The position numbers were made by a program, and so were the translations under genes. A DNA stretch of 39,125 nt from a bacterium. GTDB taxonomy: Bacteria > Calditrichota > Calditrichia > RBG-13-44-9 > J042. Positions within the stretch are counted from its first letter, which is position 1. Every line of letters starts with the position of its first letter. Under the pieces are notes generated by a model. It was not told the origin of the DNA. It did not search any database and saw only the letters and a program-made list of their open reading frames with translations. Of the stretch, positions 1 through 39,125 are shown piece by piece. The DNA lies in NCBI GenBank assembly GCA_015485355.1, contig WFTQ01000006.1:1-39125 (forward strand), in the 5' to 3' direction.

Positions 1-457
1 AGGCAGCAGTTCCTCCAGCTGCTTATAGGGATGGGTGCCAATGCGGCTCAGCACATCATTCAGATAGGCGAACGGCTCCAGCCCCTGCAATCTGGCCGAG
101 ACCAGCAGGGTGTACATGACTCCACCCCAGCGACCCCCATTCTCAGAACCCCAAAACAGGTCGTTCTTTCTTCCTAACGCCACCGGGCGCACCGCATTCT
201 CGATAAAATTATTGTCGATCTCCAATCGACCGTCCTGCACGTACCGCACCAACCGCTTCCACTGCGCATTCAGGTAGCCCACCGCCTTGCCCAACGCACT
301 GCGGGGCAATAGCTGTGGCGGCGGCCGATCCAACCAGGAGCGAATCTCCTCTAAAATCGGCCCCGCTGAAGCAGGTGAAACCAGCGGCATCATAGCGCTC
401 CACCAGGCGAACCATCGCCTCTCGGTGGGCGATGTGTTTTTCGATGGACGCAGACAC
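1..457 (-). pseudogene. IS66-family transposase relic (C-terminal part, runs off left edge)
   Basis: Reading the minus strand from about 363 down to 1 gives the conserved C-terminal part of an IS66 transposase. It contains PILEEIRSWLDRPPPQLLP, SALGKAVGYLNAQWKRLV, the DGRLEIDNNFIENAVRPVAL block with the catalytic-domain E, then GRKNDLFWGSENGG and LEELLP at the window edge. IS66 transposases are about 500 residues; only about 120 are recognisable here. Upstream of about 363 the family signal stops in this frame, and a different frame (457 to 365) carries a short open stretch starting MSASIEKHIAHREA whose relation to IS66 is unclear. No full N-terminus, IS66 TnpA/TnpB companions or terminal inverted repeat are visible, so I read it as a decayed or truncated copy. 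Whether the C-terminal end is intact outside the window cannot be seen. Confidence 0.8.
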
Positions 458-676
458 GGCCCATTCCCCTTTCGTTTTTAGGGGAATTTAATGCCACAAT
501 CGAAGAATTTAAGACGGAGTTGCTCGGAGGCTTACTCCAAGTCGAACGCCAGCTCCAATCGGGTGATTTCAATTGTTCAACTCATACCATCATCATTCCC
601 ATCGCATTTTCCATTGGCCGTCATGACAACGGTTGTGGAGGTAGTGCAATTCACCTCTCTACAAAATAAAATTCCC

Positions 677-705
677 TTGATATACCCGAGGGGTGGCTAT
701 AAATT
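677..705 (+). promoter_or_regulatory. Predicted sigma70-type promoter for secG
   Basis: TTGATA (677-682) and TAAATT (700-705) are separated by exactly 17 nt. The hexamers lie 40 nt upstream of the secG start and its AAAGGAGG ribosome-binding site (about 725-732). The same -10 form recurs upstream of other transcription units in this window. Confidence 0.45.
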
Positions 706-744
706 ATGCAGCCCGAAGTTAAATGAAAGGAGGATTATTCATAG

Positions 745-1098
745 ATGTACACATTCTTGATTATCCTTTTCGTATTAACCTGTATTTTGCTGGTCATTTC
801 CATTCTATTACAGTCCAGTAAAGGAGGGGGTTTGGCCAGTTCTTTTGGCGGTCTGGGAGGAGCCGCCGTGTTCGGTCCTCGAGGTGCTACTTCGTTTTTA
901 CAGAAAACCACCATGGTGTTGGGCATTCTGTTTGTTCTATTAAGTATCATGATCAATTTGATTGGTCGCAATCGGGGCATGGATGCCAGAAACATTCTCC
1001 AGGAAGAATTGAACCGGACACAACAAATGCAACAAACTCCGGTTCCGGTAGCCCCGCTCCCGGGGGATCAGGAAACTCAATCACCACCGCAAGAATAA
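745..1098 (+). CDS. secG: Preprotein translocase subunit SecG
   Basis: The 117-residue protein has the SecG layout: an N-terminal membrane helix (about 3-24), the conserved cytoplasmic loop LLQSSKGGGLASSFGG with a Gly/Ala-rich stretch and FGPRGATSFLQK, and a second helix (about 56-75). The tail is hydrophilic, rich in Gln and Pro, and longer than in small SecG proteins. SecG is the small accessory subunit of the SecYEG channel in the inner membrane and assists SecA-driven export. The ATG at 745 follows a near-consensus AAAGGAGG. The gene seems to stand alone under its own promoter, with a tRNA-Leu gene 25 nt downstream that may share the transcript. The family assignment is firm. Confidence 0.95.
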   Translation: MYTFLIILFVLTCILLVISILLQSSKGGGLASSFGGLGGAAVFGPRGATSFLQKTTMVLGILFVLLSIMINLIGRNRGMDARNILQEELNRTQQMQQTPVPVAPLPGDQETQSPPQE

Positions 1099-1123
1099 CA
1101 TGGTTGGGGTATATAAGATCAAT

Positions 1124-1207
1124 GCTGGCGTGGTGGAATTGGCAGACACGCTATCTTGAGGGGGTAGTGGGCATACGCCCGTGCGGGTTCGAGTCCCGCC
1201 GCCAGCA
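1124..1207 (+). tRNA. tRNA-Leu (anticodon GAG)
   Basis: The 7-bp acceptor stem GCTGGCG/CGCCAGC closes 1124-1130 with 1200-1206, and A1207 is the discriminator base. The D-arm contains TGGAATTGGCAGACA. The anticodon arm CTATC-TTGAGGG-GGTAG presents GAG after U33. There is a long class II variable arm and a T-arm GCGGG-TTCGAGT-CCCGC. The long variable arm and discriminator A fit leucine. The 3' CCA is not encoded (CGA follows), so it must be added by the CCA-adding enzyme. Confidence 0.95.
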
Positions 1208-1476
1208 CGACGATATTGGCCCCCGAGCAGGCACTTTTAAAATGTCTACCCGCGTTTCCGTCCTCCTGGTTACCTGAAATCTTCTTCGCACAACTTCAGC
1301 GGCTTCCTGACTTTTCCCTTAGACGGGTGGCTCCCGTCATCAGACGGCATCCTTCTTCAGGCTTTCAGTCGAGAGACTTCACACCATCAACCGTCACGGC
1401 ATAAAATAAAAAATCCCTGCCCTTTTGCCGGTTCACTCCTTAAATTGCTTTATCTAAGAGTTAGCGATAAAGTGTG

Positions 1477-2130
1477 ATGGATTATTCTGAAACGCTTGAC
1501 CGTATAAAATCTGCGCTTTCCCGGTACACCCCCCGCAAGATCGACTGCAGCAGCGCGGTGCCTGCGGGGGTGTTGATACCACTCTTCAACAAAGAGCATC
1601 ACCCTTACCTTCTGCTCACCCTTAGAACCGATACGGTGGAACACCATAAGGGGCAAATATCTTTTCCGGGCGGGGCCCGAGAACGCGGGGACTCGGGCCT
1701 GTTACACACCGCCCTTCGGGAAGCCGAAGAAGAAATCGGGATTGCGGCCTCGGTCTTTACCGTGTTGGGGGAACTGGATGATTTTCTGACCGTGACGAAC
1801 TTTCTGGTCACTCCTTTCGTCGCCACCATGCCCTATCCTTATCAGGCGGTTCCCAATCGAGATGAAGTGGCCGAATTGTTAGAAATTCCCTTCCACATCT
1901 TCCTGACCGACCAATTTTTTGAAATGAAGCAACGCACTTACCAAGGTGTGACTTATCCGGTTTATTTTTATTATTATCGGCACTATGTGATCTGGGGAGC
2001 CACCGCTTTTATTCTGAATCGGTTTGTGGAACTGGTGTTTCAATACAATCCGGCGCCCTACAGTGTGCGGGACGATCCCCGCAATTTGAAATATCTTCAG
2101 GAAAACACCCACCGGAAAGGGAAACGATAG
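1477..2130 (+). CDS. Nudix hydrolase, CoA pyrophosphatase type (NudL-like)
   Basis: The 217-residue protein carries the CoA-pyrophosphatase signature LLTLRTDTVEHHKGQISFPGG immediately before a Nudix box (GG-ARERGDSG-LLHTALREAEEEIG, with the REAEEEIG metal-binding core). In this family the enzyme cleaves CoA and its derivatives to 4'-phosphopantetheine and 3',5'-ADP in the cytoplasm. Length and layout match the family (about 190-220 residues). A GTG at 1474 directly precedes the ATG at 1477; neither has a good ribosome-binding site, so the exact start is uncertain. It stands between tRNA-Leu and the riboflavin operon with no obvious operon partner. The C-terminal basic tail (HRKGKR) is unremarkable. 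Confidence 0.85.
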   Translation: MDYSETLDRIKSALSRYTPRKIDCSSAVPAGVLIPLFNKEHHPYLLLTLRTDTVEHHKGQISFPGGARERGDSGLLHTALREAEEEIGIAASVFTVLGELDDFLTVTNFLVTPFVATMPYPYQAVPNRDEVAELLEIPFHIFLTDQFFEMKQRTYQGVTYPVYFYYYRHYVIWGATAFILNRFVELVFQYNPAPYSVRDDPRNLKYLQENTHRKGKR

Positions 2131-2395
2131 ACCTCCGGGAATGGAACCCCCTACCCTGCTTTCCTTCCGTCAGCAATTATTCAGAGCATTCGATGCCGGA
2201 GGGATAGGACCGCTCCGCTACACTGTTCCCCCACGTTGCGAAACCCTTATGGGTGGGTGGAACCGTGCATCGCCCTCGGTGCTTTTCTCCCGGTGAAAGC
2301 AGGCAATGCTGGGAAAAAATCGAAATCCGGCTATCCCACCCGGCAGGCTCCGAATGGCATCCGAGCGTCCCCGGGTCCAGAACCTGAAAAATGCC
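2131..2395. other. Intergenic stretch with no recognised gene
   Basis: This stretch lies between the Nudix gene and the rib promoter. Open frames on either strand lack ribosome-binding sites and family resemblance. I see no clear terminator (no stem with a T-run) and no repeat. Confidence 0.5.
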
Positions 2396-2424
2396 TTGCA
2401 AAATCTTTTGTGAAAAAATAAATT
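2396..2424 (+). promoter_or_regulatory. Predicted promoter of the riboflavin operon
   Basis: TTGCAA (2396-2401), a 17-nt A/T-rich spacer and TAAATT (2419-2424) lie just upstream of the FMN riboswitch. A start a few bases downstream would put the first riboswitch base at the very 5' end of the RNA, the usual arrangement. Confidence 0.5.
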
Positions 2425-2432
2425 ATATCGGT

Positions 2433-2568
2433 CGATCTTCGGGGCAGGGTGACTCCGTAAGTACGGGGAATTCCCGACCGGCGGTGAAAGCCCGCGACTC
2501 CCCCCTGTAGGGGGACTGAACCGGTGAAATTCCGGTGCCGACGGTAAAGTCCGGATGGGAGAAGATCG
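2433..2568 (+). ncRNA. FMN riboswitch (RFN element)
   Basis: This is a cis-acting aptamer for flavin mononucleotide. The P1 stem CGATCTTC (2433-2440) pairs perfectly with GAAGATCG (2561-2568). Between them are the hallmark RFN blocks GGGGCAGGGTGA, TTCCCGACCGGCGGTGAAAG with CCCGCGA, CCGGTGAAATTCCGG, and GCCGACGGTAAAGTCCGGATGG. It sits directly upstream of ribD, so FMN binding would repress the riboflavin operon. The expression platform is not a classical U-tract terminator; see the hairpin feature at 2585-2623. Confidence 0.97.
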
Positions 2569-2584
2569 GCATGACGGCGGAGTA

Positions 2585-2623
2585 ATACCCTCTTCCCTAT
2601 CAGAGGGTATGGTATTTCATGCC
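2585..2623 (+). promoter_or_regulatory. Candidate expression platform: two mutually exclusive hairpins
   Basis: ATACCCTC (2585-2592) can pair with GAGGGTAT (2603-2610). GGTATG (2606-2611), which overlaps the second arm, can instead pair with CATGCC (2618-2623). The two helices share 2606-2610 and cannot coexist. No T-run follows either one. Location between the aptamer and ribD suggests a role in switching, but this is inference. Confidence 0.35.
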
Positions 2624-2680
2624 CGCATCACCTCTCCCTGAATAGTGCCCCGAAATAAAGAATGTAGCGGAGTCGTTGTG

Positions 2681-3856
2681 GTGAAGGACAGGGATTTTAT
2701 GCAGCGGGCACTGGAATTAGCCATCATGGGGCGGGGTTATACGTCTCCCAACCCCATGGTCGGGGCCGTTCTGGTAAAACAGGGCCGCATCATCGGCCAA
2801 GGCTTTCATGAACGATACGGCGATAAACATGCCGAAATACGGGCCATTGAAAACGCCGTAGAGCCCGTAGAAGGGGCCACCTTATACTGCAACCTGGAGC
2901 CTTGCTGCCATACCATTCCCGGAAAAAAAACACCTCCCTGCACCCATCGGTTGATCCAGGAGCGCATCCGTAAAGTGGTGGTTTCAACCATCGATCCCAA
3001 TCCCCACGTCAGCGGCAGTGGTTTACGAGCTTTAAAAGCCGCCGGTATCGAAATTCAATCGGGTATCTTCGCCCGGGAAGCCACGCTGTTGAACGAGGCC
3101 TATTTTAAATTTATTCAAACCGGGGAGCCTTTTATTCATCTAAAAATCGCGCAGTCCCTGGATGGTCGTATTGCCACACGAAGCGGCGATGCCCGTTGGA
3201 TCACCGATGTCTCCGCCCGTCAGATGGTACAGGAGATGCGCCAGAACGCCGACGCCATTCTGGTAGGCATTGGTACGGTACTGGTCGATAATCCGCGTTT
3301 AACCTTGCGCACGAAAAACGGGCGGCAACCGTATCGGATTGTGCTGGATTCCCGCCTGCGCATCCCGGACCACGCCACTCTACTTCAGGATCAATTCGCT
3401 GACAGAACAATCATCATCACCTCCCCGGATGCGGACAAAGCCCGTCGGGAAGCCCTTGCTCACAGAGGAATTCGCGTGGAAGTTTTAAACAAAAACTCCA
3501 GCGAATTCATCGATCTGGACGAGCTGATGGTTTTCTTGCAACGGCTGGGTGTCGCCTCACTGCTGGTGGAAGGGGGAAGCGCTGTTTTTACTCGATTCAT
3601 CCAAAAAAGGCGCTTCGATAAACTGTCGGTTTTCATTGCGCCGATCCTGATTGGAGAAGGCCGAGAAGCCATCCAGGATTTACACATCAAACGACTCCAG
3701 GATGCCTTACGCCTGGAACTCGTTACTTTTCGAACGATTGGTCATCAAATGTTAGTCGAAGGATATCGGGATATTCATAGAACATTCGGGAAATTGGCAG
3801 AGGAATTGACATGTTCACAGGACTCGTGGAAGAAGTGGGAACCGTCGTTAAGTTAA
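2681..3856 (+). CDS. ribD: Bifunctional riboflavin biosynthesis protein RibD (deaminase/reductase)
   Basis: RibD performs two successive steps: deamination of the pyrimidinone from GTP cyclohydrolase II and NADPH-dependent reduction of its ribosyl side chain. The N-terminal cytidine-deaminase-like domain shows TSPNPMVGAVLV, the zinc ligand and proton shuttle in KHAEIRAI, and EPCC...PPCTHRL. The gap between the two zinc-binding cysteines is about 11 residues where 8 is typical. The C-terminal reductase domain has KIAQSLDGRIATRSGDARWIT, LVGIGTVLVDNPRLT and LLVEGGSAVFTRF. I chose GTG 2681 (391 residues) because AGCGGAG (2666-2672) sits 8 nt upstream; GTG 2678 and GTG 2645 are in-frame alternatives, the latter without a ribosome-binding site. 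The 3' end overlaps ribE by 46 nt. It is the first gene of the FMN-riboswitch-controlled operon. Confidence 0.95.
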   Translation: MKDRDFMQRALELAIMGRGYTSPNPMVGAVLVKQGRIIGQGFHERYGDKHAEIRAIENAVEPVEGATLYCNLEPCCHTIPGKKTPPCTHRLIQERIRKVVVSTIDPNPHVSGSGLRALKAAGIEIQSGIFAREATLLNEAYFKFIQTGEPFIHLKIAQSLDGRIATRSGDARWITDVSARQMVQEMRQNADAILVGIGTVLVDNPRLTLRTKNGRQPYRIVLDSRLRIPDHATLLQDQFADRTIIITSPDADKARREALAHRGIRVEVLNKNSSEFIDLDELMVFLQRLGVASLLVEGGSAVFTRFIQKRRFDKLSVFIAPILIGEGREAIQDLHIKRLQDALRLELVTFRTIGHQMLVEGYRDIHRTFGKLAEELTCSQDSWKKWEPSLS

Positions 3857-4452
3857 GCCCCATTTCCGGTGGATGGGCGTTTACCATCGAGGCCGAACAG
3901 GTGTTAGAGGATTTGGCCCCTGGCGACTCCATCAGCGTGGATGGCGTTTGCCTTACGGTGGTACATCGTAACCATTCCCATTTTACCGTACAAGCCGTGG
4001 GAGAGACACTGGAGAAAACGACCTTATCTTCCTATCGAGAGGGACAGAAGGTCAACCTGGAGCGGGCTTTACCGGTGGGCGGTCGTTTGGGAGGCCATTT
4101 TGTGCAGGGGCATGTCAACGGTACGGGTCGTATCACCCTCTGGCAGCAACGGGGAGATAATTTTTATTTGGAAATCCAGTTGCCTTCCTCACTACGGAAA
4201 TATGTGATCCTGGAGGGCTCCATCTGCATCGATGGGATCAGTTTAACGGTGGCCCGGCTTCACGGCGATCGTATCGGTATTAACATCATCCCTCATACGG
4301 CGCAGGTGACCAATTTGGGGTTTAAACATGTGGGAGATTCGGTGAACATCGAGGTCGACATGATCGCGAAATACATCGAGAACCTGCTCAAATGCTCCGG
4401 AGGGGCGGGTTCGGATTTAAACCGGGAAAAACTAAAACAATGGGGTTATTAA
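3811..4452 (+). CDS. ribE: Riboflavin synthase, alpha subunit
   Basis: The 213-residue enzyme dismutates two 6,7-dimethyl-8-ribityllumazines into riboflavin. It starts MFTGLVEEVGTV, the classic N-terminus, and has two tandem lumazine-binding barrels: residues 1 to about 97 with DSISVDGVCLTV, and about 98-200 with GGHFVQGHVNGTG and GSICIDGISLTVA. The duplicated S-x-x-[VI]-[DN]-G-[VI]-[CS]-L-T-V motif is visible in both halves. The ATG lies inside the end of ribD and follows AGAGGA, suggesting translational coupling. ribBA begins 3 nt after the stop. Length is standard. Confidence 0.96.
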   Translation: MFTGLVEEVGTVVKLSPISGGWAFTIEAEQVLEDLAPGDSISVDGVCLTVVHRNHSHFTVQAVGETLEKTTLSSYREGQKVNLERALPVGGRLGGHFVQGHVNGTGRITLWQQRGDNFYLEIQLPSSLRKYVILEGSICIDGISLTVARLHGDRIGINIIPHTAQVTNLGFKHVGDSVNIEVDMIAKYIENLLKCSGGAGSDLNREKLKQWGY

Positions 4453-4455
4453 GCT

Positions 4456-5700
4456 GTGTCCAACAATCATCGTCATCACGATATATTTGTTCCCATAGAG
4501 GAAGCGCTGGCGGCCTTGCGGCGCGGCGAGGTGCTGATTCTGGTGGATGATGAAGAGCGGGAAAACGAGGGCGACTTTATTGTGGCTGCCGAGAAGGTCA
4601 CCCCCGAAGTCATCAATTTTATGATCCAGTACGGCCGCGGTTTGGTTTGTGTCGCCCTTACCGAAGAACGGGCCCGACAGTTGAAGTTGAACATCATGGT
4701 GAACCAAAACACCGCGCTGCATGGGACAGCCTTTACGGTAACCGTCGATGCGGTGGAAGGTACCACCACCGGTATATCCGCCTTCGATCGGGCGCACACC
4801 ATACGATTATTGATCGATGAGCGCACCCGTGCCGAAGACCTGGCTCGTCCGGGACACATTTTTCCCTTGATCGCCGATCGCTGGGGGGTGTTAAATCGCC
4901 CGGGGCACACCGAAGCCACGGTCGACCTGGCCCGGTTGGCGGGCATGAAACCGGCCGGCGTGCTATGCGAAATCATCGACGACGACGGCAACATGGCCCG
5001 ATTACCGCGGTTGATCGAAATCGCCCGCGATTTCGGACTGAAAATCGTCAGCATCGCCGATCTGATTGAATACCGCCGGAAAAACGAGCTGCTCATTACA
5101 GAAGTAACCAACGTCCATCTGCCGACCGATTACGGCACCTTCCGGCTGCACCTTTTCGAAAGTAAAATGAATCCCGAAGAGTATCATCTGGCCCTGGTAA
5201 AAGGCCGGGTGCGGGGCGAAGAGCCTGTACGGGTGCGGGTGCATTCCGAATGCCTGACCGGGGACACCCTGGCCTCCAAACGCTGCGACTGCGGCAATCA
5301 ATTACACTTTGCCATGTCGGAAATCGAAACAGACGGAAAAGGCGTATTGTTGTACATGCGCCAGGAAGGACGGGGCATTGGACTGAAAAACAAGATTCTG
5401 GCCTACCGGTTGCAGGAAGAGGGACGCGATACCGTCGAAGCCAACGAAATGCTGGGCTTTAAACCGGATTTGCGAGAGTATTGGTTCGCTGCACAAATGC
5501 TGAAGGCCCTGGGAGTCAAGCGGGTACGCTTAATGACCAACAATCCCCGCAAGATGAATGATCTGGAACGTTACGGCGTAGAAGTGGTGGAACGGATTCC
5601 GGTGGTTATTCAACCCAATCCCATCAACGAACGTTATTTGCGTACCAAAAGAGAAAAGCTTGGACATTTGTTGTTTCTGGATCCACATCATCAGGACTGA
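4456..5700 (+). CDS. ribBA: Bifunctional 3,4-DHBP synthase / GTP cyclohydrolase II (RibBA)
   Basis: The protein has 414 residues. The N-terminal RibB domain (about 1-205) makes 3,4-dihydroxy-2-butanone 4-phosphate from ribulose 5-phosphate; DDEERENEGDF and RPGHTEATVDLARLAG are its metal- and substrate-binding blocks. The C-terminal RibA domain (about 206-400) opens GTP. It shows the zinc cysteines in SECLTGD...KRCDCGNQL, the MRQEGRGIGL motif, and MTNNPRKMNDLERYGVEVVER. The start is GTG at 4456, 3 nt after ribE. Both entry reactions of the pathway are thus supplied by one polypeptide, as in many bacteria. Both active sites look intact by motif. Confidence 0.96.
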   Translation: MSNNHRHHDIFVPIEEALAALRRGEVLILVDDEERENEGDFIVAAEKVTPEVINFMIQYGRGLVCVALTEERARQLKLNIMVNQNTALHGTAFTVTVDAVEGTTTGISAFDRAHTIRLLIDERTRAEDLARPGHIFPLIADRWGVLNRPGHTEATVDLARLAGMKPAGVLCEIIDDDGNMARLPRLIEIARDFGLKIVSIADLIEYRRKNELLITEVTNVHLPTDYGTFRLHLFESKMNPEEYHLALVKGRVRGEEPVRVRVHSECLTGDTLASKRCDCGNQLHFAMSEIETDGKGVLLYMRQEGRGIGLKNKILAYRLQEEGRDTVEANEMLGFKPDLREYWFAAQMLKALGVKRVRLMTNNPRKMNDLERYGVEVVERIPVVIQPNPINERYLRTKREKLGHLLFLDPHHQD

Positions 5701-5778
5701 TCTGTCCGTGATTCCGGAAACACCAGCACTCAAATCGGCTGCCATGGAGTGGCGAAAGTGAAAGGGAGAACCGACGAT

Positions 5779-6279
5779 ATGTCAAAAACGATTGAAGGAC
5801 GGCTGAGCGGAGAGGGCAAACGGTTTGCCATTGTTGTGGGGCGTTTTAATGAATTCATCACCGGTAAATTGCTGGAAGGAGCATTGGATTGTTTACGTCG
5901 GCACGGGACCGAAGAGCCGGACATAACGGTAGTGCGAACCCCCGGTTCTTTCGAGGTTCCCCTGGTGGCTCAGAAACTGGCTGGAAGCGGACAATTTGAT
6001 GCCATTATTTGCCTGGGAGCCGTTATCCGGGGGGCCACACCTCACTTCGATTACGTGGCCGCGGAAGTTTCCAAGGGCATTGCCCAGGTTGCATTACAAA
6101 GCGGGGTTCCCGTGGCCTTCGGCGTATTGACTACCGATACGGTGGAACAGGCGCTCGAACGCGCCGGAACAAAGGCCGGCAACAAAGGTTGGGATGCCGC
6201 CCTCTCGGCGCTGGAGATGGCCGACTTAATGACCCGTCTGGACGAATACACCTTGCAACGCGAAAAGCGGAATCCCTGA
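5779..6279 (+). CDS. ribH: 6,7-dimethyl-8-ribityllumazine synthase
   Basis: RibH condenses the RibB product with the RibD-derived diaminopyrimidine to form lumazine, the substrate of RibE. The protein shows [14 protein letters not shown], the substrate block [27 protein letters not shown] with the catalytic histidine region, and [21 protein letters not shown] chose ATG 5779 (166 residues) because GGGAG (5764-5768) lies 10 nt upstream; an in-frame GTG at 5749 would add 10 residues that do not resemble the family. It is the last gene of the rib operon, 78 nt after ribBA, and converges on a helicase gene. Confidence 0.96.
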
Positions 6280-6349
6280 GGCCGGACCTTTTGGCAACCT
6301 CTCTGTCCCGGGACAAGAATCGATTTCGGTTTTCAAAAGGAGCCGGCCT
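6279..6349. terminator. Nested inverted repeats between convergent ribH and helicase genes
   Basis: AGGCCGGACCTTTT (6279-6292) is nearly complementary to AAAAGGAGCCGGCCT (6335-6349). Inside the loop is a perfect 12-bp palindrome, TGTCCCGGGACA (6304-6315). The left arm begins at the ribH stop and the right arm overlaps the last codons of the minus-strand helicase gene. A bidirectional terminator or convergent-transcript structure is the natural reading, although there is no clean T-run after the outer stem. Confidence 0.4.
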
Positions 6350-7949
6350 TCCGTGTAAAGGGTCGGCGGGTTTCTCCTGGACGAGCCACTTCCACCAACG
6401 GGCGCTTGCCCCGGGTGGCGCGACGAAAATTCTCCAGAATGCGCGCCCCTTCGGCATGGGGCACGGTGATGAACGAATAACTGTCAAACACCTGCACCCG
6501 GTCGATCTTATGATCCTCGATGGCCACCCGGGAAAGAATAAATTGAACCAGCTTGCGTTTCGTAAATCCATCCTTTTTCCCTCGCGCCACAAATAAGCGC
6601 ATGCTTCCCCCGGACGTAGCCCTGTTCCCCTGTAACGGTTGATAATTGCGGGCGTCCAGCGTTTCCCGGTAAACCGATTGGAGCACGGCCGCCAGTAAGG
6701 GTTCCGGCGGATTTTCCTGCAACAATTCCTTAGCCAGCCGCATAAACCTTTCCTCGAGGTCTCCGGACAAGGTGGTTACAATATCGCGTTTGATCCGTTC
6801 CGTCTTGGCCGCCAGAATGTCCTTTACGCCCGGAAGACGGCGTTTGGGAATTCGGGTTCGATTCATTTTCTGAATGTAGGCCCATCGCCGGCGTTCTTCC
6901 GGCGTCACCAAGGTAACGGCCGTCCCTTCCCGACCGGCCCTCCCGGTCCGACCGATCCGATGCACATAGGAATCGGGGTCCTGAGGCAAAGAATAGTTGA
7001 TCACATGAGAGAGGTTGAAGATATCAATACCCCGGGCGGCCACATCCGTGGCAACCAGAATATCGAGTCCCCGCAGTTTGAAAGTATTCAAGATCTTCTC
7101 GCGCTGAGGCTGGGCCATATCCCCATGCAAGGCCTCGGCCCGGTAGCCCCGCTCGGTCAATTGCACGGCCACCCGATCCACTTCCGAACGCGTCCGGCAA
7201 AATATCAAACCGTAAAAATCTCCGGCCATCTCTATTAAGCGGCAAAGGGCCTCCAGTTTATCTTCTGCAACCACCTCGTAATAAACCTGTTCGGTCAGCT
7301 CCACGGTGACCTTGCCCGAATCGGCGCTGATAATGCGATAATCCTTCATGTATTTTCGCGCCACGGCACGAATTTCCGGCGGTACTGTGGCGGAAAACAA
7401 CAGCGTGGTTCGAAAAGCGCTGGTACGGGATAGAATGTTCTCCACATCCTCAATAAAACCCATGGCTAACATTTCGTCCACTTCATCCAGAACCACAAAT
7501 TCCACCCCGGAAAGGTCCAGACTCCCGCGATTCAGATGATCGATGATGCGTCCGGGAGTGCCCACCACAATGTCGACGCCCTGCTGCAATTGACGCAATT
7601 GCTTCTCCATGGGCTGCCCTCCATAGATCGGGTAGACCCGCAGGGATTTATGGCCTTTTAAGGAATTCAACTCTTCGGCCACTTGAAGGGCCAGCTCCCG
7701 TACAGGCACCAGAATTAGTACCTGCACATGGGTTTCTTGCTCGGAAAGTAATTCAATGATGGGAATTCCAAAGGCGGCGGTTTTACCGGTACCCGTGGGT
7801 GCCCGACCAATCAGATCCTGTCTGGCTTCCATCAACAGGGAAATGACCTGCTGTTGAATCGATGTGGGATGGCGAAATCCTTTTCGCTCCAGGGCCTTCA
7901 GAACATTCTGAGAAATCCCCAGATCTGCAAATTGAGTGTCTGTGTTCAT
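6333..7949 (-). CDS. DEAD-box-type ATP-dependent RNA helicase (DEVD variant) with DbpA-like tail
   Basis: The 538-residue cytoplasmic helicase resembles CsdA/DeaD proteins of ribosome assembly and cold adaptation. Visible motifs are the Q motif (GFRHPTSIQ), motif I APTGTGKT, Ia PVRELA, II DEVD, III SAT, V VATDVAARGIDI and VI HRIGRTGRAG. Motif II reads DEVD instead of DEAD, motif I has APTG for the usual AQTG, and motif Ia has PVREL for PTREL. The core ends near residue 370. An Arg/Lys-rich linker follows, then a C-terminal domain (about 445-525, RLFVARGKKDGFTKRKLV to FITVPHAEGARILENF) that matches the DbpA RNA-binding fold. It is transcribed alone. Helicase function is well supported; the specific RNA substrate is not known. 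Confidence 0.93.
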   Translation of the reverse strand: MNTDTQFADLGISQNVLKALERKGFRHPTSIQQQVISLLMEARQDLIGRAPTGTGKTAAFGIPIIELLSEQETHVQVLILVPVRELALQVAEELNSLKGHKSLRVYPIYGGQPMEKQLRQLQQGVDIVVGTPGRIIDHLNRGSLDLSGVEFVVLDEVDEMLAMGFIEDVENILSRTSAFRTTLLFSATVPPEIRAVARKYMKDYRIISADSGKVTVELTEQVYYEVVAEDKLEALCRLIEMAGDFYGLIFCRTRSEVDRVAVQLTERGYRAEALHGDMAQPQREKILNTFKLRGLDILVATDVAARGIDIFNLSHVINYSLPQDPDSYVHRIGRTGRAGREGTAVTLVTPEERRRWAYIQKMNRTRIPKRRLPGVKDILAAKTERIKRDIVTTLSGDLEERFMRLAKELLQENPPEPLLAAVLQSVYRETLDARNYQPLQGNRATSGGSMRLFVARGKKDGFTKRKLVQFILSRVAIEDHKIDRVQVFDSYSFITVPHAEGARILENFRRATRGKRPLVEVARPGETRRPFTRKAGSF

Positions 7950-8137
7950 ATTTTTCCAATCGTTAAATGCGTCCGTTTCCGTTCATTTATCCGATCAAGG
8001 TAACACATTTTTCGTTCATTCCCTCATGCTTTTTTATATTTTTGACCATTTCCCCTAAGGGCCTTCTCGGTCAAGCAGCCCCATTGACGGCGTCTGTTCC
8101 TTCGTGTGCCGGAATCGGGAAAAAGAATAAATTCCAT

Positions 8138-8167
8138 TTGGCTAAAGTGTTGTTGAGGATATAAATT
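8138..8167 (+). promoter_or_regulatory. Predicted promoter of the propeller gene
   Basis: TAAATT (8162-8167, within GATATAAATTA) lies 18 nt after a weak TTGGCT (8138-8143) and 76 nt upstream of the start. The -10 matches the form seen elsewhere in the window; the -35 is poor. Confidence 0.3.
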
Positions 8168-8243
8168 ATTTTCCTGAAGGATAAACAGGCGGCTTCCACC
8201 GTGGTGGAAATCGGCAAGCGTTGAATCAAATTCAGGACTCCTT

Positions 8244-10622
8244 ATGCGATCGCGCTCTATCGCAGGGTTTTTGATACTGATCTTTTTCCCCACCTTGTCC
8301 CTACTCGCAGTTAATTTTAAGATCGATATCATTACCGATGTCAACGATATAAACGACTATGTTATCGAGAACGATACGTTAATGGCCGCATCTACGGGAG
8401 GGTTGATCCTGATGCCCCTGCCTGCGGGTCCACCACGGGTGTTCACCACAGGGGATGGGTTTTTTTCCCAGAAATTTACCAGCATCATCCGGGATTCCCG
8501 CAATACACTCATTCTCGGCACCCTGGACGGCCTGGTCGGTTTTCTGGATTTGACTACCGGAACCCCGAGGACGGACATCAGTTTGAAGGGCAAAGAAATC
8601 GTGGATCTGCTGGTAGTGGAGGACACCCTATGGGTTTTGACCCGCGACATTCTGGCCGTCTACACCTACCTTCCGGAATTGCAACGGTATCAATTCATCG
8701 ATTTTTTCGAAAACTTCGGGTTGAGCGATATTGATTTTTTTGCGGTGGCCCGTTTTAAAGGGCACATCTGGTTGGGAAGCAACGCGGGCCTCTTTTATGC
8801 TCCATCGAACTTTCTCCGGTTCAACCTGAAGTCGGCTTCCTCCTGGAAGCGCATCACCACCGCCGACGGATTGTTATCGAATCGGGTACAGGATCTGGTA
8901 GCCGGCGATTCGGTGCTATATCTGGCCACGGCGGGGGGTATGGTGCAGTACGATTTTCAGACCCTGAAACCCATTACCGCAGGACTGGGCAACCGAAATC
9001 TGCTCCACATTCAATTTAAAAACAATCGGATCTGGGTGGCGGAAAAGTTCAAGATTTATTCCCTCAAAGGGAATGCCTTCGTGCTGGAATACACCTCTAC
9101 CCGCGGGCCGATCACGAATTTCTTTGTGGAAGCCAATGGGACCTTCTCCATTTCGATCATCGATAAAGGAATATTCTTCCCGAAAAAGAACCTTCAGCTG
9201 GTTTTCGATGGTCCCTCAGATAACTATCTGGGGAAGATTTTCCTGGATCGCCGGGGTCGATTGTGGTGTGTTTCGGGTAAAGTGGATGACGATCGTCAAA
9301 CAGGGTTGTTCCTGCGGCTCTCCGATGGCTGGCGAAATTACCGGTTTTTCGGTCCCGGTACCTGGCGCAGTATGTCTTCCACCAATTCCATCATGGAAGA
9401 CGACAACGGGAATATCTGGGTGGGCTCTTGGGGCGGCGGTGTGGTGATTTTCGATCCGGAACTCAATTTCCATTTTATCAATAACAACAACGACAGCGGA
9501 CGAGTGTGGATCACCTCCCCTGTTGACGACGATACCGTTTCGGTGATTGCTCCGACGGAGTTCCGGAATTTATTGGCCGGTGTCATCGCCAATCCCAAAT
9601 ACATTGTCGTTACCGATATGTTGCTGGATTCGGAAAGGGGCACTATCTGGATACTGAACAGCGAAGCGGTTAGCCGTAACCCCATTGTGCGTTTCCGGGG
9701 AACGGCGTTCGAACCGGCCCGGATTGCAGACCGGAACAGCTGGCAATATTTCGCCCAGCCGGTGGGCGGCCTACATTCCGACAAGCTCTATCGAGTGGCG
9801 CGCGACCCGTTTAATGACTTATGGATTGCGACTCAGCGCATTGGAGTGCTCCAGATTCGGATCAAAGAGAGCGGAGAACTGCTCTTTCACCAGATTGCCG
9901 AGGTGGACAATCTCAAAAGCAATTTTTGTCGCTCCATCGCTTCCGATCAGGATGGTTACGTCTGGATCGGCACCCGCCTGGGTCTCAACGCCTACCTCAA
10001 TGGTAGTTTGTACGACTTTCGGGAGGATTACCAGCCCATCGGCCTGCAGATCGAAGACATTTTCGTCGATTCGCGAAACAACAAATGGTTTGCGACCAAC
10101 GAAGGGATCAGTATTTTACGAGCCGGTGGCTCCCCTTTTGACAAGTCCAGCTGGATCCACATCGTTCCCATGGCCAGCGATAAGGCGGGTGAAAATGTGT
10201 TCTATGCCAACCTGCCTTCGGAAACCATTCATAGCATTTTCGTTGACGAAACCAACGGCGATGTTTATGTCAGTACCGATGCCGGACTGGCCATCATCCG
10301 CAGCAATCCGTTTGTGGGAACATTTGCCGATCTAAAGCGAGTCACCGTGGGGCCTAATCCGTTTTTCCTTTCCGATGAAGGGCAAGAGCGCCTCTATTTC
10401 TACAATCTCATTTCAGGAAGCCAAATCCGCATCCTGACGGTCAGCGGGGAACTGGTACGGGTTCTGGATCCGGAAAACTTTCAGGAAGTTCAGGGCGGGC
10501 AGGCCCAATGGGACGGACGCAATGAGAATGGTGATCCCGTGGCCAGTGGCATCTACGTGTTTCTGGTCACCACGGAGGACGGTATCTCCACCGCAGGGAA
10601 AATTCTACTGATTCGCAAATGA
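8244..10622 (+). CDS. Exported two-component-regulator-type beta-propeller protein with FlgD-like C-terminal domain
   Basis: The 792-residue protein starts with a signal peptide (MRSRSIAGFLILIFFPTLSLLA). A long run of short repeats of the ligand_gated/Reg_prop propeller type follows: IWLGSNAGLFY, LYLATAGGMVQYD, NIWVGSWGGGVVIFD, YVWIGTRLGLNAYL, NKWFATNEGISIL and VYVSTDAGLAIIRS. The last 90 residues (from VGPNPFF, with IRILTVSGELVRVL and WDGRNENGDPVASGIYVFLV) form a FlgD-like Ig domain of the kind that often ends secreted proteins in FCB bacteria, where it can serve in outer-membrane or type IX-like sorting. No histidine kinase, membrane anchor or regulator domain follows the propeller, so it is more likely a secreted or surface protein than a sensor kinase. 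The target and ligand are unknown. It stands alone. Confidence 0.8.
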   Translation: MRSRSIAGFLILIFFPTLSLLAVNFKIDIITDVNDINDYVIENDTLMAASTGGLILMPLPAGPPRVFTTGDGFFSQKFTSIIRDSRNTLILGTLDGLVGFLDLTTGTPRTDISLKGKEIVDLLVVEDTLWVLTRDILAVYTYLPELQRYQFIDFFENFGLSDIDFFAVARFKGHIWLGSNAGLFYAPSNFLRFNLKSASSWKRITTADGLLSNRVQDLVAGDSVLYLATAGGMVQYDFQTLKPITAGLGNRNLLHIQFKNNRIWVAEKFKIYSLKGNAFVLEYTSTRGPITNFFVEANGTFSISIIDKGIFFPKKNLQLVFDGPSDNYLGKIFLDRRGRLWCVSGKVDDDRQTGLFLRLSDGWRNYRFFGPGTWRSMSSTNSIMEDDNGNIWVGSWGGGVVIFDPELNFHFINNNNDSGRVWITSPVDDDTVSVIAPTEFRNLLAGVIANPKYIVVTDMLLDSERGTIWILNSEAVSRNPIVRFRGTAFEPARIADRNSWQYFAQPVGGLHSDKLYRVARDPFNDLWIATQRIGVLQIRIKESGELLFHQIAEVDNLKSNFCRSIASDQDGYVWIGTRLGLNAYLNGSLYDFREDYQPIGLQIEDIFVDSRNNKWFATNEGISILRAGGSPFDKSSWIHIVPMASDKAGENVFYANLPSETIHSIFVDETNGDVYVSTDAGLAIIRSNPFVGTFADLKRVTVGPNPFFLSDEGQERLYFYNLISGSQIRILTVSGELVRVLDPENFQEVQGGQAQWDGRNENGDPVASGIYVFLVTTEDGISTAGKILLIRK

Positions 10623-10717
10623 AACGCTCTGCTTATCCATGGCGGAAGCTCCCATCGCCTTGGAATGCGCGGGACGGGTACCGGCATCACTGTTTTTTAA
10701 ACGAAACATCTGTTTGT

Positions 10718-10746
10718 TTGCGTCATTTAAACTTACTGAATAAAAT
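10718..10746 (+). promoter_or_regulatory. Predicted promoter of the glycosyltransferase/ArsA operon
   Basis: TTGCGT (10718-10723), 17 nt, then TAAAAT (10741-10746). A second perfect -35 hexamer TTGACA lies at 10757-10762, but the hexamer 17 nt downstream (TTGATT) is a weak -10. Either start gives a leader of about 290-325 nt. Confidence 0.4.
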
Positions 10747-10754
10747 GGGATTTC

Positions 10755-11077
10755 ACTTGACAGGCTGGAAGTTTATTTGTTGATTTAGCGGACAACACCG
10801 GTTAACCCGGCAATGGGGATGCGCAATGGTAAATGTTGGGGAAGCCTACCCCTGGGGACCGGGACGAGCGCGGGAAACCCGGGAAGGCGGTGCATACCGG
10901 AAACGTTTTTCCTCATCCCTTTCGGAACCAGGAAAGCCGGAAAGCACGGGGATGAATTAAACCTGTTTTACGGACCGGAACCATCGACGATCTACCCTGT
11001 ATCGGCTGCTTTGTGGATTCGATATAAGTTACCCGGGAAACAACCCATGGCCCTTAAACCACAAACGGGAACAAACC
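10755..11077 (+). other. Long GC-rich leader or intergenic stretch ahead of the glycosyltransferase gene
   Basis: About 320 nt without a credible gene separate the predicted promoter from the ATG at 11078. It holds short potential stems such as GGGG-AAGCCTA-CCCC and CCGGG...CCCGG, and several purine-rich AGGAAAGC-type segments. I could not match it to any riboswitch class I know. The 92-residue open frame beginning at 10813 has atypical composition and no family resemblance. A small open frame or structured leader cannot be excluded. Confidence 0.35.
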
Positions 11078-12340
11078 ATGAAAAGCTTTAAGAACTATCC
11101 ATCGGCGCTTCGGCAGGATGTGCTACAATGGATCAAGGATATCGGCGACCTGGATATTCTGGTCGGGATACCGGCGTTCAACAACGAGGATACGATTAAG
11201 AACGTGGTTGAAACGGTCGCTCAGGGACTGAAGGAATTTTATCCCGACGCCAAGGCGGCCATTCTGGTATCGGACGGGGGTTCCCTGGATGACACGCGGG
11301 AAACGGCGGAAAGCGCCCGGGTGCCCGAAGGCATCCACCGCAAAGTGACCATTTACCGGGGCACTCCCGGGAAAGGAACGTCCTTCCGAGCGATATTTGA
11401 ACTGGCCTCTCGGTGCAAAGCGGACGCCTGTGTCGTGGTCGATTCCGATCTGCGCAGTATCCAGCCCGATTGGATCCACCTGCTTACCCAACCCATTCTG
11501 GAACGTCAGGCGGATTTTGTGGCCCCCCTGTATGCCCGTCACAAATACGACGGTACGATCACCAATCATATCGTTTACCCCATTACCCGGGCGCTGTTCG
11601 GAAAAGACATTCGCCAGCCCATTGGCGGAGACTTCGGTTTCAGCGGTTTACTGGCCACTTTTTATGCCCAGCAGGATGTCTGGACCACCGATGTCGCCAA
11701 GTTCGGCATCGACATTTGGATGACCATCAGTGCCGTTGCCGAGGGATATCGGGTGATGCAGGCTCATCTGGGCGCCAAAATTCACGATCCCAAAGACCCG
11801 GCGGAAGACCTGGGCCCCATGTTTCAGCAGGTGGTCAGTACTTTGTTTTACCTGATCGGCCAATACGAGAGTTACTGGAAAAACATTCATCAAACGGTCA
11901 CGGTAGAGGTGGTAAACAATATTGAAGAAACTCCTAAGATTCCTCCCGTCGCTGTCACCCTGAGTAAAATGGAACACGAATTTCGGGACGGTTTTGAATA
12001 CTTTCGCCCCCTGTACGAAACGGTACTCTCCCTGGAGAATTTTACTCGATTAACCCAGTGTTATGAAGACCTGAAGGCCGGCAAAGGGCTGACGCTGGAT
12101 GCCGATTTGTGGAGTAAGATTCTATACGATTTTATATTCACCTACCAGTCCTGGTCCAGGAATCGCCGGCGTTTGGTCGATATAATTACGCCGCTGTATT
12201 TTGGGCGCGTAGGCACCTACTGCCGGGAGGTGGCCGAAATGACCAACGAAGAAGCCGAGGAAGTGATCCAGCGGCAGGCGAAGATCTTTGAACGCAATAA
12301 GGAATATTTGCTGGAAAAACTGGAAGTGTGGGAATCCTGA
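11078..12340 (+). CDS. GT-A fold glycosyltransferase (GT2/GT81-like, GpgS-like)
   Basis: The 420-residue cytoplasmic protein has a nucleotide-sugar transferase core. DILVGIPAFNNEDTI (26-40) is the start of the GT-A Rossmann fold, VSDGGSLDDT follows, and the metal-binding DxD is DSD (122-124, in VVVDSDLRSIQPDWI). PIGGDFGFSG (181-190) is a candidate acceptor loop. GTPGKGTSFRAIFELA (95-110) resembles the block found in glucosyl-3-phosphoglycerate and mannosylglycerate synthases. The C-terminal third is helical and unassigned. Resemblance to enzymes of compatible-solute or polysaccharide-primer synthesis is suggestive only, and no matching phosphatase is next door. The gene following it, 63 nt on, encodes an ArsA-type ATPase. 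Confidence 0.75.
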   Translation: MKSFKNYPSALRQDVLQWIKDIGDLDILVGIPAFNNEDTIKNVVETVAQGLKEFYPDAKAAILVSDGGSLDDTRETAESARVPEGIHRKVTIYRGTPGKGTSFRAIFELASRCKADACVVVDSDLRSIQPDWIHLLTQPILERQADFVAPLYARHKYDGTITNHIVYPITRALFGKDIRQPIGGDFGFSGLLATFYAQQDVWTTDVAKFGIDIWMTISAVAEGYRVMQAHLGAKIHDPKDPAEDLGPMFQQVVSTLFYLIGQYESYWKNIHQTVTVEVVNNIEETPKIPPVAVTLSKMEHEFRDGFEYFRPLYETVLSLENFTRLTQCYEDLKAGKGLTLDADLWSKILYDFIFTYQSWSRNRRRLVDIITPLYFGRVGTYCREVAEMTNEEAEEVIQRQAKIFERNKEYLLEKLEVWES

Positions 12341-12403
12341 GATCATGCAGGGAGGCATTGCTCTCCCAATATAACCATTTACCGGGAAGGAAATACCCAG
12401 CCA

Positions 12404-13588
12404 ATGGACAAACGGGTTTTATTGTTTACCGGGAAAGGCGGTGTGGGGAAAACCACCTGCGCTGCGGCGACCGCCCTGCAGGCCGCCGATAGGGGTTACC
12501 GCACGCTGGTGATGTCCTCCGACCCGGCACACAGCCTTTCCGATGCATTCCACCAGCCCATCGGCCCTGAACCCGTGGAAATCTATCCACGCCTGTTCGC
12601 CCAGGAAGTGGATCTCTACTACTCCATGAAAAAATACTGGGGCAACATCCGGGATTTGCTATTGATGGTGTTCAAATGGCAGGGGGTTCACGACATCGCC
12701 GCCGAAGAGCTGGCTGCCATTCCGGGAATGGGCGAGGCATCGGCGTTGCTCTGGCTGGACCTCTTCTATCACTCAGATGCCTACGATTTAATTATCGTAG
12801 ACAGTGCACCCACCGGCGAAACGCTGACGTTTCTAACCCTCCCCCAGGTTACCGAATGGTGGCTGACCAAGGCTTTTCCCTTCCAGAGTCTGATCTTCCA
12901 GACGGTGGGGTTTGGGGTGCGCAAAACCACCGGTATCCCATTGGACAAAGGCTACAAAGAACTGAAAGACCTCTTCGAAAAACTGCGCACCATCCATCGG
13001 GTATTGAGCGATGCTCGAATCAGTTCCGTGCGTCTGGTATTGAATCCAGAAAGAATGGTGATCCAGGAAGCCAAACGAGCGTTTACCTACCTGCAATTAT
13101 ATGGCTACGGGGTAGACGCCGTTATTGTGAACCGAATTTTCCCCGGGGAATTGCAAGAATCCTCCCAATGGGCCCGATACCTCCAGGCCCAGGAACAATA
13201 TCTCAAAGAAATCGAGAACAGCTTCTCCCCCTTACCGATCTTCAAAGTGCCGCATCTTCGGGAGGAGGTCTTCGGTATAGACTTATTGAAAAAAGTGGGG
13301 CAGGAAATTTATGGTGACACCAATCCCGCCCAGGTGTTTTATAACCAACCCACCTACCGAATCGTTAAGAACAAAAACCATTTTGAACTTCGGATCAACC
13401 TTCCTTTTGTTACAGAAAAAGATTTGGAAGTTCACCAATTCGGAGAAGAACTGGTGATTCAGATTCAAAATCAGCGACGGAATTATTTTTTACCCCGTTT
13501 CCTGGAATATTACCGGATAAACCACTACCGGTTAAGAGACCACCAACTCTGTATCCGTTTTGTGGAGCGGCGGAAAGACCGTCAATAA
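12404..13588 (+). CDS. ArsA/Get3-type ATPase with C-terminal HSP20-like domain
   Basis: The 394-residue protein opens with the deviant Walker A GKGGVGKTT (10-18), then switch I DPAHSLSDAF (about 40-49) and switch II DSAPTGETLTFL. These place it in the ArsA/TRC40 (Get3) branch of the SIMIBI ATPases. Residues about 316-394 (from YRIVKNKNHFELRINLPF through LVIQIQNQRRNYFL) form the small-heat-shock-like domain found fused to ArsA homologues. Cysteines are nearly absent and the paired metalloid-binding cysteines of true arsenite pumps are not seen, so arsenite export is unlikely. A role in handling hydrophobic or tail-anchored proteins, or a metabolic role, is inferred. The preceding glycosyltransferase gene ends 63 nt upstream, so the two are likely co-transcribed. 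Converges on the GT-C gene. Confidence 0.85.
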   Translation: MDKRVLLFTGKGGVGKTTCAAATALQAADRGYRTLVMSSDPAHSLSDAFHQPIGPEPVEIYPRLFAQEVDLYYSMKKYWGNIRDLLLMVFKWQGVHDIAAEELAAIPGMGEASALLWLDLFYHSDAYDLIIVDSAPTGETLTFLTLPQVTEWWLTKAFPFQSLIFQTVGFGVRKTTGIPLDKGYKELKDLFEKLRTIHRVLSDARISSVRLVLNPERMVIQEAKRAFTYLQLYGYGVDAVIVNRIFPGELQESSQWARYLQAQEQYLKEIENSFSPLPIFKVPHLREEVFGIDLLKKVGQEIYGDTNPAQVFYNQPTYRIVKNKNHFELRINLPFVTEKDLEVHQFGEELVIQIQNQRRNYFLPRFLEYYRINHYRLRDHQLCIRFVERRKDRQ

Positions 13589-13621
13589 TCGGTCATCATG
13601 CTCCGGATAAGGCCCGTAAAC

Positions 13622-15265
13622 TTATTGGGCAGAAAAAAACCGGAGGATTTTCATCTGCCTCCCATCCCAGTGCAGCAGAGGGAGCCGGGTTTCGGTTATT
13701 TGAATCTCCACAGCGGTAATCCGGGAGTGATCGTCCCGGGCTGTTACCTGTATTCTCCCATAATCGCCTTCAATCCACGCCCCGGGCACCAGCGGCCGTT
13801 TCCCCGTCCATATCTCCTTGTGGGCGGGAAAGATAAAATAGGCTTCATCCGGTCGAGCCGTCAAGAGCAAGCGCTGCGGTGTCTGCCAGCGCATTTCAAC
13901 GGGCCGTTCCGGTTGCCGTTGGGTTAAAGCAAGATGACTTAAAATGCCCACCCGGATGGTGTCGGAATACTGAAAATCATAACGCAACCTGAAGTTCAGA
14001 TATTTCAACATGCCATACATGAACACAGGTACTTCTTCCATCTCCGCAGGCACATAAGTAAACAGGACACCGGGGAGTCGGTGCTGGATCACCAGTCGGC
14101 AAACAGTATCGGAAAATGCTTTGGCCAATTCGCCCGCGGCTTGCCAGCGCCCCTGTTCCTGCCGAAGGAAACCGGCATACACACCCAGGATCATGGCCAT
14201 AATGATCAGGTACCGCTTAAGTCCCCTACCCTCCAGTAAGCGCCAGATCCCCAGAACCAGGAACAGGGAAAACCCCACCGAAGGTAGATAAAGGTACCAG
14301 CGCATGACCAGACGCAATACCGGAAGAAGACTCAAGAGAAGAAAAAGACCGAAAAAGAGCAGGGTTGAATCGCGAAAAAATTTGGGCGTGAACACCACCA
14401 GAAGGGCGAATACGGAGCCAACACCCACCCACAAAAGTATGGGACGAGCCAAAAGGAACTCGGCCACTTCCTTCTGATAGCCCGGTACCAGGAGCAATCC
14501 TAAATAAAAGATCAAATTCTTCGCCCAGATCAACGGGTGGTTACTGGAGTGTTCCGGGTTGGTCAGCGCCAGAACTCCCACACTGGCCAGGCGAAAAATC
14601 AAAAAAACCATGAGCACTATCCAGTAAGAAGCCGTGAGCACTGCAGCCTTTTTTAAGGAAGGTTTTCCCTCACGGGTATCAAGCCATGCATAGGCGAACA
14701 ACACTGCGGGTAAGGTCACCGCCATTTCTTTGGAAAACAATGCCAGTCCGAATGAAAACAGAGAAAGGACCCGGTGGATCCGTTTCCGACGCGCCGTCCA
14801 TTCCATAAACAGCAGAAGGCTGCTTAGATAAAAAAACGTGACCATCAAATCCGTACGTCCGGAAATCCAAAAAATAGAAATCCCATGAATGGGGAGAAAT
14901 AAGAATACCAATGCACCGGCGAGGGCCACCCATCGGGATGAGATGAGCCTCCGGCCCAGATTAAACACCAGCAGGGTATTGGCCAGATGAAGCAGCAAAT
15001 TGGTTGCGTGATATCCCATGGGACGGGCTCCCCATAGCTGCCAATCCAACCACAGAGCAGCCACCGATACGGGACGATAATACCGGCCCTGCACGTGGAA
15101 GATTTCCTGTGATGCAGAGAGAAGATGCCGGATATTGTCGCTGAGAAAATAAATATTCAGGGAGGGAGAGAAAAACACCATTCCCACTAAAAAGAGCGAT
15201 CCATAAACCCAGAGGTTCGAAGCAAACAACTTCCGGTGGAAAGGGATTACTCGGAACACGTCCAT
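13622..15265 (-). CDS. Multi-spanning GT-C membrane glycosyltransferase-like protein (TMTC/PMT-type)
   Basis: About 547 residues with roughly ten predicted membrane helices. The N-terminal portion has the landmarks of polyprenyl-phosphate-sugar-dependent GT-C enzymes: FLSDNIRHLL with an aspartate in the first extracytoplasmic loop, YYRPVSV, HATNLLLHLANTLLVF, and FSKEMAVTLPAVLFAY. These resemble the membrane part of TMTC/O-mannosyltransferase-like proteins, but the C-terminus (about 385-547) is a soluble beta-rich region rather than TPRs. It ends in SAQ. The ATG at 15265 is used; a GTG at 15271 is equally in frame. It follows fmt by 41 nt, and seems the last gene of that minus-strand group. 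Acceptor and sugar cannot be inferred. Confidence 0.65.
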   Translation of the reverse strand: MDVFRVIPFHRKLFASNLWVYGSLFLVGMVFFSPSLNIYFLSDNIRHLLSASQEIFHVQGRYYRPVSVAALWLDWQLWGARPMGYHATNLLLHLANTLLVFNLGRRLISSRWVALAGALVFLFLPIHGISIFWISGRTDLMVTFFYLSSLLLFMEWTARRKRIHRVLSLFSFGLALFSKEMAVTLPAVLFAYAWLDTREGKPSLKKAAVLTASYWIVLMVFLIFRLASVGVLALTNPEHSSNHPLIWAKNLIFYLGLLLVPGYQKEVAEFLLARPILLWVGVGSVFALLVVFTPKFFRDSTLLFFGLFLLLSLLPVLRLVMRWYLYLPSVGFSLFLVLGIWRLLEGRGLKRYLIIMAMILGVYAGFLRQEQGRWQAAGELAKAFSDTVCRLVIQHRLPGVLFTYVPAEMEEVPVFMYGMLKYLNFRLRYDFQYSDTIRVGILSHLALTQRQPERPVEMRWQTPQRLLLTARPDEAYFIFPAHKEIWTGKRPLVPGAWIEGDYGRIQVTARDDHSRITAVEIQITETRLPLLHWDGRQMKILRFFSAQ

Positions 15266-15306
15266 GGGCACCCGATAGTTTTGATTAAAACCGATTGAGG
15301 GGTGGC

Positions 15307-16248
15307 TCAGGTGAACCGTTCACCTGTTTTCAGACGTCCGCCCCGCAGGAACGCGTCCACCCGCATGCGTTTTCGGTTTTGCATCTGGATTTCCTCGACA
15401 GCGATGATGCCGGGCTGACAGGCGATCCACAGGTCCGCCCCGTCGGCTTTCACAATTTCCCCAGGTTGCCCCGCCTGGGTCATCTCATCCACCACCCGGG
15501 CGCGGTAAAATTTCACCTGCCGTCCTTGATAAAAAGCATACGCTCCCGGTAGCGGCGAGAGACCATGGATCCAGTTGCGGACCTGCTTTGCAGGCCGGTT
15601 AAATTGTAGATGGGCCGTTTCCCGGGTGATTTTAGGCGCCCGGGTAGCCTGTTCTTCGGCCTGGGGCCGCACCGATACCCGCCCCTGTGCTATAAGGTCC
15701 AGCGTTCGCAGCAAAAGCTCCCCACCTTCTTCCGCTAAAAGATCGTGTAATTCCCCGGCGGTGGCTCCCTCGGGGATGGGAATTTCCTTCTGCAAAATGA
15801 TATTCCCGGCATCCACTTCTTTACGGATAAACAGGGTCGTAACCCCGGTGGTGGTTTCCCCGCGGATCAAAGCCCATTGAATGGGTGCGGCACCTCGATA
15901 TCGGGGCAACAGAGAGGGGTGCACATTCACCGTACCGAGGGGAGGAATGGTGAACACTGTTTCGGGCAAAATTCGGAAGGCCACGACGACGAAAACATCG
16001 GGTTTCAAGGAGTGCAGTTGATCGATAAAGCGGGCATCGGTTAATTTTTCCGGCTGAAGGATGGGGTGTAGTCCCTGCTGCAAGGCGTACTGCTTCACCG
16101 GCGACGGTTGCAGGGCTCTTCCTCTTCCCCGGGGTTTATCCGGCTGGGTAACCACCCCGACAATATGATGATGAGATTGCTGCAGCTTGCGGAGAGATGG
16201 GAGCGCAAACGCGGGCGTTCCCCAGAATACCACCCGTAGTCCGTTCAA
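15307..16248 (-). CDS. fmt: Methionyl-tRNA formyltransferase
   Basis: The 313-residue enzyme formylates Met-tRNAfMet using 10-formyl-tetrahydrofolate. The N-terminal Rossmann domain begins RVVFWGTPAFALPSL, and the family signature SLLPRYRGAAPIQWAL, with the catalytic Asn/His/Asp region (TVNVHPSLLPRYRG, EVDAGNIIL), is present. The C-terminal tRNA-binding OB-like domain begins near residue 205. The start appears to be TTG at 16248, overlapping the def stop by 4 nt (TTGA); a GTG a few codons on is possible. It pairs with def, as usual. Confidence 0.96.
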   Translation of the reverse strand: MNGLRVVFWGTPAFALPSLRKLQQSHHHIVGVVTQPDKPRGRGRALQPSPVKQYALQQGLHPILQPEKLTDARFIDQLHSLKPDVFVVVAFRILPETVFTIPPLGTVNVHPSLLPRYRGAAPIQWALIRGETTTGVTTLFIRKEVDAGNIILQKEIPIPEGATAGELHDLLAEEGGELLLRTLDLIAQGRVSVRPQAEEQATRAPKITRETAHLQFNRPAKQVRNWIHGLSPLPGAYAFYQGRQVKFYRARVVDEMTQAGQPGEIVKADGADLWIACQPGIIAVEEIQMQNRKRMRVDAFLRGGRLKTGERFT

Positions 16249-16760
16249 AGGATTGAATGGGCCTCCCGAATTTTATTCAACTGCGGTTCGATCAGCTTTC
16301 GCTGAACCGAAGAAATTCGATCGATAAACAGTATACCGTCCAGATGGTCCAGTTCGTGCTGAAAGACCCGTGCGACCAGCCCGTCCAGGGTTTCCCGGAC
16401 AACGGCTCCGTCCAGATCCTGATACTCAACCTCGATAACGGCCGCTCGTTCGACATCTGCGCGAACATCCGGTATGCTCAAGCAGCCCTCTTCGCTTACT
16501 TCCCTCCCCTGGCGAGAGAGGATGCGCGGATTGATATAGGCCCGAGCATCCTGCCGCTCGTCCACCAACTGCAAATCGATCACAAATACCCGCTTAAGTA
16601 GATTCACCTGATTGGCCGCCAGGCCAATACCCTCATGGGTTCGCATGGTTTCAACCATATGCTTGACGAATTCCTTCAATTCGGGCGTGAGCTCTTCAAT
16701 AGCCTCCGCCCGTTTGCGTAGTGCCGGATGTCCCAGCTTGACAATGGGAAGTACTGCCAT
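16245..16760 (-). CDS. def: Peptide deformylase
   Basis: The 171-residue metalloenzyme removes the formyl group from new polypeptides. All three family motifs are seen: GIGLAANQV (motif 1), EGCLSIP with the metal-binding Cys (motif 2), and HELDHLDG with the two metal-binding histidines and catalytic Glu (motif 3). The start is ATG 16760; the upstream GTG at 16766 is in frame but adds only two residues. yajC ends 10 nt before this start and fmt overlaps its stop by 4 nt, so yajC-def-fmt are tightly linked. Confidence 0.97.
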   Translation of the reverse strand: MAVLPIVKLGHPALRKRAEAIEELTPELKEFVKHMVETMRTHEGIGLAANQVNLLKRVFVIDLQLVDERQDARAYINPRILSRQGREVSEEGCLSIPDVRADVERAAVIEVEYQDLDGAVVRETLDGLVARVFQHELDHLDGILFIDRISSVQRKLIEPQLNKIREAHSIL

Positions 16761-16770
16761 ATTCACTCAA

Positions 16771-17097
16771 CTATTTTGATTCGCTTTTTAAAACATTGGC
16801 TATCGCCGTGCGATCCACTTCAATCTTCACATGATCATCGATTTTTAAAATCAGAACCTGATTGTTGTTTTTAAATCCCACAATCTTGCCGTGTATGCCT
16901 CCGATGGTTACCACGTTGTCTCCCTTCTTCAAGGCCGCTAACATGCGCTCTCTTTCTTTTTGTTTTTTGGCCTGAGGGCGCATAATCAAAAAATACATGA
17001 TCAGCAGGATGAGCAGTAGGGGCAAAAAAGACAGAAAAGGGTTGGCTCCGCCCTGGGCTCCACCTCCCCCGGCCATTGCGTAAAGAGTTTCAACCAC
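16771..17097 (-). CDS. yajC: Preprotein translocase subunit YajC
   Basis: The 108-residue protein has a single N-terminal membrane helix (LSFLPLLLILLIMYFLIMRPQ) followed by the diagnostic RPQAKKQKERERMLAALKKGDNVVTIGGIHGKIV soluble domain. YajC associates with SecDF at the inner membrane. The start is GTG 17097, because AAAGGAGA lies 7 nt upstream on the minus strand; the TTG at 17115 would include this ribosome-binding site within the coding region. It lies 258 nt after tgt and immediately before def. tgt-yajC adjacency is common in bacteria. Confidence 0.93.
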   Translation of the reverse strand: MVETLYAMAGGGGAQGGANPFLSFLPLLLILLIMYFLIMRPQAKKQKERERMLAALKKGDNVVTIGGIHGKIVGFKNNNQVLILKIDDHVKIEVDRTAIANVLKSESK

Positions 17098-17354
17098 GCC
17101 TGATTCTCCTTTCAATTTTAGTGGCGGAAAATTTACGGAATATTCCCCTTAGAAACAACGAGTAAAATTCAACGGGAATGCCCTCCTAACCTCCCGGCTC
17201 GTTCCCCGGATGCTTCATTCTTCCCCCTGCCTTGCCCGCCGCTTACCGAAACCGGTCGGTCCCTAAGTTCCCCATCAGCCGCCCTGCCCCACCCGTTTCC
17301 GTCCCGCTCCCCATGCCTACCAAAGAACGATCCCGGACTATCGCGGCAAAACGT

Positions 17355-18494
17355 TCACTCCCCACGGGAACCGTTCTTAACATACCGTTCCAAAAAAGCC
17401 GATTTAAACGCCCCGAAACGATCTTCCAATACGGCTTTCCGGGCCTGCTGCACCAGTTTCATGTAAAAGGCAAGATTGTGAATGGTGGCCAATCGCAGCC
17501 CCAGGACCTCGTTCACAGAGAACATATGCCGGATATATGCCCGGGAAAAATGCCGGCAAGTAAAACAGTTACAGTCCGACTGGATGGGGCGGTTGTCCAT
17601 TTTGTAGCGTGCATTGCGGATGACCAATTTCCCGTCCGGAGTGAATACGGTGCCGTTACGGGCATTGCGTGTCGGAATGACACAATCAAACATATCAACA
17701 CCACGCTCGATGGCATCCAGCACATCGTTGGGTTTGCCCACTCCCATCAAATATCGGGGGCGTTCTTCGGGGAGAATATGGGTACAGAGGTCCGTCATTT
17801 CGTTTCTTGTCTCCGGATTTTCTCCCACGGCTAAACCTCCAATGGCATACCCTTCGAAACCGATCGCTACCAAACGGTGCACACTTTCCCGACGCAGATC
17901 GGCATACACTCCCCCCTGCACGATGCCGAATTGAAACTGTTGATATCCATAAACCGGTTCGGTTTGCAAGAATCGTTCCCGGGAACGCTCCGCCCAACGG
18001 AGGGTTAATTCGTGTGCCTGACGGGCACTGGCATAATCCGATGGGTTGGCGATACATTGATCCAGAACCATTAAAATATCGGAGCCGATGATCCGCTGAA
18101 TGTCCACCACTTTTTCGGGGGTAAAGAAATGGCGCGAGCCGTCCCAGTGAGAGCGAAATTCCACGCCATCTTCCCGAATCTCTTTCAACTCATCCAGACT
18201 ATATACCTGAAACCCTCCGCTATCGGTCAGGATCGGTCCCGACCATCCATTAAACCGATGCAATCCTCCAAAATGTTGCAACACTGTCAATCCCGGCTTC
18301 AGGTACAGGTGATAGGTGTTCGCCAGGATCATCCGGGCTCCCACCTCCTGGAGTTCCCTGGGGGATACTGTTTTGACCGTACCCAGGGTACCCACCGGCA
18401 TAAAAATGGGTGTCTCCACCGTACCGTGCTCGGTAAACAACATCGCCGCTCGGGCCTTGCAACTTCGATCGGTGTGTTGAATGACAAACTGCAT
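17355..18494 (-). CDS. tgt: tRNA-guanine transglycosylase (Tgt)
   Basis: The 379-residue enzyme exchanges guanine at position 34 of Asp, Asn, His and Tyr tRNAs for preQ1, a step in queuosine synthesis. It has the TIM-barrel motifs LTDSGGFQVYSL (catalytic Asp in the DSGGFQ block), FGIVQGG, YAIGGLAVGE, DCVIPTRNARNG and the zinc ligands CNCFTCRHFSRAYIRH. Length is normal for bacterial Tgt (about 370-380). Its ATG is preceded by AGGAAATCGAGG. It is the first gene of the leftward group tgt-yajC-def-fmt. No other queuosine gene is in the window. Confidence 0.97.
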   Translation of the reverse strand: MQFVIQHTDRSCKARAAMLFTEHGTVETPIFMPVGTLGTVKTVSPRELQEVGARMILANTYHLYLKPGLTVLQHFGGLHRFNGWSGPILTDSGGFQVYSLDELKEIREDGVEFRSHWDGSRHFFTPEKVVDIQRIIGSDILMVLDQCIANPSDYASARQAHELTLRWAERSRERFLQTEPVYGYQQFQFGIVQGGVYADLRRESVHRLVAIGFEGYAIGGLAVGENPETRNEMTDLCTHILPEERPRYLMGVGKPNDVLDAIERGVDMFDCVIPTRNARNGTVFTPDGKLVIRNARYKMDNRPIQSDCNCFTCRHFSRAYIRHMFSVNEVLGLRLATIHNLAFYMKLVQQARKAVLEDRFGAFKSAFLERYVKNGSRGE

Positions 18495-18869
18495 GCCGAC
18501 CTCGATTTCCTAACGGTCAAAATTAACAACATACTGCTCCCAAATCAGGGAAAAAGATTATTTCCGGAGGGTATATAAACGGGTCCTCTGCCCGAGTCGC
18601 TGGGCATGCTTGGAAGGCCTTCCATCCCATCCACGGCTCTTCCCGAATGGTCACGCCATGGTTGTCTTCCCGGGAGGCCGTTTTCCGGAAAACGATACCA
18701 TCGCCGATACCGGCCGGAAATATCCGACCCTTGCGGTGTCGACCGGTAGGGCTGTTGCACCCCGATACCGTTTTAAATTCCAGTTTAACTAAAAATATTT
18801 TTGCATTGAGCATTTTTTTCCAGTAATTTCCGCCAATAAATCGAGTGAATTTAAAAACTTGAGGCTTCT
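18495..18869. other. Divergent intergenic stretch with a perfect 16-bp palindrome
   Basis: Separates tgt (leftward) from the 225-residue gene (rightward). It contains the perfect palindrome CGTTTTCCGGAAAACG (18679-18694), and three copies of CGATACC downstream of it. No gene is credible here; the open frames on both strands look random. A regulatory site for either gene is possible. Confidence 0.35.
18801..18829 (+). promoter_or_regulatory. Predicted promoter of the 225-residue unknown gene
   Basis: TTGCAT (18801-18806), 17 nt, then TAATTT (18824-18829), 40 nt upstream of the start. Confidence 0.4.
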
Positions 18870-19547
18870 ATGTTGAAGAAACCCTACTACCGCTATCCAT
18901 GGCCGCCGCCGTTGGAAACCGAAACGCCCTATCGGGCGCATTTTTTTAAGAAATTGTTTGGGCGCCGGTCCACCACCGACGTGCCGTTGCGGCCCGGCGC
19001 CATGACGCCGGAGCAGGTTAAACAAAAAATTCGGCAAGCCGGGGTGGGTAAAGTGGTCGAAATCTTACGCATCGGTTACGACGGCACCATCGACGATATG
19101 CCCATCATCGTAGAAATTCTGGACATTACCGAGGAAGGATTTACGGGAAAAATCGTAAACGTGGAACGCGAGCTCATCGAGGAAAGCACCAAAGCGGTGG
19201 TCTTTGCCAAGCGCGGTGGAGGCACCATTGAATTCCAATACGATGATGGGGATATCAATGAAATCAAAGAGGCCGAAGATACCGCCATTATAGAAGAATC
19301 GCAAGATATCGAAGCCTTAAAGGATGTGTTATCCGCCCTGGAGAAAAACGACCCGATCCTGGTCGCCTACTATGATAAGAAACGCAGAGGAACGGTGAAT
19401 GTGGAAGGCCGTCTTCTGGCCACCAGTGAGGATAAAACCAAGTTCCGCATGCTGGTCGAAAAAGTCAATCGGATCGAGCTGGAAGAGAAGCGAGAACGCC
19501 TATTTGACGTCAAGGAAGATATGGTGATCGATATCGAGATCATTTAA
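18870..19547 (+). CDS. Conserved-looking protein of unknown function (225 residues)
   Basis: I do not recognise this family. The protein is cytoplasmic in character: no signal peptide or membrane helix, and the N-terminus is rich in aromatic, proline and basic residues (MLKKPYYRYPWPPPLETETPY). From about residue 50 it becomes acidic and strand-rich. Two stretches look related: about 70-100 (starting GTIDDMPIIVEILDI, ending VNVEREL) and about 171-201 (starting GTVNVEGRLLATSED, ending VNRIEL), each followed by charged sequence. This suggests duplicated small beta-barrel-like domains, but that is inference from spacing and composition. Two Glu-rich helical segments join them. The start at 18870 is the first ATG after the promoter; a weak TTGAGG precedes it. 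The gene is monocistronic and ends in a strong hairpin. Confidence 0.75.
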   Translation: MLKKPYYRYPWPPPLETETPYRAHFFKKLFGRRSTTDVPLRPGAMTPEQVKQKIRQAGVGKVVEILRIGYDGTIDDMPIIVEILDITEEGFTGKIVNVERELIEESTKAVVFAKRGGGTIEFQYDDGDINEIKEAEDTAIIEESQDIEALKDVLSALEKNDPILVAYYDKKRRGTVNVEGRLLATSEDKTKFRMLVEKVNRIELEEKRERLFDVKEDMVIDIEII

Positions 19548-19556
19548 CGGGCCGGT

Positions 19557-19584
19557 CTCCGGTATCGGGAGGCCGATACCGGAG
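19557..19584. terminator. Terminator-like hairpin with 12-bp perfect stem
   Basis: CTCCGGTATCGG (19557-19568) and CCGATACCGGAG (19573-19584) form a perfect 12-bp stem with a GAGG loop, 10 nt after the stop of the 225-residue gene. Only a short GGTTTC follows, so efficient termination on the plus strand is not certain. It lies between convergent genes. Confidence 0.55.
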
Positions 19585-19710
19585 GGTTTCGGGGCCATCA
19601 ACCCTTCCGTAGTCATCCACCCGATTGTACATCCTGGTTTAACCGTTCAAGCACCGCTCCTGGTGCGCCCATTCGGCCCTTTTCCGCAAACGTCCGGGGC
19701 CCGTATCGGT

Positions 19711-20505
19711 TCATTCCGACATGCACCCTTCCAGATACGCCAGCAGAGCCCGATTGAAGGCCTCGGGTTGTTCCAGGTTGCTCAGATGTGCGGCCCCCGG
19801 AAGGATCACCAATTCGGCCCGGGGCATTTGCTCCACCATGCGCCGGGAATCTTCCACAGTGGTCAAGGTATCCTTTTCCCCAACAAGCACCAATACCGGG
19901 AAAGTCATCCGACCCAGCAAATCCGTAGAATCGGGACGTTCCGCCATAGCCTGAAGGGCCTGCACGACGCCCTCAACGGTGGCCCGCTGCATCAAACGAC
20001 GCGCCTGCACAACCCGTGCGGGGTGCCGACGGAGGGTCTCCCGGGTAAAGAATTTCTCCATATGAAACTGGATCAGCTCTTCCAGATCCCCACTTCGCTG
20101 CACCTTTTCCATCAGTTGATATCGGCGCTGCTTCCCCTCCGGAGGATCGGCCGTGGCCCGGGTATCGGCCAAAACCAATCCCCGAAAAAAATCGGGATAA
20201 CGGCGAAACAGGGCCAAGGCCACATATCCCCCCATACTCAATCCAATCACCACCGCCTGAGGAATCCCCGCCTCCCGGGCCACCCGATAGGCCAGTTCTG
20301 CATAATCGTCTATGATCGGCGCTTTTCCCCAGGGTCGGCTGTAACCCATACCGGGATAATCGAAAGCCAGATAGGGAATGCCCTCACGGGAGAGGGCTTC
20401 CATTTGCGGTCGCCACATTTCCTGATTGACCGGAAAAGCGTGTAAAAAAAGCACCGCGGGTTGATTGATCCGGGTTTGTACGTACACATCCAGTCCAAAA
20501 CGCAT
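19711..20505 (-). CDS. Alpha/beta-hydrolase fold protein
   Basis: The 264-residue protein has the alpha/beta-hydrolase core. There is an oxyanion loop after FLHAFPVNQEMW, the nucleophile elbow GLSMGGY (Ser), the acid in LVGEKDTLT, and the histidine in GAAHLSNLEQPEAF. It resembles 3-oxoadipate enol-lactonase/haloperoxidase-like esterases, but the substrate cannot be predicted. The start ATG at 20505 follows AGAGGAGG; frames upstream of it lack support. It is downstream of the ATPase gene by 62 nt and probably in the same transcript. Confidence 0.88.
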   Translation of the reverse strand: MRFGLDVYVQTRINQPAVLFLHAFPVNQEMWRPQMEALSREGIPYLAFDYPGMGYSRPWGKAPIIDDYAELAYRVAREAGIPQAVVIGLSMGGYVALALFRRYPDFFRGLVLADTRATADPPEGKQRRYQLMEKVQRSGDLEELIQFHMEKFFTRETLRRHPARVVQARRLMQRATVEGVVQALQAMAERPDSTDLLGRMTFPVLVLVGEKDTLTTVEDSRRMVEQMPRAELVILPGAAHLSNLEQPEAFNRALLAYLEGCMSE

Positions 20506-20567
20506 TCGCTCCTCCTCTCGTTTTTGCATTATCAAACGATGGTTTGCCCCGAAACGGATTCTTCTCT

Positions 20568-23363
20568 TTACTCATGGGATCGATCTATTTCGGCTTGTAA
20601 TCTCTGAAAAAATTCCATTTCGCTGGATTCTTCCATTTGACGCCGTAAAATGGGGTCTTGAATCCGGTTCAGGAGCCGCTGGTATGCTTCCTCCGCCTGC
20701 CGCATCCCGTTTTTTACCGATTGGCGCCCTTCTGTTACCCTCATTATAGGGCCCAATTCCCGGAATATATGCAATACCAGATGGGGCATATCGCAAGCCC
20801 AGGCCTGTTGAAAGGCCGGTTTCAGCAGAGAAAGCGCCCTCGCGGTATCTCCTTCCAGACGGGCCAGCCAGCCGGACAGATATTGACCCAGGATACGAAA
20901 TTTGGGGATAGTTTCGCCCGTTTGGACAAATTCCGGTATCTCCCGTTTCGCTTTTTCCAGATCGTTCTGCTGCAGGGCGAAGAGGATCGAATAATACAGG
21001 TAATTCAATCGGTCGAAAACAGTGGCCTTCTCTTCCAATAATCGGGCGGCCTTCTGGAGGTACTGCTGCACGCGATCGGGATGATTTTGGTGCATCTCGT
21101 ACATGGCTAAAAAAAGCGTGACCGGCACCAGCAGCTCCAACTCGTACTGGTTTTCCGCCCAGCGAGAGACATCCAGCAATTCCGTCCGGGCGCTCATATC
21201 GTTATGTACCAGCAATTGTATATGCCCGAGGTGCATGCGGGCCTCATATTCTCCCCGGATAAAACGAGACTCTCCGGCCAATTGCCGGGTTCTATTCAAC
21301 GCCTGTAATGCCTCTCCATATCTTCCGGTCTCTTTGAAAACCACCGCTACCTGCAACCAGACCCGGCTTAACCACTCCGGACGCTGGTCCAATACGGCCG
21401 ATCTTACGATCGCTTGCAAATGCCCGGCCGCCAGACGCCATTTGCCGAAATACGCATAAATATCGGCCAGGATTTGATGGGTTCGAGCCTTCCAGAAAGG
21501 GCTGAAACGGCTTCGGGTTCTGCGATACATTTCCCTGGCCAGGGGTAACGCGGCAGGGTAATGACACCGGGCAAAATACGACTTCACCTCTTCGAAGGCC
21601 ATGGGAAACCAGAGCGCTTCCCCCGGTGGCAGCGCCGTCCTTAATCGCCGTAGCAGTGTTATCCACCCATCGGGTTTCCTATCGGAATGCATACCGCGCA
21701 ACCGCAGGAAGAGACTTTCCCACATGGTAGCAACCTTTTCTCTTTCCATGATTTCCAGCGCCGCGAGATACTGGCGCAGGGCATATTCCCGGTGCCCAAG
21801 AAAAAATTCCAGGTCCCCCTGCAAAAGGGTGGCCAATGCCCGGGTGGGCCCATCGGCGATCTTTTGGAACTTTACCTCTCGGATCAGGTAACGGGCTTCG
21901 GCATAAGCATCCATTTTCAATAGAGTTGCGGCCATTTCCAGGGTCGCTCGAAAATAGAACGCGGTGTCCTCCCGGGGGGCCATCTCCCGGGCTTCCCGAA
22001 ACGCATCGAAGGCATTGTCGTAAAGCCCCAACCGCTGCTGCAGTTGTCCCATTTCCAGCAATACCTGATGACCGGCGATCGACACCCGCGGTGTCCGATG
22101 GAGATTGCGGCGCACAAAGGCGTATCGATCCCGGGCCCGTTCCAGTTGCCCCATCTCGCGAAAGCGGCGGGCTTCCTGCAAGGCCAGTTCCACCGCCATT
22201 TCCAGATCCTCTACCTCCAGAAAAATGTGGGATATCTGAACCTCCCGATTCCATTTCCCGGTACGACTCCACTCCCGAATCCGGAATAAGGCATCGGTTA
22301 TCCCTTCCCCATCGGTGTGCCGGCGGAGAAACGCGTTCCAGGCCGGATCAGGGATCCAGAGCAGTGTATCTCCCGCCAATGCATCCTTCTGTAACATGCC
22401 CAGAGCTACTAACCGGGGAATCCATTCCCGCGTTCGTGCGTCTACGCTAAACAACCTCAACCCCACGTTTTCCGGAAGCGGATCATACAGTCGGCTCAGG
22501 AAAGCCAGCAACCGTACGGCCGCCGGTGGAAGTACGTCCAGCAATCGGGTAAAAGCGGCCTGAAGCTCTGGTTTGGGTCGCACCGTCTGTAACACTTCGG
22601 GGGGCAATACCCGCCCGGGACAGCGGGATAAGGGCTCCCGGAAGTACGCCTCAAACAGGTAAAGAAGCATCCGTGGATTCCCACGCGATTTTAAGTACAG
22701 CAGATTGTTGATGAGACGGGCATTGATGGGATGGGTGGAACCAACCTTCCGGATCACTTGCTCCGACTCTTTGATGGAAAGCCCCGGGATGTGCAGTAGA
22801 CGATCGGGTTTCCCCTCGGCGGCAAAACCACCGGCCTTCCGCCCGGTGGTGATCAATACAACAGGAAGCGTTCTCAGCATTCGAATAAAGGAAGTCCATA
22901 ACGTTGTTGTTTCGGTAACCGCATCATCCACATCATCCAGCAGCACAACCCACTCTCTTCCACGAAACACAAAAGGCAGCATATAGAAAAACACGTGTTC
23001 CTGTTCAGCCTCCCGGGAAAAGACCGCAGAATTTTTCCCTTCCTCATCGATTAAAACGCGTCGCATCGTTCGGGCATATGGCGGGGGAACACTTTTCAGG
23101 AAGGCGGAAAACCCCTCGGGATATTCCCGAAAAACCCACCGGAGAAACTTTCCCAAAGTCGCCGGCACTCCCTTCTGGAAGAGCATCCAATTGAATTTGA
23201 GCATTTTCCGATGTTCAGGCAGGGGCCAGGAGGCCGCTTGATGGAGCAAGTATGATTTCCCGCTTCCTGGTTCGCCCACAACATGGATCCAGTAAAATCC
23301 CTGGTACCGATCTTTCTGAAGAAAGGACTGGAGGGTCGTCAATAAACGATGATGATTGGCCAC
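20568..23363 (-). CDS. Large STAND-like ATPase with TPR-like helical repeats
   Basis: The 931-residue protein begins with an AAA/STAND P-loop: Walker A GEPGSGKS (30-37) and Walker B WVVLLDDVDD (about 138-147), followed by a sensor-like VVLITTGRK. Residues about 230-380 are a helical and winged-helix-like section, and about 385-900 form a long array of helical repeats (TPR/MalT-like), with ARRFREMGQLERARDRYAF and ALQALNRTRQLAGES as clear units. There is no LuxR-type or other DNA-binding helix at the C-terminus (ends AEIDRSHE), unlike MalT. STAND proteins act as ligand-triggered switches. Start GTG at 23363 follows AAAAGGAGG. It precedes the hydrolase gene, and an exported TPR protein lies upstream beyond the nucleotidase relics. 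Confidence 0.8.
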   Translation of the reverse strand: MANHHRLLTTLQSFLQKDRYQGFYWIHVVGEPGSGKSYLLHQAASWPLPEHRKMLKFNWMLFQKGVPATLGKFLRWVFREYPEGFSAFLKSVPPPYARTMRRVLIDEEGKNSAVFSREAEQEHVFFYMLPFVFRGREWVVLLDDVDDAVTETTTLWTSFIRMLRTLPVVLITTGRKAGGFAAEGKPDRLLHIPGLSIKESEQVIRKVGSTHPINARLINNLLYLKSRGNPRMLLYLFEAYFREPLSRCPGRVLPPEVLQTVRPKPELQAAFTRLLDVLPPAAVRLLAFLSRLYDPLPENVGLRLFSVDARTREWIPRLVALGMLQKDALAGDTLLWIPDPAWNAFLRRHTDGEGITDALFRIREWSRTGKWNREVQISHIFLEVEDLEMAVELALQEARRFREMGQLERARDRYAFVRRNLHRTPRVSIAGHQVLLEMGQLQQRLGLYDNAFDAFREAREMAPREDTAFYFRATLEMAATLLKMDAYAEARYLIREVKFQKIADGPTRALATLLQGDLEFFLGHREYALRQYLAALEIMEREKVATMWESLFLRLRGMHSDRKPDGWITLLRRLRTALPPGEALWFPMAFEEVKSYFARCHYPAALPLAREMYRRTRSRFSPFWKARTHQILADIYAYFGKWRLAAGHLQAIVRSAVLDQRPEWLSRVWLQVAVVFKETGRYGEALQALNRTRQLAGESRFIRGEYEARMHLGHIQLLVHNDMSARTELLDVSRWAENQYELELLVPVTLFLAMYEMHQNHPDRVQQYLQKAARLLEEKATVFDRLNYLYYSILFALQQNDLEKAKREIPEFVQTGETIPKFRILGQYLSGWLARLEGDTARALSLLKPAFQQAWACDMPHLVLHIFRELGPIMRVTEGRQSVKNGMRQAEEAYQRLLNRIQDPILRRQMEESSEMEFFQRLQAEIDRSHE

Positions 23364-23502
23364 GGTTTCCTCCTTTTACCTGGACGCGCCACCGCTTCGC
23401 ATACCGTCACGCAGATCGGGGGCATCCGTTTCACATTTCGTCTGCATTACGGTTTCGCATCACCGGTGGAACCATTTACACCTCCGACCGGAGGCAGATC
23501 CT

Positions 23503-23960
23503 TCAACCCCTCAAAACGGTGCCATTGTTAAAAAATTCCGTGAATTCATCCGCTGGAACGATCGAGGAATTGATGGATTCAACTTGCGAGCGCATTCCCA
23601 ACAGCCGTTTTTCCCGAAAGAAGATTTCGGTTCCGCCCACTATGCCCCTCCGTAACCCACCTGAAACACAGCAGCCGGCCGCCCTTTTGAACCGAGCACC
23701 ACCTCGGGTTGTTGCATCAAGGGATGGGGATTTTCCCGGCGCACCTGTTTGACCAAGGTCGCTCTTCGGGCGATTCCCCCTAACCCGGCGTTGCGGCCGC
23801 TATCCGGAGGAAAGGGATCGATGCGGGAGTGGGTGTCATTGGTTTGTAAGAACGTTAATCGAAAACTATCATCGTTTTCCCTTACATTCGGCCGGCCAAG
23901 TCCCGGGGACCACCCTGCTATAGTCCAGCACAGGGCCTTTAACAATTCCCGCCGTGTCAT
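23503..23960 (-). pseudogene. Metallophosphatase (5'-nucleotidase/UshA-type), internally deleted and frameshifted
   Basis: Reading the minus strand from ATG 23960: a twin-arginine-like export start (MTRRELLKALCWTIAG), then LTFLQTNDTHSRIDPFP and RNAGLGGIARRATLVKQVRRENP. These are the N-terminal metal-binding blocks of the 5'-nucleotidase family. The sequence then jumps straight to HPLMQQPEVVLGSKGRPAAVFQVGYGG, which in this family lies near the end of the metallophosphoesterase domain. The central part, normally about 200 residues with remaining metal ligands, is missing. A further frameshift near 23645 is needed to continue into GTEIFFREKRLLGMRSQVESI, which ends at a stop at 23503-23505. It must be non-functional. 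Its ATG overlaps the stop of the upstream relic by 4 nt (ATGA). Confidence 0.75.
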
Positions 23961-24252
23961 GGGTCGATCCTTTCCCTATATTCTTCCGCCACCGGCACGA
24001 AGCGCCGGTTTTCAGGGGTCTCAACGGCTCTGCCTGACCGATAACGTTCAATGGTCGAATCCATTACAACCCGTCTCCCCACCAGGTGTCCCCGTTGAAA
24101 CGCTTCGGAGGCTTTTTGTGTTGTTCCGGGATGGCAACCCGAGGAGAAAAGAACAATCCCCCCGGGAGGCTCCACGGCACCCGGGATAACATTTGCCTGA
24201 AGAATGTTTTTAATCTGAAAGCGGGGGATCGCAAAAGGGGCCGCTTCACCAT
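23957..24252 (-). pseudogene. Relic of a lipoprotein gene, probably the 5'-nucleotidase C-terminal-domain partner
   Basis: An ATG at 24252 with AAGGAG upstream starts MVKRPLLRSPAFRLKTFF. After a run of six G (minus strand, 24163-24158) the plausible reading moves to another frame containing GGIVLFSSGCHPG, a lipobox-like stretch with SSGC. HLVGRRVVMDSTIERYRSG and VETPENRRFVPV follow, ending in RERIDP. Its stop overlaps the next ATG by 4 nt. In FCB bacteria a lipoprotein with the 5'-nucleotidase C-terminal domain is often encoded directly before the metallophosphatase. The short length and mixed frames fit a deleted, frameshifted version of that gene, but the assignment rests on position, the lipobox and weak end motifs. 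Confidence 0.45.
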
Positions 24253-24317
24253 TCGCTCCTTGTCTACAGGTACCCTGGTTTCGTTCAACCGACTCGCACC
24301 TTTTCAGGCATTGTCCT

Positions 24318-25367
24318 TCATCGTTCCGGTAGTTTAAGCTTCCGATATTGAGGGTTGCGGGGATCCAGGCGCTGGGCAATCTTTAGATGGCGGATGGCCA
24401 GACGGGGCCGCTGTATGCGTTGGTAACACCGGGCCAGATAATAGTGAAACAGGGCCTGTTCCTTTTGAAAACGATCTTTTATTAGACGAGCGGTGCGGGG
24501 GCGAGGCGGACGGACATCGGTCCGCGGCTTAGCCTGGATGGCCCTTTCCAGATTGGTCATGGCCTCCCGGATATTTCCATGTTTAAACAAAGCAATACCA
24601 TAATATCCGTAAATTATCCCTCGTCCTGGAATACCCGTTTCCAGCTGTTCCAGAATCTGCTCCATTCGCTTCAGGCTGGGCATACGTTTGTTGGATTCCG
24701 CCACCAGTTGGATCAACAATTCCACTTGTTTCATTTCCTTCCAGCTTCGGGAACGCTGCTGGGCCACGGGGGTTGTTACCGGTGCAGTCTTTTGAGGGTC
24801 CGGGTGGGCCTGGGTCGTGGGAGCCGCATCCACCCGCTGTTTTAGAGAATCCAGCTCCGCTGCCAGGACCTGGTATTGTTCCTGAAGCGCCATCAGGGCA
24901 TCGGCATGGCCGGGTTGTTCCTGAAATTCCGTCAACCGCCGCCGGACGTCATCCGGATCGATTATCGCACGAATTCTTACCATTACAGCAACGGTCTCCC
25001 CCACCGGTTCGACACGTTCTTCGATAATTTCGGTTTGAATGAAACCCGCAGAAAAACTTTCAATCTCTTGTTCGGTCATCCTAAAATTTTCGACCTTCGA
25101 ATAGCTTTGCAAAAACGTCCCCACCTGTTCCATCACTTTGCGCTTGGCATCCAGCAAAGCGTATTGCCGGGCCTCGGTACGGGTGTCATTATCTCCCATG
25201 ATAAAACGGCCTTCGGCAATAATGGTATCCCTCTTTGCCGATGCCGAAGAGCCGGCCTCTGGAAGGTTGGCAACAGAACGTTCCCTTTCCTGAGCCAATG
25301 GCAGATGAAACAACAATAAAAGCCATACCATAGTATACCACCCGAGGTTACAGAAATATGATCTCAT
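24318..25367 (-). CDS. Exported LPP20/FlgT-like and TPR-containing protein
   Basis: The 349-residue protein has an N-terminal signal peptide (about 1-25, LLLLFHLPLA before QERER; no lipobox cysteine). Residues about 48-150 (AEGRFIMGDNDTRTEARQYALLDAKRKVMEQVG, then two further strands) match the LPP20/FlgT-type domain found in periplasmic and lipoprotein assemblies. A Pro/Gln/Thr-rich linker (about 178-205) leads to a C-terminal TPR pair (about 250-345: YGYYGIALFKHGNIREAMTNLERAIQAKP and ALFHYYLARCYQR...AIRHLKIAQRLDPRN). The ATG at 25367 is preceded by AGGAG. It is the first gene of a leftward group. Function unknown; a scaffold role in the periplasm is likely. Confidence 0.75.
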   Translation of the reverse strand: MRSYFCNLGWYTMVWLLLLFHLPLAQERERSVANLPEAGSSASAKRDTIIAEGRFIMGDNDTRTEARQYALLDAKRKVMEQVGTFLQSYSKVENFRMTEQEIESFSAGFIQTEIIEERVEPVGETVAVMVRIRAIIDPDDVRRRLTEFQEQPGHADALMALQEQYQVLAAELDSLKQRVDAAPTTQAHPDPQKTAPVTTPVAQQRSRSWKEMKQVELLIQLVAESNKRMPSLKRMEQILEQLETGIPGRGIIYGYYGIALFKHGNIREAMTNLERAIQAKPRTDVRPPRPRTARLIKDRFQKEQALFHYYLARCYQRIQRPRLAIRHLKIAQRLDPRNPQYRKLKLPER

Positions 25368-25516
25368 TCCTACGGCTCCTTTTACGTGGTGCGTAAAATA
25401 TAAAAGACTTTTGAGAATTCGGCAATTTAAAATCCTTTAACGAAGGCATGAAATTTTTTATCCGGAACGATTCCCCTTCGGGCATCGAGGTGGAGACGGG
25501 ATTCCCTGCCCTTTTC

Positions 25517-25542
25517 TTCAAGAAAAGTACCCTGAGCAGGGT
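25517..25542 (-). terminator. Rho-independent terminator downstream of the TrkH gene
   Basis: On the minus strand ACCCTGCTCAGGGT (25542-25529) forms a 6-bp stem followed by ACTTTTCTT. This T-rich tail is itself one arm of a perfect palindrome CTTTTCTT-C-AAGAAAAG (25511-25527). It lies about 100 nt after the TrkH stop. Confidence 0.5.
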
Positions 25543-25640
25543 TCCGGCTTTGGCTGCAGGGATTTCCCCTCAGCCGGCCGTCTCTGCGCCGTTTCTGTTC
25601 CCTGGAAAAGGCGTGCAGACGTCCCCAGCCCTAAAGGCAC

Positions 25641-27404
25641 TTAGCCAACCATCACGTTTTCCCGGGGATAATCGTAATGCACCGTCTCCCGAGGAGCGGT
25701 AATGGCCAGAGACATGGTGAGGGCACCCAGACGCCCAAAAAACATGAGCAAAATGACAATACACTTGCCGGTAGGGGTTAGGTCCGGAGTAATACCGCGA
25801 GACAATCCCACCGTGCCGAAAGCGGAAAACGCCTCGAACAGCAGATCAACCAAATCTTTCTGCTCTACCAAAGTCAGTAGCAAAACGGAAATAAAAATAA
25901 ACAACAACGAGAATAAGAAGACGACCAGGGCCCGATTCAGTACCGTAAAAGGGATGTTTTTTTTGAACAAGTGAAGGCGATTTTTTCCCCGAATAACGGC
26001 AAAGACGCCGGCGGTTAAAATACTCACGGTAGTGGTCTTGATTCCCCCGCCCGTGGAACCCGGAGAAGCCCCGATAAACATCAACACCAGAAATATGAGA
26101 ACTGTAGGCAAGGTCAGCTGAGCCATATCCAAGGTATTAAAACCAGCCGTTCGTGTGGTGATGGACTGAAAGAGGCTGTGAAGGATCCGTTGCGGCCAGG
26201 ACAACCCCTCCAGGGTATTGTGGGCTTCAAAGAGGAGATAACTTCCCATTCCCAGCCCGATCAGTCCGCCGGATACCCACAAAACAATCCGGGTCTGCAC
26301 AGACCAAATGCGTTTGCGACCGGTGGACGGCCGCAGATTCATCCCACTTAAATTCAACAACACGGGAAATCCCAAACCGCCCAGGACGATTAATACCATA
26401 ACCGTTCCCAATACCAGATAATTGGTCTGAAATTCCACCATACTGCTGGAATATAGAGAAAAACCGGCATTGCAGAAGGCTGAAATGCTGTGGAAAACGG
26501 CACTATACAGCCGCATGCTCCAATCCGGGTGAACCTCTTCCAGGCCGAAAAACAACAGAACGGTGCCCACCAGTTCAAACCCGAAGGTGACCAGGATGGT
26601 GTAGAATAATAATTTTCCGATGAGCCCCATGTTCTCATAATTCAGAATTTCTCGCAGCATGGACTTTTCCCGCAAGGAGATGCTGCGTCTCAAGATCAAT
26701 GCAAAGAAAGAAGAATAGGTCATCAGTCCCAACCCTCCAATCTGGATCAGGATCAGGATAATCCACTGCCCCAGAGGAGAGAAGTAATTGCCCGTGTCTA
26801 CCACAATCAAGCCGGTCACGCAGGTGGCACTGGTAGCCGTAAACAGGGCATCTAAAAAAGATATCTGGTTACCGGGTTGAACGGCTCGGGGAAGGAGCAA
26901 CAGGCCGGTCCCGATTAAAATAATGATCAGAAAACTTCCTAACAAAATCTGGGCGGGATGCAGACGGAGCATGGAAATGCGCTGATTAAACCGCACCGCC
27001 TGAATCACAAAAGTAAAAATGAGGAAAACCTGAAAAGCCACCATGTAGAGCTTGGTGATCTTGGCAACCTCGCCTTTTTGAATCACCTCGCGGAAAAAAT
27101 CCAATCCAATATGCCGAATCAATAACACGCTTTGTAATAGAATAAAAAACACCAGTAACAGGTCGAACCAGCGGGCTTTCATATACTCCCAATGGTCGCG
27201 GGCAAAGGCGAACTTCACCAGGGCCTGAAAGACAAAGAACCAGACGATCAGAATATCCAACACATGCAAGTAGGCTTCCTGGCGCGGGGTAAGGTAGAAA
27301 CCATATTCGGCTATCAGGGATACAAAAGCCAGCAGGGAGATAATCAACAGCAGACCATTCAATACCTGGACAATAGGTCGGCCTTGCGCTCGATAATGTT
27401 CCAT
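25641..27404 (-). CDS. trkH: TrkH/KtrB-type potassium transporter with extra N-terminal membrane domain
   Basis: The 587-residue membrane protein has the four pore-loop repeats of the Trk/Ktr/HKT superfamily: TATSATCVTGL, HSISAFCNAGFSLYS, QSITTRTAGFNTLDM and EAFSAFGTVGLSRGI. Each carries the conserved glycine that lines the selectivity filter. The segment before the first pore (about 1-145) adds several membrane helices (LLLIISLLAFVSLIAEYGF, ILIVWFFVFQALVKF, FDLLLVFFILLQSVLL), as seen in many Bacteroidota-like TrkH proteins. No TrkA/KtrA regulatory partner is in the window. It would mediate K+ uptake at the inner membrane, depending on the transmembrane voltage or ion gradient. The ATG at 27404 is chosen because the protein opens there cleanly. 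Confidence 0.92.
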   Translation of the reverse strand: MEHYRAQGRPIVQVLNGLLLIISLLAFVSLIAEYGFYLTPRQEAYLHVLDILIVWFFVFQALVKFAFARDHWEYMKARWFDLLLVFFILLQSVLLIRHIGLDFFREVIQKGEVAKITKLYMVAFQVFLIFTFVIQAVRFNQRISMLRLHPAQILLGSFLIIILIGTGLLLLPRAVQPGNQISFLDALFTATSATCVTGLIVVDTGNYFSPLGQWIILILIQIGGLGLMTYSSFFALILRRSISLREKSMLREILNYENMGLIGKLLFYTILVTFGFELVGTVLLFFGLEEVHPDWSMRLYSAVFHSISAFCNAGFSLYSSSMVEFQTNYLVLGTVMVLIVLGGLGFPVLLNLSGMNLRPSTGRKRIWSVQTRIVLWVSGGLIGLGMGSYLLFEAHNTLEGLSWPQRILHSLFQSITTRTAGFNTLDMAQLTLPTVLIFLVLMFIGASPGSTGGGIKTTTVSILTAGVFAVIRGKNRLHLFKKNIPFTVLNRALVVFLFSLLFIFISVLLLTLVEQKDLVDLLFEAFSAFGTVGLSRGITPDLTPTGKCIVILLMFFGRLGALTMSLAITAPRETVHYDYPRENVMVG

Positions 27405-27771
27405 GGCATCAGTTATTAATGATGGCGTAAATTAGGAGGTTCTTCCTGTTAAATAAACGGAAAAATCAAAAAATCAACGGGAAATGTTCGCTCTACGGCG
27501 TCCTCGGGAGGAGAAAAAGCCTGGAGCGACACCGGCAACCCCGGCGGAACGGAAAACCGTTTCGGCCTGCAATAAGCGGGTATCGCGGGGAGATTATGCC
27601 ACTTTGCCAGCCCCGAAAAGGGGCGGGACATAATGGCACAAGAGACCATCAGGCGAATTTTTTTAGATAATCCACTGTAAAATCATTAGATAGCGCTACA
27701 GGATACTTATGGCACTGTATTTGCAAAATTACCAAACGGTCACTATGTTGTACCTAAAGGAGGTGAACACA
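27405..27771. other. Divergent intergenic stretch between trkH and the lon cluster
   Basis: About 370 nt with no credible gene. On the minus strand TAATTT (27434-27429) could be a -10 for trkH with a poor TTTATT -35. On the plus strand TTGCAA (27721-27726), 17 nt and TATGTT (27744-27749) are a weak promoter candidate for the small membrane protein/lon cluster. TAGCGCTA near 27692 is a small palindrome. Confidence 0.35.
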
Positions 27772-28008
27772 ATGTGGGATATCTTCTCCATACTCTTTGA
27801 AGAAAAGGAACAGTCCTGGTGGAACTATTTGCTGACGGGGCTGTTCTTCATTTTAGCAGGAATCGTAATAATCCTGGTACCACAAATTCTCGTCGCTTTG
27901 GTGGCTTCGGTACTGATCGTTATCGGACTGGTCATTGTCTTCTTTGCCTGGCAGCTGCGAAACATTCACCGATCGCATCGTAAGATTCGCATTGAATATT
28001 TAGACTAA
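27772..28008 (+). CDS. Small membrane protein ahead of lon
   Basis: A 78-residue protein whose ATG at 27772 follows an almost perfect ribosome-binding site AAAGGAGGTG (27756-27765). The longer open frame beginning at 27709 has no such site and lacks membrane features. The protein has two hydrophobic helices (about 18-35 and 38-58, YLLTGLFFILAGIVIILVP and VALVASVLIVIGLVIVFF) joined by a short turn, and a basic C-terminus (RNIHRSHRKIRIEYLD) expected to be cytoplasmic. I do not recognise the family. It precedes lon by 22 nt and is likely co-transcribed with it. Confidence 0.7.
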   Translation: MWDIFSILFEEKEQSWWNYLLTGLFFILAGIVIILVPQILVALVASVLIVIGLVIVFFAWQLRNIHRSHRKIRIEYLD

Positions 28009-28030
28009 AACAGAAAGGGGTTGAGACCAT

Positions 28031-30442
28031 ATGACGCAACAGCGCACGAAGGAAGAAATCCATATTCCGGAAAGACTGCCGATTATTCCGGTACGTAATA
28101 CGGTTTTCTTTCCTCATCAATTCATACCGTTGGCTATAGGACGGCCCAAGTCGCTACGGTTAATTGAATATGCCTTGAAAGAAAACACACTGATTGGTGT
28201 CGTCGCCCAGAAGGAAGGGAGCATTGACGACCCGTCTCCCGATGATCTCTATAACGTCGGGACTGTAGCACGCATTCTGAAAGTGATTGACCTTCCCGAT
28301 GGCAGCAAAAGCGCATTCATTCAGGGCATCTCGCGCTTTAAGATCCACCAATTTATCCAGAAGGAGCCCTTCTTTGCGGCGGCAATCGAGGTGGTTTCGG
28401 AGACTTACCCGAAGGACGATCTGAAAATCGAGGCGCTGGCCACCAATTTAAAGAATCTTTTCCAGAAGGCTTCTGACCTGGCCCCCGAGATCACCACCGA
28501 GCACCAGGCCATGATTTCCAATCTTCGGGAACCGGCGGTGGTGGGCGACCTGGTCATCGCTTTTACCAACCTGCCGGTGGACGAAAAACAGGAAATCCTC
28601 GAAATCTTTGACGTCGAAAAACGCCTGGAAAAAGTGACCTATGTATTCAATCGTTATCTGCAGACGCTGGAGCTGGGAAAGAAAATCCAATCCGAAGTGC
28701 AGGACGAGATCAGCCGTAGTCAGCGGGAAATGTACTTGCGCCAGCAATTGAAAGCCATCCAGAAGGAATTAGGGGAATATGAGGAAACCTCCGATGTCGG
28801 TGACTTGAAGAAACGTCTGGAGAAGGCCGATTTGCCGGAGGAAGTACGCAAGGTGGCGGAAAAAGAACTCGACCGGCTTTCTCGGATGCATCCGGCTTCC
28901 GCGGAATACACCGTTTCCCGGACCTATCTGGAATGGCTCATCGATTTACCGTGGACAATCAGCACGGTGGACAATCTGGATATCGAGGCGGTGCAGAAAA
29001 AACTGGATTCCGACCATTATGGACTGGAAAAGGTAAAAAAACGCATTCTGGAATATCTGGCCGTCCGGAAATTGAAAAACGACATGCGCGGTCCCATCCT
29101 CTGCTTTGTGGGTCCTCCCGGGGTGGGCAAAACCTCTTTGGGGCGTTCCATTGCCGAGGCCCTGGGACGGAACTTTGTACGCATTTCCTTAGGTGGAGTG
29201 CGAGACGAAGCCGAAATCCGAGGACATCGCCGTACCTATATCGGGGCTCTGCCCGGGCGAATCATCCAGGGCATCAAACGGGCCGGTTCCAACAATCCCG
29301 TATTCATGCTGGACGAGATTGATAAGGTAGGCGCGGACTTTCGCGGGGATCCTTCCGCCGCGCTGTTGGAAGTCCTGGACCCGGAACAGAATCATTCCTT
29401 CAGCGATCACTATCTGGAAGTGCCGTTTGATCTATCCAAAGTGATGTTTATTGCCACCGCCAACATGCAGGATACCATCATCCCTGCTTTGCGGGATCGT
29501 ATGGAAATCATCGAGATCCCCAGTTACATCGAAGAGGAAAAAGTGCAAATCGCCAAACATTTTCTGGTTCCCAAACAGATTAAGGAACACGGATTATTGG
29601 ATGACTGGATTGACTTTAAAGACGAAGCCCTGCACCGCATCATTCGCGCTTACACCCGGGAAGCGGGCGTCCGGAACCTGGAGCGCCAGATTGCGGCCAT
29701 CTGTCGTGGGGTGGCCAAAGAGGTCGCCTCGGGTCAAAAGGAGAAAACCGTCGTCACCGCCGAGGTGCTGCCGCAATTTCTGGGACCGGAAAAATATTAC
29801 AGCGAGGTGGCCGAACGCATTGACGAACCGGGCGTGGCCACCGGATTGGCCTGGACCCCCATGGGTGGAGACATCCTCTTTGTGGAAGCCACGAAGATGG
29901 AAGGGACCGGGAAACTCATTCTAACCGGGCAACTGGGAGAGGTGATGAAAGAATCGGCCCAGGCGGCCTTAAGCTACATCCGGGCGCATGCCGAAGAATT
30001 CGGCATCGAAAAAAACTTCCACGAAAAATACGACATCCACATCCACGTGCCTGCCGGTGCCATTCCCAAAGATGGTCCTTCGGCCGGGGTCACTATATTT
30101 ATCGCCCTTTTATCGTTACTCACAGGCCGGCTGGTTAACAACGATGTGGCCATGACCGGCGAAATCACCCTGCGAGGCAAGGTCCTCCCGGTGGGAGGGA
30201 TCAAGGAAAAGGTGCTGGCCGCCCACCGATCGGGCATTAAAAAGGTCATTCTTCCCGAGCGGAACGCAGCCGATACGGTGGAAATTCCTGAACCGGTAAA
30301 ACACGAAATGAAATTCCTCTTTGTCAAAAAAATGGCGGATTTGGTGAAACATGCACTGAGCAACCGGAAAGCGAATCGCAACCACAAGGGTAAACAAAAA
30401 GAGGAGGCCGTGGCCGCAACGACCGCCGAAAAGGAAAGGTAG
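28031..30442 (+). CDS. lon: ATP-dependent protease Lon
   Basis: The 803-residue protease degrades damaged and regulatory proteins in the cytoplasm. The N-terminal substrate-recognition domain begins PERLPIIPVRNTVFFPHQFIPLAIGR. The AAA+ module shows Walker A GPPGVGKTS (about residues 360-368) and Walker B MLDEIDKV. The peptidase domain has the catalytic serine in PKDGPSAG (about residue 684) and lysine in GGIKEKVLAAHR. Length is typical of bacterial LonA. The ATG at 28031 follows AAAGGGG. The C-terminal tail (NRKANRNHKGKQKEEAVAATTAEKER) is basic, then acidic, and lies outside the conserved domain. The downstream DnaJ-type gene starts within 10 nt of the stop. Confidence 0.97.
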   Translation: MTQQRTKEEIHIPERLPIIPVRNTVFFPHQFIPLAIGRPKSLRLIEYALKENTLIGVVAQKEGSIDDPSPDDLYNVGTVARILKVIDLPDGSKSAFIQGISRFKIHQFIQKEPFFAAAIEVVSETYPKDDLKIEALATNLKNLFQKASDLAPEITTEHQAMISNLREPAVVGDLVIAFTNLPVDEKQEILEIFDVEKRLEKVTYVFNRYLQTLELGKKIQSEVQDEISRSQREMYLRQQLKAIQKELGEYEETSDVGDLKKRLEKADLPEEVRKVAEKELDRLSRMHPASAEYTVSRTYLEWLIDLPWTISTVDNLDIEAVQKKLDSDHYGLEKVKKRILEYLAVRKLKNDMRGPILCFVGPPGVGKTSLGRSIAEALGRNFVRISLGGVRDEAEIRGHRRTYIGALPGRIIQGIKRAGSNNPVFMLDEIDKVGADFRGDPSAALLEVLDPEQNHSFSDHYLEVPFDLSKVMFIATANMQDTIIPALRDRMEIIEIPSYIEEEKVQIAKHFLVPKQIKEHGLLDDWIDFKDEALHRIIRAYTREAGVRNLERQIAAICRGVAKEVASGQKEKTVVTAEVLPQFLGPEKYYSEVAERIDEPGVATGLAWTPMGGDILFVEATKMEGTGKLILTGQLGEVMKESAQAALSYIRAHAEEFGIEKNFHEKYDIHIHVPAGAIPKDGPSAGVTIFIALLSLLTGRLVNNDVAMTGEITLRGKVLPVGGIKEKVLAAHRSGIKKVILPERNAADTVEIPEPVKHEMKFLFVKKMADLVKHALSNRKANRNHKGKQKEEAVAATTAEKER

Positions 30443-30451
30443 GTGATCGGA

Positions 30452-31402
30452 ATGGACCCGAAAAAAAATTATTATAAAATTTTGGGGGTAAGCGAAAACG
30501 CCGGTGAAGAAGAGATTAAACAGGCCTATCGACGGCTGGCGAAAGAATACCACCCGGATCGCCGGGGCGGGGACAAAGCCGCCGAAGAGCGGTTTAAAGA
30601 AATCAGCGAGGCCTACAGCGTATTGAGTGACCCCCAACGGCGACAAGAATACGACATGCTGCGAAAAAATCCTTTCATGGGTCAAGGGGGATTTTCTTTC
30701 GGAGGTCAACGGCCGGGGGGGTATCGGGTACACTTCCAAAACAGCGGTTTTGATCACCTCGGCGATCTGCTCGGTAATTTGTTTGGATTCGATGGCCGTT
30801 CCCGAGGCCGGAAAATGGAAGACGTTTTCAATAGCCGTTTTGATCTGGAAGACCTGTTTGGCCCGACCCACACCCATGTCGGTCGGGGTTCGGATGTGGA
30901 AACGCGTATCACCATCCCTTTTGAACTGGCCGCCAATGGTGGGGAAACGGTTATCACCACCGGTGCGGGCAGAAAGGTGAAAATTAAAATCCCCCCCGGC
31001 ATCGAAAACGGAAAGCGCATTCGGATTCGCGGACATGGGGCACCGGCTCCCGGCGGGGGTCCCCCGGGTGATTTGTACGTTCGAATCACCGTCGCCCCTC
31101 ACCCGGAGTTTGAACGGAAGGGCAAAGACATATACTCCAATGCCTATATCAATATTGCCCAGGCCATATTGGGAACCGAAATCGAAGTGCGCACCATCGA
31201 TGGAAAAAAGATTAAATTGAAAATTCCACCGGGAACCAGCGGCGGAAAGGTTTTTCGCCTACCGGGCATGGGCGTTCCCGGCGATACCGGGCGGGGGGAT
31301 CATTATGTGCGAATTCATATAACCGTACCCGATAACTTGACCCCCCGGCAACTGAAAGAATTTAAAGAATGGGCCCGCAAAGTGGGCCTGATCAATGGGT
31401 AA
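30452..31402 (+). CDS. DnaJ-type co-chaperone without zinc fingers (CbpA-like)
   Basis: The 316-residue protein starts with a J-domain: NYYKILGVSENAGEEEIKQAYRRLAKEYHPDRRGG carries the HPD tripeptide that stimulates DnaK. A glycine/phenylalanine-rich region (about 75-115, GQGGFSFGGQRPGGYRV) follows, then two C-terminal substrate-binding domains (about 145-225, about 230-310, ETRITIPFELAANGGETVI and IEVRTIDGKKIKLKIPPGTSGG). The four-fold CxxCxGxG zinc-finger domain of DnaJ is absent, so it is a type B (CbpA-like) J protein. The ATG at 30452 is preceded by GG-rich sequence near the Lon stop; a GTG at 30443 is in frame. Linked to lon, it is a proteostasis gene. Confidence 0.93.
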   Translation: MDPKKNYYKILGVSENAGEEEIKQAYRRLAKEYHPDRRGGDKAAEERFKEISEAYSVLSDPQRRQEYDMLRKNPFMGQGGFSFGGQRPGGYRVHFQNSGFDHLGDLLGNLFGFDGRSRGRKMEDVFNSRFDLEDLFGPTHTHVGRGSDVETRITIPFELAANGGETVITTGAGRKVKIKIPPGIENGKRIRIRGHGAPAPGGGPPGDLYVRITVAPHPEFERKGKDIYSNAYINIAQAILGTEIEVRTIDGKKIKLKIPPGTSGGKVFRLPGMGVPGDTGRGDHYVRIHITVPDNLTPRQLKEFKEWARKVGLING

Positions 31403-31630
31403 ATCCCTGCCCTCCCGCCTTCCCGGCATTGGGATTGCCCGGAGACGCCGGGGGTGAACCTCCTATACGATCCAGGAAAGGGATCCTTTACAATTTTTTC
31501 AAAACAGGCCTTTTTTTAAGGCGATCTCGGTTATTCTGCATCCGGGGGGAGTCCAGACGAAGCGGAGGATCGACCTCGGCGGAAACCCTTGCATCTATAA
31601 AAAAGGACGGCGGGAAGGCAGCGCCTGCCC

Positions 31631-32911
31631 TCACCCGGTTTGTTGCCGGAGGTATTCTTTCAACCATCCGGTGGTGACAGAACGGGGCCGGAAAATGGGC
31701 AACATTAAGGCCCGACTAACGATGAGCTGGGCGGAAATTCCCATTATCTGGGCCAGAGCAAAAAGTACGGGATAAAAGTCCATTTCCCTCATACCAAAAT
31801 GATAAAGCAGCACGCCGGATATGGCATCAATGTTGGGATAAGGGTCTTTTACCTTCCCGATTTTTTTGAGAATCGGGGGCACCACGCGGGACAAGGCATC
31901 CAGTATCTGGAACAATTCGTTTTCCCCGGCCACCTGTTTTCCGAATTGATGCAGCACCAGGAATCGGGGATCTTGGTCCCGTAATACCGCATGACCAAAT
32001 CCAGGGATGATTTTTCTCTGCTCGAGATAATCCCAGACGAATCGCTCCAATTGCTCATCGGAAGGCACCCCTTGAAAATGCTCAAAAATCTTTCTGGCAA
32101 ATTGAACCGATTCCTGATTGGCCATTCCGTGAATCGGCCCCGCAAGGCCATTCACTCCCGCGGAAATGCTGAAATACAGATCGGACAGTGCGGAATTCAC
32201 AATCCGGCTGCTGTTAACGGTAACATTGCCCCCCTCATGATCGGAATGCACAACCAGATATTTGCGAATATATTCCTGAAAGATCGGGAGATCCGTCTCG
32301 AGGCCGAGCATATAGGCAAAATTGGAACCCCAATCCAGATCGGATCGGGGCGGCAGGGGAACCGCATTGCGATATTTGATGCGATAAATGCCGGCGACAA
32401 TGACCGGAGCCCGGGCCAAAATGGTTAAAGCATCTTCCAAAGTGGCCTCCCAATGCTTTTCCCGGGGTAGCCCCCGCCGGTACTGGTTTAAAAATACCGA
32501 CTCATGCTCCATGGCCAGCAGACAGATGCTGAATATGGCCATGGGTTGACTATCCTTCGGCAGATTACGGATAATTCGCCAAATATAATCCGGCACCTGT
32601 TGCCGTTCTCTCAACTCCGCTTGCAATTGTTTCAGGGCCCGGGAATCGGGTATCTCTCCGGTACAGAGCAGAAAAAAAATCTCTTCCGGGAGGCGCTCGG
32701 TGAGCTCCGAAATATGACGCCCCCGGATAAACAAACCTTTTTGCGGATCCACAAACGATGTATCGCAAACCAGGGAGCGGACGCCCCGCAACCCTCGATA
32801 TAACTGTTCTACGGTTACCGCATCCACCGGTATGCGGGCATGGTGCTGAAGCAATGCCTGCATCTCCCGGCGCCACTGGGGAATCCGTTGTTGCAATCGC
32901 TTTTTCAGCAT
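31631..32911 (-). CDS. gltA: Citrate synthase, mitochondrial/eukaryotic-like type
   Basis: The 426-residue enzyme condenses acetyl-CoA and oxaloacetate to citrate. It shows the active-site block VVHSDHEGGNVTVNSSRIV (His for oxaloacetate), NGLAGPIHGMANQES (His), IPGFGHAVLRDQDPR, and YPNIDAISGVLLYHFG (catalytic Asp). The wording SDHEGGN, GLAGPIHG and MNGLAGP-like sequence are nearer to mitochondrial than to Gram-negative hexameric GltA proteins. The start is ATG 32911 (TTG 32914 is adjacent), preceded by AAGGAAAGG. It is transcribed alone, convergent with the DnaJ gene. The catalytic residues appear intact. Confidence 0.95.
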   Translation of the reverse strand: MLKKRLQQRIPQWRREMQALLQHHARIPVDAVTVEQLYRGLRGVRSLVCDTSFVDPQKGLFIRGRHISELTERLPEEIFFLLCTGEIPDSRALKQLQAELRERQQVPDYIWRIIRNLPKDSQPMAIFSICLLAMEHESVFLNQYRRGLPREKHWEATLEDALTILARAPVIVAGIYRIKYRNAVPLPPRSDLDWGSNFAYMLGLETDLPIFQEYIRKYLVVHSDHEGGNVTVNSSRIVNSALSDLYFSISAGVNGLAGPIHGMANQESVQFARKIFEHFQGVPSDEQLERFVWDYLEQRKIIPGFGHAVLRDQDPRFLVLHQFGKQVAGENELFQILDALSRVVPPILKKIGKVKDPYPNIDAISGVLLYHFGMREMDFYPVLFALAQIMGISAQLIVSRALMLPIFRPRSVTTGWLKEYLRQQTG

Positions 32912-33138
32912 CAAGCCTTTCCTTTTTCTCCCAGAGAAAGATAACTTCCGGAGCCGGGGAATACAACCGAACGATATTTTTTCTTACTTCAAGAATATCA
33001 ACCCATTAGAAACAGCAAAAAATTTTAAAAAACTGCAAAATAAAATTTGAATATCGATCACAAGGTATTTAAATTACCTGATAAAATTTTGGTGAAGGTG
33101 ATAAGAAACGCCGGGGTCACCAGGAGGAGGAAGTTTCC
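32912..33138. other. Divergent intergenic stretch between citrate synthase and the prkA cassette
   Basis: An A/T-rich region carrying promoters for both sides. On the plus strand TTGAAT (33047-33052), 17 nt and TAAATT (33070-33075) form the best promoter for the prkA cassette. AGGTA-TTTAAAT-TACCT (33063-33079) is an inverted repeat straddling that -10 and could be an operator. On the minus strand a TTGATA near 33001-32996 may serve citrate synthase. Confidence 0.4.
33047..33075 (+). promoter_or_regulatory. Predicted promoter of the prkA-yeaH-spoVR cassette
   Basis: TTGAAT (33047-33052), 17 nt, TAAATT (33070-33075). It gives a leader of about 400 nt before prkA, which contains a mini-ORF and a hairpin. 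Confidence 0.4.
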
Positions 33139-33195
33139 ATGTTACCCTGTAGAATTTTAAAGTCGGTTGAAAGATCGGTCGATACTTTTAACTGA
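33139..33195 (+). CDS. Possible leader mini-ORF (18 residues) upstream of prkA
   Basis: An ATG at 33139 lies 8 nt after AGGAGGAGG (33122-33130), one of the strongest ribosome-binding sequences in the window. It opens an 18-residue frame, MLPCRILKSVERSVDTFN, ended by TGA at 33193-33195. It sits about 290 nt upstream of prkA within the predicted leader. Nothing about its sequence shows family membership. It could be a leader peptide, a decayed gene start, or a chance purine-rich run. Confidence 0.3.
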   Translation: MLPCRILKSVERSVDTFN

Positions 33196-33411
33196 ATTTG
33201 GAAAGATATTCATAACAGGGACGTTGACCGATGAAGACCGAAGATGCTGGAAAACAGGGATGGTTGGAAATCATCTTCTCGATCCAATGCGGGTGTTACG
33301 CGGTCAGAATACGGTTTAGCGGAACCTGGAGCGAATCAAGCATTTGCGCTTCCGTTTGTTGCTTCTCGACTTCCTGCCCTTTTCTAAAATCCAAATTCAT
33401 TTAAGGCGAGC

Positions 33412-33434
33412 GGTTCGGGGAAGTCACCCGAACC
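33412..33434 (+). promoter_or_regulatory. Hairpin in the prkA leader
   Basis: GGTTCGGG (33412-33419) pairs with CCCGAACC (33427-33434) across a 7-nt loop, about 38 nt before the prkA ribosome-binding site (CAGGAGGT, 33473-33480). No T-run follows immediately, so translation or stability control is as likely as termination. Confidence 0.35.
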
Positions 33435-33487
33435 CGACGATCTGAAAATAAAAATGGGTGAAGTATATTTATCAGGAGGTATAGGTT

Positions 33488-35548
33488 ATGGCAACGTCAA
33501 GCAATGTATTGGACGTCATTCAAAAGAAATATTTCGACAAGGAGTTCAAGGCGCTCAGCTGGAGCGGGACGTTTCAGGAGTATCTGGAGATTGTTCGTAA
33601 AAATCCGGCCGTGCTGCGCACCAGCTTCCAGCGGCTATATGACATGATTGTCTCTTTCGGCACCGAGGAATACGAAGACTCCCGCAAAAAAATCGTCCAC
33701 TACAAATTTTTCGATGACCCGATCGAAAACGGTAAAGACGCCATTTATGGTCTGGATGCTTTTCTGATGCGGCTTATGAACATCATCAAGGCGGCGGCTT
33801 ACCGCTACGGCCCCGAACGACGGGTGATCCTGTTGCACGGACCGGTCGGCAGCTCCAAGAGTACCATTGTACGACTGATGAAAAAGGGCCTGGAATATTA
33901 TTCTCGCACGCCGGAGGGGGCCCTGTACTCCTTCGAATGGATCAACATTCCCAAATTCTTTACCGATCCGGAAAGCTCCGCACGGGAAAATGTTCCCTGC
34001 CCCATGCACGAAGAACCGCTGCACCTGATACCTCAGGAAATCCGGGGCGATTTTCTTAAAGATCTGATCGGAGACAAGGCGTCCATTTACCTGGTGGAAG
34101 GCGAACTCTGCCCCTCCTGCCGACAGATTTACAGGGAAATGGGGAATATTTATAACGGGGACTGGAAAAAGGTACTGGAACATATTCGGGTCAAGCGCAT
34201 TCTGTTGTCCGAAAAAGATCGCATCGGCATTGGCACCTTCCAACCGAAGGACGAAAAAAACCAGGATTCCACCGAGTTGACCGGGGACATCAATTACCGC
34301 AAGATCGCCGAGTACGGTTCCGAATCCGATCCCCGCGCCTTTAACTTTGACGGCGAATTCAACATTGCCAATCGGGGGCTGATTGAATTCATTGAAGTCT
34401 TGAAACTGGATGTGGCCTTTTTGTATGATCTGCTGGGCGCCAGCCAGGAACACAAGATTAAACCCAAGAAATTCCCTCAGACCGACATTGATGAGGTGAT
34501 TATCGGCCATACCAACGAACCGGAATACAAGAAATTACAAAACAACGAGTTTATGGAAGCGCTGCGGGACCGAACGGTCAAGATCGATATTCCCTACATC
34601 ACCAAATGGAGCGAAGAGATCAAAATCTATAAAAAAGATTTTAACCATCAAAAAATCCGGGGCAAACACATTGCTCCGCACACGATCGAGATGGCGGCCA
34701 TGTGGGCGGTGCTGACCCGCCTGGAAGAACCCAAGAAGGCGAATCTGACCCTGGTACAGAAACTGAAACTGTACGACGGGAAATTGATCCCCGGTTACAC
34801 GGAAGACAATGTCCGCGAGCTACGCAAAGAGGCTGTCCGCGAGGGTCTGGAGGGAATCTCTCCTCGATATATCCAGGACAAAATCTCCAACGCCCTGGTG
34901 AAAGATACCGAGGAGCCCTGCGTCAATCCCTTCATGGTCCTCAATGAGCTGGAGAGCGGTCTGGATCACCACAGCCTGATCAGCAACGAGGAACAGAAAA
35001 AGCGCTATCGGGAATTGTTGGGGGTGGTCAAACGCGAATACACCGACATCGTGAAGAATGAAGTCCAGCGGGCTATCAGTGCCGACGAAGATGCCATTAA
35101 ACGATTGTTCTCCAACTATATCGATAACGTGAAGGCGTATGTGCAGAAAGAAAAGGTCAAGAACAAATACACCGGCGAGGATGAGGAGCCCAATGAAAAG
35201 CTGATGCGCTCCATTGAGGAAAAAATTGATATCCCTGAAAGCCGCAAGGACGATTTCCGCCGCGAGATTATGAACTACATCGGTGCTATGGCTCTGGAGG
35301 GCAAAAAGTTTGAGTGGAACAGCAACGAGCGTCTGGCAAAGGCGTTGGAGTTGAAACTGTTTGAGGATCAAAAGGACAGCATCAAACTGTCCACCCTGGT
35401 ATCCTCCGTAGTGGATAAGGAAACGCAGGAAAAGATCGATGTGGTCAAGAGCCGGATGATCAAGCATTACGGTTACTGCGAAACCTGCGCCACCGACGTG
35501 CTGAATTATGTCGCCAGTATTTTTGCCCGGGGAGACCTCAAAGAGTAA
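33488..35548 (+). CDS. prkA: PrkA-type serine protein kinase / AAA+ protein (YeaG-like)
   Basis: The 686-residue protein belongs to the PrkA family, known as YeaG in E. coli, with roles in stress and nitrogen-starvation responses and in Bacillus spore formation. An AAA+ module has Walker [10 protein letters not shown] (118-126). The family-specific [12 protein letters not shown] (C171, H174) is followed by CPSC (208-211), a potential metal site. The C-terminal half (about 395-686) matches the PrkA C-terminal domain, with charged regions near 540-600. The ATG at 33488 follows CAGGAGGT. It is the first gene of the prkA-yeaH-spoVR group; yeaH begins 15 nt after its stop. Whether it acts as a kinase or an ATPase remains debated for the family. 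Confidence 0.96.
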
Positions 35549-35563
35549 AGCGGGGACACAGCC

Positions 35564-36670
35564 ATGTTAATGAACATGCAGAACGATTACAATCGCTTTC
35601 GGCAAATCATCAAAGGAAAAATAAAGCAAAACCTCAGGAAGTATATTTCCAACGGCGAAATGATCGGTCGGAAGGGCAAAGACCTGATCAGCATTCCCCT
35701 TCCCCAGATCGATTTGCCGCGTTTTCGGTACGGGGATAACGGTCAGGGTGGTGTGGGCCAGGGAGACGGCGAACCCGGCGATCCACTTACTCAGGGGGAA
35801 GGCGAAGACGGAGCCGGCCAGGCGGGGAATTTACCCGGTCAGCACATCCGCGAAGTGGAGCTGACCCTGGAGGAATTGGCCGAGATTTTGGGCGAAGAAT
35901 TGGAACTGCCCAACATCGAGCCCCGGGGTAAGAAACAGATTGTGTCCGAAAAAGACCGCTATAGCGGCATTCGGCGGGCGGGACCCGAATCCCTGCGGCA
36001 TCATAAGCGCACGTTTAAAGAAGCCCTCAAACGCCAGCTTATCTCGGGACAGTTCAATATCGAAAGACCCAAAATCATCCCTATTCGAGACGACTACCGC
36101 TACCGCTCCTGGAAAACGGTGGCTAAACCCGAAAGCAACGCCGTGATTCTTTATATGATGGACGTCTCGGGTTCCATGTGGGACGAACAAAAAGAAATCG
36201 TGCGCCTGGAAACGTTCTGGATCGATACCTGGCTGCACTACCAGTATAAAGGCGTGGTTACTCGATATATCATTCATGACGCTCAGGCCCAGGAAGTCGA
36301 TCGGGAAACCTTCTTTACGGTGCGCGAAAACGGGGGGACGGTGATTTCCTCCGCCTACGAATTATGCAGCAAGATCATCGAAAAGGACTACCCGGCGGAT
36401 GAATGGAATATATACGCTTTCCATTTTTCCGACGGGGACAACTGGTCCCGCGATGACAATCAATACTGCGTAGACATTCTGGAAAAATACATTCTACCCA
36501 AGGTGAATCTGTTTGGTTACGGACAGGTAGAAAGCACCTACGGCAGCGGAGAGTTTTTCGATTATCTGGAAGATTGTTTTGGCGAACACGAAAGAGTGAT
36601 TCTTTCGCACATTCCCGACAAAGAGGCCATTTATGATTCCATAAAAGAATTCTTGGGGAAAGGGAAATGA
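35564..36670 (+). CDS. yeaH: YeaH/DUF444 family protein with VWA-like domain
   Basis: The 368-residue protein has the DUF444 layout: N-terminal conserved section (1-55), Gly-rich linker (about 57-92, [13 protein letters not shown]), and a VWA-like domain (about 190-360) with the MIDAS motif DVSGSMWDE (DxSxS, 200-204) and the second metal-site region [12 protein letters not shown]. coli YeaH has 427 residues, so this one is somewhat shorter. DUF444 proteins are encoded with PrkA and SpoVR and are thought to act with them, and the MIDAS suggests metal-dependent protein binding. The stop overlaps the spoVR start by 4 nt (ATGA), indicating translational coupling. Confidence 0.94.
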
Positions 36671-38154
36671 TTACCAAAGCAGACATTTTAGCCATTCAGC
36701 CCGAAATCGAAGGCTTTGCCCGGGAATTCGGCCTGGATTTTTTCCCGGTGATCTTCGAACTGGTGGACTATGACACCATGAGTCAGCTGGCGGCGTATGG
36801 CGGCTTCCCCATTCGCTATCCCCACTGGCGTTTTGGTATGGAATATGATCAGCTTTCCAAAGGGTACCGCTACGGACTCCAAAAAATTTACGAGATGGTC
36901 ATCAATACCAATCCTTGCTATGCGTATTTAATGGAATCCAATTCCCTGGTGGATCAAAAACTGGTCATGGCCCACGTATACGCCCATTGCGACTTTTTTA
37001 AACACAATTTCTACTTTTCCCATACCAATCGAAAAATGATTGATGAAATGGCCAATCACGCCATTCGCATCAATCGATATATCGACCGGTACGGGCTGGA
37101 CACGGTGGAGAATTTCATTGACATTTGCCTTTCACTGGAGAATCTCATTGACTACCATTCTCCGTACATCAAGCGACGGAAAGAAACCGATACCGGGGCC
37201 GACAGCGAACAGCAGCCCCGCATCAAGCGTCTGCGGAGCAAGAAGTACATGGAGAAATTCATCAATCCTCCGGAATTTATCGAAGTTCAGCTTAAGGAAT
37301 TGGAGGAGAAGAGGAATCAGGAACTCAAGCCTTTTCCGTCCCAACCGGAGCGGGATGTCTTGCTGTTCCTGCTGGAAAACGCTCCCCTGGAAAACTGGCA
37401 ATACGATGTACTGGGCATCATCCGGGAAGAGGCCTACTATTTTGCTCCTCAGGGGATGACCAAAATCATGAACGAAGGCTGGGCCACGTATTGGCATGCC
37501 ACAATTATGACCCAGAGAGCGTTGGAACCTTCCGAGGTGCTGGATTATGCCGATCATCACTCGGGCACCGTGGCCAATCATCCCGGCCGCTTGAATCCCT
37601 ACCGAATCGGCTACTTGCTTTTTAAAGATATCGAAGACCGCTGGAACAAAGGTCAGTTTGGTAAGGAGTGGGAAGAGTGCACCGATTACCGGGAACGGAA
37701 AAATTGGGATCAACAACTGGGATTGGGACGGCAGAAAATTTTCGAAGTCCGCAAGTTGTATAATGATGTCACCTTCATCGACACTTTTTTAACCGAAGAT
37801 TTCGCCCGGGAACACAAACTGTTCTCTTTTGCATATAATAAAGAAAACAAAAGGTACGAAATCGAGTCGCGGGAATTTTACATGATTAAGAAGCGCCTGC
37901 TACAGAGCTTGACCAATATGGGGCAGCCTATAATATCCGTTGTTGATGCCAACTTCAAGAACCGTAACGAGTTGTATTTGATGCATCATTTTGAGGGGAT
38001 TGAACTGGATGCCGGTTATGCCACGGATACCCTTGCCAATCTCTATAAAATCTGGAAACGCCCGGTGCACATCCAAACGGTGGTGAATGAAAAGGCGACT
38101 GTCCTCAGCTTCGACGGGAAGGAGTTTCGTAATCAAACGATCTCGGAAAACTAA
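36667..38154 (+). CDS. spoVR: SpoVR family protein (YcgB-like)
   Basis: The 495-residue protein belongs to the SpoVR family, named for a Bacillus spore cortex gene and present as YcgB in E. coli. Family hallmarks include FEWVDY-like [40 protein letters not shown], the [10 protein letters not shown] motif and [23 protein letters not shown]. The HE/WATYWH and H-rich segments may bind a metal. Length is typical (about 470-510). It overlaps yeaH by 4 nt and is followed 19 nt later by a small unknown gene. Spore formation is not implied in a Gram-negative host; stress or stationary-phase response is the more likely context. Confidence 0.96.
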
Positions 38155-38173
38155 AAATGCGAGGTGAGGCACC

Positions 38174-38683
38174 ATGAAATATTCTGACCGAATCATCCGG
38201 AAAATCCAGGAGGCCAAACAGAAACAGATCACCATCAAACAGAAAGATAAATTCAGTGTACTGCAGCATCAAGAAGACGATTTGCTGTTACAGTTAAAGT
38301 TTAAGGATATCGATAAATACGGCATTGTGCTGGATTACATTTCCATTCAAAAGCTGTCTCCCATACTGGACGTGGAGGAGATCAATAAACGTCTGGAGCA
38401 GCAGGCCGAAGCGATTCAACAGCGGATTACTTATCTGCTGGAAGACTTCAAACTGATTGAGTTTGATCGGATGTCCAAACGGGCCCAATTGCGGAGTTAC
38501 CCTCCTTATAAAAAAGAGAATTCCAAATATTTTTATGAAATTGTGCTGGATGAAGGGGTTAAGATTCATTTTCAGCGTTACCAATATTCCATGGATGAAA
38601 AACGATATGAAAAAATTACTTCGCAATTGACCCTGGAAATCTTTGCTCGCTTGATAGATGATCTGGTGAAGATCATTCAATAA
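38174..38683 (+). CDS. Unknown protein (169 residues), fourth gene of the prkA-yeaH-spoVR group
   Basis: I do not recognise this family. The start at 38174 follows GAGGTGAGG and lies 19 nt after spoVR, so co-transcription with the cassette is likely. The protein is soluble with a basic N-terminus (MKYSDRIIRKIQEAKQKQITIKQKDKF), a strand-rich stretch (about 30-55, LLLQLKFKDIDKYGIVLDYISIQ), a helical coiled-coil-like section (about 66-95) and an alpha/beta C-terminus with IHFQRYQYSMDEKRYEKITSQLTLEIFARLIDDLVKIIQ. No signal peptide, membrane segment or known catalytic motif is evident. Typical prkA operons end with spoVR, so this extra gene is a candidate new component. Confidence 0.75.
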   Translation: MKYSDRIIRKIQEAKQKQITIKQKDKFSVLQHQEDDLLLQLKFKDIDKYGIVLDYISIQKLSPILDVEEINKRLEQQAEAIQQRITYLLEDFKLIEFDRMSKRAQLRSYPPYKKENSKYFYEIVLDEGVKIHFQRYQYSMDEKRYEKITSQLTLEIFARLIDDLVKIIQ

Positions 38684-38697
38684 ATTTACTCTTTGTC

Positions 38698-38726
38698 TTG
38701 ACATAAAAACGACAAACTGATAAATT
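38698..38726 (+). promoter_or_regulatory. Predicted promoter of tRNA-Gln
   Basis: Perfect TTGACA (38698-38703), 17 nt, then TAAATT (38721-38726), 11 nt upstream of the tRNA-Gln 5' end. It is the best example of the promoter form shared by several units here. Confidence 0.55.
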
Positions 38727-38737
38727 TAAATCCTTAC

Positions 38738-38808
38738 TGCGGGATCGTCTAATGGTAGGACGCCAGGTTCTGGCCCTGGTAGTCGGGGTTCGAGTCCCTG
38801 TCCCGCAG
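38738..38808 (+). tRNA. tRNA-Gln (anticodon CUG)
   Basis: The acceptor stem TGCGGGA/TCCCGCA (38738-38744/38801-38807) carries discriminator G38808. The anticodon arm CCAGG-TTCTGGC-CCTGG presents CTG, and the T-arm contains GGTTCGAGTCC. The total is 71 nt. The 3' CCA is not encoded (CGA follows). The identity is glutamine by anticodon. Confidence 0.95.
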
Positions 38809-38821
38809 CGAGACTAAGAAG

Positions 38822-38848
38822 AGGGGCGAATGAGCGCCCCTTTTTTTT
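38822..38848 (+). terminator. Rho-independent terminator after tRNA-Gln
   Basis: AGGGGCG pairs with CGCCCCT (stem 38822-38828/38835-38841) across a 6-nt loop, followed by a run of eight T (38841-38848). A classic intrinsic terminator. Confidence 0.85.
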
Positions 38849-39034
38849 GTTCCACCTTGAAACTTTCCCATCAAAGGGCGATATGCCCTACTTGCACCAC
38901 CAACCCGGGATCGTAAAAGGGTGAGGATGAATCCCCCCCTGTACCTCTCCTTGCCGTTAAACACCGTTTTAGAGCAACCCGCAGATGCAGCCCGGTGATG
39001 ATTCCGGCTTACCCGATAGCGAGTACCATTGAGT

Positions 39035-39125
39035 TTACAGCATTCCCCAGCGTTTTCGCAGGAACCATTCCAGCGCCAGGAGAAAAACAATCATGGGCAA
39101 CCAGATCCATTGTTCCCATAAGTAT
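39035..39125 (-). CDS. C-terminus of a membrane protein (partial, runs off right edge)
   Basis: On the minus strand the frame from the window edge reads YLWEQWIWLPMIVFLLALEW then FLRKRWGML and a stop at 39037-39035. The last 16 or so residues before the charged end form a membrane helix, and the RKRWG tail is the type of cytoplasmic end that closes inner-membrane proteins. Only 29 codons are visible, so the family cannot be named. Coding probability rests on the coherent hydrophobic-then-basic pattern. Confidence 0.55.
   Translation of the reverse strand, partial: YLWEQWIWLPMIVFLLALEWFLRKRWGML

Follow-up and report, generated by a model that had tools for sequence, protein, structure and literature searches.

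A putative sugar-glycerate glycosyltransferase and a Get3d-like ATPase in Calditrichota: adjacent genes with probably independent functions

In the 39,125-nucleotide stretch of a Calditrichota genome analysed here (contig C6, hereafter the window), a gene for a GT-A glycosyltransferase (GT) is directly followed by a gene for an ATPase of the ArsA/Get3 family, which raises the question whether the two products work together. A preliminary description of the locus had read the genes as an apparent operon and proposed a linked function, e.g., in glycan-coupled membrane protein handling or in polysaccharide primer metabolism. The window genome (3.44 Mb in 114 contigs, 98.7% complete) indeed carries both genes where the description placed them, on the plus strand: GT at 11078-12340 (420-aa ORF) and the ATPase at 12404-13588 (394-aa ORF). 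Upstream of GT, on the same strand, a PorZ-like two-component-regulator propeller protein is encoded at 8244-10622 (PF07494; NF052228 with 157 bits, below the cut-off of 260). This gene adjoins GT in all three members of the family in which this particular GT occurs (G000, G026, and G027), with its other copies at 10740-13115 of L068 and 3746-5215 of L069, the latter being the G027 copy, which is cut by the contig end, and is a better conserved neighbour of GT than the ATPase. Further off in the window, an FMN riboswitch (106 bits) at 2431-2570 precedes ribD and ribBA (Pfam; 2645-6279), so that the region 2431-6279 looks like an ordinary riboflavin operon, and genes for a PrkA kinase and a SpoVR-like protein with a third ORF between them at 33488-38154 presumably represent the familiar prkA-yeaH-spoVR arrangement. 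An Rfam scan of GT, the ATPase, and their surroundings resulted in no match.

Regarding transcription, the gap between GT and the ATPase in the window comprises 63 bp (12341-12403), in which no terminator-like site was listed and folding revealed no hairpin beyond chance (z 0.30); this arrangement allows co-transcription across the gap in the window species. In the sister species, the corresponding gap measures 237 bp. Here, a hairpin rich in GC with a run of eight T (U8) behind it starts some 15 nt downstream of the stop codon of GT; it was read by eye, and the stretch was then folded (-15.2 kcal/mol, z -1.91, a value equalled or surpassed by 8 of 200 shuffles). This hairpin, the stem of which is imperfect, is missing from the output of the consensus scan, which comprised two terminator-like sites, one of them on the strand of the genes, and a promoter-like site on the opposite strand. 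The apparent operon is hence the weaker part of the preliminary description: the common strand and the short gap of the window agree with it, but not the longer gap and its terminator-like hairpin in the sister species.

Searching 40 genomes of the phylum, we found a match to GT (E < 1e-40) in 18 and an orthologue of the ATPase (at least 67% identity over about the full length) in seven; all other matches to the ATPase query had E values of 4e-29 or worse, and none reached the HSP20-like tail. Both genes occur together in three genomes, and independent presence would give about three. They are adjacent in two, namely the window genome and the other member of the same genus. Outside the genus, G027 of the same family has the nearest GT, which is 74% identical and likewise lies beside the PorZ-like gene; the position downstream of it (L069) is occupied by another gene, which runs on the opposite strand, and the ATPase was not found in this assembly, which is 86% complete. 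In G025, also of this family, the ATPase and the GT relatives, which are more distant here, are encoded on separate contigs.

A scan of named genomes confirmed at least 558 relatives of GT, and among the matches listed, 80 loci were kept, which come from a wide range of bacterial phyla and from one archaeal MAG (L088 being the G027 contig again, and L120 belonging to Desulfatibacillum alkenivorans DSM 16219). At least 1.5 kb of downstream DNA was available for 74 of them and 5 kb or more to either side for 40. Neither the ORFs nor tblastn revealed the ATPase in the DNA around these 80 loci. Likewise, no GT was found beside the tailed ATPase in 18 loci of 3.8-16.7 kb each (13 wider loci and the five remaining loci of the phylum), nor in the short loci L191-L193 (G064, G066, and G074). 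A link through shared partners was also considered and rejected, the 18 ATPase loci having in common only one two-member neighbour cluster, and a literature search on ArsA/Get3 and glycosyltransferase operons in bacteria and on tail-anchored proteins returned nothing that matched. The preliminary description had suggested such a neighbourhood survey for GT/ArsA-HSP20 pairs and had made the linked function depend on conservation beyond close relatives; the survey yielded no pair at either set of loci and leaves the arrangement confined to one genus, which speaks against the proposed link.

The phylogenetic histories of the two proteins differ as well and count against a linked function in the same way. 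In a quick, unrooted tree with a long-branch warning for L061, the ATPase groups with its order (seven rows, support of 100), and the ATPases of this order lie inside 20 tailed proteins on one side of a branch (support of 100), i.e., the window ATPase together with 19 others including cyanobacterial and Chloroflexi ones. In a similarly quick tree of GT, the trio of the family sits among Myxococcota, Dadabacteria, Zixibacteria, and others, apart from the other GT groups of the phylum, and the own-phylum labels need four changes, all forced by starred branches. Judged from this placement, the GT gene probably came in from outside, which would make its position next to the ATPase recent and local. 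The adjacency in a single genus is therefore probably a by-product of the acquisition of a GT gene from another phylum.

With respect to its identity, the ATPase revealed conserved domains for ArsA_ATPase (PF02374, 289 bits, cut-off of 24.3) and ArsA_HSP20 (PF17886, 69.1 bits), both over their cut-offs, and matched the GET3/ArsA/TRC40 model TIGR00345 with 243.9 bits (cut-off of 135). It is the only strong ArsA match in the window genome (289.8 bits); four others are partial and reach 24-36 bits, over the loose Pfam cut-off. The P-loop GKGGVGKTT (residues 10-18, 12431-12457) is invariant in all seven orthologues of the phylum, and the HSP20-like or alpha-crystallin domain occupies residues 325-386 (13376-13561). 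Since C19 and C383 are the only cysteines of the protein, neither a CxxC motif nor the cysteine set of a metalloid site is possible, so that the preliminary description of an ATPase without metalloid-type cysteines and with an HSP20-like tail holds. An end-to-end alignment with the Nostoc protein All4481 (3igf/8egk; E 8.3e-21) covers residues 5-390, and the C-terminal 85 residues alone found All4481 as the only credible PDB match (E 3.1e-5; next 0.63). The models NF050088 (NosAFP/Get3d; 122.2 bits, cut-off of 325) and TIGR04291 (101 bits, cut-off of 650) scored below their thresholds. Structure prediction from seven close orthologues was poor (pLDDT 48.4), and this model was left out of the fold search. 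By its sequence, the ATPase is an alpha-crystallin-tailed Get3/ArsA protein that can be called Get3d-like, and by analogy it would probably bind hydrophobic membrane-protein segments under ATP control.

The distribution of such tails was followed with PF17886 in 50 GT-bearing genomes (50 of the 77 loci first listed). A match over the cut-off was obtained in 47 of them, mostly in open frames of about 150 aa that look like ordinary small heat-shock proteins, and only the long frames were taken further. Wider DNA was examined around 13 clear tailed ATPases (L208-L220), with the weaker candidates of G064, G066, and G074 and the second G087 copy left out. Such Get3/ArsA ATPases with an alpha-crystallin tail are encoded by the named sulphate-reducer strain Desulfatibacillum alkenivorans DSM 16219 (L212) and by MAGs assigned to Acidobacteria, Aminicenantes, Dadabacteria, and further groups; several of these lineages, among them D. 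alkenivorans, Aminicenantes, and Dadabacteria, are not known for photosynthesis.

For GT, the sequence itself gave a general assignment, a Pfam Glycos_transf_2 domain (PF00535, 41.6 bits), and no cut-off of a curated family was reached that would define its activity; the best curated neighbour is GpgS (NF010496, 67.4 bits against a cut-off of 262). Its AlphaFold model (pLDDT 91.7, pTM 0.90) was more informative. Foldseek placed the mannosylglycerate synthase (MGS) of R. marinus first (E 1.3e-16), and VIA-align also ranked MGS (2y4k) first with a Z of 35.9 over 359 residues (rmsd 3.2), the alignment covering residues 27-413 and thus the full length, with the helices of the C-terminal part. GpgS folds followed with a Z of about 20.9 over 225 residues. 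In a comparison of the GT family profile with the PDB, GpgS came out with E 8e-13 and MGS with E 9e-8.

Most of the aligned residues point in the same direction. An Asp-Ser-Asp metal/nucleotide motif at residues 122-124 (11441-11449) aligns with that of GpgS, and His236 (11783-11785) is the counterpart of GpgS His258 and MgS His217. Among 16 aligned members of the GT family, G98 and K99 of the PGK loop, D122, D124, D212 of the donor pocket, and H236 are invariant, while the Pro of the PGK loop and the middle Ser of Asp-Ser-Asp vary. The position of the ribose-binding Glu (GpgS Glu54, MgS Glu11) is taken by Asn36 in the window GT, and in the alignment by Asn in nine and Glu in seven of the 16. 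Roles of the PGK loop, the Asp-x-Asp motif, the Asp/Glu of the donor pocket, the ribose-binding Glu, and the His near the metal are described for GpgS and MgS in PMC2581804. The PIGGD donor loop was tried as a marker of a glucose or mannose donor and proved uninformative, as GpgS of M. hassiacum also has PLGGE.

The gene neighbourhoods of the relatives gave further hints. Within 5 kb of GT, a relative of gpgS, the phosphatase, glycerate 2-kinase, mggS, glgA, or mscS was detected at 40 of the 80 loci, and one of the first four, i.e., the glycerate-solute families, at 30; a tblastn recount gave 42 and 32, respectively. By family, each named from a single representative, we counted GpgS at 20 loci, the mannosyl-3-phosphoglycerate phosphatase family at 20, GlgA at 10, MscS at six, glycerate 2-kinase at five, and mannosylglucosylglycerate synthase at four. 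None of the six families was found within 5 kb at the other 40 loci, including several nearest relatives (L095-L099), and at the same score none was found at any of the 18 ATPase loci. A single cluster of G037 contains gpgS, a partial GT frame, and the phosphatase. In-phylum relatives of GT (L070, L071, and L073) adjoin or lie near genes that fall into one cluster, one member of which (9421-10353 of L071) encodes an MscS-type channel (PF00924) and would fit an osmotic role. Directly before GT in gpgS/phosphatase clusters, L157 (8797-9960) and, with a relative, L158 encode a 387-aa protein, the L157 copy of which matched neither a Pfam family at 0.001 nor an NCBIfam model at 1e-10.

At the window locus itself, none of these solute-gene neighbours is present. 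The genome harbors two of them on another contig, C89, namely a GpgS-like gene of full length (358.7 bits, the strict cut-off of 700 not being reached) and, about 17 kb from it, a phosphatase gene over the cut-off (247.7 bits); GlgA was likewise found over the cut-off on a contig other than that of GT.

Based on the MGS fold, the residues shared with GpgS and MGS, the loci of the relatives, and the gpgS-like and phosphatase genes of its own genome, we read GT as a Ggs-like solute enzyme. It would be a cytoplasmic GT-A enzyme of the retaining type, which transfers a hexose, likely glucose, from a nucleotide sugar to glycerate or a close relative, resulting in an anionic compatible solute of the glucosylglycerate or mannosylglycerate kind, and it would act in a single step alongside the two-step route via GpgS and a phosphatase that is encoded elsewhere in the genome; donor, acceptor, product, and osmotic role are what we infer from these data. 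Points against this reading are the score of GT below any curated cut-off for such an activity, Asn36 at the position of the ribose-binding Glu, and the half of the GT loci, as well as the window locus, at which no such neighbour was seen. The resemblance to glucosylglycerate-type enzymes noted in the preliminary description is thus borne out by fold, sequence profile, and gene context of the relatives. Taken together, we regard it as likely that GT, as an enzyme of the glucosylglycerate/mannosylglycerate type, and the Get3d-like ATPase are functionally independent neighbours. That the two would instead form a linked unit in this genus, for instance for the glycan-coupled handling of membrane proteins, might be argued from their common strand, the short gap, and the adjacency kept in the sister species; given that the pair was not found outside the genus among 40 phylum genomes, 80 GT loci, and 18 ATPase loci, that a terminator-like hairpin separates the genes in the sister species, and that histories differ and co-occurrence shows no excess, such a unit appears highly improbable.

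Two other readings concern the reaction of GT alone. It may start a polysaccharide by providing a glucosylglycerate-type primer that is lengthened by a glycogen-synthase-like enzyme, for which GpgS sets a precedent in mycobacterial methylglucose lipopolysaccharide (PMC2674218), and the GlgA relatives near GT are in all ten cases the next gene on the same strand. However, GlgA and a sugar-glycerate synthase may merely share ADP-glucose, relatives of the phosphatase and of gpgS are each twice as common at the GT loci, and the GlgA of the window genome is encoded away from GT, so that we consider the priming role rather unlikely. About equally doubtful is that GT does not form the first bond but attaches a further sugar to glucosylglycerate or to the phosphorylated form (yielding mannosylglucosylglycerate or glucosylglucosylglycerate): genes for GpgS and the phosphatase, which already account for glucosylglycerate, are often found close to GT, and mggS-like genes accompany it at a few loci, but the full-length fold match is an enzyme that makes mannosylglycerate, and no NCBIfam model of a second-step enzyme matched GT, though the library may hold none. 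Returning to the Ggs-like reading, a broader proposal can be made tentatively and with more doubt than confidence, namely that GT is one of a large clade of glycerate glycosyltransferases (at least 558 relatives) for which the libraries searched contain no curated model. This clade would provide bacteria with an additional route that runs parallel to that of GpgS, needs no phosphatase, and leads to a solute of the glucosylglycerate type or to a polysaccharide primer, and it would move between phyla by gene transfer.

Overall, GT and the ATPase are each members of an already known kind, and a joint function is without evidence. Our analysis thereby removes the false lead of a glycan-coupled ATPase pair and gives GT a concrete putative role in the metabolism of osmolytes or primers. 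A further outcome is a set of tailed Get3 examples outside the phototrophic lineages central to the published work, for which no novelty is claimed.

Compared to known systems, GT shares with R. marinus MGS (GT78; 2bo4, 2y4k) the fold over the whole length with the C-terminal helical part and the profile match, while identity amounts to only 18% and the equivalent of Glu11 is Asn36. With GpgS (GT81; 3e25, 4y6n, 7pdo), it has the GT-A domain, the PGK loop, Asp-Ser-Asp, and the loop His in common, but it scores below the curated cut-off, aligns in fold over about 225 residues in contrast to 359 for MGS, carries Asn36 at the Glu54 position as well, and comes from a genome with a separate GpgS-like gene. 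Persephonella marina reportedly carries gpgS, gpgP, and ggs in one operon, with Ggs as a single-step glucosylglycerate synthase; this arrangement resembles the gene context of many relatives of GT, but not that of the window locus, the corresponding genes of this genome lying on another contig. Turning to the ATPase, the ArsA of the arsenite pump belongs to the same ATPase family and has metalloid cysteines, whereas the window protein has a single ATPase domain, two cysteines, and a TIGR04291 score far below the cut-off. The closest likeness is to Get3d (All4481/NosGet3d and AtGet3d), a name given in PMC10248533 to the architecture of an ATPase with an alpha-crystallin tail, the family lacking CxxC. 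In that work, which stresses photosynthetic lineages, Get3d is described as binding tail-anchored proteins and hydrolysing ATP. The window ATPase agrees with it in the P-loop ATPase, the C-terminal alpha-crystallin domain, and the missing CxxC, and differs in scoring below the NosAFP cut-off of NF050088. It keeps the P-loop and the switch-like motifs DPAHSL and DSAPTGET, and according to PMC10248533 such P-loop and switch motifs are kept in green-bacterial Get3d and not in NosGet3d.
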